Assembly: GCA_005116895.1 (NCBI GenBank)
Contig: SWDO01000004.1
Coordinates: 263,019 to 327,018 of the forward strand
Reading direction: 5' to 3'
Length of the DNA stretch: 64,000 nucleotides
Source of the DNA: Nitrospira sp.
GTDB lineage: Bacteria; Nitrospirota; Nitrospiria; Nitrospirales; Nitrospiraceae
The position numbers were made by a program, and so were the translations under genes. The notes beneath the pieces were generated by a model, which was given only the letters and a program-made list of their open reading frames with translations, was not told where the DNA came from and did no database searches. This document shows, piece by piece, positions 1-64,000 of this stretch (the first letter of the stretch is position 1; each line of letters starts with the position of its first letter).

Positions 1-261
1 CTCTGTACGGCTGGGTTTCCAGCGCTCTACACCCAGATTCTGACGATGCAGCAGTTGCCCGCCTGGCAATACTATGGTTACCTCGGCTTATATAACCTGG
101 CCTATATTCTTGACGACGGCCTCATGGTGACCATCGCAGTGGTCACGCTGAGCCGACGGAAATTGCAAGAAGGTGCCGGTCGTTGGTTGAAGTTGATCAG
201 CGGTCTGATCATGGCCTCTCTAGGTATGACCCTACTTCTCCAGCCTGAGTGGTTGCTCTGA
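1..261 (+). CDS. C-terminal part of an integral membrane protein (5' end outside window)
   Basis: The reading frame is open from base 1 and ends in TGA at 259-261, giving 86 visible residues. An ATG at 46 is internal: the frame continues upstream with CTAGFPALYTQIL, so the true start lies outside the window. Two hydrophobic segments are visible, one around LDDGLMVTIAVVTL and one near the C terminus (ISGLIMASLGMTLLL). The motif order (CTxGFPxxYT, a YYGYLxLYNLxY stretch, LDD) resembles the tail of polytopic membrane proteins linked to thioredoxin or cytochrome-biogenesis functions. That assignment rests on memory of the family, so no function is claimed. Confidence 0.6.
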   Translation, partial: LCTAGFPALYTQILTMQQLPAWQYYGYLGLYNLAYILDDGLMVTIAVVTLSRRKLQEGAGRWLKLISGLIMASLGMTLLLQPEWLL

Positions 262-313
262 TAGAGCACCTCACAATAAAATACAGCGACATGCGAGCTG
301 CGGCTGTCTTAGT

Positions 314-583
314 CTTGGTGCATCCCCCCTCACCACGCGCACCGACCTCGACACAGCGGAGATGATCAGAGGAATCAAGGGCTATCGCTTGTTCACTGGC
401 TATCGAGGGCATCTGCCGGCGGATCTTAAGGATCTGGAAGAAATCTTGTTGCGTATCTCTCACCTCGCCGAAGAAATTCCCAAAATCAGCGCGCTCGACC
501 TGAATCGGATCTTCGCACTCCCGCCAAGCCAAGGCTGCTAGATTGTGGATGCGAGAATACGAGTAGGAGGGACTGCGCGGTAA
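314..583 (+). pseudogene. Remnant of the C-terminal end of an NDP-forming acyl-CoA synthetase (ATP-grasp part)
   Basis: Translating from 314 gives a stretch with the features of the ATP-grasp tail of ADP-forming acetate/acyl-CoA synthetases (often fused to a GNAT domain). It contains AEMIRGIKGYRLF, GYRGHLPADLKDLEEILLR and a terminal block ALDLNRIFALPPSQGC. An in-frame TAG at 539-541 is followed in the same frame by IVDARIRV, the expected end of the family, so the stop probably replaced one sense codon. There is no start and no upstream domain. This is a decayed fragment of roughly 90 codons. A sequencing error could explain the stop but not the missing 5' part. Confidence 0.7.
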
Positions 584-981
584 CCAGAGTAGCAAACCGT
601 TGCCCGGCCTCGGCTTCAGTCCGTTGCGTGATCAAAGCCGGGAAGCGTCCCCTTGGTCGTATCCTCCATACGGTTTAAAATACTTCTCGAGATCTACAAG
701 CCAGGAAGGCATAGTTTGAATTAGATGAAGCAAGAAGACGAAGAAATGGGTCTTCGCTGTAAACCATGGTTTCGAGCTTGTAAGGAACTCGTCTTATCGT
801 GCATGTGTCGAGGACTCATACGCCGTTCGCGCGATACTGGTCATCAATGGGTTCGAGGACTTCTCGAAAGCAACTTTCAATTGTGGCCACCTACTTCCAT
901 CTTGCCTTGAAAGCAAAGACCAGCCCACGAGGCCTTAGCACCGAACCCTCTACTGCAGGAATCTTCGTGACGACACCGCGA
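584..981. other. Intergenic stretch with no supported gene
   Basis: About 400 bases between the acyl-CoA synthetase remnant and the DUF6602 remnant. Short overlapping frames exist on the plus strand (725-910, 799-987), but they show no recognisable domain and no convincing ribosome binding site. Given the debris on both sides, this is probably decayed sequence. Confidence 0.4.
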
Positions 982-1335
982 CTATAAGGAAGCCTCATTC
1001 TTAAGCCGACGAACGCTTGCGATCTGACTTACTGCGCTTTCTAACTCTGTTTTGTCCAGGGTCGTCTTAACAGATATGACAGCATATGTAGTTTCGATGG
1101 GTACCAGGACGGAGGCACCTCCCAAGAATAGCGCGGGTGTGTTGGATCTGTCGTGGATAATAATGTCTGTTTGAGAGCTCATGGACCCGTCGGCAGCAAC
1201 GACTTGACCTGTATCAACCGAGAATCTTCGCGGTAGGTATCTCTTAAGAAAATCGGACAGGATTTGTTCGTTATTTCGTCCTTTTTCACCTGCGTGGGAA
1301 ATGGCCCCTGAGATGTTCGCGACTTCCAATAGCAT
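982..1335 (-). pseudogene. Truncated DUF6602-type protein
   Basis: The 117-residue frame contains the pattern of the DUF6602 N-terminal region: HAGEKGRNNEQILSDFL, YLPRRFSVDTGQVV, then a PD-(D/E)XK-like core with QTDIIIHD and IETTYAVISVKTTL. Family-like sequence (KVKKYYQRFAEQ) continues upstream of the ATG at 1335 in the same frame, but no start codon exists there before a stop. The C terminus ends early at RRLKNEASL. Both ends therefore look eroded. Full-length members are associated with nucleic-acid or defence contexts but have no settled role. It could still be a short expressed protein, though a remnant is more likely. Confidence 0.5.
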
Positions 1336-1406
1336 CTGTTCAGCAAAACGTTGATAGTATTTCTTTACCTTACGTGACTGGACATCGTTTCGTGTTTGAT
1401 TTCGAA

Positions 1407-1537
1407 CTAGCTAGCCAAGTCCAGTGCCACCACCTTGCGTTCTAGCACTGTGCCAATCACTCGACGCGCAGCCTCTAATTCGTATCGCTGCTGAAGATTC
1501 ATCCAGAATTCCGATCTCCGTCGCTCATTCCATCCGA
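1407..1537 (-). pseudogene. HigA-type antitoxin C-terminal remnant
   Basis: Directly after the brnA stop, the minus strand reads about 40 codons ending in TAG at 1407-1409. They include SEFWMNLQQRYELEAAR, the characteristic tail of HigA/VapI helix-turn-helix antitoxins (usually EFWLNLQxRYDLExA). The helix-turn-helix domain that should precede it is absent and no start codon is in place. It is probably what remains of a second toxin-antitoxin module next to BrnTA. Confidence 0.55.
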
Positions 1538-1539
1538 CG

Positions 1540-1821
1540 CTAACCGACTGCCCGCTTACGAGTAGTCCGGGCTGCGCGTTGAGTTAGCGGGTGAGATTGC
1601 GTATCGACGTATGCATCGAGAAGCCGACGAATCATGCGCTGGTACTGGGTATGATGCCGAGATGCCTCGGCTTTGAAGAAATCGATGCTCTTCTTGCTCA
1701 ACGCTAACGTGACCTTCACGCCTTCTTCGCGAAATGCCAATTCGGACGGAGAAGGAAGAATATCTTGGATAACGCGAATCTCGCCAAGCGGTTCATCGGT
1801 GTATTTTATTTTCTTGCTCAT
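1540..1821 (-). CDS. brnA: BrnA-like antitoxin
   Basis: A 93-residue protein with an acidic/hydrophobic N-terminal half and a C-terminal ribbon-helix-helix-like segment (VKVTLALSKKSIDFFKAEA, then YQRMIRRLLDAYV) followed by a basic tail (ARTTRKRAVG). This is the layout of BrnA antitoxins, which neutralise BrnT and autorepress the operon through the RHH domain. Its start overlaps the end of the upstream toxin gene by 29 bases, the usual toxin-first order for brnTA. The neighbouring HigA fragment shows that toxin-antitoxin modules turn over at this site. Confidence 0.8.
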   Translation of the reverse strand: MSKKIKYTDEPLGEIRVIQDILPSPSELAFREEGVKVTLALSKKSIDFFKAEASRHHTQYQRMIRRLLDAYVDTQSHPLTQRAARTTRKRAVG

Positions 1822-2083
1822 AAATTGCCTTTCCTTTGCGCCAATAACCGGCGCCTATGATTCGAATCACTGACGCCCTATAGGCGAACCGCACCGTCAA
1901 AACACCGCCATCGACTTCGCCAAAACAGTAGAAGCGGTCTTCCGACTGGCTATGTGAGAGATCCTTCGCAACAACGCGTCGAGGATCGGCAAAAGCATAT
2001 TGGGCACGATGGAACGGCACCCCATGCTTTTTCTGATTTACTGAGTCTTTGTCCGGGTCCCACTCGAAATGTGTTCCAATCAT
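1793..2083 (-). CDS. brnT: BrnT-like ribonuclease toxin
   Basis: A 96-residue protein with DUF497/BrnT hallmarks: FEWDPDKDSVNQKKHGVPF at the N terminus, a central FADPRR segment, then SEDRFYCFGEVDGGVLTVRFAYR and the C-terminal IRIIGAGYWRKGKAIYE block. BrnT adopts a RelE-like fold and cleaves RNA, and is inhibited by BrnA. Size and gene order fit an intact type II module. In many family members the C-terminal block reads RxISARxAxxxE; here it is IRIIGAGYWRKGKAIYE, so some expected basic residues are replaced and activity is not assured. Confidence 0.8.
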   Translation of the reverse strand: MIGTHFEWDPDKDSVNQKKHGVPFHRAQYAFADPRRVVAKDLSHSQSEDRFYCFGEVDGGVLTVRFAYRASVIRIIGAGYWRKGKAIYEQENKIHR

Positions 2084-2317
2084 CGGCCTAAAAGAAGACT
2101 AACATAGGGCAATATATTTGGCCATACGACAATATGGTGGCGCATCTTGGAGTCTCCTGAATCGGTAAGGCTCCCCATTCCCGCTTTCCCTGATCATATG
2201 ATTGAGTCTCGCAGCGGCAATACTTCTGTTGTGGAGCCCAACAGCTGAGAGGATGCGATCAACGCAGCTTTGAGAAAAAGCTTTTCGGGGATGGCCTCGA
2301 ACGTTCAGACCCAGAGC

Positions 2318-2770
2318 TTACTGCTCCGGATGCGGATCTTTTCTGATGAGCGCAAGGTAAAGCAGCGTATCAGCGAGATCTTGATCGGTCATGGTGGTGT
2401 CGGGGAACATGCCTGTCCCAGGGTGGCCTTCTCTGATGGCGCGGGCGCGTTCCTTGTTCGTTTTCAGGCGCAGGATTTCGGGATTCCGCAAATCGGAGGG
2501 AGGGGGATTCAGCTTCGCTATGAGTGCGGCAGTGTCCGCTTCCAGCCGAGGGATCTTGCTGATATACCCATCAATCCCATGACAGTAGTAACAGACCCCT
2601 TTGCCATTGAAGATCTCCCGACCTCGAAGGATATTGCCCTTCAACTTCCCGCTTGGTTGAGAGACCGTAGGTTCGGCCCAGGCTTGTGTGTCAGACGTGG
2701 GTATCGCCGGAATCCCCAGCCCACGCACGAGCAGAACTCCAAAAACAACTGACCAGGCTGCCTTGTTCAT
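2318..2770 (-). CDS. Monoheme c-type cytochrome
   Basis: A 150-residue exported protein. The N terminus (about residues 1-30) is a hydrophobic signal segment ending near AWA. A single heme site CYYCH lies around residue 60 within GREIFNGKGVCYYCHG, followed by a Pro-rich LNPPPSDLRNP loop and a GHPGTGMF segment supplying the likely distal Met ligand. A C-terminal helix (DLADTLLYLALIRK) closes the class I fold. It is a close paralogue of the next gene upstream on the strand, with the same spacing of all motifs, and so is probably a tandem duplicate. Role: periplasmic electron carrier, partner unknown. Confidence 0.85.
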   Translation of the reverse strand: MNKAAWSVVFGVLLVRGLGIPAIPTSDTQAWAEPTVSQPSGKLKGNILRGREIFNGKGVCYYCHGIDGYISKIPRLEADTAALIAKLNPPPSDLRNPEILRLKTNKERARAIREGHPGTGMFPDTTMTDQDLADTLLYLALIRKDPHPEQ

Positions 2771-2807
2771 TAGTCTGTCCGTCTTTTTTGTCTGTCTGCC
2801 GTGATGA

Positions 2808-3320
2808 TCAATCCTTTTCCGGGTTGGGATCTTTTCTGATGAACGCCAGATAGAACAAGGTATCGGCCATGTCCCGATCAGTCATGGTGAAATCTTGAAA
2901 CCTGCCGGTGCTAGGATGTCCTTCCCGGATGGCGCGGGCTCGTTCCTTGTTCGTCTTCAGGCGAAGCACGCCAGGATCACGCAGATCCGTCGGAGGTGGA
3001 TTCAGTCGCGCAATGCGCGCGGCGATGTCCTCTTTCATTTGTGGCAATCGATCGAGATAGCCGTCCATTCCATGGCAGTAGTAGCAGGAGCCGTTGAAGA
3101 TATTTCGGCCTCGTTCAACATTAGCCTTGTGCTTCACACCCGGTTGTGAGCTGGACGACTCGGCCCAGACATTTCGGTCGAAGCCCGGTGCACATACTAT
3201 CCCCAGCCAACCCACGAGGAGAATCAGGCCACGGCGGAGGCTAATTTTTGGAGACACCGCGAGATGTCTTCCCTTAACTTTGACTTCAGTCTGTTCTATG
3301 ACTACATCGCGTTGTTCCAT
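2808..3320 (-). CDS. Monoheme c-type cytochrome, tandem paralogue
   Basis: 170 residues if translation starts at MEQRDVV, chosen because GAGGTGAG sits just upstream and an earlier ATG would overlap the preceding hemerythrin gene. An unusually long N terminus precedes a membrane segment (LILLVGWLGIVCA), so it may be a signal anchor. The heme site is CYYCH in NIFNGSCYYCHG, followed by LNPPPTDLRDP, a GHPSTGRF loop and DMADTLFYLAFIRKDP. The loop that carries a candidate Met ligand in the sister protein reads GHPSTGRF here; the nearest Met is in FTMTDRDM, so heme coordination may differ. It lies in a row with hemerythrin and a class II cytochrome. Confidence 0.85.
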   Translation of the reverse strand: MEQRDVVIEQTEVKVKGRHLAVSPKISLRRGLILLVGWLGIVCAPGFDRNVWAESSSSQPGVKHKANVERGRNIFNGSCYYCHGMDGYLDRLPQMKEDIAARIARLNPPPTDLRDPGVLRLKTNKERARAIREGHPSTGRFQDFTMTDRDMADTLFYLAFIRKDPNPEKD

Positions 3321-3330
3321 TTGGCTCACC

Positions 3331-3810
3331 TCAGTGCCCGCTGCAACAGGCATTGTACTGGTCTTCCGGAATACTCTTCATGTTACTGAAGACGGTTGCG
3401 CGTTCTTCCGCACTGGTCACGTTATCGATTGCGGGATAGAGCGCCTTCTCTTCCTTTCTGTTGTGTGAGCCCAAGAGGTTGAGCAGCGACTGCTCCTCTT
3501 GATCGCTATTGAGATCCTGGCTCTCTACCTTCCGATGAATCGCGTCAAGCAGCTGTTTGATCTGACCATGCTCATGTCGCATCATAGGCGTCGGCCCGTC
3601 CTCAACCATCCCGGTTTTCTCTTCCCAGATTGGAAAGAGCAACTCCTCTTCCCACACAATATGGCGTTGGAGGCCAACCGTGAATTCCTTGAAGGCTTCC
3701 TTGGCCTTGGAAAAGTCCGACCGTTTCGCTGCTTGAAAGGTCTTAAACAACTCATCCAGCCGATCGTGATCCTCTTCATAAAACGTCGTGATTGTTTTCT
3801 GCTCGCTCAA
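3331..3810 (-). CDS. Hemerythrin HHE-domain protein
   Basis: 159 residues from a TTG start at 3808-3810, chosen for the GGGAGG six bases upstream; an in-frame ATG at 3873 would overlap the previous gene. The four-helix diiron ligands are visible in order: HDRLDELF, HIVWEEELLFP, RHEHGQIKQLL and SHNRKEEKALYP. Hemerythrins bind O2, NO or store iron. A Cys-rich tail (YNACCSGH) is unusual and could be redox-active or bind metal. It sits between a class II cytochrome c and two monoheme cytochromes, which suggests a role in O2 or NO handling. No signal peptide is seen, so the protein is probably cytoplasmic. Confidence 0.85.
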   Translation of the reverse strand: MSEQKTITTFYEEDHDRLDELFKTFQAAKRSDFSKAKEAFKEFTVGLQRHIVWEEELLFPIWEEKTGMVEDGPTPMMRHEHGQIKQLLDAIHRKVESQDLNSDQEEQSLLNLLGSHNRKEEKALYPAIDNVTSAEERATVFSNMKSIPEDQYNACCSGH

Positions 3811-3830
3811 TTGGATCCTCCCAAAATTTA

Positions 3831-4331
3831 TCAATTGTCCCTGACTTTGTACTCCAGATGACAGGCCACACAAGCCTTCAAGACATTATTCAACGACGGC
3901 AGGATCTGCTTCAAGTCCTTGGTGGGAATAATTCGCGCCAACTCCTCCGCCGCTTCATGATGGGCCATGGCCAGATCATGGTAGGCCGAAGGAAACTTCT
4001 CCGGCTCCTGATGGGCCATGGCCTGGCGATGTTGAAAGAAGCCCAGATGCAATTCGGTCAGACCCTGCGCCAGCTCATAATCCTCTTCCACCAACGCGCT
4101 CACGATCACCTGAATCGTTTCCAGATGCTGCAGCATCACGGCACGATGTTCCTTCCCGGCGGATGATGACAGGGGAATGGAGTGCCTCGTATCCTGGGTC
4201 AGATACGGATTTGGTCGCGGCGTTTTGTGTGCCTGCCCGCTGTTGGCACACCCGGCTGCTACTGTGGCGCAAAGCAGGCCTCCAAGGAGGAGTCGAACGA
4301 GCCGCGTTTCGCCCCTCACGGTGTGCCCCAC
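3831..4331 (-). CDS. Class II (c'-like) cytochrome lipoprotein
   Basis: 166 residues. The N terminus is a lipoprotein signal with lipobox VAAGC near residue 28. The remainder is helical with several His-rich turns (MLQHLETI, HLGFFQHRQAMAH, YHDLAMAHHEAAEEL) and a C-terminal heme site CVACHLEYK, the arrangement of class II cytochromes c. Its paralogue at 8094-8591 has the same block AMAHHxAAEDLA and the same C-terminal CxxCH. Class II cytochromes bind NO or carry electrons; the lipid anchor places this one at a membrane surface facing the periplasm. The start abuts the stop of cbpM. Confidence 0.85.
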   Translation of the reverse strand: MGHTVRGETRLVRLLLGGLLCATVAAGCANSGQAHKTPRPNPYLTQDTRHSIPLSSSAGKEHRAVMLQHLETIQVIVSALVEEDYELAQGLTELHLGFFQHRQAMAHQEPEKFPSAYHDLAMAHHEAAEELARIIPTKDLKQILPSLNNVLKACVACHLEYKVRDN

Positions 4332-4652
4332 CTACTCCACGTCCAGTCCTGCCAGTTTCAGGCGAGCGCGCAATTGTTCGATCTGATTGAGCAGATCGAG
4401 CATCACTGCGGCCGCATCGAGACTGGCATCAAAATCCCGTTGCAGTCGCGCCACGCGGCGAGCACAGGTGAGATCCGCCGCGCGAAATCGCCAGAGCGAG
4501 ATCTCCGCACCCTGCGGCTCCAGCACCCCCACAGCCACCAATTCGATGATCCACTTCGCCTCCGCACCACAGGCTCTCGCCAACTCTTCGAGCACCAGCA
4601 CGCCCTCATCACCGATCACGCTGCCTGTCAGAAGCTCCTGCTCCCTATCCAT
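4332..4652 (-). CDS. cbpM: CbpM-type chaperone modulator
   Basis: A 106-residue MerR-like helix-turn-helix protein (VLVLEELARACGAEAKWIIELVAVGVLEP, residues 18-46, then LWRFRAADLTCARRVARLQ) with a C-terminal coiled-coil (LDLLNQIEQLRARLKL). This is the CbpM architecture. CbpM binds the J domain of CbpA and inhibits its co-chaperone and DNA-binding activity. The gene begins two bases after the cbpA stop, so the two are translationally linked. Confidence 0.85.
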   Translation of the reverse strand: MDREQELLTGSVIGDEGVLVLEELARACGAEAKWIIELVAVGVLEPQGAEISLWRFRAADLTCARRVARLQRDFDASLDAAAVMLDLLNQIEQLRARLKLAGLDVE

Positions 4653-4654
4653 AG

Positions 4655-5587
4655 TTAGACCCCCAGTGCTTTGCGCGGATTGAAGGCCAGCTCCCGCGCC
4701 ATGGTGTGATAGATCTGTTGTGCCTGCTCCGTGTCCGCTTTCGGAAGGACCACGTCCAGGACGAGAAAGAGATCGCCTGCCGGTTCGCCGGGAATCCCCC
4801 GGCCTTTGAGCCGCAGTTTTTTCCCACTCTGCGAGCCTGCCGGAATCTTGACCTCGACCACCCCGGTCGGAGTCGGCGCTTTGACCGTCGCACCAAGGAT
4901 CGCTTCCCAGGGTGCAATCGGCAATGACAGCGAGAGGTCTCGGCCCTGCACCCGATAGAGGGGGTGAGGGTGAAAACGGATCTCGAGATACAGATCACCG
5001 GGGGTAGTCCCCTTGATTCCCGGCGCACCTTGCCCAGCAAGCCGAATATGCTGGCTCTCACGGATGCCTTTGGGAATCTGTACGTTCAGCGACCGTTCCC
5101 GCAGCAGCACGTGGCCTTGCGCATCCACCTGTGGCGAGCGCAGAGTCATCGTGTGGGTTCCACCGTGAAACGCGTCCTCAAGATCAATGAAGATCTTGGC
5201 ATGGTGGTCCTCGCCATGAGTACGAGTGGATGCACCGTGACGAGAAAAGTTGCCGAATAGAGTGGAGAAGAAGTCGCTATAGTCGGTAGCTTCCGCCGCT
5301 GACGCGCCGCCTGGGGTGAACTCGAACCCCGCACCCCATTCGGGCGGAGGGGTAAATTCCTGCCCCCCTCGCCAGCGATCGCCGAGTTGGTCGTACGCGG
5401 CACGCTTCTCCGGATCCTGAAGCACTTCGTAGGCTTCGCCGATTTCCTTAAACCGCGCTTCCGCTTGAGGCTCTTTGCTCACGTCCGTATGATATTTTCG
5501 CGCCAGCTTGCGGTAGGCACTTTTGATATCGTCGGCGGTCGCCGTGCGGTCAATATCGAGAAGCTTGTAGTAATCCTTAAATTCCAT
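4655..5587 (-). CDS. cbpA: CbpA-type J-domain protein with HTD instead of HPD
   Basis: 310 residues from MEFKDYYKLL. The J domain spans about residues 5-70, followed by a G/F-like linker and the two C-terminal beta domains (LRERSLNVQIPKGI; GDLYLEIRFHPHPLYRVQGRDL; GVVEVKIPAGSQSGKKLRLKGRG). It belongs to the CbpA/class B DnaJ group, which lacks a zinc finger. The HPD tripeptide needed to stimulate DnaK ATPase reads H33-T34-D35 here (codons CAT ACG GAC). A change at Pro often weakens DnaK coupling, so this copy may act mostly in DNA binding, substrate holding or CbpM binding. Confidence 0.9.
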   Translation of the reverse strand: MEFKDYYKLLDIDRTATADDIKSAYRKLARKYHTDVSKEPQAEARFKEIGEAYEVLQDPEKRAAYDQLGDRWRGGQEFTPPPEWGAGFEFTPGGASAAEATDYSDFFSTLFGNFSRHGASTRTHGEDHHAKIFIDLEDAFHGGTHTMTLRSPQVDAQGHVLLRERSLNVQIPKGIRESQHIRLAGQGAPGIKGTTPGDLYLEIRFHPHPLYRVQGRDLSLSLPIAPWEAILGATVKAPTPTGVVEVKIPAGSQSGKKLRLKGRGIPGEPAGDLFLVLDVVLPKADTEQAQQIYHTMARELAFNPRKALGV

Positions 5588-5846
5588 CTTGCGTCGTCTC
5601 CGGCTGTTCACTTGGCCGCATCGGGAACTCCCGGCTGTTCGTTACGCTCCTGATGAATGATCCGGGCAGGGCCGCTGCGTGACAATCCTACTTAACGATG
5701 AGTCCTCTCAGCTGGTTAAACATACACCTACGGGAACCGACGCATCTTGCCTTTCTGCACCTTGGACAGACAAATCTTCTCATTCATTGTCTTCAAGACG
5801 CGTCGGACTCTCTACCCTCAACCAGAAGCATAAACAGCTTGCTTGC

Positions 5847-6203
5847 TTATTTCCTCAGCGCCGCCTGGGTCTCCTCCGCCTGTTCGCAAGGCATGCACAT
5901 GGCGGCCGCCGGGACCGCCTCCAGCCTGGACTGCGGGATGGCCATTCTGCATTGCTCACATCGACCGTACTGTTCAGCCCCCAGCTTGAAGAGCGCTCGG
6001 TCGATCGCCTCGATCTCGGCCTTCGCTCGTCCGTCCAGGCGATCGAGCAACCGAACCATAGTCTCCTCCTGCCCCCGCTCCTCCACTTCGCTTTCGATAT
6101 CGCTTTGGAGCCAGCGCAGATCCTCTTCCGTCCTAGCCACTTCCCGAAACAGCTCACGCCGTTGGGAAATCAGCTTCTTTCGAATATTGTCGACTCGTAG
6201 CAT
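5847..6203 (-). CDS. DksA/TraR-type zinc-finger protein
   Basis: 118 residues from MLRVDNI, preceded by GGAGGGG. A long coiled-coil hairpin (about residues 10-75, rich in Glu and Arg) is followed by a C4 zinc finger: CEQC, 16 residues, then CMPC. This is the DksA/TraR arrangement; such proteins enter the RNA polymerase secondary channel or act as general stress factors. The coiled-coil tip lacks an obvious DxxDxA motif, so ppGpp-synergistic DksA activity cannot be assumed. It lies next to a YtxH-type stress gene. Confidence 0.75.
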   Translation of the reverse strand: MLRVDNIRKKLISQRRELFREVARTEEDLRWLQSDIESEVEERGQEETMVRLLDRLDGRAKAEIEAIDRALFKLGAEQYGRCEQCRMAIPQSRLEAVPAAAMCMPCEQAEETQAALRK

Positions 6204-6231
6204 TGCTCTACCCCTCCTCATGATGGTCATT

Positions 6232-6543
6232 TCAGCTACTGCGCTTCTCCATTTTCTCCTTGAACGCTTCCCGACCAGCTTTCACCGCCGCTTCGACATC
6301 GGCCCGCTTTTCATCCACAAACTGCTTACCACTCTCAATGACCTCATCAAGAGCGGCGCGCGCTTCTTTGGCCTTCTCGATGATGTCTTCTTCCGTCCTT
6401 CGAGCCTGGCTCTTTAATTCACGACGCGTTTCCTCGCCCGACCTGGGAGCGAGAAGGATACCGGCAATCATCCCCCCGATCGCTCCGCCGAGAAATGCGA
6501 GGACAACGGTTTCTGGTGAACACTTGGCGTCCTGATTTGACAT
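6232..6543 (-). CDS. YtxH-like membrane-anchored protein
   Basis: 103 residues from MSNQDAKCSPE, chosen for GGAGG ahead of the ATG. One N-terminal transmembrane helix (VVLAFLGGAIGGMIAGILLA, residues 13-32) precedes the APRSGEETRRELK motif typical of YtxH/general stress proteins. A long charged coiled-coil (residues 40-100) completes the protein. The function of the family is not established; members are often stress-induced. The gene is followed on the strand by the DksA-like gene. Confidence 0.8.
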   Translation of the reverse strand: MSNQDAKCSPETVVLAFLGGAIGGMIAGILLAPRSGEETRRELKSQARRTEEDIIEKAKEARAALDEVIESGKQFVDEKRADVEAAVKAGREAFKEKMEKRSS

Positions 6544-6707
6544 GACGAATCCTCCGTAGATTAGGAACGTGCTGTTGGTTGAGAGAGCCAAGTCCGTGCC
6601 ACGGAAGTTACAAGTGTGGCGGGAATTGTTGTGATATGACGAGAGCTTGCTGAACGATTCAAATGGGAGACCTCTCGCCTGTGGCGTTCTAGGTCTCACC
6701 ATGAAAT

Positions 6708-6734
6708 ATCCCTGTCGCAGAATGCGACAGGGAT
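6708..6734 (-). terminator. Perfect 12-bp inverted repeat, probable terminator
   Basis: ATCCCTGTCGCA and its exact complement are separated by three bases, 23 bases past the stop of the cytochrome c gene ending at 6758. On the minus strand the stem is followed by ATATTTC, a weak U tract. Position and symmetry support a terminator for the cytochrome gene. Confidence 0.6.
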
Positions 6735-6757
6735 CCATGAGTCGTAGTGAAGCGGAG

Positions 6758-7117
6758 CTAGCCGAGTGGGTTGAACGGAGCCAACGTACGGATGTAGCTC
6801 AAGACGTCCCACATCTCCTGGTTTGACAGCCGATCCGCCCAGCTGTGCATTGGACTGAAGAGGACTCCCTGCTTGACCGCAAGATACAGTTCCATATCGG
6901 TCTTCGTGCGAGATTTCGGCGCCCGAAAATTCGCCGGTGGCACGATTAATTCCTTGATTTCAGGCCCAAGCCCATCACCGGTGGTGCCGTGGCATCCGGC
7001 ACAGTGTTGTTGAAAGATTCTCTCTCCGTTCTTCGTGTTTCCATAATGGCTCTGAGCCAGAGCCCACGAAGCAGTCAATGCCACCACGATGAGGCTAACC
7101 ACAATACGTAAGGACAT
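6758..7117 (-). CDS. Monoheme c-type cytochrome
   Basis: 119 residues from MSLRIVV, preceded by AGAGGAG. A signal peptide (about residues 1-21, ending ALA) leads to one heme site in IFQQHCAGCHGTTGDGLGP. A VPPANFRAPKSRT loop, a possible Met ligand in FSPMHSWADRL and the terminal LSYIRTLAPF helix complete a class I fold. It resembles the monoheme modules of the tetraheme protein at 15173-16582. An earlier in-frame ATG would overlap the Spy-like gene upstream and is less likely. Confidence 0.85.
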   Translation of the reverse strand: MSLRIVVSLIVVALTASWALAQSHYGNTKNGERIFQQHCAGCHGTTGDGLGPEIKELIVPPANFRAPKSRTKTDMELYLAVKQGVLFSPMHSWADRLSNQEMWDVLSYIRTLAPFNPLG

Positions 7118-7160
7118 GCGCGCTCCTCTTCTTTCAAGAACGGACGACGACACTCGATCT

Positions 7161-7865
7161 TCAATGCTGGTGTTGCTGACCTCCGCTGGATCCTCCACTC
7201 CCTTGATCCCCGCCGCCGCCCATGCCGCTCATTCCGCCCTGATGCTGTCCGGCACTTGATTCTCCACCTCCATGGCCACCGCCGCCGTGCCCACCGTGTC
7301 CACCGCCGCCCTTGCCCCCACGGCCCATGCCTCCCATGCCTCCCATCATTCCACCGCCACCCATCCCTCCACCGTGCTCTCCTCCCTGTTCGCTTTTCAT
7401 CGCTTCGCGATGGGCACGGTCCTTTTCCCGTTGGTCAGGAGTCAACAGAGCCATGGCGGTGCGCTTACTTTTGATCGCCGCGAACAGACAGGCCGCTTCT
7501 GCTTTTTTCAACTGATCGACTTTTGCCTGAATCGCCGTGAGATCGGCCTTCTCATCTTCCATTAGTGCCTGCAATTCGAGCTTCGCCACTTTTGCGTCGG
7601 CCTCCAACCTAGCTTCTGAACGTTTGAAATCCAGCTGTATGGCCTTGACCTTGCCAACCTGCTCCAATGTCAGACCGATCTCCTTGGCATGCTTCAACAA
7701 ATGTTTCAGGTAATGCCCGCCATGGTCGGCTTCTTCCTCCTGATCATGGCCACCATGCCCCATCTTCCCATGGCCTTCGTCGGCGAAGACGGGAAACACT
7801 GCCAACGCGGCAATTAAGGCAACTCCCCCGAATCCAGCTACCCACCGTCCTTTCAACTTCATCAT
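7161..7865 (-). CDS. Spy/CpxP-like periplasmic protein with Gly/His/Met-rich tail
   Basis: 234 residues. A signal peptide (residues 1-28) is followed by a His-rich segment (HGKMGHGGHDQEEEADHGGH), a helical LTxxQ core (IGLTLEQVGKVKAIQLDF through MALLTPDQREK) typical of the Spy/CpxP/ZraP group, and about 75 residues made almost entirely of Gly, His, Met and Ser. The core suggests a periplasmic metal-responsive chaperone; the tail could bind copper, nickel or zinc. GGAGG precedes the paired ATG codons. It sits among cytochromes and cupredoxins, where copper buffering would be useful. Confidence 0.75.
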   Translation of the reverse strand: MMKLKGRWVAGFGGVALIAALAVFPVFADEGHGKMGHGGHDQEEEADHGGHYLKHLLKHAKEIGLTLEQVGKVKAIQLDFKRSEARLEADAKVAKLELQALMEDEKADLTAIQAKVDQLKKAEAACLFAAIKSKRTAMALLTPDQREKDRAHREAMKSEQGGEHGGGMGGGGMMGGMGGMGRGGKGGGGHGGHGGGGHGGGESSAGQHQGGMSGMGGGGDQGSGGSSGGQQHQH

Positions 7866-8093
7866 GATTAATACCTCCAGGTTAAACCAATAACTCTTGG
7901 TTCCTATGATCGATCTGATAGAGAATCACTCAAGCAAAACTCTCTTTGCGACATAAACTCTGCCGATCGCCCTCAGCAAGTTTCTGCCGTTTCTGTCTCA
8001 TACGCTCTCTTACTTCACTCTCTGTCTCCCCCTAGCTGTGTAAGCCGGCTCTCAAACCAGGAAGATGTGCATCTCGCTGATCATGATCACCCC

Positions 8094-8591
8094 TCACAAC
8101 TTATAGGCCTGGTGGCAAGAAACACAGGCCCCGATTGTCTGCTCAAGCTGCGGCAGAATTGTCTTGAAATCTTTCGAAGGAAGCACCTTGGCCAAGTCCT
8201 CTGCCGCCTGATGGTGCGCCATAGCGAGTTCATGATACTTCGGAGGAAAGGTCACCCCGCCCTCACGTTGCATGGCCTGGTGATGCTTGGGAAAGCCCAG
8301 TTCATCATGAGCGACGTTGGCCGCCGCATCGAATTCTTGCCGGCCTAGAGAGGCCACAATGTCCCGGATCGCCTCTAAGTGCTCCCGCATGGTCAGCTTC
8401 ATGCCGGCTGAAGCTTGCTCATTCAGATTAAGCGCCACGCGTTCGTCTTGCCGACTCCCAGTGGGAGCTCCTTCTTTGTTCACAGGGTGTCCGTGCTCAT
8501 GTTGAGCCTCAACCACGACTGCCAGACTCAAGAGAGTTGCCAATCCAAACCCGACGGTTATGATCGTGAGCAGCACGTTTAGACGACTCAT
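8094..8591 (-). CDS. Class II (c'-like) cytochrome
   Basis: 165 residues. The signal peptide (about residues 1-29) ends near VEAQ. A His-rich start (HEHGHP) leads to a four-helix core with MREHLEAIRDIVASL, FPKHHQAMQ and YHELAMAHHQAAEDLAKVLPS, and the heme site CVSCHQAYKL lies at the extreme C terminus. It is paralogous to 3831-4331 but has no lipobox. AGGAG precedes the ATG. It lies directly downstream of a monoheme cytochrome gene (8610-8966), 18 bases apart, so the two are likely co-transcribed. Confidence 0.85.
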   Translation of the reverse strand: MSRLNVLLTIITVGFGLATLLSLAVVVEAQHEHGHPVNKEGAPTGSRQDERVALNLNEQASAGMKLTMREHLEAIRDIVASLGRQEFDAAANVAHDELGFPKHHQAMQREGGVTFPPKYHELAMAHHQAAEDLAKVLPSKDFKTILPQLEQTIGACVSCHQAYKL

Positions 8592-8609
8592 GCTGTTTCT
8601 CCTGATGCG

Positions 8610-8966
8610 TTACGACTCTATTGAACGAAGATAGGCGATCAAGTCGATCAGCTGATCCTCCTCAAAGGCCCCATCGAAGCTCGCCATCGCAGTCCCTGGC
8701 CGTCCCTCAAGAATAATCTTTCGTAGCTCGGCATCAGTCTTGGCCTGTGTAGATTTCGCGCTAAGATTGGCCGGCGGTGGCGTGAGGTACGCCGCCACGT
8801 CGCTGTCCCCCTTGTCTGTCGAACCATGACAACTCTGACAACTTTCCAGATAGATTGCTCTGCCAGACTCTGGGCTCCCCTTCGATGGGGCCGCCATCGT
8901 CATCTGAGCCAATCCCAGGATAACCAGAACCACAAGCAAGCTGGGCAATGTCATTGTCGTCTTCAT
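8610..8966 (-). CDS. Monoheme c-type cytochrome
   Basis: 118 residues with a signal peptide (residues 1-25, ending MAA) and one heme site in YLESCQSCHGSTDKGDSD. An LTPPPANLSAKSTQAKTD segment, a GRPGTAMASF loop with the candidate Met ligand and a terminal LIAYLRSIE helix follow. The PPPANL/GxPGTAM layout matches the monoheme cytochromes at 2318 and 2808 and the last module of the tetraheme protein. A second in-frame ATG four codons downstream has better spacing from AGAGG and may be the real start. Confidence 0.85.
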   Translation of the reverse strand: MKTTMTLPSLLVVLVILGLAQMTMAAPSKGSPESGRAIYLESCQSCHGSTDKGDSDVAAYLTPPPANLSAKSTQAKTDAELRKIILEGRPGTAMASFDGAFEEDQLIDLIAYLRSIES

Positions 8967-9029
8967 CCTCTACGTCTGGTACTCTCGCTCATGTCGCGCA
9001 TCACGCTTCACGAGAAACGTTTCACGCCT

Positions 9030-9674
9030 TTACTTGAACGTCATCATGAAAGCTGTGATGGCATAGATATCTTCATCCGGCAGCGGAGGCTTTGGGATGT
9101 ACGCGCCGCTGTTCGGCTCGAAGTCGTCGGGATTCTGGTTGAACCGATAGACCCAATCCGGGTTCAGACGTTCGTTCAACTTGAGCAACGACGTGCTAGA
9201 CGTACCTCCTGCGTATCCCTTGGGTGTATTGGCCGGCGTGAGATGGCAGTTCTGACACCCATGTTCTCGATAAAGCTTTTCCCCGCGAGCCAGCTGCTCT
9301 GGTGTGCCTGGTTTCATCACACCGACCTTGATCCGCGCGTCTCTCTGCTTGGCAAGAAATGCAGCCACCGCCTTGGTCTGATCGGCGGGTAATGCAAGAT
9401 GCGGCTTCTTCCGTTCCGGACGAAAGTCGTAGCCGATGGGATAATGTTTGAACTCCGGCTTCTGGAGCCACGCGAGCAGCCAGTCCTGTTGATACTTGTT
9501 GCCCGCCCATATGAGATCCGGCGCTTTCTTCGTCTTGCGTGGCGCAGGCTTGCCTTCGATTCGATGACATTGCACACACAGCGACTTGACCGTCTTTTCT
9601 CCTGAATCCGCAGCAATTGCTATCCCGCTCACACAGACCGCTGCCACTCCAACTATCGAGACGGCAATGCGCAT
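9030..9674 (-). CDS. Diheme c-type cytochrome
   Basis: 214 residues from MRIAVSI, with AGGAG seven bases upstream. After a signal peptide (residues 1-22), the first heme site is LCVQCHRIEG. It is followed by a conserved block APDLIWAGNKYQQDWLLAWL, and the second heme site is GCQNCHLTP. The block NPDWVYRFNQNPDDFEPNSGAY closes the protein. All of these blocks recur in the same order in the first half of the tetraheme protein at 15173-16582, so the two are paralogues. A periplasmic electron-transfer role is expected. Confidence 0.85.
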   Translation of the reverse strand: MRIAVSIVGVAAVCVSGIAIAADSGEKTVKSLCVQCHRIEGKPAPRKTKKAPDLIWAGNKYQQDWLLAWLQKPEFKHYPIGYDFRPERKKPHLALPADQTKAVAAFLAKQRDARIKVGVMKPGTPEQLARGEKLYREHGCQNCHLTPANTPKGYAGGTSSTSLLKLNERLNPDWVYRFNQNPDDFEPNSGAYIPKPPLPDEDIYAITAFMMTFK

Positions 9675-9776
9675 GACCCCTCTCCTGAAGATCCTCTGGC
9701 ACAGGTTGTTCACCGTCATTTTGTCTCTCCACACTGTGCGCTTCCAGCCGTCATGAACGACCGGACGTCATCGTCT

Positions 9777-10220
9777 TCAGACAGCTTGATCCTCAATGGA
9801 CACTCCAAGCCCGATCCAGGCTCTCAAGAGATCGTGACGTGTGATTGAATGAGATACCTTGCCGTTTCTTTTCACCGGCAGACTCAGGAGCCGCTTCTCT
9901 TCCATGAGCTTCACGGCTTCATCGAGGCTCGTCTCATCGGTCACCGCAATCCGATCCTTGGCCATCACATCCTCCGCCGTCAGACGGTTGAGGTCCTTTG
10001 CCGCCTCCAGTGCACGAAGAATGTCGAACTCGCTGATGAAACCGATGAAGTCACCACGTTCGTCGACGACCGGTGCACCCGGCGTATGGGTGGTCAACAG
10101 CTCGACGGCTATGCCCATCGCATTCTGATCACGACGAAATATGAGACTATTCGTCGCCCGTATTTGCCCCACAGTCTTAAACCCTCCGACAGGAACTCCT
10201 GGCCTGACAAGTGTCGTCAT
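9777..10220 (-). CDS. CBS-domain pair protein
   Basis: 147 residues forming two CBS repeats: the first includes LTTHTPGAPVVDERGDFIGFISEFDILRAL, the second DETSLDEAVKLMEEKRLLSLPVKRNGKVSHSITRHDLLRAW. Such pairs form a Bateman module that binds adenine nucleotides or related ligands. No catalytic domain is attached, so the partner is unknown. AGGAG lies eight bases before the ATG. Confidence 0.85.
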   Translation of the reverse strand: MTTLVRPGVPVGGFKTVGQIRATNSLIFRRDQNAMGIAVELLTTHTPGAPVVDERGDFIGFISEFDILRALEAAKDLNRLTAEDVMAKDRIAVTDETSLDEAVKLMEEKRLLSLPVKRNGKVSHSITRHDLLRAWIGLGVSIEDQAV

Positions 10221-10526
10221 CGCACTTTCTCCTGATTGATGGTTGTTGATATCTCCGAACAGCCCCCTTGCTCATCACGACCATCGCTTTGGTCTCTCTA
10301 CTGGATAAGAGTCTGGCCGATTAGATTGGATTCAGGAAAGGGTGATTGCGATTCTGATGCCGTCGGCACGTTTGAAGATCTATGCGACGGATATTCGGTG
10401 AAACAGCGGCTTGAGGTGACTTGAGGCAGCTAGACCACGCGAGGGTGATGCCGATGTGGTGCAGGAATACTCAGGGCACTATTTTGAGATGGGGAAAAAC
10501 GCGACAACTGATAAGAGGAAAGAGCC
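10221..10526. other. Intergenic region upstream of the CBS gene
   Basis: About 300 bases separate the CBS-domain gene from the hairpin after sodC. Short frames here have no domain signal. The part next to 10220 should hold the promoter of the CBS gene, but no clear -35/-10 pair was recognised. Confidence 0.3.
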
Positions 10527-10553
10527 GGCACACCCGCCGTTAGTGGGTGCGCC
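10527..10553 (-). terminator. Probable terminator after sodC
   Basis: On the minus strand GGCGCACCC and GGGTGTGCC pair over nine positions (one G-U) around a nine-base loop, followed by CTCTTTCC. It lies about 30 bases after the sodC stop. Confidence 0.5.
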
Positions 10554-10583
10554 GTTAGAGTGTCACGGACTTTGGGACGCTGG

Positions 10584-11165
10584 TTACTGCTTCACTATGA
10601 CTCCGCAGGCGATTCTCGGTCCGCCTGGTGCATCCTTCGTCGGGGGATCAGGGAGATATTTGTCGGGAAGCTCGTGGATAACAAAAGCACTCCCGTCCTG
10701 ATCGAACAGGGTCGTCAGTCCAGATCCCAGGGTCACACGGCTCGTGACGGTATAGAGCGATCCCTTTCGATTGTCATCAACGGATAGATTCTGAAGATCA
10801 CCCAGATGATACGGGTGATTGCCAGGGCCAGGATTGACGGATGCTTCAGGGTTCACTTGCGGGTCGACGTTGCCGTCGTAATGCCCTTTGGCAGCGGCAA
10901 ACGGTTCGCAGCTTCCTACTTCGTGGATATGGATTCCGTGTAAGCCAGGAGTCAGTTTGCTCTCAGGAGTACCCTGAATTTTCAGCTTGATCCGGACGCG
11001 CCCTTCGTATTCTTCGTAGAGGTCAGCCTCTCCAGTGATGCCAGGCCCCGCAATCGCCGCTTTTGCCCTGAGCTTGGTGTCGTGCTTCCCTGTGTGATAG
11101 GAAGAACAGCCGCCCACCAGCATTCCAATGACCAGTCCGGTTCCGATTTTGGACAATGCACGCAT
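10584..11165 (-). CDS. sodC: Cu/Zn superoxide dismutase, lipoprotein
   Basis: 193 residues from MRALSKIG, with GGAGGT just ahead of the ATG. The lipobox LVGGC near residue 20 anchors it to a membrane. Family motifs are all present: GIHIHEVGSCEP (copper ligands and first disulfide Cys), GHYDGNVDP, NHPYHLGDL (zinc and bridging ligands), GSAFVIHELPDKY (final copper His) and GGPRIACGV (second disulfide Cys). It converts periplasmic superoxide to peroxide and oxygen. It suits a cell envelope crowded with redox proteins. Confidence 0.93.
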   Translation of the reverse strand: MRALSKIGTGLVIGMLVGGCSSYHTGKHDTKLRAKAAIAGPGITGEADLYEEYEGRVRIKLKIQGTPESKLTPGLHGIHIHEVGSCEPFAAAKGHYDGNVDPQVNPEASVNPGPGNHPYHLGDLQNLSVDDNRKGSLYTVTSRVTLGSGLTTLFDQDGSAFVIHELPDKYLPDPPTKDAPGGPRIACGVIVKQ

Positions 11166-11391
11166 CCAGACCTCCTTCACGTTGAATCGCGCTTCGATCC
11201 TGATTCTGTCCGGTTGAAACAGCTCGCGACTCAAGTTGTCGCCATCATATCCGCTGCCACTATCTGGTTCAAATCATTTTTGTTCACGTTCACAAAGACA
11301 TGTCGCTGCTCACTTATTCATTTCATCCCTTCCGCCCCGGCTCTGTCCATCCCCTTGGGATCGGTCAACACGTACTTGTCGAAGGGGTTGG

Positions 11392-12183
11392 TCATCGTAC
11401 CGTAGGGATGAACGGCCATTTAATTGCACCACTTTCATCTGGCAAGATTGCGTGCAAGGCGAAATAGACGATGGCGCTGGCGGCGAGGCCCAGTGCAAAG
11501 GATCCCGGTCTACCGTATTTCCTGGCCATGGGGACGAGCTCGAACAGTGAGACCATAACCATGGCGCCGGCTGCGAATGCCATAAATGCCGGGTTGAGGG
11601 CGGAATTCACATGGACCGCGAGCAACCCGAGGATGGCGCCGGCCGGCTCTGCGAGACCCGAGAGAATTGCCGCTTTGAACAGGAGCGCCCGGTTCTTGAC
11701 AGCGACCGCAGGCACCGCCATCGCAAATTCCTCAGGAATATTGTGCAGAGCGATCGCCACAGCGACCATTACACCGAGAGAGGGCGAGGCTAAGAACGCA
11801 TTGGCCATGGCAAACCCCTCCGGGACATCGTGCAGGATCAGACCGAACGCAATGAGGTAAGCGGCTCGCAGTTCCCCGATCGACGCCGCCTGTTCTCTAC
11901 CCAGATGAATGTGGGGGATGACGATGTGCAGGCTGAGAATCAGGGCAGCCCCCAGACCGACTGAGAGGCTTGTTGCGGCGGGCCCCGCTATCCGCAAAGA
12001 TTCCGGCACCAGTTCGAAGAGGGAAATCAGCATCATGATGCCGGTTGAGAATCCGATGCCCGTCGCCGTCATTTTGGGATTGTCCCCGATGACCAAGGCA
12101 AGTGCGACGCCGATCAAGGTTGTGCCCCCCGACAAGAAGGCGAGAAGAACCACTGCGAGGTATGATCCGGAAAGAGAGTTCAT
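11392..12183 (-). CDS. ZIP-family metal transporter
   Basis: 263 residues with about eight transmembrane helices. The ZIP signature helices are clear: ILHDVPEGFAMANA in TM4 and ALHNIPEEFAMAVP in TM5, carrying the paired His/Glu metal ligands, with IPHIHLGREQ in the preceding His-containing loop. It resembles ZupT-type importers of zinc, iron or manganese. It is transcribed towards sodC and may supply metal cofactors. Confidence 0.88.
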   Translation of the reverse strand: MNSLSGSYLAVVLLAFLSGGTTLIGVALALVIGDNPKMTATGIGFSTGIMMLISLFELVPESLRIAGPAATSLSVGLGAALILSLHIVIPHIHLGREQAASIGELRAAYLIAFGLILHDVPEGFAMANAFLASPSLGVMVAVAIALHNIPEEFAMAVPAVAVKNRALLFKAAILSGLAEPAGAILGLLAVHVNSALNPAFMAFAAGAMVMVSLFELVPMARKYGRPGSFALGLAASAIVYFALHAILPDESGAIKWPFIPTVR

Positions 12184-12256
12184 GCGAAGTCTGAGGCGAC
12201 GCGCCGCAGAATAGCAGAAACCAACCTGTGCCTGCTGCCGGAAGTATCCGAGCGCC

Positions 12257-13426
12257 CTAATCAGGGTTGATAGCCCTCCGAGAGAGCAGGTCTAGAAGAG
12301 AGCCGCACACCGTATCTTCACACCCGCGGTCAGCGCCTGTTTGGTTGGGCGAAGTCGCAGCCATTTTTCGACCAAGATCAGGCGTGAGAGATCCCTCCAT
12401 TACCACCATCTTGCGGTGGAATCGAACGATCACATTCGGATCGGGCGTCAGCCTGATCTGCGCTTCGTCCTTTCCTTTGTAGGGGAGAAGGTTCAGGACA
12501 TAGCGCAAGCTTTCCAGTCGCGCAGCCTGCTTGTCGTTCGCCTGCACGATGATCCAGGGGCTAAAGGTCGAATGCGTTTTGCTGAACATTTCCTCTTTGC
12601 AGCGGGTATACGCGTCCCACAGCTCCTGCGCCTTCTCATCGACCGGGCTGAGCTTCCACTGCTTGAGCGGATTCTGCCGCCTCGCTTCGAATCGCCTAGC
12701 TTGTTCGTCCTTGGAGATGGAGAACCAGAACTTGATGATGGTCACACCGTCTTCATAGAGCATGTGCTCGAATTCTGGAACCTGTTGCAGGAACCGTTGA
12801 TGCTCCTTCTTAGTGCAGAATCCCATCACCGGCTCGACCACGGCACGGTTGTACCAACTCCGGTCGAAGAAGACGATTTCACCCCTATTGGGGAGCTGGT
12901 GAATATAGCGCTGGAAATACCACTGGCCCCGTTCTGCGTCGGTCGGCTGCGGCAGCGCCACGACGCGCATCGCGCGGGGATTCAGATGCTCGGTGAACCG
13001 GCGGATCGTACCGCCCTTCCCAGCCGCATCCCGTCCTTCGACCAAAATGGCGATACGCTCCCCACTGCTCTGCACCCACCGTTGCAGCCTGACAAGTTCA
13101 ACTTGTAGTTGCCGCAACTCCTGTTCGTACAGCAAAGTCTTGCGCACTTCTTCGATATCGACGGCTTTGTTTGCGAGGAGCTTCAGAAATCCTTTCCTTG
13201 TGTTGACCCTTCGGAGATCATCCGCAGTTAAGGCGTAGCCCGGCTCGCCAATACGTCCGAACCCCTGGGCGATTAAGGTGCTGCGCGGGACCTGGTACCC
13301 GTCCCCCTCCCGCGGCACCCTCGTGGGAATCGTCTCCAGCCCATTCATCTCTTCGTCGACGTTTGCCGGATCTCTCCGCTCTTTGCGGTCCTTTGACTTA
13401 GCGGTCGATTCGCCGTCAGCTGCCAT
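12257..13426 (-). CDS. ppk2: Polyphosphate kinase 2 family protein
   Basis: 389 residues. The PPK2 core begins around residue 95: LQVELVRLQRWV, Walker A in VEGRDAAGKGGTIRRF, then YFQRYIHQLPNRGEIVFFDRSWYNRAVVE (Walker B and lid region) and EFEHMLYEDGVTIIKFWFSISKDEQ. PPK2 enzymes transfer phosphate between polyphosphate and nucleoside di- or monophosphates. The N-terminal 90 residues are a charged extension. The C-terminal 40 residues (after GRKMAATSP) are also an extension and include two Cys. Subclass cannot be set from motifs alone. Confidence 0.9.
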   Translation of the reverse strand: MAADGESTAKSKDRKERRDPANVDEEMNGLETIPTRVPREGDGYQVPRSTLIAQGFGRIGEPGYALTADDLRRVNTRKGFLKLLANKAVDIEEVRKTLLYEQELRQLQVELVRLQRWVQSSGERIAILVEGRDAAGKGGTIRRFTEHLNPRAMRVVALPQPTDAERGQWYFQRYIHQLPNRGEIVFFDRSWYNRAVVEPVMGFCTKKEHQRFLQQVPEFEHMLYEDGVTIIKFWFSISKDEQARRFEARRQNPLKQWKLSPVDEKAQELWDAYTRCKEEMFSKTHSTFSPWIIVQANDKQAARLESLRYVLNLLPYKGKDEAQIRLTPDPNVIVRFHRKMVVMEGSLTPDLGRKMAATSPNQTGADRGCEDTVCGSLLDLLSRRAINPD

Positions 13427-13453
13427 TCGAAGTCTCCTTCATTTTGCCTTCGA

Positions 13454-13813
13454 TCAGAACATCACGTTTCGATCGCGCTCGGCCACAGCCTTGATATAGT
13501 CCGGCATCCCTTTGATGGAAGCGCCAGCAACCAGATCCGCCACAGTGACCTGACGAGCCACTGCACAGGCTCCACAGACCCAGATCTGCACACCAGCCGC
13601 CTGGACTGCGGCAAGCAAATCTTTCAGTGGAGTCAAATTTACGCCGGTGACATGATCCGCGACGCCTTTCCGCCCCAACGTCACGGCTTCGTTCCAGAGC
13701 CACAGAATCACATCGTGGCCTTGCTCTTTAGCCGTCTTGGCAGCCATAAACGGCAAGGTCGCCATGGTGGGATCGTCGGTTCCTCGACTACCTGAAATAA
13801 TGAATGTGGCCAT
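13454..13813 (-). CDS. DsrE-family protein
   Basis: 119 residues from MATFIISGSRG, preceded by GGGGGAG. The DsrE/DsrF-like Rossmann-type fold is suggested by TMATLPFMAAKTAKEQGHDVILWLWNEAVTL and the segment VQAAGVQIWVCGACAVARQ. The Cys pair in CGAC sits where sulfur-relay proteins hold their active Cys. Members carry persulfide sulfur or have unknown redox roles. A second DsrE gene lies at 22248-22697, and both are near OsmC genes. Confidence 0.8.
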   Translation of the reverse strand: MATFIISGSRGTDDPTMATLPFMAAKTAKEQGHDVILWLWNEAVTLGRKGVADHVTGVNLTPLKDLLAAVQAAGVQIWVCGACAVARQVTVADLVAGASIKGMPDYIKAVAERDRNVMF

Positions 13814-13861
13814 TGTGTTCTCCCCCGTCACTCGTCGTTCGTATCTCGTATCGCGATCCTG

Positions 13862-13950
13862 AGTTGCTCAGTTCCGAGTTTCACGTTCAAAGTTTCAAGT
13901 TGTGCGGAACATGGAACTTGAAACCGTTGACCGATATGCTTCACGTTGGC
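13862..13950. repeat. Dispersed palindromic intergenic repeat, copy 1
   Basis: An AT-richer segment with the inverted pair TTTCAAGTTG and its near-complement around AACTTGAAAC, ending GAAACCGTTGACCGATATGCTTCACG. The same tail, with small changes, ends the copy at 48775-48862. A longer relative is at 24480-24600. It lies just downstream of a cupredoxin gene. Confidence 0.6.
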
Positions 13951-13951
13951 A

Positions 13952-14419
13952 TTATTGCCCCACGACAATTCGGCCTCCCAGATCGTCATCTGCCCGATGA
14001 AGCGGGCAGTAGAATCGATAGGTGACCGTCTCCCCTCCGGCGGCGGTTGCATCGTTCACCATCTGACGCCTGTCGATCACGATCTGCTCTGTCCCCTCGG
14101 GCGGAATGGTAATCCGAATCGGCCTGGTGATCTGAACACCGTTCTCTTCTATAGACTCAAACAATCCCGGGGATTCAAACACATGGGTCCGTTCGGTTGG
14201 ATTTTCAAGTCGAAACATCAGCGGCTCTGTAAAATCCGTGCTTCGGTGAATGATGATTTCACTGGGCAGCCACACCGCCTGCTGATTTTCGATATCACGT
14301 GCCACAAAGGCCATCTCCTTCGTCCATCCATCAGACGGCATGGCCAGCAGTCCGCCGCCCATCACACATCCAAGCCAGACACCCACGGTACGAACGGCGA
14401 GTCTCCCCACTCTTTTCAT
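13952..14419 (-). CDS. Cupredoxin-like periplasmic protein
   Basis: 155 residues if started at MKRVGRLAV. A hydrophobic signal (about residues 5-28) leads to a beta-rich domain with IIHRSTDFTEPLMFRLENPTE and THVFESPGLF, and the C-terminal signature TYRFYCPLHRADDDLGGRIVV. A single Cys-Pro-Leu-His cluster near the end is typical of blue-copper or cupredoxin-like folds, with the other His in RTHVFES. Only a weak ribosome site is seen, so the start is uncertain. Together with the next gene it gives two adjacent copper proteins beside the tetraheme cytochrome. Confidence 0.7.
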   Translation of the reverse strand: MKRVGRLAVRTVGVWLGCVMGGGLLAMPSDGWTKEMAFVARDIENQQAVWLPSEIIIHRSTDFTEPLMFRLENPTERTHVFESPGLFESIEENGVQITRPIRITIPPEGTEQIVIDRRQMVNDATAAGGETVTYRFYCPLHRADDDLGGRIVVGQ

Positions 14420-14631
14420 GCAGTGTTTCCGTTTGCTCACAAGCCGACCAGCCTGTTGCTCCCCTTCACCTCGTCCATCTCTGCCACAGGACCGCCAGTC
14501 CCAGCTACGTTCCGGCGTACATCGTCGCGAGCCAAGACTGTGATCCTCAGCATTCGCTCCCGCCCGGAAGGACACGCATCGAGGCTCTTCCGTGGACAGG
14601 AAGATGTGTCAGATGATGATCAGGATGTGAC

Positions 14632-15126
14632 TCAGCCGCCTCCGATATCACCACGAGTTTCGATCACAAACAGCTCCCCTTTCACCTCCGGGTGGATGTC
14701 GCACCAGAGGGCGTGCCGGATACTCTCAGCTCCACCGGTGACCGGATCAAAGTTCGAGGGCGCCGTGGAGAAGCGGAGCGTCACTGTCTTTCCCGCCTCG
14801 ACATGAAACGACTTGAACTGTTTCCCTTGTACCTCTTTCCCTCCCTCTGCCTTCACGGGAATGTCTTTGAACAACTTCGACGCAAACCCGTGCGTAACAG
14901 AATCCTGGTTTCGGATGACGATGATCGTCTCCTGCGACGGCATCGTGAACCCGGCGGTTTCATAGCCATGCTGACGATCCTTGATGATGATCTCCACCTT
15001 GGAGGGCGGCGCTCCCATCCCCGCAGCCTGTGCATAGGCACTATCATGACTACCAGCCAATACCGCCCACGCAGCGACAGCAAACCAAACGGCTGACTTC
15101 GCCGCCCCAGATCGATGCACTCTCAT
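14632..15126 (-). CDS. Cupredoxin-domain periplasmic protein
   Basis: 164 residues from MRVHRSGAA, preceded by AAGGAGGC. A signal peptide (residues 1-32, ending AYA) is followed by a plastocyanin-like domain: VEIIIKDRQHGYE, TIIVIRNQDSVTHGFASKLF (first His ligand), and ALWCDIHPEVKGELFVIE (Cys and second His ligand). No clear axial Met is visible after the His. It lies between the tetraheme cytochrome and a second cupredoxin, on the same strand, and may exchange electrons with them. Confidence 0.8.
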   Translation of the reverse strand: MRVHRSGAAKSAVWFAVAAWAVLAGSHDSAYAQAAGMGAPPSKVEIIIKDRQHGYETAGFTMPSQETIIVIRNQDSVTHGFASKLFKDIPVKAEGGKEVQGKQFKSFHVEAGKTVTLRFSTAPSNFDPVTGGAESIRHALWCDIHPEVKGELFVIETRGDIGGG

Positions 15127-15172
15127 AATTTGCCTCCTTGTTGATATGTCATCATGTACCCACTCCTCACTC

Positions 15173-16582
15173 CTACTTTGCCAAACTTCTGATGTAGTGG
15201 ATGAGTTGCCAGACCTGCTCATCCGGCAATGTGCCAAACGGCATCATGCCGGTTCCCGGAGAGCCGTTCTTGATGATCCAGAATAGCTGACCATCTGGAA
15301 TAGCTCGCATCATCGCGCCACATGTGAAATTTCGTGGCGGCGGTACCAAGGCCGCACCCATCACCCCCTTGCCATCCCCTTGCTCACCATGGCACATCAC
15401 ACAGGCGACTGGCTGCGCTGTTTTAAGAAACAACTCTTTCCCCGCCTTGATCGCACCGGCAGACGATGGAAGCGGGTTTGTTGTGGTGAGGAAGTCGTCC
15501 GGCGCCTTGGTGGTCTTGCGCGGCTGCACACAGGCACCGGCTTGAGTGCCACCACCCGCAGCAGCAACATCCGGTATTCCCTTGAATGTCACTTTCAAAT
15601 AGGCGATCACATCCGCCACGCCCTGTTGACCGATCGTCAAATTCCAATACGGCATGTTCGGCGATTTACCGACGGCCGGTCCACCATGATTGATGACGTT
15701 GTAGAGGTATTCGATCGGGAGCTTTTCGAATGGCATGTTGGCATGTATCGCCGGTTTGGGTTCCAGGCCGGAAGCTGCCGGTCCGTCGCCTTTGCCCGTC
15801 GCGCCGTGACACTGCGAACAATACTCCTTATAAACCACCTTCCCTCGATCCACGCTGGCCATCTCGAATTCACGGCTCGTCCAGGGCTCGTAATACGTGA
15901 AATCCTGCACGCCCTGCACCATAAGAAACCCGATCACCGCGCGGAGTTGTGGCTCCGTCGCATCGGCTAAAAACTCGCCGCTGTGCGGCGTGAAGTCTTG
16001 TGGATTCTGGCCGAATCGGAAGAGCCAGTCCGAGTTGTACCGCTGACCGGCATTCTGCAACGCGGCACTCTGCGGGCCGCCGATGAGCTTTCCGTTTTCC
16101 TCGATCGTGTGGCAGCCAAGACAGGCGTGGGCTTTAAAAGCCGCCCCACCAAACTTCACGTCGAACTTGGTGACTTTCGAGAGATCGAATGCGCCGATGG
16201 TGACGCGCGGATCTTTGTTATGCTCGGCAAAGTAATCCGCGAGTGCGTTCGCCTCCGACTCTGTGACCATCGGGTGCTTGGAGGGAACAGTGGTCAGGTC
16301 CCACATATATCCCTTCGCATAGAGCGGAGCTTCTTTACCGGTCAACCAGCGAATGAGCCACGACCGTTGATACTTGCTGCCGGCCCACATCAAGTCAGGA
16401 GCGTGAAGTTTGAAGCGCGAATCCGGCTGACCTTCCAGCCGGTGACATTGCACACAGGTCTGTTGGATCAGTTCCTTGGCGCGCGCGTGATCGCTCCCGA
16501 ACGACAATTGCGGGGACGACATGAATCCCAACAAGACAAGCGCAGCGCTTCCAATGAACACCCGGACTCTCACATTCAACAT
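15173..16582 (-). CDS. Tetraheme c-type cytochrome built from a diheme and two monoheme modules
   Basis: 469 residues from MLNVRVR with AAGGAG upstream. After a signal peptide (residues 1-29), four heme sites appear: CVQCH (about 43), CLGCH (about 150), CSQCH (about 250) and CVMCH (about 390). The first half repeats the architecture of the diheme protein at 9030-9674 (APDLMWAGSKYQRSWLIRWL; NSDWLFRFGQNPQDFTPHSGEF). The third and fourth modules each look like a complete monoheme cytochrome: GKVVYKEYCSQCHG..VIAYLKV and GKELFL..CVMCHGEQGDGKG..GTGMMPF..IHYIRSL. A fusion of pre-existing carriers is the simplest reading. It probably links a membrane donor to soluble acceptors. Confidence 0.88.
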   Translation of the reverse strand: MLNVRVRVFIGSAALVLLGFMSSPQLSFGSDHARAKELIQQTCVQCHRLEGQPDSRFKLHAPDLMWAGSKYQRSWLIRWLTGKEAPLYAKGYMWDLTTVPSKHPMVTESEANALADYFAEHNKDPRVTIGAFDLSKVTKFDVKFGGAAFKAHACLGCHTIEENGKLIGGPQSAALQNAGQRYNSDWLFRFGQNPQDFTPHSGEFLADATEPQLRAVIGFLMVQGVQDFTYYEPWTSREFEMASVDRGKVVYKEYCSQCHGATGKGDGPAASGLEPKPAIHANMPFEKLPIEYLYNVINHGGPAVGKSPNMPYWNLTIGQQGVADVIAYLKVTFKGIPDVAAAGGGTQAGACVQPRKTTKAPDDFLTTTNPLPSSAGAIKAGKELFLKTAQPVACVMCHGEQGDGKGVMGAALVPPPRNFTCGAMMRAIPDGQLFWIIKNGSPGTGMMPFGTLPDEQVWQLIHYIRSLAK

Positions 16583-16593
16583 CGCGGCTCCTT

Positions 16594-17010
16594 TCACAAG
16601 GGTTTCTCCGCACGAGGATGAGGATTGAGTTCGATCGCCACACCGGCAGGCACCGCGAGGGATTGATGCACGGTGCAGCCATGTGCCACCTTGAGTAATC
16701 GCTCTTTTTGCTCCGCGCTGATGCGGTGGGGGAGGTGGATTCCGAGGTCGATACGACCAACTCGATGAGGAACTTCGGCCATCGTCCATTCCGCCTCGAC
16801 CGTCAAGCCCTCTCGGGAGATACCGTGGCGCCCACAGAATTGCCCGACAAAGTACGCCACACAACTTGCGACCGAACCAACGAACAGTTCAACCGGACCC
16901 ATTCCGGCATCCTGCCCTCCGTCTTCCACCGCTTGATCAGTGATGATGCGATGTTGGCCGCTCACAATGTCGTAGCGAGTCCCGCTGTGAAAAGTGGCCG
17001 TGAGTTTCAT
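16594..17010 (-). CDS. OsmC-family protein
   Basis: 138 residues from MKLTATFHSG. The OsmC/Ohr layout is present: GMGPVELFVGSVASCVAYFVGQF with the first conserved Cys and a second Cys in VAHGCTVHQSL. These proteins use a Cys pair to reduce organic peroxides or handle persulfides. The start overlaps the stop of the YeeE gene by four bases (ATGA), so the two are translationally coupled. Coupling to a sulfur transporter favours a role in sulfur handling. Confidence 0.85.
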   Translation of the reverse strand: MKLTATFHSGTRYDIVSGQHRIITDQAVEDGGQDAGMGPVELFVGSVASCVAYFVGQFCGRHGISREGLTVEAEWTMAEVPHRVGRIDLGIHLPHRISAEQKERLLKVAHGCTVHQSLAVPAGVAIELNPHPRAEKPL

Positions 17011-17534
17011 GTCGTTCCTGATCCAGGAAGTTTCGCCGCGCCCCAAAGACACAGCACACCAAGCGGCAATGCAATGAGCAAACCGTCGACCCCGAACGAT
17101 CCATGAATCGTCACGGGCCCGAATCCTCCGAAGGAGGCCCAAAACGATTCGAGATTGGGAAACAGGAAGGCAAACGTGAACGCGCCGAAGAGCCCTCCGA
17201 CAATAGTCACCCACGCATCAAGTTTTCCTTCTGCCGCGGCAGCAAGCGCTGTCCCAGGACAGTAACCCGTGATGGCAAATCCCACTCCAAAGATCAGGCC
17301 GGCGATCACGATCCCTGGGAGATAGAGATCCTTGACCTTCAGATGAGCGACACCCAACACATCCAATCCATGAACCCCGATCAACCCGACACCGATGGCG
17401 GTCATGATGACCTTCATGATCGTCAAGTCTTTGAGTCGCAAGGTTTCGAGGATTTTTGTATAGCTCGATGCCCCGGAGAGCTGGAGGATCGCGCCAAAGG
17501 CCGCTCCAAGAAGGAGCCCTAGAAGCAAATTCAC
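17007..17534 (-). CDS. YeeE/YedE (DUF6691) sulfur-transport membrane protein, second half of a usual pair
   Basis: 175 residues with about five membrane segments. The hallmark GVGFAITGYCPGTALAAAAEGK, with its membrane Cys, is the YeeE/YedE thiosulfate-transporter motif. Proteins of this size normally come as adjacent N- and C-half genes; the second half (this one) is present and the first half, expected just upstream at about 17550-18000, is absent. That position holds the broken end of an NRPS gene on the other strand. Transport may need the missing partner. Confidence 0.82.
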   Translation of the reverse strand: MNLLLGLLLGAAFGAILQLSGASSYTKILETLRLKDLTIMKVIMTAIGVGLIGVHGLDVLGVAHLKVKDLYLPGIVIAGLIFGVGFAITGYCPGTALAAAAEGKLDAWVTIVGGLFGAFTFAFLFPNLESFWASFGGFGPVTIHGSFGVDGLLIALPLGVLCLWGAAKLPGSGTT

Positions 17535-17578
17535 TGTTTCACCTGCTCAGGGTACAGCCAGCGGGCCGTAACAATTGA

Positions 17579-19186
17579 GTCGGAGTTTCCGATGAGCTTT
17601 ATATCGGTGGCCATGGGTTAGCCCGAGGCTATCGGGGGCAGCCTGACTTAACAGCGGAGAGGTTCATCCCTCATCCATTTTCTCCAGAGCCCCTCGCAAG
17701 ACTCTATCGAACGGGAGACTTGGCACGGTATCGCCCGGATGGACGCATCGTCCATCTGGGTCGATCGGATCACCAGGTCAAGATCAGAGGCTATCGGATC
17801 GAATTGGGTGAGATCGAGACCGCGCTGAGCCGTCATCACGCTGTCCGTCAGGCAGCAGTCATCGCGCGGGAGGACCGGCAAGGTGCAAAGCAGTTGGTGG
17901 CGTATCTGGTCTGCCAAGAGGGCTCTGCTCCAAGCCAGCAGGAACTTCGCTTATTTCTTCGGTCCGAGATTCCGGACTACATGGTCCCCTCCCTCTTCAT
18001 CTTTCTGAAAGCCATGCCCTTGACGGCCAATAACAAGGTCGACCGGAAAGCCTTACCATCTGCAGTCTCCTCGGTCTCAGATGAATTGGTTCACAGTCGT
18101 CCCCGTGACCGGGCGGAAGTTCAACTCACAGCCTTGTGGCAGCAGGTACTGGAAGCCAAAAACATTGGGATCCACGACAACTTCTTTGATCTCGGCGGCC
18201 ACTCACTCAAAGCCGCCCACCTCTTCTTTCTTCTCGAAAAGGTATTTGGAAAGCGCCTTCCGCTCGCGACGCTGTTTCAAGCACCAACCATTGCCGAGCT
18301 CGCGTCTGTGCTTTCGCAAGAAGACTGGACGCCACCATGGCAATCGCTTGTCGCCATTCAGCCGAACGGGGCTGCAGTACCGATTTTCATGGTGCCCGGA
18401 GTGGGGGGTAATATATTAGTCTTTGCTCAGCTGGCAAAGCTGCTGGGGCCGACTCAACCCTCCTACGGGTTACAGGCACGAGGACTGGACGGAAAAGAGG
18501 CGCCGTTTACATCGGTGCCGGAGATGGCGAATCACTATGTTGCACAGATCCGTCGCTTTCGCCCGAACGGGCCGTATACCGTCCTTGGGGGCTGCACCGG
18601 TGGACTGATCGCGTATGAAATGGCTCAGCAACTGGTCGGGCAGGGACAGGCCGTCACACTTGTGGTGATGGACACATGGCATCCATCCACATATCGCCCA
18701 CATCGTTATAAGTTGCCGATGACGTTTGGGTTACCCCTGTTTCTGCTCTGGAGGATACTGCGTACAATTCCCAAGCTCGCTCGTTTGCCGGTCAAAGACT
18801 GGGCTTCAGTTCTCCAGCATAGATACAAGAGACTCATGTCGTTATCGCAAACCAATGCCGCGAACGATGAGCTATTTGCCGAATTCCAAGTCGAACAAGT
18901 GACTCGAGCCACGCTCCAGGCTGTGGCTCGCTACGACGTTCGCAAATACCCTGGGCATGTTCTCAATATCATGGCATCAAAACGATATGTCGCTCAGTCG
19001 GTAACAGATACCAGACATGTCTGGCAAAATTTTGGAGGCGAAGGGAGCAGGACTGTGCAGGTTGCAGCCAGCAATTCGGGGCAGCTCCTTGTCACACCAC
19101 ATGTGGAAGAAGTGACAAAGCATCTCCAGACCTTCCTTGGCGAAGATACTCACAATGAGCCAGCGCCATTAGCCAACGTAATTTAG
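17579..19186 (+). pseudogene. 5'-truncated nonribosomal peptide synthetase: partial adenylation domain, PCP, thioesterase
   Basis: The frame opens right after a stop at 17576-17578 with VGVSDELYIGGHGLARGYRG and LYRTGDLARY, which are mid-adenylation motifs, so roughly the first two thirds of the A domain are missing. From the TTG at 17720 the remaining parts are: the A8 region HQVKIRGYRIELGEIE, the A10 block PLTANNKVDRKALP, a carrier domain with DNFFDLGGHSLKA (phosphopantetheine Ser at residue 162 from 17720) and a type I thioesterase. The thioesterase nucleophile motif is GGCTGG (Cys 292), with Asp in VVMDTWH and His in VTPHVEEV. No ATG or ribosome site suits the truncated start. It could still be expressed as a PCP-TE protein from an internal start. 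Confidence 0.75.
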
Positions 19187-19234
19187 GTGTGTACATCCAC
19201 TCTCCTTTCCTAGTGACAGTGAGGCTCGTCGACG

Positions 19235-20896
19235 ATGCCCTTTGGACGATTTCTCCGCTTTATCGTGCAGCGGTCGAGCTCCATGGCCTGGCTTATGCTC
19301 TGTCTCGGCACCCTGTCTGGGCTATTGAGCGCCGGAGTCTTAGCGCTTATCAATTATGTGGTTCATCATCCCTCTGACCATTCCCTTCTCGTACTGCTAG
19401 GGTTTGTCGGCCTTATCGCCGGCAAGATTCTGGCACAGCTTGGATCCCAGGTTCTGCTCGTCCGCTTTTCACAAGACACAATCCTGGACCTCTCTTTGTC
19501 TCTCTGCGCAAAGATCTTGCGGGCTCCGTTACTTCGTTCCGAACAACGAGGGGCCAACCATATTCTAGTCACCTTAACCGATGACGTGAGTTGGGTTACC
19601 TGGGCGATCCAATGTTTCCCTAGTTTTCTCATGAATGGCGCACTTGTGTTGGGCTGCGGGATCTTCCTTGCTTGGTTGTCGTGGAGCGTATTTCTCGCAG
19701 TGCTCGGAGTTGCTGTCGTGAGTGTCGTAGTACATCAGTGGTTACACACCAGTGTCCGCGACATCATTGCCGCATCCCGTGATGCCAGAGCTGAGTTGTT
19801 TCAACGCTTTCGCTCGCTCACCGACGGGCTAAAGGAGCTGTTGATGCATCGGGCGCGACGACAGGAGTTTGTCGATGAGGAAGTGCGAGGAGCGGCGGAA
19901 CTCTATAGAAAGACAAATCTGGAAGCAACGCGGATACAAGCGCTGCTTGGAGCCTGGAATGCGGTCTCGCTATACTCCCTCATCGGTTTCATCATTTTCC
20001 TCTTTCCATCTTTTGGGCTTATCTCTTCAGAGGCACTGACTGGATACATTGTCGCCATGATCTATATGATGGGCCCCATTTCAAGTCTCATCAGTACGGC
20101 ACCAACTCTCGAACGAGGTCAAGTGGCATTGGACAATATTGAACGATTGGGTATATCGCTGGATGTCTGTCCAGATGACGTCCAGACAAGAGAACTGGTA
20201 GGTCTCGATCATGAGATCTCTCCCATCGTGCAATGGACCGATGTCGTGTTTTCTTACGGGCAAGATAATGATGCCGAAACGCCCTTCACGCTGGGTCCCA
20301 TCAGCCTAGAGTTATGTCCGGGCGAATTGGTGTTCATCATCGGAGGGAATGGAAGCGGGAAATCCACACTCGTGAAAGCGCTTTCTGGTTTATATCAGCC
20401 GTTACGTGGAGACGTGAAACTCGCTGGTACGATGATCACCGATGCCAATCGAGAGTGGTACCGCGAACACTTCTCAGTCATATTTTCAGACTTTTACCTC
20501 TTCAAGAAACTTCTTGGTCACTCGGATTCTCAGGTCCATAGCCTCGCGCCTCAATACTTGCGATTGCTGCATTTGGATCACAAAGTCACTGTACGCGATC
20601 GCACCTTCTCAACCCTTGATCTCTCTCAAGGGCAACGCAAGCGGTTGGCGCTTATTACGGCCTACCTGGAGGATCGCTCGATCTATGTGTTTGATGAATG
20701 GGCAGCGGATCAAGATCCGCAGTACAAAGAGGTGTTTTACAAGACATTGCTTCCAGACCTACGCGCACGAGGGAAAACGGTTATCGTGATTACTCACGAT
20801 GATCGGTATTTCCACCTCGGCGACCAGGTTATTAAATTGGATGACGGGAAGGTTGTGAAGTATGTGAAGCCCGGAGACATAGCGGTAGCGACATGA
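19235..20896 (+). CDS. Cyclic-peptide-export type ABC transporter (permease-ATPase fusion)
   Basis: 553 residues. Six membrane helices span about residues 15-300, followed by an ATPase: Walker A in IIGGNGSGKSTLVKAL (about residue 370), a signature-like LDLSQGQRKRLALI and Walker B IYVFDEWAADQDP. The signature SQGQ and DEWAADQDP are typical of the SyrD/PvdE/cyclic peptide exporter family. It follows the NRPS remnant by 48 bases on the same strand and should export its product. Unlike the synthetase, this gene looks intact. Confidence 0.85.
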   Translation: MPFGRFLRFIVQRSSSMAWLMLCLGTLSGLLSAGVLALINYVVHHPSDHSLLVLLGFVGLIAGKILAQLGSQVLLVRFSQDTILDLSLSLCAKILRAPLLRSEQRGANHILVTLTDDVSWVTWAIQCFPSFLMNGALVLGCGIFLAWLSWSVFLAVLGVAVVSVVVHQWLHTSVRDIIAASRDARAELFQRFRSLTDGLKELLMHRARRQEFVDEEVRGAAELYRKTNLEATRIQALLGAWNAVSLYSLIGFIIFLFPSFGLISSEALTGYIVAMIYMMGPISSLISTAPTLERGQVALDNIERLGISLDVCPDDVQTRELVGLDHEISPIVQWTDVVFSYGQDNDAETPFTLGPISLELCPGELVFIIGGNGSGKSTLVKALSGLYQPLRGDVKLAGTMITDANREWYREHFSVIFSDFYLFKKLLGHSDSQVHSLAPQYLRLLHLDHKVTVRDRTFSTLDLSQGQRKRLALITAYLEDRSIYVFDEWAADQDPQYKEVFYKTLLPDLRARGKTVIVITHDDRYFHLGDQVIKLDDGKVVKYVKPGDIAVAT

Positions 20897-20926
20897 CCTC
20901 GGGAAATATGTATTCGAGACTGCAAG

Positions 20927-21691
20927 ATGCTGATCTCGTTCCAATCACTTGAGCTCCTAGCTAATACACGTCGGCAGAATCACATCAGCCTTCCGTCGAA
21001 CACCATTCACCTGTGGGGGATTGAGCTCGACGGATCGCAGCGCTGCCTGGAGCAATGCGCCAGCTGGTTGGATGAAATCGAGCGGCACCGAGCGGCGCGC
21101 CTTGTTCGGGACGATATCCGGCAACGTTACGTGCTCGCTCACGGAGGTCTGAGAGCCGTGCTGAGTAAGTACCTTGGAGTTACTCCGGATATGGTCACGC
21201 TGGAGCGCAGTGCAACAGGCAAGCCCTTCCTGACAAGGGAACTACGAGATCGGTCAGCGATCACGTTCAATTTATCTCACGCCTATGGCCGTGCGCTCAT
21301 CGCAGTCTCACAGGCGCAGGAAGTCGGAGTGGATCTTGAATGCGTTCGTTCAGAAGTCGAGGTTGCGAAATTATCCAAGCGCTATTTCACTCGTTCCGAA
21401 CACACGGCGATCATGGAGGCTCCTGAGGAACAGCGCGCCGCGAGATTCTTCTGGTACTGGGTTGCGAAAGAGGCGCTGCTCAAGGCACAAGGTATTGGTC
21501 TTCAGGGATTGCCCGACTGCGAAATCTTCCTTGAGGGCGACGGAGTCGGCACGGAAGTTCGAGCACGATTGGGTGCGCAGTTCACGGATACGTTGCAGGT
21601 TCGCCTTCTCTCTTGTGAAACGGGATGGGAAGCAGCGGTGGCTGCCAAGAGCGTAGACTCGGTTACACAGTTCGATCTCGATCACCAGTAA
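20927..21691 (+). CDS. sfp: Sfp-type 4'-phosphopantetheinyl transferase
   Basis: 254 residues. Motifs of the Sfp family are in order: RYVLAHGGLRAVLSKYLG, ATGKPFL, ITFNLSHAYGRALIAVS, the Mg-binding GVDLE, and FWYWVAKEALLKAQGIGL (the WxxKEAxxK motif). It transfers phosphopantetheine from CoA to the conserved Ser of carrier domains. It completes the NRPS cassette, 30 bases after the exporter. Its first 25 residues lack family similarity, so the start may be slightly further in. Confidence 0.9.
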   Translation: MLISFQSLELLANTRRQNHISLPSNTIHLWGIELDGSQRCLEQCASWLDEIERHRAARLVRDDIRQRYVLAHGGLRAVLSKYLGVTPDMVTLERSATGKPFLTRELRDRSAITFNLSHAYGRALIAVSQAQEVGVDLECVRSEVEVAKLSKRYFTRSEHTAIMEAPEEQRAARFFWYWVAKEALLKAQGIGLQGLPDCEIFLEGDGVGTEVRARLGAQFTDTLQVRLLSCETGWEAAVAAKSVDSVTQFDLDHQ

Positions 21692-21772
21692 CCGCTCTCC
21701 GTTGACTCTGACCTCACGACTCCACCTTCCTACTCACCAACACAAGCCTCAGTGGCAAGGAGTGCAGCAGTG

Positions 21773-22207
21773 CTAGCGAATGACCGGCTCCAAGGTCACT
21801 GAGGCTTTCATCGAGTTGGAAATCAAACAATTCCGCTCAGCTTTTGCAATCAGCTCCTTGGCTTTGCCCGCCTCCTCTCCAGACTTCAAGGTGATGGAAG
21901 GCCTGATCGTGATGGCAGTGAATTGAAATGTTCCCTCCACCAACTCCAATCGACCTTCCGCCGTGCTCTCATAGGCAGAGAAGGCGAGTCCGGCTCGTTC
22001 CGCCACTGCGAGAAACGTTGTCATCAAACAGACGTTAGCGGAGGCCACGAAGAGATCTTCGGGAGACCAGATGCCGTCATGCCCCTTGAATTCCGGCGGT
22101 GTTGCCACCTGCACATCAGGCTTCCCCGCACAAGTGATCACGCCCTTGCGCTGCTCCGTCCACTTCACTGCGGTCTGATACAGATACACTTTACTCTTTT
22201 GTTCCAT
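21773..22207 (-). CDS. OsmC-family protein
   Basis: 144 residues from MEQKSKVYLYQ, with GGAGGAGG directly upstream. It has the OsmC layout PEFKGHDGIWSPEDLFVASANVCLMTTFLAVAERA with the first Cys, and a second Cys in KAERNCLISNSM. This subgroup (GIWSPEDLF) is distinct from the OsmC at 16594-17010. It is adjacent to a DsrE-type gene on the same strand, giving a small thiol/persulfide pair. Confidence 0.85.
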   Translation of the reverse strand: MEQKSKVYLYQTAVKWTEQRKGVITCAGKPDVQVATPPEFKGHDGIWSPEDLFVASANVCLMTTFLAVAERAGLAFSAYESTAEGRLELVEGTFQFTAITIRPSITLKSGEEAGKAKELIAKAERNCLISNSMKASVTLEPVIR

Positions 22208-22247
22208 TCCTCCTCCACGGCTCCAGTTTTGAATCAATACCCATCCG

Positions 22248-22697
22248 TTACGGCTTTATGTACACCCAACCTTGTTCCTGTCGCTCCATGAGTCGGACCA
22301 TCGCCGGCACGGTATCATCTACTTCGCCGATCAAATCCTCCCTCGTCACCTGCATAGTCTTCATGGTGTTGGAACAGGCCGTGTAGTTGATGCCATAGGT
22401 CTTCTTTAAATCAGCCAACTCGGCTGCAAATGCTGTGCCTTTCTTTGTCAGAAGCGGGAGGCCTGCCCCATGCACCACTAGTTCAACCGTGAGGCTCTGC
22501 GGCCCGAGTTCCTGATAGAGATGTTTGATGTTGTTGAGGGTGCTGCGCTGGACCTTTTCGTCACTCGCGTTGAGATGCATGACGATACGATGCGGCTGAT
22601 TCGCTCCACCTCCCGCAGCAGGGCCAGCGCCCCACGCCGATTCATGAAGCAGCAACGCTGCGAGAAACACGCACGCCACTGCGATAGGGTTCCACAT
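22248..22697 (-). CDS. Exported DsrE-family protein
   Basis: 149 residues from MWNPIAVACVF. A signal peptide (residues 1-23, ending WGA) precedes a DsrE-like domain: HRIVMHLNASDEKVQRSTLNNIKHLYQELG, TVELVVHGAGLPLL, and a single Cys in NYTACSNTM, the position of the active Cys in the family. An upstream extension of the frame exists but overlaps the lipoprotein gene. The periplasmic location distinguishes it from the cytosolic DsrE at 13454. It may bind sulfur or serve as a redox partner; substrate unknown. Confidence 0.75.
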   Translation of the reverse strand: MWNPIAVACVFLAALLLHESAWGAGPAAGGGANQPHRIVMHLNASDEKVQRSTLNNIKHLYQELGPQSLTVELVVHGAGLPLLTKKGTAFAAELADLKKTYGINYTACSNTMKTMQVTREDLIGEVDDTVPAMVRLMERQEQGWVYIKP

Positions 22698-22821
22698 AAA
22701 TATGCTTGTCTTCTTTTGGCGAGACAACCGTTTGCTGCGATAATGAAACCGGGTGAGTTGCAGCCCAAAGGAGAGAGCGTCACTCCGTTTCATCAATGCA
22801 AAACAATCAGTCCACGAATAT

Positions 22822-23460
22822 CTATGCGCGGCTACACTCAGGCGCATGCTGGATACACTGCCGAAGCCACAAACCGATTTGATCAAGTAACCCGGCAACC
22901 GCTCGGTTAGCAGCCTGGACACCCGCATAGGGATTCTCGCTCGTGGCGTTCTCCACGACCTCAAACGTTCTCGCACTCAGGATTGTCGACTCTTGTAAGT
23001 CGACCAGCTGTGCGCGAAGCATGACCCTCACACGACTGGGTTGCTGGAGAAACTCCTGCTGTAGGACGAATCCATATGAATCGAGGCGATAGTCCCCTCG
23101 AACCGAGCTCGGTAGCGGAATCACGGCGCGCCACATGCCACTCTGGTTGAGCGCCTGGACTATCAACGGGGCAAACATGTGCACCGGTGTCTCGGCCCAT
23201 TGATTCACGGCATAGTACTCTAGCTCATACGGACGCTTCACGTACACCATGCGCTGTGTCTCAAAGCCTGGCTCGGCTTGAGGTTGACTGACAAGCAACA
23301 CCGGGCCATCACTCTCGCCGGAACGGGTCTCGCTGGACCATCTCTCCAGACTCAACTGATAAGTATGAACCTCTGCGGAATCCCCACGGGGCGACAGGCA
23401 ACCAGCCGCCGTCAACACTAACAGCGCACAGGCTATATGTGTGAGTCGAAAGATCATCAT
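22822..23460 (-). CDS. Mla/PqiC-type auxiliary lipoprotein
   Basis: 212 residues with lipobox TAAGC near residue 21. The remainder fits the ABC-type transport auxiliary (PqiC/LptE-like) family: VHTYQLSLERW, LVSQPQAEPGFETQRMVYVKRPYELEYYAVNQWAETP, MFAPLIVQALNQSGMW and a central LVDLQES. Such lipoproteins bridge Mce transporters to the outer membrane. It follows the MlaD-like gene by 27 bases. Confidence 0.82.
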   Translation of the reverse strand: MMIFRLTHIACALLVLTAAGCLSPRGDSAEVHTYQLSLERWSSETRSGESDGPVLLVSQPQAEPGFETQRMVYVKRPYELEYYAVNQWAETPVHMFAPLIVQALNQSGMWRAVIPLPSSVRGDYRLDSYGFVLQQEFLQQPSRVRVMLRAQLVDLQESTILSARTFEVVENATSENPYAGVQAANRAVAGLLDQIGLWLRQCIQHAPECSRA

Positions 23461-23487
23461 CTCATGCTCGCATCATTCTTCCGTATA

Positions 23488-24450
23488 TTACTCCCCTGGT
23501 CCGCGTGATGGCGTTTTTCGTCCAAACACGAGCGAACTCGGCTCTCGTTCCAATTCTCTAGCCACCCGATTGAGTGTACCAGTGAGCTGTCTAAGTTCCG
23601 TGACCAACTGCCCCGCTTCAGGCAACGTTCGCCGCGTGAACTCCTGCAGCTCTGGTCTGGCTTCATTAACAACGGTGCCAACGGCCTTGCTGGTCCGAGC
23701 CAGTTCATCGGTCGCTGTTCCCAACGCAGTAACGCTCTTGTTGAGGCCGGCGAGCAGAGTCGGAACTTGCTCGTTCAGTGATGTCGTGAGTTTGACTAGG
23801 TTGTCGGCACTTCTGGCCGCACCATTCAAGCTTTGCTCAATTTGAGTCTTATGGGCCGCGACTGTCTGGGCTACATCCGAAAGATCCTTGATCGTCCGCT
23901 TCAGCAGTATACGATTGTCTTCATCGAGAACCTTTGCCGCTCCTTTCGCCGCGGAATCAAGATCAACCAACAGTTGAGCCAAACCTTCCTCCGAGAGTAA
24001 GCGGGAAACTGCTTCATCCAAACGGAAGAAAAGCGAAGGACCGGTCTTGATGACCGGGTAAGCTTGTCCCGTCTGGGCCTGCAGGGACAGAGCATCCCGA
24101 CTCCCCCCAGTCAAATTAATTGTGGCAAGACCTGTAAGACCCTGGGTTTCCAATTTGGCGATCGTGTCGGTCTTGACCGGCGTTCCCCGAATAATATCAA
24201 GGGTCAACAGCACTTCTTCCGGATTATTGGGATTCAAGGCAATAGCCTTGACCCGCCCAACATCCACACCACGATATTTGACGGTGGAGTCGACGCTCAA
24301 TCCTGCCACCGACTCCTTCATATGGGCCTCGTATCGGTCGTACGTACCACGGTAGTCGGTCTTCCCTAGCCACAAAATTCCAACCAGGACAGCCGCTCCA
24401 AGAAACGCCACAAACGATCCAACCAGGATATAGTTGACCTTTGGTTCCAT
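23488..24450 (-). CDS. mlaD: MlaD-type MCE protein
   Basis: 320 residues: one N-terminal membrane helix (ILVGSFVAFLGAAVLVGILW), then the MCE domain (about residues 40-115) with VAGLSVDSTVKYRGVDVGRVKAIAL and LETQGLTGLATINLTGG, and a long coiled-coil C-terminal half. MCE proteins form hexameric rings that conduct lipids across the periplasm. The length is intermediate between MlaD and PqiB. It is in an operon with MlaE- and MlaF-like genes and a PqiC-like lipoprotein. Confidence 0.88.
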   Translation of the reverse strand: MEPKVNYILVGSFVAFLGAAVLVGILWLGKTDYRGTYDRYEAHMKESVAGLSVDSTVKYRGVDVGRVKAIALNPNNPEEVLLTLDIIRGTPVKTDTIAKLETQGLTGLATINLTGGSRDALSLQAQTGQAYPVIKTGPSLFFRLDEAVSRLLSEEGLAQLLVDLDSAAKGAAKVLDEDNRILLKRTIKDLSDVAQTVAAHKTQIEQSLNGAARSADNLVKLTTSLNEQVPTLLAGLNKSVTALGTATDELARTSKAVGTVVNEARPELQEFTRRTLPEAGQLVTELRQLTGTLNRVARELEREPSSLVFGRKTPSRGPGE

Positions 24451-24479
24451 CTAGATGCCTTCTTGATATCTCGCCATTC

Positions 24480-24586
24480 GCATCTCAATCCTGAAGTTCA
24501 AAGTTTCGAGTTTCACGTTTCAAGTTGCATGAGAGCATCGCCTCCGAACTTGAAACGAGAAACCTGGAACTCGAAACTGAGTGCGA
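24480..24586. repeat. Dispersed palindromic intergenic repeat, copy 2
   Basis: A run of TTTCGAGTTTCACGTTTCAAGTTG, later mirrored by AACTTGAAACGAGAAACC and GGAACTCGAAACTG, between the MlaD- and MlaF-like genes. The arms would fold as a long imperfect hairpin. Similar arms occur at 13862-13950 and 48775-48862. Confidence 0.6.
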
Positions 24587-24587
24587 G

Positions 24588-25403
24588 CTACGCCTCACGC
24601 TTCCCGTTCCCATGGTTCCACGCTGCCTGTTCGCTCGCCGCCCTTCCACGTGGGCCACGGAAGTATTCGCGGATAATGGGATCGTCTGATCGGGACAACT
24701 CCTGCATGGTGCCAATTCCCAGGACCGTTCCACGACCGAGCACTGCCACACGATTGGCAATCCGCCACAGTGAATCCAGATCATGTGTCACCATCACCAC
24801 CGTCAGTCCCAAAAGACTTTTCAATGAGAGCACGAGATCATCAAATCCTGCAGCGATGATCGGGTCGAGCCCAGCGGTTGGCTCGTCGAGAAACAACAAT
24901 TCCGGATCCATCACAATCGCTCGGGCGAGCGCAGCTCGTCTTCGCATCCCTCCGCTGAGTTCGTTGGGATACTTCTCTGCACTCGCAGGCGGTAACCCCA
25001 CCATGGCAATCTTAGCAGCGACAATATCACGGATCAGTGCCTCACTCAGCGTCGTATGCTCGCGCAGCGGCACGGCAACATTCTCCGCCAGCGTAAACGA
25101 GCTGAACAACGCGCCATGCTGGAACATCACACCGAACCGCCGGTGAATCGGTCGGCCATTGCCCTCTTCCAGCTGCCGACTGTCTACCCCAAGAATTCGA
25201 ATCATTCCGGCTGAGGGTACGATCAGGCCGATGATCTCACGTAATAGCGTCGTCTTGCCGCACCCGTTGCCACCGGCAATCGCGAAGATTTCACCCCGTT
25301 GGATGGATAGACTGACGTCCGCATGCACAACCGCTTGGCCAAACTTTGTAGCAACGTGGCTCACATCAATCACCGTGGCCGCCATATTCGTAGCCGACGG
25401 CAT
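24588..25403 (-). CDS. mlaF: MlaF-type ABC transporter ATPase
   Basis: 271 residues from MPSATNMAATV, preceded by AGGAG. Walker A is GGNGCGKTTLLRE (about residue 42), the signature is NELSGGMRRRAALARAI and Walker B is LLFLDEPTAGLDP, followed by the H-loop MVTHDLDSL. The subgroup sequence FGVMFQHGALFSSFTLAENVAVPLREHT is characteristic of Mla (phospholipid/organic solvent) ATPases. It powers the MlaE permease encoded just upstream. Confidence 0.9.
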   Translation of the reverse strand: MPSATNMAATVIDVSHVATKFGQAVVHADVSLSIQRGEIFAIAGGNGCGKTTLLREIIGLIVPSAGMIRILGVDSRQLEEGNGRPIHRRFGVMFQHGALFSSFTLAENVAVPLREHTTLSEALIRDIVAAKIAMVGLPPASAEKYPNELSGGMRRRAALARAIVMDPELLFLDEPTAGLDPIIAAGFDDLVLSLKSLLGLTVVMVTHDLDSLWRIANRVAVLGRGTVLGIGTMQELSRSDDPIIREYFRGPRGRAASEQAAWNHGNGKREA

Positions 25404-25437
25404 CAGTGACCACTCCTGACTGATTGTCGCATGCCGG

Positions 25438-26550
25438 TTATAAATCCCACCAATTGAGTAGGATACTGCAGATCGCATCGAACACGATGACCAGAAAAAT
25501 TCCTTGCACGACACTGATGGTGGTGTGTCGACCCACATCGTCGACGCCACCTCTGATCTGAAATCCTTGATAGCAACCCACCAAGGCGATGATCGCTGCA
25601 AAGAATGGCGCCTTCCCTAACCCAATGAGCAAGTGACGCACAGGAACGGCTTCCTCGAATCGAGCCAAAAATTCGGCGAAACTCACATTGAGCTCTCCCA
25701 GGGCGATGAGCATGCCGCCGAATACGCCTACGGCATCCGCGTATACCGTTAACAATGGAAGAGCAATAACCAGGGCAAAGGCTCGCGGCAGCACGAGCAA
25801 GTTCATGGGTGAAATACCCAGTGTCCGCACCGCGTCCAATTCTTCGGTCACTTTCATCGTGCCGATCTCCGCCGCATAGGCTGATCCGGAACGCCCAGCG
25901 ATGAGGATCGCCACGATCAACGGCGCAATTTCACGCAACAGCGAGATGCCGACAAGATCCACGATAAAAATGTTTGTCCCGAACTTACGGAGTTGTTCTG
26001 CACCCTGATAGGCAATTACAACACCGACCAGAAACGTCAGCAGGCCGGTGATCGGCAAGGCCCGCACACCATCCACTTCCACGATCCGCAGGAGCGCCCG
26101 CCATCGTATGGAACGTGGCCGTATCAGCGCTCGGCCGAATGCGATGGTGCTTTCTCCGACAAATGCGAGCGCACGAATCGTAGAGATCTGCCGAGACTGC
26201 ATAATACGCGTGAAACGTTCCATCCAGCTCATCCCGCGACCCGCACCGTTTCCCACGGGTTGAGACCACTCAACTTCTATTTTCCGGAGCAACTCGCCGA
26301 ATTCAGGTTTCAACCCTTGGAGTGCAGTCTGCTGCCCCTTGCGCCGTACGCCGTCAATGCAGCGTTGCAGTATGAGCGCGCCGCCCGTATCCATCGCAGT
26401 CACTTCGCCGGCGTCGTAGAAGACGGTGGGGGTATCAGGCCATCGAAGTGTTCGGCCTCTCCGCTCCAGCTGGGACAAATTTGGAAGAGTCCAAGACCCC
26501 CGGCAGCGAATCACATTATCCTCGACAGAGATGGTTCCCCGTTGTTCCAC
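25438..26550 (-). CDS. mlaE: MlaE-type permease with N-terminal STAS domain
   Basis: 370 residues. The first 100 residues form a STAS-like domain (FYDAGEVTAMDTGGALILQRCIDG). The rest is the MlaE permease: ALPITGLLTFLVGVVIAYQGAEQLRKFG, LLREIAPLIVAILIAGRSGSAYAAEIGTMKV and ELDAVRTLGISPM, with five to six helices. STAS-MlaE fusions are common in several phyla. The GTG start at 26550 is weakly supported. The operon order is mlaE, mlaF, mlaD, lipoprotein. Confidence 0.88.
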   Translation of the reverse strand: MEQRGTISVEDNVIRCRGSWTLPNLSQLERRGRTLRWPDTPTVFYDAGEVTAMDTGGALILQRCIDGVRRKGQQTALQGLKPEFGELLRKIEVEWSQPVGNGAGRGMSWMERFTRIMQSRQISTIRALAFVGESTIAFGRALIRPRSIRWRALLRIVEVDGVRALPITGLLTFLVGVVIAYQGAEQLRKFGTNIFIVDLVGISLLREIAPLIVAILIAGRSGSAYAAEIGTMKVTEELDAVRTLGISPMNLLVLPRAFALVIALPLLTVYADAVGVFGGMLIALGELNVSFAEFLARFEEAVPVRHLLIGLGKAPFFAAIIALVGCYQGFQIRGGVDDVGRHTTISVVQGIFLVIVFDAICSILLNWWDL

Positions 26551-26649
26551 CGGCTTTACTCCGTCAGTCGCTTCGACTCGTCACGCCGCCACACATCACA
26601 CTTCATGAGGACCGCCGCCTGAATACCACAAGAAGGCCATCATGTCTGC

Positions 26650-28452
26650 TCACGGCTTCCCCATAATAGTTTTCAGCTCAGCCCCTGTGATCACCTCGCG
26701 TTCCAACAACAGTGTGGCTCCCTGTTGCAGAGCGGCTTTGTTCTCCTCCAGCAAGGACTTCACCCGTCCGTACTGCTCGTCAATGATCCGCCGCACTTCA
26801 CAATCAATTTCACGCGCAGTCTCTTCGGAGTAGTCCCCTCGTTCCGACGCAACCGGAAGTTGGAGGAATTGAGGCTGTCGCTCTCGCTCCAAGGTGATAG
26901 TACCGAGCTTCTCGCTCATTCCATAAGCCTTCACCATGCTTTTTGCAATGTCGGTGGCCTTGACCAGATCATTCTGGGCCCCCGTGGAAGCTTCTCCGAA
27001 GATCGTTTCTTCGGCGATCCGCCCGCCGAGTAGCACGGCAACTTTATTCTCCAATTCCGATTTCGTCATCAGAAACCGGTCTTCGGTCGGAAGTTGCAAG
27101 GTATAGCCGAGGGCCGCCACACCGCGCGGAATGATCGAGATCTTCTGGACCTGATCCATCCCTGGCAAGGACATGGCAACGAGGGCATGACCCGTCTCAT
27201 GGTACGCCACCCGCTCCTTCTCCATCTTATTCAGAACGCGATTCTTCTTCTCCAAGCCGGCAATGACTCGCTCGACCGCCTCCTGTAATTCAGAAAAGCC
27301 GACCTGATCCTTGCCGCGCCGCACCGCCAGCAACGCCGCCTCATTGATGATGTTGGCCAAATCTGCTCCGGAGAACCCGGGCGTCATCGCGGCGATGTTT
27401 TCCAGATCCGCGTCGGGGCCCAGTGTCACCTGTTTGGCATGCACACGAAGAATGGCAAGGCGACCGATCTTGTCCGGACGGTCCACCACCACATGACGAT
27501 CGAATCGGCCGGCCCGCAGCAACGCAGGATCAAGGATCTCAGGGCGATTGGTCGCGGCCATGAGAATGACGCCGATGCGAGGATCAAAGCCGTCCATCTC
27601 GACGAGCAGCTGATTGAGCGTTTGCTCCCGCTCCTCATGCCCCATGGGCCCCGCGCCACGGGCTTTTCCGAGCGCATCCAACTCATCGATGAAAATAATG
27701 CAGGGGGCTTTCAGCTTGGCCTGATCGAAGAGATCACGGACCCGGGCCGCCCCGACCCCGACGAACATTTCGACGAACTCCGAGCCGCTGATGCTGAAGA
27801 ACGTCACGCCGGCCTCACCGGCCACCGCGCGAGCCAGCAACGTCTTGCCGGTCCCGGGTGGACCGACCAGGAGTATGCCCTTGGGAATCTTGCCACCGAG
27901 TTTAGTGAACTTCTCCGGCGTCTTCAGGAACTCGATCACCTCGCCCAGTTCTTCCTTGGCTTCGTCCACACCGGCAACATCCGCGAACGTGACCTTAATG
28001 TCCTTCTCCACGTAGATCTTCGCTTTGGATTGCCCCACCTGCATGAATCCGCCTTGGGCTTGGCCAAACCGGCGAAAGATAAAAAACCAGATCCCTGCGA
28101 ACAGAGCGACCGGGATCACCCACGACAAGAGATCGCGCCAAAACGTGGATTCAATGACACCGGTGAACGTAACCCCGTATTGGTTGAGTTCGCGGACCAG
28201 GTCCGGATCGTCGACCCGCACGGTTGTAAAGGCTTTCTGCTCCTTGGATTCGCCTTCGGCCTTCAACTTGCCGGTCAGTATGTGGCTGGTCACGGAGACT
28301 TCCGCCACTTTCCCGGTCACCACCAAATTCTTAAACTGACTGTAGGGGAGCTCTTCGACCTTATTCAGGGCAAGGATGAAATCATGTACAAGCACCACGG
28401 CCATGATGGCGAGGAGCACGTACCAAATGGAAAAGGAGGTTGTTTTATTCAT
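26650..28452 (-). CDS. ftsH: FtsH-family ATP-dependent zinc metalloprotease
   Basis: 600 residues. Membrane helices at about 10-28 and 112-133 flank a periplasmic domain. Walker A GPPGTGKT is at 207-214, Walker [12 protein letters not shown] follows, then the second region of homology [20 protein letters not shown]. The zinc site HETGH lies near residue 425. The protein degrades membrane and regulatory proteins. The short C-terminal tail (ending ELKTIMGKP) and the sequence suggest an accessory copy rather than the essential housekeeping FtsH, but this cannot be decided from the window. Confidence 0.93.
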
Positions 28453-28499
28453 CGTTCTCTCTCCTTTTCAGGAATATGGGGGTCGCAACCTGAGAGCCG

Positions 28500-29468
28500 C
28501 TAAAACATGAAGTAGGCCCCAAGCCCCATCGATTCGATCTTCTGGTTGATCACAAACAGGCCATAGGGATTATAACCGTGGAAATACGTTGCCATGATCC
28601 GAAACCGTCGGAAAGAGCCCGTTCGTGACCATTCGAACCCGCCAAGCACATTGGTGTCAATGATCCAATCGTGCGCTTGGATCGACTTGAAATCCGCAGA
28701 CAGCACGGGTGTCACGACCAGCCGATCAAGGAACGATCCCAAGATCCCTGTACGCATCGACGGTGCCCGTGCTTCAAATCCCCACTGGATCTTCCCTCGG
28801 TCGAACGTGGCTGGTTCGCGGTGCACGAGATATCCGCCTCCTCCATAGAGACGTAGCCATCGGTATTCATAGGAAAGAATCGCGTCCACTTCCTCAAGAA
28901 TAAACGTAATCGACTTGAACCCTGGGTTGGCTCCCAAAAATTCGTCGCCGATGTGGCTGCTTTGATGATAATAGCGCAATCGTGCAGACCAATTTCCTGA
29001 GCGCCATGTCAGCGGGATGCCAACATTGAAGTCCGTGTTGATCAATTGAGCGTTCTTTTCATCTAAGTCGAATTGAGCAAAAATGCCGGTGAGCAGGCTG
29101 ATCTGCCACCCATCGCATCCTTCCCGCCTTGTATAAAAGCCAAAGTTTTCTCCGATCGCCACCGACCCAATGTTGGAGGTGGTGCGATTGGTGCGCGATC
29201 GCGTCGATCGCCAGTTCGCAAAGAACTGTGGTTGCTTGGGATCCGCCATGAGAGGGCGAAAGACATCGTCGGAAGGAAAGGCTTCTCCAACGGCTTCCCC
29301 ATCGGTTTTCTCATAGCTCTGCCCATACCGACATTCGAGGGGAGCCTTTACCGTTGAGTCATCCGTTTTTTTGTCATCTGAATCAGCCGCATAGGCATGT
29401 CCTGCCAATAAAAAGATAAGAGAACCTATTCCGATAGTCCATCGATCGCATAGCACCGTCCGGCCCAT
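28500..29468 (-). CDS. DUF1207-type outer-membrane protein
   Basis: 322 residues with a signal peptide (residues 1-28, ending AYA). DUF1207 features are visible: VFRPLMADPKQPQFFANW, IGENFGFYTRR and LRYYHQSSHIGDEFLGANPG. Alternating beta-strand sequence follows, ending in Phe (GLGAYFMF), as expected for a barrel inserted by the BAM machinery. Function of the family is unknown. It lies between the Xfp operon and ftsH. Confidence 0.82.
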   Translation of the reverse strand: MGRTVLCDRWTIGIGSLIFLLAGHAYAADSDDKKTDDSTVKAPLECRYGQSYEKTDGEAVGEAFPSDDVFRPLMADPKQPQFFANWRSTRSRTNRTTSNIGSVAIGENFGFYTRREGCDGWQISLLTGIFAQFDLDEKNAQLINTDFNVGIPLTWRSGNWSARLRYYHQSSHIGDEFLGANPGFKSITFILEEVDAILSYEYRWLRLYGGGGYLVHREPATFDRGKIQWGFEARAPSMRTGILGSFLDRLVVTPVLSADFKSIQAHDWIIDTNVLGGFEWSRTGSFRRFRIMATYFHGYNPYGLFVINQKIESMGLGAYFMF

Positions 29469-29642
29469 TCCTTTCCTCCACTATGATGTTCTTAATAGAG
29501 GCACACTGTACGCTGTTCACAGCCCCTTTCGATAACATATTTACGTGAGGAAATTCATGTGTTTTTGGAGGGTGGTTGGCTGGGCTCACAAGGCTTTCTC
29601 AAAAGCCGTTGTACGAGATAGACCCCTTTCGTGTTTATCGAG

Positions 29643-32039
29643 CTACCTTCTGACAGACTTCCTGTTCCCACTCCACTTCCATTGGCGGATCTCCGGCATG
29701 TCTTCGCCATGTTCGGCAATGTACTGTTTATGTTCGATGCGCTTGTCGCGGAGGGCCTGCTTGGCATAGTCGGCCCGCGAGCCGTGTAGTGGGATCCGGT
29801 CGATGACATCAGCGACCAGATGAAACCGGTCGAGATCGTTCATCACCACCATATCGAACGGGGTCGATGTGGTCCCTTCTTCTTTGTACCCGCGCACGTG
29901 CAGGTTCTTGTGATTCGTCCGTCGGTAGGTGAGCCGGTGGATCAGCCACGGGTAGCCGTGGAACGCGAAGATGACCGGCTTGTCTGTTGTGAACAAGGCA
30001 TCGAAGTCCTTGTCGGACAATCCGTTCGGATGTTCAGCGGATGGTTGCAGCTTCATGAGATCCACCACGTTGACCACTCGCACTTTCACATCCGGCAAGT
30101 AGCCTCGCAACAAGGAGACGGCCGCCAACGTTTCCAGCGTCGGTACATCGCCGCAACAGGCCATCACCACGTCCGGCTCACTATTTCGATCGTTACTCGC
30201 CCATTCCCAAATGCCGATGCCGGCTGTGCAATGCTTCACCGCGGCATCCATGTCGAGCCATTGCGGCGCCGACTGCTTGCCGGCCACGATGACGTTCACA
30301 TGGTTGCGACTGCGTAGACAGTGGTCGGTGACAGACAGCAACGTATTGGCATCGGGTGGCAAATAGACCCGGATCACCTCGGCTTTCTTGTTGACCACGT
30401 GATCGATAAACCCAGGATCTTGATGGCTGAAGCCATTGTGATCCTGCCGCCAGACATGGGAGGACAACAAATAATTCAGCGAGGCAATCGGTCGTCGCCA
30501 CGGGATGTGGCTGCAGACCTTGAGCCATTTGGCATGTTGATTGAACATCGAATCGATGATGTGGATGAAGGCCTCATAGCAGGAAAAGAATCCGTGCCGG
30601 CCCGTCAACAGATAGCCTTCCAGCCACCCCTGGCATTGGTGCTCACTGAGCATCTCCATCACCCGGCCGTCCGGCGCCAGATGGTCGTCGTACGGATAGC
30701 GATCCGCCATCCAAGCGCGGTTGGTCACCTCCAACACATCCTGCCAGCGATTTGAGTTGTTCTCGTCCGGGCTAAAAAGACGGAAGTTCCGGCTCGCCAT
30801 GTTCAGCTTCATCGTGTCCCGCAGGAATGTCCCCATGAGCCGGGTAGACTCGACATCAAGCGCACCTGGTTTCGTGACCTTGACGGCATAGTCGCGGAAA
30901 TCAGGCAGACACAGATCTCTGAGAAGCAGGCCACCGTTCGCGTGAGGGTTCGCGCTCATGCGACGCGCTCCCTTGGGCACTAGCTCGGCGAGTTCGGGCT
31001 TGAATCGTCCTGTCTTATCAAACAGTGTTTCCGGCTTGTAGCTCTTCATCCACTGTTCAAGAATTCTGATATGGGCTTGCTTGTCCATATCACCCATCGG
31101 AACTTGATGGGATCGCCAGTAGTCTTCGGTCCGCTTGCCGTCGATCTGTGGCGGACAGGTCCAGCCTTTTGGCGTGCGCAGCACAATCATCGGCCAGAAC
31201 GGTCTTCGCGCGGCGCCCTTTCGGCCCGCATCGGCCTTGATCCGCTGGATGTCTTGCACGACAGTGTCGAACGTTGCCGCCATGAGCTGATGCATCATCC
31301 GAGGATCGCGGCCTTCAACGAAATAGGGAACGTAGCCATACCCTCGAAAGAGTTGCTCTAGCTCGGCGTGGCTAATCCTGGCCAGAACCGTGGGATTGGC
31401 AATCTTGTAACCGTTCAAATGGAGAATCGGCAGGACCACGCCATCGGTGACTGGGTTGAGAAATTTGTTGGAATGCCAGCTGGTCGCCAGTGGGCCGGTT
31501 TCCGCTTCCCCATCGCCGACCACGCAGGCTGCGATAAGATCTGGATTGTCGAACACCGCCCCGTAGGCATGGGAAAGGGAGTAGCCCAATTCTCCACCCT
31601 CGTGGATAGAGCCTGGCGTTTCAGGAGACACATGGCTGGGGATGCCGCCGGGGAAAGAAAATTGCTTGAACAACCGTTTCAGACCCTGTTCATCCTGCGA
31701 GATGTTTGGATAGACCTCGCTATAGGTCCCTTCGAGGTAGGCATTGGCGACAAGCCCTGGTCCGCCGTGGCCGGGACCGGCGATATAGATCATGTTGAGA
31801 TCATGTTGTGTGATGATCCGGTTCAGATGCACATAGATAAAGTTCAAGCCCGGCGTCGTTCCCCAATGACCGAGCAGGCGAGGCTTGATGTGGGCACGGG
31901 TCAACGGCCTTTTCAGTAACGGATTGTCATAGAGATAAATCTGGCCGACAGAAAGATAATTGGCCGCCCGCCAGTAGGCATTCATCTTGTTCAACAACTC
32001 GGAACTGACAGACCTCTTGCTTGTTCGACCCATGATCAT
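29643..32039 (-). CDS. xfp: Phosphoketolase
   Basis: 798 residues, full length for Xfp/Xpk. Recognisable blocks include [81 protein letters not shown] (quoted here in overlapping parts only for order) and the thiamine diphosphate motif [21 protein letters not shown]. The C-terminal part includes [17 protein letters not shown]-like sequence. It cleaves xylulose 5-phosphate or fructose 6-phosphate to acetyl phosphate. The start has GGGAG at good spacing. It is 12 bases downstream of ackA, so acetyl phosphate can be converted to acetate and ATP by the neighbouring enzyme. Confidence 0.95.
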
Positions 32040-32051
32040 CTCATCTCCCGT

Positions 32052-33278
32052 TCAGTTTGCCTTCAATAAGTCCACGACGGACCGAGCTATCTCACTCTCT
32101 TCATCTGTGTGCATCACATGGACGCTTGCCTTGCTATCATCAGTGGAAATCACCGCTTCACCAGCCTCGTTGCGCGCTGTATCGAGCGCGACGCCGAGAA
32201 ATTCCAAGCCGGCGCAGATGCGTGCGCGAATGATTGGAGCATTCTCCCCAATCCCAGCAGTGAAGACGACTGTGTCCACGCCACCCAGTGTCGCAGCCAA
32301 CGCACCGATCCATTTTCTGGCCTGATAACAAAATAACTCGATCGCCTCGGCGGCCTGTGGATCATGCTGCTCTTGCTTGAGGAGATCTCGCATGTCGGCA
32401 CTGATCTCTGATACGCCGAGGAGGCCCGATTCGGTGTTGACCATGCGATGAAATTGCTCCACCGTCATGCCTTCTGTTCGGGCCAAGTAAGAGATCAGCC
32501 CTGGATCGAGATCTCCGGATCGACGGCTCATGACCAGGCCCGAGGTAGGGGTGAAACTCATCGTCGTATCAACCGCCTTTCCGTGCTTGACCGCGGCCAT
32601 ACTCGCACCGTTTCCAAGATGAGCGAGGATGAGGCGACCGTTGGCTTCGCCAGGCGTCCCTATTCTGGACAACTCCCTCATGAGAAAGGCATAAGACAAC
32701 CCATGAAAACCATACCGCCGCAGGCCGAGCTTGTAGAAGCGTCTTGGGATCGGCAGAAGCCGAGCAACTTGAGGCATATCATGATGGAACGCCGTATCGA
32801 AGCAGGCGATTTGGGGAAGATTCGGATAACGTCGGCTGAAGGCTTCGATCAAACTGATCTCTGACGGCAAATGCTCTGGATCGTACGGGCTGATCCTCCT
32901 CAATTCTTCCAACATGCTGGGTGTCACGGACGCAGGCCTGTTGTAGGTCATCCCGCCATGGACAATCCGATGGCCAACAGCGCGCAGGCGCTTCATTTCG
33001 ACCCGGCGTTCCAGCCAGTCGATCAAGACTCCCACGCAGGCCTGATGATCAGGTGCATTGACGGGTTGACGTTCCTGTCGTTGCGCCACGACATCATTCA
33101 CCATCAGCACAGTATCAGGCAGTCCGATCCGCTCGATCGTGCCTCGTGCAATCGGCGCGGGAGAATCTGGATCTTGAAACAGGGCAAACTTGAGACTCGA
33201 TGACCCGCCGTTGACTGTGAGGATAAGCCCCTTCGTCTGCGGCAGAATCACAGTATCCCCCGAGATCTGAGATGACAA
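32052..33278 (-). CDS. ackA: Acetate kinase
   Basis: 408 residues. ASKHA-fold motifs: LILTVNGGSSSLKFALF at the N terminus, VGHRIVHGGMTY, the active-site block ACFDTAFHHDMPQVARLLPIP, RYGFHGLSYAFLMREL, HLGNGASMAAVKHGKAVDTTMSFTPTSGLVM and VFTAGIGENAPIIR near the C terminus. It converts acetyl phosphate and ADP to acetate and ATP. It begins four bases after the glucan phosphorylase stop and precedes xfp, forming a glucan-to-acetate operon. Confidence 0.95.
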   Translation of the reverse strand: MSSQISGDTVILPQTKGLILTVNGGSSSLKFALFQDPDSPAPIARGTIERIGLPDTVLMVNDVVAQRQERQPVNAPDHQACVGVLIDWLERRVEMKRLRAVGHRIVHGGMTYNRPASVTPSMLEELRRISPYDPEHLPSEISLIEAFSRRYPNLPQIACFDTAFHHDMPQVARLLPIPRRFYKLGLRRYGFHGLSYAFLMRELSRIGTPGEANGRLILAHLGNGASMAAVKHGKAVDTTMSFTPTSGLVMSRRSGDLDPGLISYLARTEGMTVEQFHRMVNTESGLLGVSEISADMRDLLKQEQHDPQAAEAIELFCYQARKWIGALAATLGGVDTVVFTAGIGENAPIIRARICAGLEFLGVALDTARNEAGEAVISTDDSKASVHVMHTDEESEIARSVVDLLKAN

Positions 33279-33282
33279 CGTG

Positions 33283-35025
33283 TCACGCCGACCCCGGCTG
33301 CACCACTGGGGATTGCCCCAGCCGATAGGCGTCGTGAAGATACTGGGCCATCATTCTCTGAGTATTGAAGAACCCACCGTTCAATGCAATGGCCTGCCGC
33401 ATGATTTCGATAAAACGTTCACGGTCCTTGTAGAAACAGGGCAACACTTTTTGTTCTAGCTTGTCGTACAGCGCTGCAGCATGGAAGGAATCCATGCCTC
33501 CACCAGGCTCCATACAAGCTTCCACTCGATCGCCGATCGACCAACCGGTTACGCCTTCGAGATGGCCTTCGATCCACCAGCCGTCCAGCACACTCAGACT
33601 CGGTACTCCGTTCATCGCCGCCTTCATCCCACTCGTTCCCGATGCCTCCAGCGGAGGTAACGGTGTATTGAGCCACACATCCACACCGGCACAGAACATC
33701 TTGGCCACCTCCATATCATAGTTGGTCAGGTAGGCAACGTTGATACTCCCGTGCAGCGCGTCACGCATCTCATGAATATGCGCGATCAGGTCCTTGCCCT
33801 CGCGGTCATGCGGATGCGCCTTGCCGGCAAAGACGATCTGGATCGGCCCCGCCGCTCGGACAATCTGCTTGAGCCGCGCGAGATCCTGAAAGATCATGCC
33901 GGCCCGTTTGTAGGCCGCAAACCGACGGGCAAATCCAATCGTCAATACTTCGCGATCAAAACCCGCATTCGCTTCCCGATTCACATGTTCGACCAACGTA
34001 CGCTTGGCTTCCACATGGGCCGCCCAGATGTCCGAGGTGGGAATACTCACGGCATAGCGCAGCGAGAGTTGATCGCGCCGCCAGTCCGGCAGATGGGTAT
34101 CGAAGAGTTTCTGGAATGATGGAGCGGTCCACGTCATCGCGTGCACTCCGTTGGTAATGGAATGGATCGGGTAGCCGGGGAACATGCTGTGCGAAACTTC
34201 CCTATGCTTCATCGCCACTCCATTGACATAGCGAGACCCCCGCAACGCCAATTGCGTCAGATTGAGCGTCTCCCCAACGCCACAGGACTTCAAGAGCTGC
34301 CACCAATGATCGCCGAGCACCTGGCGCGCGAGTGTCTCGGGAAACTTATCGTGGCCGGCTGGCACCGGGGTATGGGTCGTGAAGACGCACTGTTCGCGAA
34401 TGGTTTCGATCAGCTCGTTTGAAATCGAAGGCGGCTGGTTCTGCGCGGCCAGCTTCTCCTCGCCAAGCGCAAGGACGAGCAACGCGGCGTGCCCTTCATT
34501 CATGTGAAATCGGCGGATGTCTTGGTATCCCAGAGCCCGCAAGAGTCGAAGCCCTCCAACCCCCAGCACCATTTCCTGACAGAAGCGATAGTGGTCGTCG
34601 CCTCCGTAAAGCACATCTGTCAGTGTTCGGTCCCACGGCTGGTTCTCGCTCACATCGGTGTCGAGCAGATACACCGGAACAACATGGCCGGACTCGCCGG
34701 TGACGCAGTATCTCCAGGCCCTGACATGAACCGTGCGACCTTCGATATCGACTGTGGCTTGCTCGTCGATCAGCTCCGCAAAATCATTGATCGGCCAGGC
34801 GACGGCTTCCTCACGTTGATGACCTTGCGCATCCAGCCGCTGGAAAAAGTATCCGCGCCGGTGGATCAACGACACCGCCACCATCGGCACCTCGAGATCC
34901 GCAGCGGAGCGAATCGTGTCGCCGGCGAGCACGCCGAGCCCTCCCGCATAGGTCGGCATGCCGGATTCCAAGCCGATCTCCATCGAGAAATAGGCAACCA
35001 GCACGCTCTCGGGCCGGTCGGTCAT
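33283..35025 (-). CDS. glgP: Alpha-glucan phosphorylase (short form)
   Basis: 580 residues, shorter than E. coli GlgP (about 815) and matching the compact GT35 group. Motifs include AYFSMEIGLESGMPTYAGGLGVLAGD, FHMNEGHAALL, FTTHTPVPAGHDKF, SITNGVHAMTW and the pyridoxal-phosphate lysine region EASGTSGMKAAMNGVPSLSVLDGWW. It releases glucose 1-phosphate from glycogen or maltodextrin. Its ATG overlaps the stop of the TreT-like remnant (ATGA), so translation may depend on the broken upstream frame. Confidence 0.93.
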   Translation of the reverse strand: MTDRPESVLVAYFSMEIGLESGMPTYAGGLGVLAGDTIRSAADLEVPMVAVSLIHRRGYFFQRLDAQGHQREEAVAWPINDFAELIDEQATVDIEGRTVHVRAWRYCVTGESGHVVPVYLLDTDVSENQPWDRTLTDVLYGGDDHYRFCQEMVLGVGGLRLLRALGYQDIRRFHMNEGHAALLVLALGEEKLAAQNQPPSISNELIETIREQCVFTTHTPVPAGHDKFPETLARQVLGDHWWQLLKSCGVGETLNLTQLALRGSRYVNGVAMKHREVSHSMFPGYPIHSITNGVHAMTWTAPSFQKLFDTHLPDWRRDQLSLRYAVSIPTSDIWAAHVEAKRTLVEHVNREANAGFDREVLTIGFARRFAAYKRAGMIFQDLARLKQIVRAAGPIQIVFAGKAHPHDREGKDLIAHIHEMRDALHGSINVAYLTNYDMEVAKMFCAGVDVWLNTPLPPLEASGTSGMKAAMNGVPSLSVLDGWWIEGHLEGVTGWSIGDRVEACMEPGGGMDSFHAAALYDKLEQKVLPCFYKDRERFIEIMRQAIALNGGFFNTQRMMAQYLHDAYRLGQSPVVQPGSA

Positions 35026-35588
35026 GATGTCTGCACAATGTGCTTGATCAGTCGCAGCTCGTCACGCACCAGCCGCGGTAGCAGAAAGTGCTTCCGCACA
35101 TGCTCGCGCCCAGCCCGACCAAATTCTCCCCGGTCGCCCGGTCGCTTGAGCAGGTCGAGGACCCGCTCCGCACAGCCTTCCACGCTGTCCACTAGGTTTT
35201 TGTGATAGGGCTCAGGAAACTGCATCGGAATGCCTCCGGCGTTTCCCGCCACTACCGGCTTTTCTTTCCAGAGGGCTTCGGACACGACCAGCCCAAACCC
35301 CTCCCGCAACGACTTTTGGATGACCACATCACAGCCACGCTGAAAGGCGTTGACCTCCATGCTTCCAACTCCTGAGAGGTTGGTAAAGACAAAGAGATCT
35401 GGATCATTCGCGGCCTGCTCTTCGACGCGATACAGTACGGAGAGAACGCCTCCTACGATTGCTCCCTCCACAATCATGATCGTCTTGAAAAAGATCAGAT
35501 CGGTCTGCATAAGACCCATCAACAGAATCGCCGTGACCTAAGAAATGACCCACAAGATCAGCCCATATCCGATCTTCTTCAGCATCAT
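35022..35588 (-). pseudogene. Chimeric remnant: membrane-protein N terminus joined to a TreT-like glycosyltransferase C terminus
   Basis: From ATG codons at 35585/35588, with GGAGGAAGG upstream, the minus strand reads MLKKIGYGLILWVIS, a TAG stop at 35538-35540, then in the same frame VTAILLMGLMQTDLIFF and KTIMIVEGAIVGGVLSVLY, like a small DUF5367-type membrane protein. After LY the frame changes identity to a GT4 trehalose synthase (TreT) tail: VEEQAANDPDLFVFTNLSG, NAFQRGCDVVIQKSLREGFG and VVSEALWKEKPVVAGNAGG. The TreT N-terminal 250 or so residues are gone. An internal deletion joining two genes explains this. The 166-residue frame after the stop could be translated but would lack the GT acceptor domain. 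Confidence 0.75.
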
Positions 35589-35686
35589 CCTTCCTCCGCG
35601 CCTAAAAATAAGACTCCAGGGATATCTCACTGTTTCTACTGCTGGCACTGTGAAGCATTTGCACGTTGATCCATTTGTCAGCAGCA

Positions 35687-36538
35687 TCATGGCTGCTGAG
35701 ACCGTTCCGCACTCAGCATAAGAAGTTCGATTTCTTCCGTAATCTCTTCTTGTCGGAGAACATTACGTTTTAATTCTAATCCAGATATTTCTTTTTCAAG
35801 CCGCTGTATCGCGCCTTCCAGATGGGATACCCGAGCATGATTCTCCGCCAAAAGGGCGCTATAAAAGATCTTATGCAAGAAGGAATAGAAGTAGAGATCA
35901 ATCAACTCAGCTAGAAATACAGGCGGGGGCAGATTCAGGAACGGCGGATCCGCGAAATGAGCTGTCTTGCCAAGAGGCAGCTCGAATGGTCGGAGGGTTT
36001 GACTAAACGCACCGTCTGTATCTAGAGCATGTGAAACGACCGTGATTGTCAAAGGTCGGGCTGATGGTTCTTCTCTCTGCAACTCATGGATGTGATCCAT
36101 CACCTGGATCAACACCGACTGGACTTCTTCCGCAACTGACGCTCCCTCTACGGATATCGTCGCATATCGATCGTCCGCAATCCGCGCTGTCAGCTTTTGC
36201 CCCACCGACAAGAGAACCGGACCTTGATCTCCCACGAGCTGCAGCCGCTCTCGAACATGGGCACCCAACTGTTCATTGAAATCACCGCAAAACCCTCGTT
36301 CCGAGCCGATCACGACATACAGTGGCCTGCCGCCCTCCGTGTGGGACAGCGCTTCAGGGTAAAACATGAGGAAATCGGCACCTGCCTCCTGCATGCTTGT
36401 CACCACGCGGTCCTGCGCAGCCAACAGCCTGGCCAGCTTCTGTATCTCCATCAGAGCGAGGTTTTTCATGGCGCTCATGATGGCGCTGATCTCACCGAGT
36501 GAGCGGGTATGATCCTCGATATCGCGTCGTTTGCTCAT
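35687..36538 (-). CDS. atpG: N-ATPase gamma subunit
   Basis: 283 residues from [11 protein letters not shown], overlapping the atpA stop (ATGA). The N-terminal helix ([20 protein letters not shown]) and C-terminal helix ([25 protein letters not shown]) form the central stalk, and [15 protein letters not shown] marks the gamma family. The sequence is divergent from housekeeping gamma subunits, as usual in N-ATPases, where atpG is last in the operon. Confidence 0.85.
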
Positions 36539-38022
36539 ATCGCCATGTGCCGGTCGAGCCAATGACTCACAGCTTCTATCCATTCTTCTTCACGACTTTC
36601 CAGCGTGAGATCGCTCTCCTTCACACGCATCGCGAGAGAGTCAAGCAAGGCAGGAATCGATGCCAAAGGAACCTTGTTGAAGAGACCATGCTGAAATCCC
36701 GTCAACCAGGCCAGATGAAACTCAATCGGCAGGGGAGCCAGCCTATCCTGCTTCAGCAATTCCCGCAGGACACGGCCAGATGCAATCTTCGTTTCCATCG
36801 ACGCCTCAATACGCGATCCGAATCTGGTGAAGACCTCCAACTCGAGGAATTGGAGATACTCCAACTTCATGCGTCCTGCTTTTTCTTTGATTCGGTGGTG
36901 CTGTCCCTTCCCCCCGACACGTGACACGGATCTCGTCACATCGATGGCGGGAAGAATGCCTGACGCAAAGAGGCGTTTATCGAGATAGATCTGTCCATCG
37001 GTAATCGAGATCAGATTCGTGGGAATATAGGCTGCAATTTCTCCCTCCTTTGTCTCGACGATCGGCAAGGCCGTCATGCTGCCGCCCCCATGCGCCGGGG
37101 CAAGACAGGTCGATCGCTCAAGCAGACGTGAGTGGAGAAAGAAAATATCGCCGGGATAAGCCTCGCGTCCTGGTGGACGCCGGAGGAGCAGCGAGAGCTC
37201 CCGATAGGCTTCCGCGTGCATCGTCAGATCGTCGTACACCACCAGCGTGTCGTGCCCCTCCCACATCCAGGTTTCCGCCACAGCACATCCCGCAAACGGA
37301 GCCATAAATTTGAGGCCAGGCAGCGACGTCGCCTCTGCGACAACAAGCACGGTATACATCAATGAACCGGACTGCCGAAGGGTTTCGATCGTATCAACAA
37401 CGCTTGACCGTTTCTGGCCGACCAGGACATAGACACAGCGCACCCCTTGGCCCCGTTGATTGATAACCGCATCGATGGCTAAGGAGCTTTTTCCGAGCCC
37501 ATTGTCGCCGATGATCAATTGGCGCTGGCCCTTGCCAATGGGAATCAACGTATCCACGATCTTGCTTCCCGTATACAGCGGTTTATGGACGAAGTCGCGC
37601 GCTGTAATCGGCGGCGAAAGAATGTCCAGCGGACGAGTGGCTGAACATTCCGGATGGTCCAATCCATCGAGTGGATTTCCCAGGGGGTCGATGACTCGAC
37701 CAATCAGAGCCTCCCCCGTCGGGATCTCCATACGCCGGCCCGACAGATGCGCGATCGTACCGGCAGTCAGTCGGTCGGTCTGTTCGAGTAGAATGGCGCC
37801 GACGATGTGCGCCTCCAGCTGAAACACCATGGCGCGGCTGCCATCGTCGAGGTCAAGGATTTCATCCATCGCTGCCGATGGCAAACCCTCGATCCAAGCG
37901 ATGCCATCCCCGACCGACACGACAATCCCTTGTTCGGAGACCCGCAGGCTGAACCGATAGTCACGGAGCCACGCGGCCTGACTTGCCAGCACCTGATTCG
38001 ATGCGATTGCTTGACTAAGCAT
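36535..38022 (-). CDS. atpA: N-ATPase alpha subunit
   Basis: 495 residues from MLSQAIASN; a TTG six codons earlier is an alternative. The N-terminal barrel ([18 protein letters not shown]), the P loop [68 protein letters not shown] (shown as separate motifs in the protein) and the arginine-finger region [14 protein letters not shown] are all present. The Walker A differs from the common GDRQTGKT but keeps GxxxxGKS. It overlaps atpF by eight bases and atpG by four. This subunit looks complete, unlike atpD. Confidence 0.92.
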
Positions 38023-38761
38023 GACGCGACGATTCGGCAAAAAAGCTCATTTCGTCTTGCACATTGGCGCGAAGGACCCAGGATCCAAAACTGATCCGTA
38101 AGCCGGCGATAAGATTCCTGTCTTCGAGAAACTCGCAGGGCACCTCGCGTCCCATCAGCGTTCGGCAGGCGTCTCCGAAGACCTTCCGCTGAGTCGTGTC
38201 GAGTGGATACCCGCTCGTAATTCTCATCACAAGCCCTGTCGTGGCCGACACCGACCGGATGGCCCGAATCTTGTCCTCTGGCAGACGGGGAAGATCCTCC
38301 ATCACCAGATCGATAATCCGTCGTTCCAATTCCGCCCCCCCCAGGCGTGACAGGAGTCGACTCGCGAATGTTGCCCCTTGTGCGATGGCGGAAGCCTCGG
38401 TCTGTTGCGTGAAATCTTTCAACCGCCGTTGTTCGACCGCAGCGGCTTTTTGTCGCTCCTGATCGAGTTCTGTACGAAGCCCGTCCAGCTGCCGATTCCG
38501 TTCGGCGCTGATTTCGTCACGCAGCTTTGCGCGAGCCTTGTCTTTTTCCTGCTCCCACTCTGCGAGACGATTCTCGTATTGGCCCCGTAACGTCTCCGCA
38601 TCGCTCCGCATCTGTTCTGCATCCGCCTGCGTTTTTTGAATGGCAGTCTTGCGCTGGGCGATGACTTTCATCACGGGTTTATACAGAAATCGGTTAAGGA
38701 GCCAGATCAGGACCAGAAAGTTGATCAGTTCGAGTATGAACGTCGTCCAATCCAGTTCCAC
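38015..38761 (-). CDS. atpF: N-ATPase b subunit with delta-like C terminus
   Basis: 248 residues from a GTG start preceded by GGAGGG. One N-terminal membrane helix ([20 protein letters not shown]) is followed by a long charged coiled-coil (residues 30-130). The last 100 residues ([41 protein letters not shown]) resemble the C-terminal domain of the F1 delta subunit. N-ATPase operons lack atpH, and this extension probably replaces it as the stator contact. Confidence 0.88.
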
Positions 38762-38819
38762 AGGTCACCCTCCACAGTTCCCCTCATGGACAGCGATAGA
38801 GGGCATGCGCCCCCATCGA

Positions 38820-39089
38820 TCATGGCTTCAGCATGTATTCGAGCAACGGATTTCGGAAGAGAATGATCAAGACGATCACCAGACAGTAAATCGCCAACGA
38901 CTCAATCATGGCGAGACCGATGAATAGCGCTCGGGTGATTGAGCGTTCTGCCTCCGGCTGCCTCGCCAACGCTTCCAATGCTTGGCTGATGGCACGCCCC
39001 ATTGCCATCGCCGGAATCATGGTTCCGATCGCAATAGCCAACGCAGCGACGACTGTCGAGGCAAGGGCAAACCAGCTGATGTCACGCAT
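38820..39089 (-). CDS. atpE: N-ATPase c subunit with altered ion-site residues
   Basis: 89 residues from the ATG at 39089, favoured over a GTG six bases earlier because AGGAG is well spaced from it. Two membrane helices flank the polar loop ALARQPEAERS. Helix 2 carries MIESLAIY, with the essential carboxylate at Glu63 and Ser64, as in sodium-type rings. In helix 1 the position normally held by Gln or Glu in Na+-binding rings is Met30 (IPAMAMGRA), and the Thr after ES is Leu65. Tyr68 is kept. The ion specificity is therefore uncertain. Confidence 0.88.
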   Translation of the reverse strand: MRDISWFALASTVVAALAIAIGTMIPAMAMGRAISQALEALARQPEAERSITRALFIGLAMIESLAIYCLVIVLIILFRNPLLEYMLKP

Positions 39090-39091
39090 GA

Positions 39092-39781
39092 TCACTCCTG
39101 TGCTTGAGGTTTTCTAGATTCTTGTGAGTGAATTGCACCGGCGATATAGATCAAGGCGAGCATACCGAAGATATAGGCCTGGATCAGCGCTTCGATGATG
39201 TGCAAGATCAACAATGGAATCGGCACCAAAAAGCCTGCCACGAGCAGCACCAACAGTGCCGCCATTTCGAGACTCATGATGTTGCCGAACAGCCGGATGG
39301 CAAGGGCGAGGGTACGGGTGAGTTCACTCATGAGGTGGAACGGGAGCATGATCGGCATGGGAGCCAAATAGTGACGCAGATACGCTCGGATCCCCTCTGA
39401 GCGAATGCCGAACCAGTGCACCGAAAGAAACACAATGACGGCCAGCGCTGCCGTCGTCGACAGGTCACCGGTCGGAGCGTGGACACCGGGGATCAGACCG
39501 GACAGATTCGCCACCATGATGAACAGCCAGAGCGTGGCAATGAAAGGGAGCAGCCGCGCCGTCTGTGCGGGCAGCACGGCTCGAATCGCCTCATCCGCCG
39601 CACCGAGCAACCCTTCCAATACAACTTGGACCGGCCCAGGATCGTGGCTCAGCCGCCTCGTTCCGATCCAAGACCCCACGACGAGAGCGAACATGATGCC
39701 CCATGTAGTGAGAACCGGTTCCGCTAACACAACCGGTCCAAGCTGCACCCCCGCCCCTGTCAACAGATCGGACGATCCCAT
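39092..39781 (-). CDS. atpB: N-ATPase a subunit
   Basis: 229 residues with about six membrane helices. The essential arginine lies in the conserved helix SELTRTLALAIRLFGNIMSLEMAALL, and the last helix has ILHIIEALIQAYIFGMLALIYIAGAI. It forms the ion half-channels with the c ring. It starts only three bases after the atpQ stop, so no space is left for the atpR gene usually found at this point. Confidence 0.9.
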   Translation of the reverse strand: MGSSDLLTGAGVQLGPVVLAEPVLTTWGIMFALVVGSWIGTRRLSHDPGPVQVVLEGLLGAADEAIRAVLPAQTARLLPFIATLWLFIMVANLSGLIPGVHAPTGDLSTTAALAVIVFLSVHWFGIRSEGIRAYLRHYLAPMPIMLPFHLMSELTRTLALAIRLFGNIMSLEMAALLVLLVAGFLVPIPLLILHIIEALIQAYIFGMLALIYIAGAIHSQESRKPQAQE

Positions 39782-39784
39782 CCG

Positions 39785-40050
39785 TTATTCCCTCACGTTC
39801 AAATAGACGCTCATGGCGCCGATACCCACACCGAGAACAATCAGGCTCAACGTCCAGCGCATCGAATACCCTGGAACCAAACCATCCAGCCATTGACCGA
39901 CATAGGCACCGACGATCACGGGCACGACAAACAGCAACCCCAAGGTCCCCAGATACACGGTCTGTCTCAGCAGAGTAGGTCTGTCTTCTTCCGCTTGCTT
40001 CATGCGGCGGATCTGCTTGGTCACCTCCTCCTTCAATTGATTCTCGCTTT

Positions 40051-40054
<4 letters not shown>
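39785..40054 (-). CDS. atpQ: AtpQ (AtpI-like) membrane protein of the N-ATPase operon
   Basis: 89 residues: a charged N terminus (LKEEVTKQIRRMKQAEEDRP) and two membrane helices (LGLLFVVPVIVGAYVGQWLDG and WTLSLIVLGVGIGAMSVYL). This is the AtpI/AtpQ type found after atpC in N-ATPase operons, thought to aid c-ring assembly or metal supply. Start and stop overlap neighbours by four bases upstream (ATGA with atpC). Confidence 0.85.
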
Positions 40055-41726
<1,672 letters not shown>

Positions 41727-41742
41727 CTATGGGAAAGAACAG

Positions 41743-42192
41743 TTACTGGGCGAGCTGACATCGATGGCTCTTGTCGACCGCCTGAGAAATCGCATGAGGC
41801 AGATATTTATGCGCCGTTCCCTTTTCGAGCAACAGACAGGCACCGGCATCCAAAAACGCTTCTCGATTCCCATTTCCGACGTAAAATGAGAGGCCAATGA
41901 TCTGTAGGTGTGGATGCTTTCGCATGATGGATTCTGTCGCTTCGATACCGTTCATTCTCGGCATGTGAATGTCCATCACTACGACATCAGGCTTGAGCAG
42001 GTCTGTCAGCTTTACCGCCTCTTCCCCATCCGTAGCCTCACCCACCAATTCAATGTCGAGATAATGGCTCAGATACTTCCGTAATCCTTGACGGACAAGG
42101 AAGTGGTCGTCCACCAGGAGTACGCGAATAGATTTCATCTTCGACCGGTCAGCGATGGAATTCTGCGCATGGGAGATTGAACCTATCGACAT
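41743..42192 (-). CDS. Single-domain response regulator
   Basis: 149 residues from the ATG at 42192, which has AGGAG at good spacing; MKSIRVLLVDDH at 42138 is an alternative start. The receiver domain shows the acidic pair VDDH, the phosphoacceptor Asp in PDVVVMDIHMPRMNG, a Ser/Thr-type LSFYVGNG and the conserved Lys in LLLEKGTAH. It has no DNA-binding domain, though its closest relatives are NarL-type receivers. It may signal by protein contact. It sits directly upstream of the truncated atpD. Confidence 0.85.
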   Translation of the reverse strand: MSIGSISHAQNSIADRSKMKSIRVLLVDDHFLVRQGLRKYLSHYLDIELVGEATDGEEAVKLTDLLKPDVVVMDIHMPRMNGIEATESIMRKHPHLQIIGLSFYVGNGNREAFLDAGACLLLEKGTAHKYLPHAISQAVDKSHRCQLAQ

Positions 42193-42301
42193 ACGGCACT
42201 CCTATTGGTTCATCTGGTGCTTTCCTCAGAAGAATCATCAACCTATTCTTGAAGAAGGTGATACGACATTGGAATAAGAACGATTCTTTCGCACAAGTCA
42301 G

Positions 42302-42481
42302 TTATCCCTGACCGCGATATGGGTCGTCGATCTCAGTGCCACATTCAAGACAACGAACCTTGCCTGTGCGTTTGCCATCTCTGGTCAAAATATCATCAAT
42401 AAGACGTTGATGAGCGCACGCGCGGTTGAGGATGGTTGTGCCGCTTTCTTCCTCCGTGTTCTGAAGTACCTGGATGTACAT
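42302..42481 (-). CDS. Small CxxC protein, unknown function
   Basis: 59 residues from MYIQVLQNTEEE, chosen because GGAGGT is six bases upstream. The C-terminal half reads CAHQRLIDDIL, then VRCLECGTEI, suggesting a small zinc-ribbon-like fold with one CxxC pair plus an upstream Cys-His. No family is recognised with confidence. It lies between two response-regulator genes and next to another small orphan gene. Confidence 0.55.
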   Translation of the reverse strand: MYIQVLQNTEEESGTTILNRACAHQRLIDDILTRDGKRTGKVRCLECGTEIDDPYRGQG

Positions 42482-42560
42482 GGACACCTCCATTTTCCTC
42501 GGGGAATTATTTCAACTCCTGTAGATGAGCGAACTCCTCCTGTACTCGTATACTCAGGCT

Positions 42561-42776
42561 CTAGCTCGCCTCAGAACGACGGACCTGCACCCTGTAAGTC
42601 CTGTCGGCTTCCATCGTCAGCTGCACTTCTCCCCTTCTACTCAAGTCATCGATGGCGAGAAACATCTGATTCCACGTCAAATCAGGACAGAGGTCCATCA
42701 TTTCTTCCAGCGGACAGTCCGTACCCACTTGCTCCAAGGTGACCTTGACTCGACCAATGAGTGTTGTCGTGTCCAT
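42561..42776 (-). CDS. Small winged-helix-like protein, unknown function
   Basis: 71 residues with a strong AAGGAGGAG ribosome site. The sequence (IGRVKVTLEQVG, CPLEEMMDLCPDLTWNQMFLAIDDLSRRGEVQLTME) has the helix-helix-helix-beta pattern of small winged helix domains, with the segment WNQMFLAIDDLSRRGEV resembling a recognition helix and wing. No family name can be given. It may be a DNA-binding or protein-contact regulator working with the adjacent two-component genes. Confidence 0.6.
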   Translation of the reverse strand: MDTTTLIGRVKVTLEQVGTDCPLEEMMDLCPDLTWNQMFLAIDDLSRRGEVQLTMEADRTYRVQVRRSEAS

Positions 42777-42905
42777 AGAGTCTCCTCCTTGTGTTTCGAC
42801 TTGACACCCTAGAACAAATAGGACTCCTTATGAACTAGTGAGTGACCTAGTTTTCGATGAGAATCTTGCCAGGGGCTGAGTTGAAGACATCCGAGACAGG
42901 AGAGA

Positions 42906-43571
42906 TTACAGTTGATCACTCGCGAGGCCCTGCGTGATGGCGTAGCGCATCAATTCTCCCGTCGTGTGGAGGTTCAGTTGCTTCATGAGGCAGGTCTTAT
43001 GAAATTCGATGGTTTTCACGGACACATGGAGCAGTGAGGCGATCGCTTTGGTCCCCTTGCCTTCGCCGATCAACTGTAAGACTTCCCGCTGCCGCGGAGT
43101 GAGTTCCACTACGGAACCTTTGATCGCCGGTGCCTCTTCTCGCTCCATCGTCTGCGCAAGCACCGGCTTTGTGATCGAGGGCGTCAAATATTGCTGCCCC
43201 TTCAGCACGGCCTCAATCGCCAGCGGCAGCTCCATGGGCGCCGACCGCTTCAGGAGGTAGCCGCTCGCACCGACGTGGAACGCCTCTGTCACATAGCTCG
43301 GGCTCGTATGCATGGTCAGAAAAATAAGCTTGGCCGAGTGATGGAGCTTCCGGATCTGACGCGCGGCGTCGATGCCGTTGAGCAACGGCATGCTGATATC
43401 CAGAAGAATCAGGTCGGGCTCCAAGCGCTGAGCCGCCTCTACCAGTGCCCGGCCGTCTTCCACCGCGCCGACGACCTCGCAGGTCTCTTCGACAAGCCGG
43501 CGCAGACCGGCGAGCATCAAGCTATGATCGTCGGCTAAGAGCACCCGCGGCCTCGGCGTCACTCCATTCAT
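42906..43571 (-). CDS. NarL/LuxR-type response regulator
   Basis: 221 residues from MNGVTPRPR. Receiver domain: LLADDHSLM, phosphoacceptor in PDLILLDISMPLLNG and Lys in GYLLKRSAP. The C-terminal LuxR helix-turn-helix has LTPRQREVLQLIGEGKGTKAIASLLHVSVKTIEFHK (read as LTPRQREVLQLI then GTKAIASLLHVS and KTIEFHK). It is the likely partner of the NarX-type kinase encoded 66 bases upstream. Confidence 0.92.
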   Translation of the reverse strand: MNGVTPRPRVLLADDHSLMLAGLRRLVEETCEVVGAVEDGRALVEAAQRLEPDLILLDISMPLLNGIDAARQIRKLHHSAKLIFLTMHTSPSYVTEAFHVGASGYLLKRSAPMELPLAIEAVLKGQQYLTPSITKPVLAQTMEREEAPAIKGSVVELTPRQREVLQLIGEGKGTKAIASLLHVSVKTIEFHKTCLMKQLNLHTTGELMRYAITQGLASDQL

Positions 43572-43637
43572 TATTGTGCTCACATCTGGATCAGCATCGG
43601 TTGCTCGCTCGGAGTCCACGCGTCATGGAGCGACCTC

Positions 43638-45200
43638 CTATCGGACATTGGGAAGCGGCACCCATGCATGCACTTCCGTCCCGTCACCTGGGCGCGTCCG
43701 GATGTGGAACGTGCCCTCCGCCAAACGAACCCGCTCTTCCATGCTGAGGAGTCCGAGCCCCCGACTGCGTGCTTCCTTCCCCTCAAATCCTTTCCCATTA
43801 TCGAGGATACAGACCCCGACTCCTTTGGAAGTCCCAAGCAATCGCACCACAACCATCGAGGCTTCCGCATGCTTCAGCACATTTTGAAGGGATTCTTGCG
43901 TCACGCGATAGAGGCAGGTGGCCATCTCGATGGGAATCGCTTTCGACACGTTTCGCGAGACGTATTGAACGGCAAGCGCCGTGCGCTGTGCAAACTCGTG
44001 GGTATGATCCTGAATCGCCGCTTCGAGGCCTAGATGTTCCAGACTGGAGGGGTGGAGCCGGTAGGCGAAGGTGTGGACGTCATCCGCAAGCCGTTCGGCC
44101 GCCTCTCGAACATTCCGACAGTACGGCAACAGGGCCGGCTTGGATGTACACAATCGTTCGAGCGAGCCGGCATCGAGCGCCAGACTCGCCAGCCGTTGCG
44201 TGATATCGTCGTGCAGCTCGCGCGCAATGCGTTGTCGTTCGAGCTCTTGCGCCGTGAGCAGTTTCGCGGTCAGCTTCTCCAATTTCGTCTGATGCCGATG
44301 CAATTCCTCCTCGGCTCGCTTGCGCCTAGTGACGTCGATCTGGAACCCGATGAGCTCAACCGGCACGTCGGCCTGATCGCGAAGGATGCGCACCTCATCG
44401 TACAACCAGCGATACTTTCCGTCCCGATGACGGAATCGGTATTCGTAGACGCAGCGCTCCTGTTCAAGAACGGTTGAGAGATTGGCGAGCACCTGCGAGT
44501 GATCGTCGGGATGAAGACGGGTGACCCAAAAGTCTGAATGTTCCAGAAAATCATGCGGGCTATAACCGAGTTGCTCGACGACGTTCTCGCTGATGAATGT
44601 CGTGCTGAAGTCACCGGTGGTGCTGCGCGCATAGAGCACCACCGGGGTGGATTGTAGCAGGAGCTGCTGTCTCGCTTGCACGGTGCATAACGCCGCCGTA
44701 CGTTCGGCGATTCGCTGTTCGAGCAGCTCGTTGAGCTCGCGCAGTGCTCCCTCGGCTTGTTTGCGTTCGGTGATGTCGCTGCCGATCGTCAGCAGACATC
44801 GCTTTCCGTTGATGGTGATCAGATCGGTTGAGATGAGGAAGTACCGCAGGTCGTTATTCTTCATCCGCATCGACACTTCGACATTTTTGACCGAACCTTC
44901 CGATCGAAGTCGATCGATCAACTTGGCTCGTTCTTGAGGATCGGGCCAGATCCCCAACATCAGTGTCGTCTTCCCAATCACCTCGTGTCGCTGAAACCCA
45001 TAGATCTGGAGGCAGGCGTCGTTGATATCGAGACAACGCCCAGTGTTCAGTTCCGTGATGCCGATCGGGTGGGGACTTAGACGAAAGGCTTTGTCGAAGA
45101 GATCTTCCTTCGGCGTGACCTTACTAGAGTGCGGGCGCTTGCTGGTTCGCCCACGCACAGCTCGTCGGCTCGGACCGTTCTTCGTGGATTTTGATGGCAT
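43638..45200 (-). CDS. PAS-PAS sensor histidine kinase, NarX/HisKA_3 type
   Basis: 520 residues from MPSKSTKNG. Two PAS domains: the first (about 45-155) with ISPHPIG-like start and ITERKQAEGAL end, the second (about 180-310) ending GFQIDVTRRKRAEEEL with a PAC motif. The kinase core has ERQRIARELHDDITQRLASLAL (phosphoacceptor His in ELHDD), and the ATPase has VTQESLQNVLKHAEAS, DNGKGF and GLGLLSMEERV. No membrane helix is seen, so it is cytoplasmic, sensing an internal cue. It pairs with the NarL-type regulator downstream. Confidence 0.92.
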   Translation of the reverse strand: MPSKSTKNGPSRRAVRGRTSKRPHSSKVTPKEDLFDKAFRLSPHPIGITELNTGRCLDINDACLQIYGFQRHEVIGKTTLMLGIWPDPQERAKLIDRLRSEGSVKNVEVSMRMKNNDLRYFLISTDLITINGKRCLLTIGSDITERKQAEGALRELNELLEQRIAERTAALCTVQARQQLLLQSTPVVLYARSTTGDFSTTFISENVVEQLGYSPHDFLEHSDFWVTRLHPDDHSQVLANLSTVLEQERCVYEYRFRHRDGKYRWLYDEVRILRDQADVPVELIGFQIDVTRRKRAEEELHRHQTKLEKLTAKLLTAQELERQRIARELHDDITQRLASLALDAGSLERLCTSKPALLPYCRNVREAAERLADDVHTFAYRLHPSSLEHLGLEAAIQDHTHEFAQRTALAVQYVSRNVSKAIPIEMATCLYRVTQESLQNVLKHAEASMVVVRLLGTSKGVGVCILDNGKGFEGKEARSRGLGLLSMEERVRLAEGTFHIRTRPGDGTEVHAWVPLPNVR

Positions 45201-45385
45201 AAGCGAGTCTGTAATTTTAGGCCTGGAGTCACGACCGAGCAAGAGCGTGGCCGCTCATCCTGAAAAACAGCTCTCGTTCCTAGTAAGGTATTTGACAAAA
45301 CCAAGGCCAATCCCTAGCTTCCTCACAGTCGGGTCTCGACCGCAGCTGCCTCTCTCCAAATTCTAACCGTTACACGAGGCTGGGC

Positions 45386-48300
45386 CTACCCGTGACCGTT
45401 CGAAGTGAGAGACGGCATCTCTCCGTTTTTCAGCGTCGCGTGATTACCCTCGGGACTCAACCCTCGTGGCCTCCCCATCACATGGTAGTACAACACCGGA
45501 ATCACGACGAGGGTCAGCAATGTCGACGCGCCGACGCCGAAGAGCAGCGAGACAGCCAGTCCCTGAAAGATGGGATCGAGAATGATGACGAAGGCCCCCA
45601 CCATCAATGCCGCCGCAGTCAGTACGATGGGGCGCGTCCGAATCGCGCCCGCCTTGATGACGGCTTCTGACAACGCAACACCCGTTCGTTCTTGTAGCTG
45701 AATGAAATCGACCAGGAGGATGGAGTTCCTCACAATGATGCCGGCGAGCGCGATGAAGCCGATCATGGAGGTGGCAGTGAAGTACGATCCGGTCAACCAA
45801 TGGCCTGGCAGAATGCCGATCAGCGTGAGCGGGATAGGAGCCATGATGATCAATGGAGTCATGAACGATTGGAACTGCCCGACGATCAGGAGATAGATCA
45901 GCAACATAGCCACGGCAAACGCGATCCCCATGTCACGGAAGGTTTCATATGTGATGTGCCATTCGCCATCCCACTTCATGGCGATCTTCTCTTCCGACCA
46001 CGGCTGCGAGGCATAGGACTGCTCGATCTGATACCCTTCTGCCGGTCGAAACTTTTCAAGCTTTTCCCCCACTCCAAGAACACCGTACACGGGACTTTCC
46101 GCTTGCTCCGCTCCGGGGCCTCCCACATCCGCGACCACGTAGACCACCGGCTTTTGATTCTTGTGATAAATCGCCTTGTCTTGGACCGTTTGCTCAATCT
46201 TGAGCAATTCTGACAATTGGACCATGCCGCCAGCGCTCGTCCGCAGCCCGATCTCGCCCAGATGTTCCAAGCCGGTCCGCTCGGCCAGCGGCAAGCGGAG
46301 CACGATGTGAACCGGACTCTTCTCCTGAGGGATATGGACCAGCCCGACCTTCGCCCCCTGGAGCGCCATACGCAGCGTGTTCACAATGTCCTCGGATGGA
46401 ATACCGGCGAGGGCCGCTTTCACCCGATCGACCGTGAAGACATATTTCACTTGGTCCGCCTCAATATAATCATCCACATCAACCACTCCGGGCGTGGATT
46501 CGAACAGCGTTCGAATCTCGCGAGCGACAGCGAGTTGCCTGCCGTAATCGGGACCGTAGACTTCGGCCACCAGAACTGATTGCACAGGCGGCCCCGGCGG
46601 CACTTCGACGATCTTCACGTTCGCTCCGTATTCACGAGCGATCTGTTGCACCGGTGGGCGAATCCGTTGAGCGATCTCATGACTTTGGGAGGCTCGGTCC
46701 TGTTTCGCGACCAGATTGAGCTGAATGTCGGCCTCGTGAGGCTGTTCCCTCAAATAGTAGTGGCGTACCAAGCCGCTGAAGTTAAAGGGCGAGGCCGTGC
46801 CGACATAGGCCTGATAATCCCGCACTTCCGGTATTGTTTTCACATATCGTCCCAGCGCCTGCGTGACCCGTGCGGTCTCTTCAAGTGTCGTCCCTTCCGG
46901 CATGTCGATCACCAGTTGGAGTTCACTCTTGTTGTCGAAGGGGAGCATTTTCACCACGACATGACGGGTGTAGAACAACAGGGTCGAGGCCACGAGCAAC
47001 AGTCCAATAATCCCGAGAAAGGCATACGCGAGCATCGGATGGGCCAGTAACGGAGAAAGGACTCGTCGATAGATCCGAGCTGTGAGCCCGCTCTCCTCAC
47101 CTTCATGGTCAATCCCTGATAGCGCAACTCCAGGACGATAACAAGTCCGGCAAAACCAGGGGATCACGACAAAGGCAACCAACAACGAAAAAAACATGGC
47201 GATAGAGGCGTTGACGGGAATCGGTCTCATATAGGGTCCCATCAACCCGGACACGAACGCCATGGGCAGGAGGGCGGCGATTACGGTAAATGTCGCCAGG
47301 ATCGTGGGATTCCCAACTTCGTCGACGGCATGGATCGAGGCTTCGTCATGGGGCCTGAGACGCATCTTCAGATGCCGGTAGGTATTCTCGACCACCACGA
47401 TCGCGTCATCCACGAGGATGCCAATTGAAAAGATGAGGGCAAAGAGCGTCACGCGGTTGATGGTGTAGCCGATGATCATTGAGGTGAACAACGTCAAGGC
47501 GAGCGTGAGAGGGATCGCAATGGACACGACAAGGGCCGGCCGCGGTCCCAAGGCAACTCCAAGGAAGCCGACCACCGCGACGACGGCGATGAGTAAATGC
47601 CACAAGAGTTCATTCGCCTTCTCTTGTGCCGTTTCTCCGTAATCACGGGTGACCGTCACCCGCACGTCCGATGGAATAGTCACGCCTTTCATGTCCTCGA
47701 CTTTGCGGATCACGTCCGCAGCAACGGTCACTGCGTTCATGCCGGCCTGCTTGGCGATGGCAACCGTCACGGCAGGCGACTCGTGAGGGGTCAGGGATGA
47801 GGGGTCAGGAGAAGGGCTTGCCGTCATCCCCTCACGCCTCACCCCTGACGCCTCACCAGTTCCATGCCAGACATAACTCGTCGCTTCCGCAGGCCCGTCC
47901 GTCACCGCCGCGACCTGACGGAGGTATACGGGTCTCTGCTCACTGACCCCGACGACCAGCGCATCGAGATCTTCACGCGATCGTATGAAGCGGCCGGTCT
48001 CCACGAGAAAGCTTTGGTTGCGACTGTCAAACCGGCCCGTCGACAATGCCCGATTCTCTCCGCGTATCACGTTCCCGACCTGTAACGGCGTCAGTCCATA
48101 GGCTTTCAATCTGGTCGGGTCGATCTGGATGCGCAGTTCGCGAGGCCGTCCGCCGACGATGAACCCAGCCGAAGTACCGGGCACCTTCTTGGCCTCCTCT
48201 AGCACCTGTTCGGCGAGACGATGGAGCTCGAATTCCCCGTATCGCTCACTCGAAAGCGTCAGCGTGACGATCGGCACGTCGTTGACATCCTTCGGCTTGA

Positions 48301-48721
48301 CAAGAAAGGGCTCAGCCCCGGGCGGCAACAGGTCTTGGTTCGACATCAACTTGTCGTAGAGATCGACCAGGCTTTGTTCCATCGGCTGACCGACGTAGAA
48401 GCGGACGATGATCAGCGCACCGCCGGGCCGAGAGATCGAGTAGACATACTCGACGCCTTTGATCTCGGAGAGTTTGCGCTCAAACGGTTTGGTAAGTTGT
48501 TCTTCGACGACCTTGGCGGATGCGCCGGGAAACGGCAGCCAGACATCGGCCATCGGGACCACGATCTGCGGTTCTTCCTCACGAGGAGTGACAACCACTG
48601 CAAATACGCCCAGCAATAACACGCCCAACATGATGAGCGGAGTGAGCTTGCTGTTGATGAAGAGGGCTGCGATGCGGCCGGATAAACCGTAAGGGGTAAG
48701 GGGTGAGGGGTGAGGGGTCAT
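45386..48721 (-). CDS. RND efflux transporter inner-membrane subunit with in-frame repeat insertions
   Basis: 1111 residues from MTPHPSPLTPYGLSGRIA; this start is itself encoded by a GAGGGGT-type repeat and has no good ribosome site. Twelve membrane helices and two large periplasmic loops match AcrB/MexF-like RND pumps: KLTPLIMLGVLLLGVFAVVVTP, ILVDDAIVVVEN (proton-relay Asp pair in TM4) and IALAGIIVRNSILLVDFI near the end. About residues 288-313 (GEASGVRREGMTAS, PSPDPSSLTPHESP) interrupt the usual junction before PAVTVAIAKQAG and derive from a repeat. Substrate unknown. Confidence 0.88.
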   Translation of the reverse strand: MTPHPSPLTPYGLSGRIAALFINSKLTPLIMLGVLLLGVFAVVVTPREEEPQIVVPMADVWLPFPGASAKVVEEQLTKPFERKLSEIKGVEYVYSISRPGGALIIVRFYVGQPMEQSLVDLYDKLMSNQDLLPPGAEPFLVKPKDVNDVPIVTLTLSSERYGEFELHRLAEQVLEEAKKVPGTSAGFIVGGRPRELRIQIDPTRLKAYGLTPLQVGNVIRGENRALSTGRFDSRNQSFLVETGRFIRSREDLDALVVGVSEQRPVYLRQVAAVTDGPAEATSYVWHGTGEASGVRREGMTASPSPDPSSLTPHESPAVTVAIAKQAGMNAVTVAADVIRKVEDMKGVTIPSDVRVTVTRDYGETAQEKANELLWHLLIAVVAVVGFLGVALGPRPALVVSIAIPLTLALTLFTSMIIGYTINRVTLFALIFSIGILVDDAIVVVENTYRHLKMRLRPHDEASIHAVDEVGNPTILATFTVIAALLPMAFVSGLMGPYMRPIPVNASIAMFFSLLVAFVVIPWFCRTCYRPGVALSGIDHEGEESGLTARIYRRVLSPLLAHPMLAYAFLGIIGLLLVASTLLFYTRHVVVKMLPFDNKSELQLVIDMPEGTTLEETARVTQALGRYVKTIPEVRDYQAYVGTASPFNFSGLVRHYYLREQPHEADIQLNLVAKQDRASQSHEIAQRIRPPVQQIAREYGANVKIVEVPPGPPVQSVLVAEVYGPDYGRQLAVAREIRTLFESTPGVVDVDDYIEADQVKYVFTVDRVKAALAGIPSEDIVNTLRMALQGAKVGLVHIPQEKSPVHIVLRLPLAERTGLEHLGEIGLRTSAGGMVQLSELLKIEQTVQDKAIYHKNQKPVVYVVADVGGPGAEQAESPVYGVLGVGEKLEKFRPAEGYQIEQSYASQPWSEEKIAMKWDGEWHITYETFRDMGIAFAVAMLLIYLLIVGQFQSFMTPLIIMAPIPLTLIGILPGHWLTGSYFTATSMIGFIALAGIIVRNSILLVDFIQLQERTGVALSEAVIKAGAIRTRPIVLTAAALMVGAFVIILDPIFQGLAVSLLFGVGASTLLTLVVIPVLYYHVMGRPRGLSPEGNHATLKNGEMPSLTSNGHG
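47783..47857. repeat. GAGGGGT-type palindromic repeat inside the RND gene
   Basis: Two direct copies of TGAGGGGTCAGG on one side and CCTCACCCCTGACGCCTCAC on the other form a long imperfect inverted repeat, wholly within coding sequence and a multiple of three in length. The same word is tandemly repeated at 48691-48720 at the start of the same gene. Confidence 0.7.
48691..48720. repeat. Tandem GGGGTGA/GGGGTAA repeat at the RND gene start
   Basis: Four tandem units of AAGGGGT/GAGGGGT. On the coding strand they encode THPSPLTPY-like residues directly after the assigned ATG, so the annotated N terminus comes from the repeat. Confidence 0.65.
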
Positions 48722-48774
48722 GGAAAGCGATGAATTATTCTTCGGTAACTGGTATTCGTCGTTGCTATCTCGAC

Positions 48775-48856
48775 CCTGCGTTCCAAGTTTCAGGTTGTGC
48801 AGCAACCACACACTTGAAACCTGCAACATGACACTCGAAACCGTTGGTCGATACGC
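48775..48856. repeat. Dispersed palindromic intergenic repeat, copy 3
   Basis: CCAAGTTTCAGGTTGTG is mirrored by CACACTTGAAACCTG, then GACACTCGAAACCGTTGG leads to CGATACGCTTCACGG, nearly identical to the tail of copy 1 at 13862-13950. It lies between the RND subunit genes. Confidence 0.65.
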
Positions 48857-48857
48857 T

Positions 48858-49913
48858 TCACGGTGTCCCCGCCGTCGGCGAGGCCGCCGTCTCTACAATC
48901 TCCACCGTGATTCCATCAACTCCCTGATGTCCGCCAGCCAACACTCGTTCACCCACGTTGACGCCAGAGAGAATCTCCACATTCTTCTCGAAGTGCCGTC
49001 CGATTTTGATCCACCGGAGTCGCGCAATCCGATCCTCCCCAACAACAAAGAGGCTGGTGAGTTCACCCCGCTCGACGACGGCTGTTGATGGGATGAGCAT
49101 GGTTTGGGCTGCGCCTGTATCAAGCTGGAACCGGCCGAACATGCCGGTCTTCAGTCCGACTGTCCTCGGCAAATCAACCTTGACCATAAAGGTGTGCGTG
49201 TGCGGGTCGCCGGCAGGCAGAATTTGGCTGACAAGGCCGGCCAAGGCTTGGTCTCCCAAGGCATCAATGACGACCGGGATCTTGTCTCCCCGAGAAATCG
49301 ACTTCAGGTCTCCTTCCGCCACCGTGGCTTCCAGGCGAAGGCGCTGAGGATCTTCCATTTTGAGCAGCGGCTGACCCGGCGAGGCCAATTCCCCCGCTTC
49401 CACTTTCTTCTCTGTGATGACTCCTTCGAATGGAGCTCTTACCATCGTGTAGCTCAGTTGAGCCTCCACCGCTCTGCGATTGGCCTCGGCCACTCGATAG
49501 GCTCGGGTCGCATTCTCCATCTCTTGTTTTGACACCGCATCTTGGGCATACAGCTGGTTCATCCGATCGAGGTGCGCTTGTGCATTCTCAACTTCCGCGT
49601 GAGCGCGGGCCAGGTCCGCCTGAAGATCTCGGCTGTCCAGCTGGATCAGGAGCTGACCCTTGGAGACTCGCGAGCCTTCTCGAACGAGCAGCTTATCGAT
49701 CGTTCCTTGGATGCGACTAGAGAGAGTGGCTTGGAAAATGGGAGTAACCTGGCCGGTCACTTCAACACGGATCGGCACCGAGGTAGATTTGGCCTCGACG
49801 ACCGTAGCCTGAATGGTCTTCTGTGGAGCAGCCGACACCACCGTGGTGGCCGGCTCTTCCTTGGACCCACAACCAGCCAACAGCAGCAACAGTGCGACGA
49901 GTATCTGTTTCAC
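48858..49913 (-). CDS. RND periplasmic adaptor (membrane fusion protein)
   Basis: 351 residues with a lipoprotein signal (LLLAGCGSKEE, Cys near residue 15). The biotinyl-lipoyl motif halves are separated by a coiled-coil (RAHAEVENAQAHLDRMNQLYAQDAVSKQEMENATRAYRVAEANRRAVEAQL in pieces), typical of HlyD/AcrA adaptors; LSSRIQGTIDKLLVREGSRVSKGQLL is the first lipoyl half. It couples the RND pump 137 bases downstream to an outer-membrane channel. No TolC-like gene is present in the window. Confidence 0.9.
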   Translation of the reverse strand: MKQILVALLLLLAGCGSKEEPATTVVSAAPQKTIQATVVEAKSTSVPIRVEVTGQVTPIFQATLSSRIQGTIDKLLVREGSRVSKGQLLIQLDSRDLQADLARAHAEVENAQAHLDRMNQLYAQDAVSKQEMENATRAYRVAEANRRAVEAQLSYTMVRAPFEGVITEKKVEAGELASPGQPLLKMEDPQRLRLEATVAEGDLKSISRGDKIPVVIDALGDQALAGLVSQILPAGDPHTHTFMVKVDLPRTVGLKTGMFGRFQLDTGAAQTMLIPSTAVVERGELTSLFVVGEDRIARLRWIKIGRHFEKNVEILSGVNVGERVLAGGHQGVDGITVEIVETAASPTAGTP

Positions 49914-49951
49914 TGGTCTGAACCTTATCTGGGCGATGTTTTCCTCCTGAC

Positions 49952-50497
49952 TCAGAGTCCACCCATGGCCGCTCGAGCATGGTCCTCACACCGATCCTCA
50001 GGTCGAGCATTCGTACCCATCTGATCTTCCCATGTCCCACGCCTGGCCCCCAACTGTCGAAGCAGACATTCTGCCGTCGCGAGCAGCTCCTCAAGACTAC
50101 GATCCGGTTTCGCACCATAGTGTCCACGATCGAAGATAGGGACTTGGAGGCTGACTTCCGCACGAAACCGGCGCTCCGGGGAATACATAATCCGATGCAT
50201 TGGGGGCTCAGGATACTGACAGGGCTTGAGCAGATCCAACGACTGAAAGAACACGCGGCAGAGACGGCGCAAATCGCCTATCAATGCGTGAAGTTCCGAA
50301 TCGTCGCCAGACGGGAGATGCTTAGCGTCTTGGAAGGCCGCATACAGGTTAAGCTGAAATCCAATTTGAACGATCCGATCCGTTCCATCTTTGACATAGA
50401 AGGGATCATGATCGAAGCAGATCTTGCGCGTGACAATCATGTCACGCAGATCCTGTTCGCTCGTGAATGCGTCCTCCAAAACAAGAGAAATGGTCAT
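49952..50497 (-). CDS. Protein of unknown function
   Basis: 181 residues, with GGGAGAG well placed before the ATG. No domain is recognised. The first 120 residues look globular and mixed alpha/beta (DRIVQIGFQLNLYAAF; RRLCRVFFQSLDLLKP; FRAEVSLQVPIFDRGHYG); the last 40 are basic and poorly ordered. No signal peptide or membrane helix is present. It is separate from the efflux genes by 38 bases and could be co-transcribed with them. Confidence 0.55.
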   Translation of the reverse strand: MTISLVLEDAFTSEQDLRDMIVTRKICFDHDPFYVKDGTDRIVQIGFQLNLYAAFQDAKHLPSGDDSELHALIGDLRRLCRVFFQSLDLLKPCQYPEPPMHRIMYSPERRFRAEVSLQVPIFDRGHYGAKPDRSLEELLATAECLLRQLGARRGTWEDQMGTNARPEDRCEDHARAAMGGL

Positions 50498-50577
50498 GCG
50501 ACTCTCCCTATCCTTCGTGACCCCAAGATTGACACAGACCTTACTCTAGAGGAAACAACCCCATCTGCAAGTCTTTG

Positions 50578-50766
50578 TTACTCGTGTACTCCGAGCTTGC
50601 GCAGGAAGGCCATCATCGGACACCAGCCGGTAAAGGCCGATTGGATGAGATTTAGCGCCACAAAGGCAGCAAAATAATTCCAGTAGGGGTGGACGGTCGC
50701 GCCCAGAATAACCGAGGCCAGCACAAAGACACCGGCAATCAATCTTAAACGTTCGTTGAGTTTCAT
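50578..50766 (-). CDS. DUF2892 (YgaP-type) membrane protein
   Basis: 62 residues with two membrane helices (LIAGVFVLASVILGA; YWNYFAAFVALNLIQSAF) followed by the motif TGWCPMMAFLRKLG, the signature of DUF2892/YgaP membrane parts, which often accompany rhodanese or sulfide-oxidising enzymes. AGGAGGAGG precedes the ATG. It is 82 bases downstream of the SQR-like gene, supporting a sulfide-related role. Confidence 0.82.
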   Translation of the reverse strand: MKLNERLRLIAGVFVLASVILGATVHPYWNYFAAFVALNLIQSAFTGWCPMMAFLRKLGVHE

Positions 50767-50847
50767 CGCCTCCTCCTTTCCTCTTGCCTATGTGAGGCAG
50801 GGATGGAGCAAAGGATTCAGAACGGAAAGTCCGTCAGGTTGGCCGCT

Positions 50848-52086
50848 CTATTCTCGCTTGGTGATGCCTATTGCATTGAGAATCGCCTTCTCGAAGAAAG
50901 GCTCACTGACGCCTCGTTTCATTTTCATCAGGAAGTACTTTTCCAGCGCGATCTTGGCCAGGTGGACCCATTTGCCTTTTTTCGCCCAGGTGACGTTGCG
51001 GGGAGCCATCTGGGGCAGGGCCACGAACGCCATTCCCGTATCACCCATATCGGCCAGACAGATCGCATTCCACGTCGCGGTTTCCTTCTTCGCATTGTTT
51101 TCGATGTCCGCCTTGATATTGTGAACGGCCGCCGACACCATGGATTCGATCATGTAGCCGGTCTTCGGTGCGCCGGTCGGAATCGGCGTCTGCTCGACAG
51201 GCGGAATGGCGACACACACGCCGACCGCGTAAATATTCTTGTACTTCGGGTTCGTTTGATACGCATCGATATTGACGAACCCTTTGGGATTGCAGAGGCC
51301 CGTTGTCCCAGCCACCGCATCGACTCCGGCAAAGGGTGGAATCATCATCGAGTAGCGGAAGGGCACCTCCTGACCATCCTCCAAGAGCATCTTCCCAGGC
51401 TGGACTTCTTTGATGGCTGTGTTGTGGATCGGCTTGATCGAGTGTTCGGCGAACTCATCCTCCATCAACCGCCGGGATTTCCCCACGCCAGCGAGACCCA
51501 TGTGGCCGATGTAAGGCTCCGGCGTAACAAAATAGATCGGGACTTTCTTGCGGAGTTTTTTCTTCCGCAAATCCGCATCGAGAATAAACGCCATCTCATA
51601 GGCTGGCCCAAAACAGGAGGCACCTTGTGCGGCGCCCACGACGATAGGACCTGGATCCTTCAGGAAGCTCTGATAGGCTCCCCACGCTTGTTCTGCATGG
51701 TCCACGTTGCACACCGATTGGGTATAGCCGCTTGGGCCCAGGCCGGGCACAGCGGCAAAGTTGAGCTTCGGCCCCGTGGCGATGATGAGATAATCGTACG
51801 GCACCTCGCCTTTCGCCGTGATGACACGGTTCTGTTCTGGTTCGATGCGATCAGCCGTGGCATGAACGAACTTAATGCCCTTCTTGGTCAACACAGGCCC
51901 CAACTCAAAACTGATGTCTTTGCGTGTGCGCCAACCGACCGCGACCCAGGGATTTGATGGCACGAAGTGAAACGAGTTCACGTTTGAAATAACGGTGACC
52001 TGGTGTTTCTTGTCCAACAGCGCCCGCGCCTCATAGGCGGCAGGCAACCCACCGATCGATGCGCCGATGATCGCCACTCGTGCCAT
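50848..52086 (-). CDS. Sulfide:quinone oxidoreductase-like flavoprotein
   Basis: 412 residues from an ATG with GGAGGT upstream. The FAD-binding start is VAIIGASIGGLPAAYEA, and the second dinucleotide site is PYDYLIIATGPKL. Cys residues at QSVCNVDHA and AQGASCFGPAYEMAF match the positions of the catalytic Cys pair region in SQR; VGVCVAIPPVEQTPIPTGAPKTGYMIE is typical of this family. A C-terminal amphipathic region (WVHLAKIALEKYFLMKMKRG) would bind the membrane. It would pass electrons from sulfide to quinone. Whether all catalytic Cys are present was not fully verified. Confidence 0.82.
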   Translation of the reverse strand: MARVAIIGASIGGLPAAYEARALLDKKHQVTVISNVNSFHFVPSNPWVAVGWRTRKDISFELGPVLTKKGIKFVHATADRIEPEQNRVITAKGEVPYDYLIIATGPKLNFAAVPGLGPSGYTQSVCNVDHAEQAWGAYQSFLKDPGPIVVGAAQGASCFGPAYEMAFILDADLRKKKLRKKVPIYFVTPEPYIGHMGLAGVGKSRRLMEDEFAEHSIKPIHNTAIKEVQPGKMLLEDGQEVPFRYSMMIPPFAGVDAVAGTTGLCNPKGFVNIDAYQTNPKYKNIYAVGVCVAIPPVEQTPIPTGAPKTGYMIESMVSAAVHNIKADIENNAKKETATWNAICLADMGDTGMAFVALPQMAPRNVTWAKKGKWVHLAKIALEKYFLMKMKRGVSEPFFEKAILNAIGITKRE

Positions 52087-52163
52087 TGTCCACCTCCAGT
52101 CCGAAGTGCTGAGGGTGTGATTTCACTCCGCACTCGATTCCCAGCACTCAGATCTCATATTTC

Positions 52164-52475
52164 CTAGTGCCGTCCTCCGCCGCCGCCGCGTTCAGACCGC
52201 TCATGCTGCGGCTTTTCCGGACGCTCGGTCTGCATATGTTCCCTTGCCCGTTCACGCTCGCGTGTCCGCTCCTGCTCTTTCAGCTGGTCTTTGTCCTTCA
52301 ACTCTTTATGCAGCTGATCTTTAGTCTGTAGTTTGTCCTTGTCCTGAAGTTGTTGCTGCGTCTTGAGCTGATCACGGTCACGATCAAGATCCTGCGCTGA
52401 CCCAATGGTGACGAAACCGACTGGTGACAGCATGGCTACTGCTAGAGTGGCACATATGATGGCTTGGAACTTCAT
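52164..52475 (-). CDS. Exported low-complexity charged protein
   Basis: 103 residues from MKFQAIICATL, preceded by GGGGGAGG. A signal peptide (residues 1-28, ending GSA) leads to a segment of DRDQLKTQQQLQDKDKLQ-type repeats (heptad-like K/D/Q/L) and an Arg/Glu-rich stretch ending in GGGGGRH. The mature protein should be a highly charged helix or disordered chain in the periplasm. No family is known. Confidence 0.6.
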   Translation of the reverse strand: MKFQAIICATLAVAMLSPVGFVTIGSAQDLDRDRDQLKTQQQLQDKDKLQTKDQLHKELKDKDQLKEQERTRERERAREHMQTERPEKPQHERSERGGGGGRH

Positions 52476-52665
52476 GAATACCTCCCCCTGTTGCGTGACC
52501 GGAGCGACATTGCTCTCGGCTTTGGCGGATTTCCCGCCTTTCGAGGCTTGTGCAATTCGGCCATGACAGGACCGCTCATTAGGTGTGAGCCGCCACGTCG
52601 GAAATAGATTCGCTCTTGCTCCGATTTCTTCTCTTCTCCTGCCGGTTGCTGACCGCTGACGGCCA

Positions 52666-53130
52666 TTAGCTCGCTCGGAATCTGTACATGTCATGACAGG
52701 TCGTACAACGGGCCATCATGCTCGACAGCCGTCGTAAAATCTGTTGGGGTGTCTCGTTCTGTACAATTGCATCGGCCAGAGCATCCATGTCTTTGTGGAT
52801 CGACATGCCCATCTGCTTAAACGGCAGCGGTAACTTGGCCATGATGGCCGGCTCTACATCTGCGGCCATGTTCATCCCGACCTCTCGTGCCGCTGCTTCC
52901 ATCTGCTTCAGATCAGGCTTCGACTCTCCCAGTTCCCTGACGACACCGTCCACTGCTTTCAAGAGCTGTCGCATTTCCGCCAAGATCTGATCGCGTTCAG
53001 CAGCCGCCAGCAGTATTTCCGTGCGCCCGTCGCTTCCCTTTGCCGTCCAACCCTTCACGAAGAACCATCCCAGACCAGTAATTGTGAGGACCCACAGGGC
53101 AAAGACCGTCATGCACCAGCGCGATTTCAT
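52666..53130 (-). CDS. Class II-like c-type cytochrome with N-terminal anchor
   Basis: 154 residues from MKSRWCMTVFA. An N-terminal hydrophobic segment (TVFALWVLTITGLGWFFV) may be an uncleaved anchor. The rest is helical (AERDQILAEMRQLLKAVDGVVREL) with a C-terminal heme site ARCTTCHDMYRFRAS, the class II position. It differs from the two c'-like proteins in the 3.8-8.6 kb region in having few His residues. It is next to the low-complexity protein. Confidence 0.75.
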   Translation of the reverse strand: MKSRWCMTVFALWVLTITGLGWFFVKGWTAKGSDGRTEILLAAAERDQILAEMRQLLKAVDGVVRELGESKPDLKQMEAAAREVGMNMAADVEPAIMAKLPLPFKQMGMSIHKDMDALADAIVQNETPQQILRRLSSMMARCTTCHDMYRFRAS

Positions 53131-53223
53131 ATCTGTTCCTACGCCTCCCTCTTCGTTGTCAGAGCTATACCCATTATCTCCGTACACACATGGGCTAGCT
53201 CTTCGGCCAGTTAGTCCGTGCAC

Positions 53224-53650
53224 ATTGCAAGGAAGGAACCACGGGGTGGGTCAAGAGAACCCACTATTCAGCCTTGGAAATTCACTGGTTCTACGAAACG
53301 ATACGAGTAACGATCGACAAGAGTCGCTCTTTGCGACAGGAGCCGCTGAACCGTGGTCCCAGAAGGCGACAGTCTGAGTTTGGAGGGGGGAGACCAGATA
53401 CATGGTGTTCGGTCTCATGATGATCAATCCGCTTTATGCTGCAGACCAACCGAGAGAGACTCCTATACTCGCCGAAGCCCTGTAGCGACCCCACATACAT
53501 CAACCGCGCAAAGTGTGGTCGCTAGCTGAGGATTCTTTATGCTTAGGTCACGTTATGTTATCTTTTCAACTATGAAGGCCGTGTTCACGACGGCAGTCGG
53601 GAGGCGAAACCCACTGCCATAGGGCAGGCACACGTGGGAGGGACGCGTTT
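53224..53650. other. Divergent intergenic region with a 5' UTR hairpin
   Basis: About 520 bases lie between the divergent genes at 53130 and 53651, counting from the assigned cytochrome start. An AT-rich block near 53550-53565 is a possible promoter for the plus-strand gene. A stable hairpin, GGCAGT-C-GGG pairing with CCC-ACTGCC, is at 53592-53618, about 30 bases before the ATG. It does not resemble a known riboswitch class that I recognise. Confidence 0.4.
53592..53618 (+). promoter_or_regulatory. 5' UTR hairpin upstream of the TPR-SUMF1 gene
   Basis: GGCAGT, a bulged C, GGG, an eight-base loop, CCC and ACTGCC form a nine-pair stem. Position between promoter-like sequence and the start codon suggests a regulatory leader structure. 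No T run follows, so a terminator is unlikely. Confidence 0.4.
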
Positions 53651-54925
53651 ATGAGACAGACGCTTGGGGTGCTGGGTTTTGTCATATGTTTGAACATGAC
53701 CGCCAACTCCATGGCAGCGCCGGCAGCCGACGCTGGCGAGCAGGACTTCGCCAACGGAGAGAGTCTTTTAAAGCACAAACAATATGCCGAAGCGCGCGCG
53801 ACGTTGGAGGCAGGGCTCATCAAGAATTCGTCTCATGTGCAGGCTCATTTCAACCTGGCTGAAGCCTGCCGGGGATTAGGAGCCTGGGACTGTGCGGAAG
53901 AACATTACGAGACCGCACTCCATCTGGACGCGAAATCCAGGATCACGGGGACGAGGGAGCCACGGTTAAGCAAAATGAAGGTGTGGCAGTCGCTGGAGGA
54001 AGTGACCGCGTGGCGGTTGTTGGAGGAAGCAAAGGGTCTGCTTGCCGGTGGACAAACTTCGTCCGACAAGAGGAAGCAGGCGGAGGAGGCCCTGGACGGC
54101 GCTCATGAGTTGGGCCTCAATAATGAGCAACAGGCCGTCTATCAACAGTTACAAGCGAAATTCCCTGGACGACGTTCGACCGCCTCACCGAATGGTCTGA
54201 AGCCAGAGGGATCAGCAGGAGAAGCGTTCCCGACCAATCCCCGCGACGTACCAATGGCGCTGGTGCCGGCAGGCGAATTCACGATGGGGAGCACGCTGAA
54301 AACTGACGAAAAGCCCGTGCATCGCGTCTACCTTGACGCTTTCTCCATGGACAAGTACCACGTGACGGTGGGGCAATATGCCAAGTATCTGGAGGCGACG
54401 GGCACGGAGGCGCCGCCGGAGTGGGAGATCATGAACGAACCCCGCCATCAGAAACGTCCGGTCGTGAACGTCAGCTGGTCGGATGCAGCCACGTACTGTA
54501 AATGGGCCGGCAAGCGTCTACCAACCGAAGCGGAGTGGGAAAAGGCGGCGCGCGGGACGGATGGCCGTCTCTATCCCTGGGGCAACGAGGCACCCACCAG
54601 GCTCCACGCCAATTTCGGCAAGAAGGAATGGGCGTATCATATGGCCTTAGTTCCGGTGGGGATGTTCGAAATGGGTAAGAGCCCCTACGGGATCTACGAC
54701 ATGGCCGGCAATGCCTGGGAATGGGTCAACGACTGGTATGACCATGACTATTACAAGAAGAGCCCGATGAAGAATCCTCAAGGACCGACAACGGGTAAGT
54801 CGAAAGTCCTGCGGGGTGGTAACTGGCTGTATGTTCAGGAATTCCTTCGCTCTTCGTTCCGTTTCAATGCCGATCTATCTGGGCGGCAGTTCGGCTACGG
54901 GTTTCGCTGCGCAAAGACGCCATAG
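53651..54925 (+). CDS. Exported TPR-SUMF1 (FGE-sulfatase-like) protein
   Basis: 424 residues. A signal peptide (residues 1-22) precedes TPR-like repeats (about residues 25-110: LLKHKQYAEARATLEAGLIKNSSHVQAHFNLAEACRGLGAWDCAEEHYETALHL in parts) and an SUMF1/FGE-like domain (about 195-424): MALVPAGEFTMGS, RVYLDAFSMDKYHVTVGQYAKYLE, PVVNVSWSDAATYCKWAGKRLPTEAEWEKAARG, YDMAGNAWEWVNDWYD and GGNWLYVQEFLRSSFRFNADLSGRQFGYGFRCA. The Cys pair used by true formylglycine-generating enzymes is not visible, so it is unlikely to activate sulfatases. Role unknown; binding or a different oxidation is possible. Confidence 0.82.
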   Translation: MRQTLGVLGFVICLNMTANSMAAPAADAGEQDFANGESLLKHKQYAEARATLEAGLIKNSSHVQAHFNLAEACRGLGAWDCAEEHYETALHLDAKSRITGTREPRLSKMKVWQSLEEVTAWRLLEEAKGLLAGGQTSSDKRKQAEEALDGAHELGLNNEQQAVYQQLQAKFPGRRSTASPNGLKPEGSAGEAFPTNPRDVPMALVPAGEFTMGSTLKTDEKPVHRVYLDAFSMDKYHVTVGQYAKYLEATGTEAPPEWEIMNEPRHQKRPVVNVSWSDAATYCKWAGKRLPTEAEWEKAARGTDGRLYPWGNEAPTRLHANFGKKEWAYHMALVPVGMFEMGKSPYGIYDMAGNAWEWVNDWYDHDYYKKSPMKNPQGPTTGKSKVLRGGNWLYVQEFLRSSFRFNADLSGRQFGYGFRCAKTP

Positions 54926-55009
54926 CCTTCTACGCAGGACCTTCCTCTCACTCCCGCACTCACACAGGGGGGAAACCTCGCTCGATTAGATCGCTCGCTG
55001 CAAATCCCG

Positions 55010-55486
55010 TTATGACCGTGCCAGCATCGCTGCCGCAACGACCACGGCCAGTGCGATGAGCAATGAAAGACGTGGCAACCAGCGAGCAGATTTGACGATG
55101 ACTTGTTCTCCGGTGGTTCGCTGAGATTCTGCGATAGCGCTGACCCGACTGACCTGAGGGCCGAAGACAAGATCATGGAGGAGGGTCAGGAACAACAACA
55201 GGGCGACCAACGTCAGTTTCATGGTCACGATTCCCGGCCACGAAGCCGGTGCCATGACACTGAGGCCACGGTGTGAGAGTAACATCGGCCCAGTGATCAA
55301 GAGGATTGCCATTGCGATCCAGACGATGGGGCGAAACCGTAGCGCGGCAGATCGAAACATCGCCATGAATTCCGGCGCAGCTTTCCGCCCCCTGGCCAAG
55401 GGAGCCAAAACCAGAGAGAGAAAAATCATCCCTCCAACCCAGCTCATGGCGGCAAGGATATGCAAGACAACCAGTGTGGAATACAT
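55010..55486 (-). CDS. CopD-like membrane protein
   Basis: 158 residues with four membrane helices. The first contains LVVLHILAAMSWVGGMIFLSLV, with the His and Trp-Val-Gly-Gly pattern of the CopD/YncD-like family, and HDLVFGPQVSRV lies before the last helix. Members are associated with copper resistance or heme-b handling. No ribosome site is evident. It converges with the SUMF1 gene. Confidence 0.75.
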   Translation of the reverse strand: MYSTLVVLHILAAMSWVGGMIFLSLVLAPLARGRKAAPEFMAMFRSAALRFRPIVWIAMAILLITGPMLLSHRGLSVMAPASWPGIVTMKLTLVALLLFLTLLHDLVFGPQVSRVSAIAESQRTTGEQVIVKSARWLPRLSLLIALAVVVAAAMLARS

Positions 55487-55846
55487 AGAGCGCTATCTTA
55501 ATCGATCTGGGGTCGAAAAATCGTCCTGCCTTACCCAGCAAGTCGAATCACGGCGCTGTATCCTTGAACGGTTTCTATCGAGCAACTGGGGCATGACATG
55601 GAAACGCTGAAGTATCGAGTTCGAACAATGGTCTTCACCACCTGATTGGAGCGACCGACGGAGCGCCGATCGCCGTCCTGAAGTTCATCCAAGATGGTGA
55701 GTTCTGTGCTCACAGGCAGACGGGTTTCACCCTTCGGCAGTCCGACGGACCGGTCTGAGACATTGAGCACATTCGGCGAGAGCCAAGACTGAATCCTCTA
55801 CGCCGTCTAGTTCTTCAGTATGTGCGGTTGCAGTGGACCGTAGGTA

Positions 55847-56887
55847 TCACGTGGTCCAGCTGAGCGTGGTCTTCTCAGGAACCGGATGTTCTGGGTTCGG
55901 CACACCGGCTAATTGATCCAGACGGTATCTCTTCAGCCGCCGGTACCACACGGCCAATGTGTCCGATTCTAAGTTCAAGAGCATACTTCCCTTCTGGCCG
56001 AACCCCTGTTCCTGCAATTCCAGAACTTCCCGGTCCTGGCTCAGAATGGTCCGTAATGTCCGGCGAACCGCCCACCCAACAGGAAGGCCGCGCAAGAAGT
56101 TCCACCCGACGCAAATGTCGAACCGGCTTCGTTCATTTGTAAGCGGTGTGGCGACCAACATGACGGATGCGAACCGTGTGCCGATCTCCCATCGTTCCAG
56201 ATGGATGCCGGGCAGGACGAAATCGACCGTGGTCGTGGCCGAGCCCAGCCTCGGAGACAAGGCGCGAAAGATAAAGGTGTCCGGCAGCAGGACGTTCTGC
56301 GAGATGGTGCGAAACCCCAGCGGAAGCCGCGTGAACACTTTTTCCTTTCTCTTGGCCGCCTCGCGCCGCCGGAAATAATTGTTGTGCACGAAGGGGACAT
56401 GGGCGGGATCCATGAGACTATCCACGGCGAAATCCCACCGGACGTTGGCCTCGGCTGACTCGCGCACGGAGACCATTGGACTCCCATCAGCGGGCACCGG
56501 CAACGATGGTGGTGGAGTCGAAGGCTTCGGGCATTGGTCGTTCCCGATATAGACCCACACCCACCCGTCCTGTTCCTCTGCTGGAAAGGTCTTCACGCAG
56601 GCCGAGGCCAGTGATGGATGTGGCACGTTGCCGATGGCCGGTACTTCTACACACTCACCGGAGGAGATGAAGCGCCACCCGTGAAAAGGGCACCGCAAGG
56701 AATCCCCTTCCTGCCGGGCCGACGAGAGCGGCACGCCCTTGTGGGAACAGCGGTTTTCTAACGCATGGACGCGGCCCTGGCCATCCCGAAACAGCACCAA
56801 CGGCTGATTGCAGAGCACCGACGCATACGGCCGCCCGGCCCTGACCGCAGCACTTTCCCCGGCAATGTACCAGAAGCCTTCGAGCAT
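55847..56887 (-). CDS. Rieske non-heme iron oxygenase
   Basis: 346 residues. The N-terminal Rieske domain has NRCSHKGVPLSSARQEGDSLRCPFHGWRF, giving the CxH...CxxH ligands of a [2Fe-2S] cluster (about residues 46-70). The catalytic domain carries the mononuclear iron site DPAHVPFVHNNYF (about 157-169). It resembles PaO/VanA-type monooxygenases acting on aromatic or tetrapyrrole substrates. It is separated by only 14 bases from the HemQ-like gene, so a role in heme or tetrapyrrole chemistry is possible. No reductase gene is nearby. Confidence 0.85.
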   Translation of the reverse strand: MLEGFWYIAGESAAVRAGRPYASVLCNQPLVLFRDGQGRVHALENRCSHKGVPLSSARQEGDSLRCPFHGWRFISSGECVEVPAIGNVPHPSLASACVKTFPAEEQDGWVWVYIGNDQCPKPSTPPPSLPVPADGSPMVSVRESAEANVRWDFAVDSLMDPAHVPFVHNNYFRRREAAKRKEKVFTRLPLGFRTISQNVLLPDTFIFRALSPRLGSATTTVDFVLPGIHLERWEIGTRFASVMLVATPLTNERSRFDICVGWNFLRGLPVGWAVRRTLRTILSQDREVLELQEQGFGQKGSMLLNLESDTLAVWYRRLKRYRLDQLAGVPNPEHPVPEKTTLSWTT

Positions 56888-56901
56888 GCAGTTCTGTGGC
56901 G

Positions 56902-57624
56902 TCAGCCGCCGAGCGTGTCGAGCGTTTCTTTGAGACTCTTGCGAACGCAGGTGAAAATCGGCGTGTCACGTAGCGTGTAGCGTGAGCCCTCGGTTTCTCG
57001 CAGCGCCATCACAAGTTCCAGAAAGTCTTCCGGCTTATCGCTTTCAAACGCCACCACCCATTCCTGATCATCCAACCCAAACGAATAGGCCGTATTCAGC
57101 TTCACGGACGGAAACCGATGGCCCACTTCGATATGCTCGTCCATCATGCCCTGTCGCGCCGCCTTCGTGAGCAGGAACCACTCGCGCGTTTTCAGGAACG
57201 GATACACGAAGTTATATTTGCTCTTCCCCGGCACCACCGTCAGCCGTTTCCCTTCCTGTCCCGCGTGGGTGTGATGGTCCACGTAGACTGAGCGCTTCGT
57301 GATCGCGAGATAGGAATACGGGGTCGTGAGGTATTGCCCCAGGCCGGAGGCGAGGATCTTAGCGCTCATGTCTTGGAAGAGGTCCAGATCATAGCTGATC
57401 CGCCAGAGCATAAAGTCGCAGTCGCCGCGAATGCCGATGGTGGAATAGGGCACCACCAGGACTTTGCCGTTGTAGTCCTCCACGGCCCGGAGGAACTCTT
57501 GTTTGCCCTGGGTCCGCACATCTTCTGGTAGGCGCCGCCAGGCTGGGTCGACTGTATAGAAAATGAAGTTCACATATTGGCGTGTGGGTGCCTGGGGCAC
57601 TGGGGCTTGTTCAGGGATAGACAT
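56902..57624 (-). CDS. Chlorite dismutase/HemQ-family protein lacking the distal arginine
   Basis: 240 residues, with AAGGAG before the ATG. It shows the Cld-superfamily fold: YVNFIFYTVDPAWRRLP at the start, YPFLKTREWFLL, a proximal His in MMDEHIEVGHRF (His164) and FGLDDQEWVVAFESDKPEDFLELV. In true chlorite dismutases an Arg two residues after the VK of this region is essential for chlorite decomposition; here it is Leu176 (SVKLNT). HemQ proteins also lack that Arg. It is more likely a coproheme decarboxylase (HemQ-like) or other heme-binding protein than a chlorite dismutase. Confidence 0.82.
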   Translation of the reverse strand: MSIPEQAPVPQAPTRQYVNFIFYTVDPAWRRLPEDVRTQGKQEFLRAVEDYNGKVLVVPYSTIGIRGDCDFMLWRISYDLDLFQDMSAKILASGLGQYLTTPYSYLAITKRSVYVDHHTHAGQEGKRLTVVPGKSKYNFVYPFLKTREWFLLTKAARQGMMDEHIEVGHRFPSVKLNTAYSFGLDDQEWVVAFESDKPEDFLELVMALRETEGSRYTLRDTPIFTCVRKSLKETLDTLGG

Positions 57625-57801
57625 CGAAACTCCTTGTAGAAGATCTGGATAATTCGTCGCTCGTATTTCGTGAAGCGCAGGACGGAAGGGGAAGGTATCT
57701 CCTCTTTATTTGCGCGATACGCTGCACGAAATATGCTTCCCGCGAACAGGCTTCTGCGGTTTAGGGATAACGTGACAGCACTTCCTCCACCATCACGCTG
57801 T

Positions 57802-58488
57802 TCAGAAGCCGATGGCCCCATAGATGCCGGCAGTCCAGAAATTATTCACCGTGTTGGTTTGATTGGAGGCCAGGTGGAAGCGGCTGTCGAGACCCAGCCA
57901 CAGCTCTTTCCACACACGAAACTCAGCACCCCCGCCGAACTGAACCCCAATGTCCAAGTAGTTGATCTGACTGGACGTCGGGCTGATGACGTGGAAATCC
58001 AACCCGGCCGGAATGATCCAGGGTTGGAAATCAGTCCCCTGCCGGAACTTCACTTTCGGCGCGACGCTTGCCGTCAACATGGTCATCTGCACCTTGGCCG
58101 GAGTAAAATTGCTGACAGGCGTCAGGGCTTCTCCGCTCACGACACTGCTGGAACTCCATCGCTTGAATTCCAATCCGATCTCGCCCACAAGCGCAACACC
58201 TGGCAGCATACCCCACAAATCCTTGGTGACCATCAGCTCCGCGCCACCGCCGATGTAATAGCCCCCGGTTCCATCATTCTTACCACCGGCTCCATGGACG
58301 TCGGTGATAAACTCACCAGCCCGATCACTCAGCATCTGTCCATAACCTCCACGAAAGAATACGCGGTTTCCTGTTGTGGTCGTATCTTCAGCCAAGGCCG
58401 TTCCCACACTACTCAGGGCGAACACGGCGGCAAGCGAAGCCGCGACAGACCACACTCCGATGTTCTTCCTGCTCTTCTGAACCTGCAT
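57802..58488 (-). CDS. Outer-membrane beta-barrel protein
   Basis: 228 residues with a signal peptide (residues 1-33, ending ALA) and GGGAGG before the ATG. The mature part alternates Gly- and aromatic-rich strands (NRVFFRGGYGQML; GGYYIGGGAELMVTKDLWG; INYLDIGVQFGGGAEFRVWKELWLGLDSRFHL in pieces) and ends in IYGAIGF, the C-terminal Phe of outer-membrane barrels. About eight strands are expected. Role unknown. Confidence 0.75.
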   Translation of the reverse strand: MQVQKSRKNIGVWSVAASLAAVFALSSVGTALAEDTTTTGNRVFFRGGYGQMLSDRAGEFITDVHGAGGKNDGTGGYYIGGGAELMVTKDLWGMLPGVALVGEIGLEFKRWSSSSVVSGEALTPVSNFTPAKVQMTMLTASVAPKVKFRQGTDFQPWIIPAGLDFHVISPTSSQINYLDIGVQFGGGAEFRVWKELWLGLDSRFHLASNQTNTVNNFWTAGIYGAIGF

Positions 58489-58672
58489 GATACTCCCCCT
58501 CCCTGGTTATGCATCGAGGAGCACGGCCCTCCTTCGAGCAATCAGCTGACAGCCACCTGTCACTCCGGGCCATCAGCTTGATGAATGATCGATTCCTTCC
58601 GTCGGCTTCGATCCAAAAGATTCTTGCTTCGCGAACGCCTGATCTTGGCTTCGCTTCACCCTCACGCGACAG

Positions 58673-59179
58673 TCACGCATCGGACTTCGCGATGCGCAGG
58701 TTCGGACACCAGTCCACTTCCGCCCGGCGCGCCAGTTCCAAGAGTTGAATCGAAATCAGAGGCGCACTCTGATGACGCGACAGTCCCACACATCGTGAAC
58801 ACATAAACTGACAATGGGACAGACACGCTCGATCAGGACACCCTGCTTCATTGTTCACCCTCGCCGCCTGCTGAAGACAGTAAGCTTCTGCATCCGGCGC
58901 ACCAAGACTCTCGTGATAGCAGCGGAGGGCTGCATAGAAGTTTATCCGGCTCACGACGGGTCTGCCTTCGAGTATGATGTGGACATCGCGTAGGTCCCAC
59001 GCCTCCTCGATTAGTCGTACGACGATTTCGACCGATTTGGGGAAATCATCGAAGAGCGCGACATACGACGCCCCCTGGTCATCGGCCTCGACATCGCAGG
59101 CCGGCGCCATTCTGACTATCCGCAGCAAGGCCGGGGCTTCCACCACCTGCGCCTCAGGAATCGCGATTGAGAGATGCAC
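58673..59179 (-). CDS. Cys-rich protein of unknown function
   Basis: 168 residues from a GTG start. The N-terminal half is plain alpha/beta (LHLSIAIPEAQ; SYVALFDDFPKSVEIVVRLIEEAWDLRDVHIIL). The second half holds eight Cys, including NEAGCPDRACLSHCQFMCSRCVG and DWCPNL. The spacing could bind zinc or a [4Fe-4S] cluster. It lies 19 bases after a 2OG-Fe(II) oxygenase gene, so they may be one operon. No family is recognised. Confidence 0.6.
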   Translation of the reverse strand: MHLSIAIPEAQVVEAPALLRIVRMAPACDVEADDQGASYVALFDDFPKSVEIVVRLIEEAWDLRDVHIILEGRPVVSRINFYAALRCYHESLGAPDAEAYCLQQAARVNNEAGCPDRACLSHCQFMCSRCVGLSRHQSAPLISIQLLELARRAEVDWCPNLRIAKSDA

Positions 59180-59198
59180 TCCATGCTCCCGTGAGAAA

Positions 59199-60011
59199 TT
59201 ACAGCGTCGGATGATCGGTCATCATGTCGGCCCGGATCATCGCGCGGTCGTTGATCGAGGTCTGCTTCGACTTGGGCCGGTGCATCAGCGCGGCCGGCCC
59301 GAAGTAGGCAAACGCATCCTTCATGTTGGAGAACAGTTTCTTGAGCGGCCCCATCCGCTGATCCGTCACGAATTGCAGCGTCAAGATCACCCGCCGTTCG
59401 TGAGCACCAAGCGGTGTGACGGCATGCCAGAGTTTGTCGCCGTTGAAGACCACCATCGTTCCCGGCTCCATTGGGATGCGGGTTTCACTGATCTCGGTGG
59501 GAGCCTTACCCTTATGCACCCGTGCCACCAACCGGCAATGCTCGGATTGCTCGACTAGGCCGATGAGAACCGTATAGCGAGCGCCTTTGTAGTAGGACGT
59601 GTCATAGTGAAAGCCGATGTGGTCGCCGGGCTTCGTGTAGTAATACAACGCGCAGGCATGCGGATCGTCTTCGGGGCAGAGCATGAGGGGAGCGTCGACC
59701 AGCCGGCTGAGGAACGTCCGGAGTGCAGGCGACCGATACAACGCCACAATCGCCGGCGCTTTTTCACGAATGACGTAGGAGCTGACGCTGCCTCCCTGCT
59801 TATGGCCCGGCACATAATTCCGATGAACTTCACTACTGAGCTGTTCGATCTCGCATAGGCAGGGCTTGACGACCGACGGCGGGATAAACTGTTCCAACAA
59901 CAGAAACTCGTTCTGATCCCAATAGGCTTGATGAAGGAGAAAGCGATCCACCCCCTCGACAGCTTCTACAAGATTGCTTTCCATGTCGGCCACAGGGCTG
60001 ACCCTCGGCAT
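59199..60011 (-). CDS. 2-oxoglutarate/Fe(II)-dependent oxygenase
   Basis: 270 residues from MPRVSPVADM; the next ATG (59984) is an alternative. The double-stranded beta-helix signature is clear: iron ligands His and Asp in GDHIGFHYDTSYYKGARYTVLIGLVEQ, the distal His in NGDKLWHAVTPLG, and the 2OG-binding Arg in AHERRVILTLQFV. The N-terminal part has RFLLHQAYWDQNEFLLLEQFIPPS. Substrate unknown; close family members act on amino acids, lipids or proteins. Confidence 0.82.
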   Translation of the reverse strand: MPRVSPVADMESNLVEAVEGVDRFLLHQAYWDQNEFLLLEQFIPPSVVKPCLCEIEQLSSEVHRNYVPGHKQGGSVSSYVIREKAPAIVALYRSPALRTFLSRLVDAPLMLCPEDDPHACALYYYTKPGDHIGFHYDTSYYKGARYTVLIGLVEQSEHCRLVARVHKGKAPTEISETRIPMEPGTMVVFNGDKLWHAVTPLGAHERRVILTLQFVTDQRMGPLKKLFSNMKDAFAYFGPAALMHRPKSKQTSINDRAMIRADMMTDHPTL

Positions 60012-60715
60012 GCGCCTCTTCTTTCCCAACGGACGGCTTTCACGGCGTGTCCGACACCCACCGGCAGTCATGTACAAGAGATAGTTTCCTATCGCCTTGC
60101 ATGTTGCTTCGCACCCAATCCATGTGTGCCATGCGCTGGCCCTGACCGTATAGAAAACGGGGGGGCCACTCTCACCTGTGACCCCCTCATCGCTGGCACG
60201 TAGCGGTCAGGACAACCGCTCGCTCCCGAGCGAATGGAGCTAACTACTGACAGGGCGAATCACTAGCTAACTCCGACAGAGCCAGACCTCTGTCTATGCT
60301 TCAGACAACCGCAACGTTCGTGCCATGCTTGTTCGCGGTCTCTCCAACGAATTATTCGCGTGTGAAGAGCGACGATGGGAGGTTCATATCGAGTATCAGC
60401 GTCTTTTTGGAGTGCCCAACGCAATCCATCAGTTTGGACAATCGCAAGGGAGATCTCGCTCGATCGTTTAGATATCATCCACTTATACTGTCCACGGCCA
60501 TAGACGTCCGTCCGCGAAAGAAAGGCGAAAAGGAACACACGCGGGACAATCTTCATATTCAGCTCTGTCCGGCCAAATACCAGGAGCTGAAACGCAGGTT
60601 CTACACAACTCCGGCAGGCATCCGGACCGTTATCCAGAGTTTCAATGGAGTAGACTATTGAGATACGTGGAGAGCTATGACCTGAAGAAAGAGCTGGACG
60701 AGGACAACCAACAAG
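60012..60715. other. Long intergenic region with a terminator-like hairpin
   Basis: About 700 bases upstream of the 2OG oxygenase. A hairpin is at 60161-60186. Overlapping short frames on both strands (60296-60661 plus, 60263-60556 minus) show no domain and no convincing ribosome site. The sequence between 60200 and 60700 is otherwise unexplained and may contain a small RNA or decayed gene. Confidence 0.35.
60161..60186 (-). terminator. Intrinsic terminator-like hairpin
   Basis: On the minus strand GGGGGTCAC and GTGGCCCCC pair fully (one G-U), followed shortly by GTTTTC. It lies about 530 bases past the sigma-54 activator stop, so it may end a long 3' UTR or an unseen transcript. Confidence 0.5.
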
Positions 60716-62125
60716 CTATTCGATGCTATAGGCACGAAGTTTGTTATAGAGACTCGCTCGGCTGATCTTGAGCAACTTGGCGGCTTTCAATCGGTTTCCG
60801 GCAGTCTTTTCTAGCGCGTCAACGATTCGTGTGCGCTCAGCCTGGGCAACCACCCCCCGCGACGTTGATCGTAAACTCTCGTGCTCGTCAACGGTGCCAA
60901 CGTCAAGGAGATCATCACACACGAGCCACGGCCCGGCGGTCGTCACCACGGCCCGTTCGACGTAATGCTGCAATTGTCGGACATTGCCAGGCCACGGGGC
61001 GTCGCGCAACGTCCTCATCGTTCGCTCGGCAACCTGCCGAACCGGTTGATGATGTCGCGCGCACGAAGCGGCGACGAAGTGCTGGACCAACAGCGGAATG
61101 TCGTCTCGCCGTTCCCGGAGAGCCGGTAAATAGAGAGGCAACACGGCGAGTCGATAGTACAGATCCTGCCGAAACGTTTTGGCCTTCACCAGTTCGGCCA
61201 GATCTTTGTTCGAGGCAGAGAGGACCCGCGCATGGATCTTCAGCGACCTGGTTCCACCCACGGGCTTGATCTCGCCCTCTTGCAGGACTCGAAGCAGCTT
61301 TGCTTGAAAGGTCGGCGTGGTATCGGCGATCTCATCGAGAAAGATGGTCCCGCCGTCTGCCTCTTCGAAGAGCCCACGCTTATTGGCGACCGCCCCGGTG
61401 AAGGCGCCCTTCACATGCCCGAACAGTTCACTTTCGAGCAGTGTCTCTGGCAGGGATCCGCAATCGACGACGACGAACGGCTGATCTTTCCGGCTGCTGA
61501 GCACATGAATCGTTCTCGCCAGGATTTCTTTACCCGTTCCGCTCTCCCCTTGTATGAGGACGGTCGCCGAACTATCCGCCACAAGACGAGTCATGTCGAA
61601 CAGCTGCCGCATGGCCGGACTTCGACCAATCAAATCCCCTAGCCCGTCGCCTCCCGCCTGACCGGTGGAATCCTCTGGCGTTGTTCGACTATGAGACGTC
61701 GGTGTGGGATGAAAGAGCACCAGCATCGATGCCACCGTTCCCTGCGCATCCGCCAAGGGAAATGCTTGTTGCATCCCGCAGGCCGTACCGTCTCCTCCGC
61801 TGGAACAAGACACGCTCTGCACCTCGGGTGCCTCAAATACCCTTATGGCCGGACAGGTCCCGCAAGGATCGGTCCGATGCGCAAACGCTTCATAGCATTT
61901 GGCGTGAAGTCGGCGAGGTGTGTGAGTCTGGTCGACAGCCCAGGCTGCCTCGTTCGCGTAGACGACGTTGAATGAGGAGTCCATCACCGCCACGCGGTCC
62001 GAGAGTCCCTCTGCTAACTGCTTGATCGCTTCGATTCGAGCGGCAACGATGGGATCCGTCTGTCGTGGTCCGTCAAGGCGTTCTGAGTCACACAAAGCGG
62101 GCTCATTTCTCGAGATGAAGAGCAT
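60716..62125 (-). CDS. Sigma-54-dependent transcriptional activator (NtrC family)
   Basis: 469 residues from [11 protein letters not shown], placed after the receiver gene stop. A PAS-like N-terminal domain (about 25-140) has [21 protein letters not shown] and a redox-suggestive set of Cys (HAKC, CGTC, SCSS, CGMQ). The AAA+ domain (about 165-385) has Walker A GESGTGKE, the sigma-54 contact [18 protein letters not shown] and [23 protein letters not shown]-terminal Fis-type helix-turn-helix ([31 protein letters not shown] in parts) binds DNA. The Cys cluster suggests redox or metal sensing. Confidence 0.92.
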
Positions 62126-62138
62126 ACGGCCTATGCCG

Positions 62139-62528
62139 TCAGCTCTCAGCTCCGGGTCTATGGTCGAGCAATTGTTGCACACAAGCCTTCAGCTCGGCAA
62201 CACGGACGGGCTTGTCAAAGTACGCGTTCGCTCCTGCTTTCAATACCTGAGCTTTCAATACCGCATCGCCGAATCCCGTGATGACAACGATGGGACACCT
62301 GGGTGCCACGGTCCTCAACCGGCTGATGTAATCATCTCCTCCTGCCGGCATCCGTAGATCCGTCAAAATCAGATCCGGTACGGACTGCAGAACCGCCAGA
62401 AAGGCTTCGTCCCCATCCCTTGCTTCACGCAGCTGATACCCTGTTCCGCAAAATTCATCGCATAGCAGACTGCGCATGTCACGGTCATCCTCGACGATCA
62501 GCAACACAGCGGCTTTTCCCTTCATCAT
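62139..62528 (-). CDS. Single-domain response regulator (receiver)
   Basis: 129 residues from the second of paired ATGs after GGAGAGG. Receiver motifs: [10 protein letters not shown], phosphoacceptor in [14 protein letters not shown], Thr in VVITGFGD and Lys in [10 protein letters not shown]. It has no output domain and sits 13 bases before the sigma-54 activator and downstream of a PAS kinase, so it may relay phosphate between them. Confidence 0.88.
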
Positions 62529-62735
62529 ATGCGACATCCTCTCCGGCCTGTATCCGGTCTTTCGCACGCTCTTAGATTGGCTAATTGGCAAGGGGCATGC
62601 CATGAGAAGGGGAACAGCAGTAGGGCTAATTCCTTGAAAATCAAGCCCTGATGAGGAATAAAGATGCCTCGCCTGATGAGAAAAACCACAGTCAAGGGTG
62701 GATCAGCTGTCGCGGGATGCCACAGGAGATAGAAG

Positions 62736-64000
62736 TCACTGGCTGTCAGCTTGCGGAAGCAAAATTGTAAACGTCGTGCCCTTCCCTTCTCCACTCTCAA
62801 CAACGATGGAGCCCTGATGTTCTTCGATGATGCCCTTGACCACGGTCAGTCCCAATCCTGTCCCCTGACCGAATTCTTTCGTCGTAAAGAACGGCTCGAA
62901 GACTTTTTCGATCACATCCTGGGGAATGCCATGGCCCGTATCGGCTATCGTGAGTTTCACCATGTGTTTCTCCGGCGCCAGGCCGATTCGTAGCGTTCCG
63001 CCGTCCGGCATGGCATGCACGGCGTTCATCACGAGATTGATAAAGACCTGGCTCATCTGATCCGGATCGGCCAGCGCCAGTGGACAGTCGTCAGCCAACG
63101 CTAGCTCTACCTGGATCTGACTTCGTGCGAGACGTTCCTGAAACAACTCCATGCCGACTTCTATCGTTCCACGAAGGTCCAGGGGGCACCGCTCCGGGGC
63201 GTTGCGTCGCGCGAACGTCAGCAACTGATTCATCACCTTCGTAATTCGCTCAACCTGCGTGACAATGGTTTGAAGCCCTTTTTTCACTGGCTCTTCCGTC
63301 ACACGGTCCATCAGATATTCGGCACGGCCGAGAATGACGTTCATCGGTGTCCCGATTTCATGGGCCATGCCGGAGGCTAGCGTACCCAGTTCGGCGATCC
63401 GCTCGGTCTTACGCAATTGTTCCTGCAGTCGTTTCCGCTCACTGATGTCTCGGAGCATGGCCAAGATAGCCGGACCTTCTTCATCCACGAATCGCGCCGT
63501 ACTGACCTCGACGTCGATGGATGTTCCATCCAGCCTGACGATTTTCTCCTCGACCACCGGAACGAGCGAGCTGCCTTCCAGTAACTGATGAACCCGCTCT
63601 TGCACGGTGGCATGATAGTCAGGATGAAACAGATCTAGGGGAGACTTTCTGAGTAGCTCGTCGGCCTTCACCGCTCCGAATAGTTTGATCGCTTGATCGT
63701 TCGCAAAAATGATGCGGTCCTCACGACTCACTAAGATCGCATAGGGCGAGACGGCTATGAGGCGCCTGTACCGTTCTTCGCTCTGCCGTAGCAAGTGTTC
63801 GGCACGCTTGCGTTCTGTCACATCGGTGACAAACCCTTCGAGGTAGCTGAGGGTGCCATCCGGAGCGTAAATGCCTTCACCCCGCTCCCAGACCCATTTG
63901 ACTTCGCCCGATTTGGTCAGGATTCGGTAGGTCATCTCGAACGGGCGATGCTGCCCCACTGCCGTCTGAACCTCCTGCCAAATGCGCTCACGGTCCCCTG
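62736..64000 (-). CDS. PAS-PAS sensor histidine kinase (partial; 5' end outside window)
   Basis: The frame runs off the right edge with sequence homologous at both sides, so the N terminus lies beyond 64000. Visible: the end of a PAS domain (EGFVTDVTERKRAEHLLRQ), a second PAS domain (about 130 residues, ending RDISERKRLQEQL), HisKA with AELGTLASGMAHEIGTPMNVILG (phosphoacceptor His) and HATPase with NLVMNAVHAMPDGG, ADTGHGIP and FGQGTGLGLTVVKGII. It likely works with the receiver and sigma-54 activator downstream, as in NtrB/NtrC-like or AtoS-like systems. Confidence 0.92.
   Translation of the reverse strand, partial: GDRERIWQEVQTAVGQHRPFEMTYRILTKSGEVKWVWERGEGIYAPDGTLSYLEGFVTDVTERKRAEHLLRQSEERYRRLIAVSPYAILVSREDRIIFANDQAIKLFGAVKADELLRKSPLDLFHPDYHATVQERVHQLLEGSSLVPVVEEKIVRLDGTSIDVEVSTARFVDEEGPAILAMLRDISERKRLQEQLRKTERIAELGTLASGMAHEIGTPMNVILGRAEYLMDRVTEEPVKKGLQTIVTQVERITKVMNQLLTFARRNAPERCPLDLRGTIEVGMELFQERLARSQIQVELALADDCPLALADPDQMSQVFINLVMNAVHAMPDGGTLRIGLAPEKHMVKLTIADTGHGIPQDVIEKVFEPFFTTKEFGQGTGLGLTVVKGIIEEHQGSIVVESGEGKGTTFTILLPQADSQ

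Follow-up and report, generated by a model that had tools for sequence, protein, structure and literature searches.

The minus strand of the Nitrospira sp. contig stretch analyzed here (64,000 nucleotides, hereafter the window) carries a single reading frame, from 35588 to 35022, in which the beginning of a small membrane-protein gene runs into the end of treT. We consider this best read as a fusion pseudogene of a common kind, bordering a fragment of an N-ATPase operon that has been rearranged. Most probably the wreck is a non-functional scar of that rearrangement that has acquired no new function. A preliminary description of the sequence had caught one end of this event: what it reported as an isolated wreck is the 3' joint of an N-ATPase fragment that is itself broken at its 5' end.

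The fused frame and its two parents

Translation from 35588 to 35022 gives MMLKKIGYGLILWVIS*VTAILLMGLMQTDLIFFKTIMIVEGAIVGGVLSVLYRVEEQAANDPDLF...VQTS*, and a plus-strand gene over the same interval (35022–35588) was ruled out by stops throughout. The frame, which lies on the minus strand like all window features described below, consists of 16 codons of the membrane protein, a TAG, about 35 further membrane-protein codons and TreT sequence that runs from about 35432 to a TGA at 35024–35022. Translation and homology thus agree with the preliminary description of a chimeric ORF, with a membrane-protein start joined in frame to a TreT tail and a TAG inside. The in-frame TAG, which had been placed after 15 codons, is codon 17 (35538–35540) and follows 16 codons including the ATG; the aligned codon of the G066 gene encodes Tyr. 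The good ribosome site and ATG that had been described are likewise present. The Shine–Dalgarno stretch GGAGGAAGG (35589–35598) abuts the ATG of the membrane gene and scores −9.5, as a simple duplex energy, which is the strongest value among ten sites scored in the window. After the TAG the frame stays open through to the ATGA overlap at glgP. Possible re-initiation codons in 35508–35522 are TTG 35522, ATG 35519 and ATG 35510, respectively 15, 18 and 27 bases past the TAG; both ATGs arose by changes relative to the G066 gene, where these codons are not ATG. No RNA elements were found in the window by an Rfam search, and neither a sigma-70-like promoter nor a terminator was found in the stretch from the N-ATPase gamma gene to glgP, with shuffled sequences averaging about one.

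The upstream part (35433–35588) is a 5' remnant, by homology to G066, of about 52 of some 125 codons, with the TAG inside. Over 53 residues its protein sequence is 81% identical to that of an uninterrupted gene in G066 (G066:C99:37996–38370), which sits right behind N-ATPase gamma and runs for 125 codons without a stop, the ORF reaching the contig end to within two bases so that its own stop codon is out of view. The two copies are alike in these first 53 residues, in their place after gamma and in having a similar ribosome site; they differ in that the window copy is cut short and is stopped at codon 17. The nonsynonymous changes near the TAG, relative to the G066 gene, are P to S, Y to stop, P to L, L to M, S to G and R to M. 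The gene is rare: of 175 genomes of the family, only 4 have it. In G018 and G097, the latter from another genus, its homologues are located some 5 kb upstream of glgP or treT–glgP. A DUF5367-like nature had been proposed for this membrane protein, for which we find no support: neither the fragment nor its intact homologue matched any Pfam family even at an E-value of 10, and a direct search with DUF5367 (PF17329) gave no hit in any of the four genomes with the gene, with control genomes giving a signal.

The downstream part (35022–35432) is a treT 3' remnant that corresponds to residues 287–423 of the TreT of RSF1 (G017) and is open to its own TGA. It matches the NCBIfam TreT profile NF041139 over positions 286–410/412 (E = 2.8 × 10−29), at 102 bits against a curated threshold of 775, as is appropriate for a fragment rather than a full-length member; the earlier assignment of the tail to the C-terminal third of TreT therefore stands. 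The first 286 residues are gone, so no complete GT4 enzyme is possible. Its homology to the C-terminus of same-genus TreT is close, with 97.8% identity to RSF1 TreT over 138 residues, 98–99% identity at the DNA level and only four synonymous and two nonsynonymous codon differences in 137. Just past the joint, positions 35432, 35430, 35424 and 35418 differ from RSF1, with three of the four showing states found in other Nitrospira treT alleles, and the next 275 bases are identical. Intact versions of treT are widespread in the genus. In RSF1 it is a 429-codon open frame that overlaps glgP; the treT–glgP pair with its ATGA overlap is intact in G017, G009, G027, G010 and many other genomes, and the order treT–glgP(ATGA)–ack–xfp recurs in G009, G027, G010, G036 and others. 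In the genome of the window, a 3.3 Mb Nitrospira draft in 35 contigs, no second copy of treT was found, nor were the missing 5' two thirds of the gene, in a search that had no positive control in a genome 89.67% complete.

Thus, as the preliminary description had suggested should be checked, each half is a separate, uninterrupted gene in close relatives, the membrane gene in G066 and treT in G017 and many others, and the fusion is absent there, as is expected of a fusion pseudogene. Indeed, it was seen in only one of 79 genomes of the genus, that of the window itself. A family carrying the full fusion with no stop, which by the same description would have pointed to a sequencing error, was absent from all other genomes searched; the TAG and the joint are known here from the assembled sequence alone. 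Neither parent protein can be produced in full, since the membrane protein is without its C-terminal half and is stopped by the TAG at its codon 17, while the N-terminal domain of TreT is gone, and we infer that both functions have been lost. The arrangement resembles pseudogenes that illegitimate recombination has created by joining genes in frame, which likewise combine two truncated genes and a premature stop with intact parents in relatives; it differs from them in that the scar precedes a gene whose start overlaps the scar's own stop. The joint retained the frame, but that is expected in one of three cases by chance alone and is no evidence of function.

The N-ATPase fragment, its two joints and mixed ancestry

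N-ATPase operons have the gene order beta, epsilon, Q, R, a, c, b, alpha, gamma. Directly upstream of the fused frame, profiles for all of these but R identified each of them in an operon piece at 35687–41693 (in ascending order gamma, alpha, b, c, a, Q, epsilon and beta). The set is not complete with an intact beta: atpD (40458–41693) lacks the approximately 60 N-terminal residues of the G066 copy, and a profile search for its N-terminal barrel domain gave no match. Judging from this truncation, the operon is probably non-functional, though its other genes are uninterrupted. It is of the same F-type kind as the N-ATPase operon that ‘Ca. Nitrospira alkalitolerans’ possesses besides a separate main ATP synthase (PMC7784846), from which the window copy differs in that its beta gene is missing the 5' end.

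Comparison with relatives places a break in homology at each end of this piece. From about 41693 to 35448 (6.2 kb) the window matches G066 at 94.6% DNA identity, whereas upstream of 41693 it matches G013 at 93–95%. At the upstream joint (41690–41697) homology switches at 41693: on one side lies the 3' flank of a response-regulator gene, matching G013, and on the other the interior of atpD, matching G066, so this end is broken within a gene like the other. At the downstream one it jumps at 35435–35430 from the membrane gene to treT, where a three-way comparison with G066 and RSF1 locates the joint at CTG TAT (35430–35435), with a microhomology of a few bases. Between that same response regulator and atpD, G066 has a set of exporter genes (hlyD, ABC and two ABC2 genes, named from sequence reading). 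Upstream of treT, RSF1 has tolC, the same exporter block, a further small gene and one resembling a nitroreductase gene; the RSF1 exporter block was searched for in the window's genome and not found. An N-ATPase fragment of 6.25 kb (approximately 41693–35433), shared with a G066-like Nitrospira and having illegitimate joints at both of its ends, stands in the window where RSF1 has exporter genes and the first two thirds of treT ahead of glgP. The downstream joint lies inside the post-gamma membrane gene on one side and inside treT, at codon 286–287, on the other, the frame being kept by chance. The map would be explained either by one replacement of this stretch or by an import and two later deletions. 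Exactly where the window differs from G013, between a tolC-like gene and glgP codon 495, the G013 scaffold has a gap of 100 Ns (L149:14193–14292), which masks just the sequence that would reveal a simple deletion in a G013-like order.

The divergence on the two sides of the joint is unequal. The dS to G066 is 0.10–0.29 in the N-ATPase genes versus 0.44–0.65 in the four genes upstream of them. On the other side, the dS of glgP to RSF1 is 0.007 on one contig and 0 over 306 codons on another, and those of ack and xfp are 0.15 and 0.30. By these estimates, the two sides of the joint have different recent ancestries. Further, the three joint-side states shared with other treT alleles hint that an exchange with RSF1-like sequence came after the fusion. 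The near-undecayed tail would fit a recent event or a recent exchange; it would also fit a retained product.

Beyond glgP, identity alternates between relatives across 29643–33278: ack is 99.3% identical to G013 and 94.3% to G017, and xfp is 88.9% identical to G013 and 92.8% to G017. This alternation suggests, at the level of sequence identity, repeated exchange between species. Homologous recombination was reported to be low overall in waterworks Nitrospira populations (PMC8751384); this part of the window would then be exceptional, or assembly would account for some of the pattern.

Translation of glgP and rival readings of the wreck

The fused frame is followed by glgP (33283–35025), which codes for an intact α-glucan phosphorylase of 580 residues (TIGR02094, E = 1.1 × 10−163), and then by genes for acetate kinase (ack, 32052–33278; PF00871) and phosphoketolase (xfp, 29643–32039; PF09364/PF03894/PF09363). 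That glgP is translationally coupled to the end of the fused ORF had been claimed at the outset, and the two do overlap: the TGA of the tail and the ATG of glgP form an ATGA at 35025. This arrangement is ancestral, and such overlaps imposed strict coupling in 13 of 14 pairs tested (PMC6728339). The Shine–Dalgarno score of glgP in the window, −1.4, is the weakest among 29 loci scored (−5.1 in RSF1), because of a GTG-to-ATT change at 35039–35037. Given the ancestral overlap and the weak site here, an effect of the wreck on glgP expression is plausible, and glgP translation may be mildly dependent on ribosomes crossing the scar. Ribosomes loading at the site before 35588 would hit the TAG after 16 codons; those initiating past it would end at the ATGA overlap and feed glgP.

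One could accordingly imagine that the wreck has been retained as a leader, with a 16-codon peptide ending at the TAG, a restart 15–27 bases on and a frame of 160-odd codons feeding glgP. The strong upstream Shine–Dalgarno, the poor site of glgP itself, the frame open from past the TAG to glgP and the strict coupling reported for ATGA overlaps would all be in keeping with this, as would the treT stub of G005, whose frame likewise stays open up to glgP although the gene has an internal deletion and what seem to be two frameshifts that compensate each other. Nevertheless, we regard it as improbable: an in-frame joint has a one-in-three chance of arising anyway, the Shine–Dalgarno scores are simple duplex energies and are weak for other window genes too (gamma, −3.3), the G026 stub has a TAA and an altered frame with glgP still kept, and the G005 tail is under relaxed constraint. 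The broader version of this idea is quite doubtful: dead treT stubs would be kept before glgP as translation leaders, glgP relying on ribosomes delivered through the ATGA overlap, with the window leader rebuilt by fusion to the ribosome site of another gene, a 16-codon peptide ended by the TAG and a re-initiation entry. That a re-initiated product of 162–166 residues works as a membrane-anchored half-glycosyltransferase is extremely unlikely; the frame is open and the TreT part has few changes, but the GT4 N-terminal domain is absent and no counterpart was seen in the genomes searched.

A different kind of explanation would make the joint a chimera of strains created in assembly or binning, with the genes of the organism intact. 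The draft state of the genome leaves room for this, as does glgP, whose DNA is 100% identical to that of G017 over 306 codons, yet ack differs by 6%; an identical glgP in different species could mislead an assembler. The region is also hard to assemble, with the G017, G013 and G066 assemblies all breaking or switching partner in or near glgP or treT: G017:C7 ends in glgP and G017:C6 joins cld to glgP codon 275, the gap in G013 immediately precedes codon 495 of glgP, and in G066 there are contig ends within treT, behind the membrane gene and within glgP. Against such an artifact, the few bases shared by the membrane gene and treT are too short for an assembler to cross, the four treT-side positions differ from RSF1 with three in states known from other alleles, the N-ATPase piece shows the same kind of break at its upstream end, and the treT 5' part was not recovered from the genome, within the limits of that search. 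On balance we consider an artifact unlikely and favor a recombination scar. As for the G017 assembly, glgP codons 275–580 of the window (33283–34203; L148:13016–13948) are DNA-identical to G017:C6, where they lie directly behind a chlorite-dismutase-like gene, and codons 1–207 are found at the end of another G017 contig; the RSF1 glgP accordingly looks split or misassembled.

Recurrent decay of treT

The window is not alone in having a broken treT next to glgP, as the same is seen in G005 and G026. The G005 stub (L023/L154; G005:C1, approximately 814829–815275) combines its internal deletion and apparently paired frameshifts with an open 181-codon frame into glgP, and its tail has a dN/dS of 0.48 versus the nearest intact relative, where about 0.1 is usual. 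In G026 (L015/L053; G026:C158), residues from about 190 to 305 have been deleted between edges that share VVFT/FVFT coding sequence, and glgP is intact behind the remnant. A third broken treT, in G062, has no glgP within the stretch examined. The pattern points to treT simply decaying, while the portion next to glgP stays behind. As judged from these gene remains, the decay of treT is recurrent, with glgP–ack–xfp being kept.

If the leader reading were true, the window would offer a natural case of a pseudogene retained for translational coupling. Under the favored reading of a recombination scar, the practical consequence is that automatic annotation would report a glycosyltransferase at 35022–35522 and treat the N-ATPase as a functioning ion pump, both probably wrongly. 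More generally, the N-ATPase and treT–glgP–ack–xfp region of Nitrospira is one that has been rearranged and exchanged between species.
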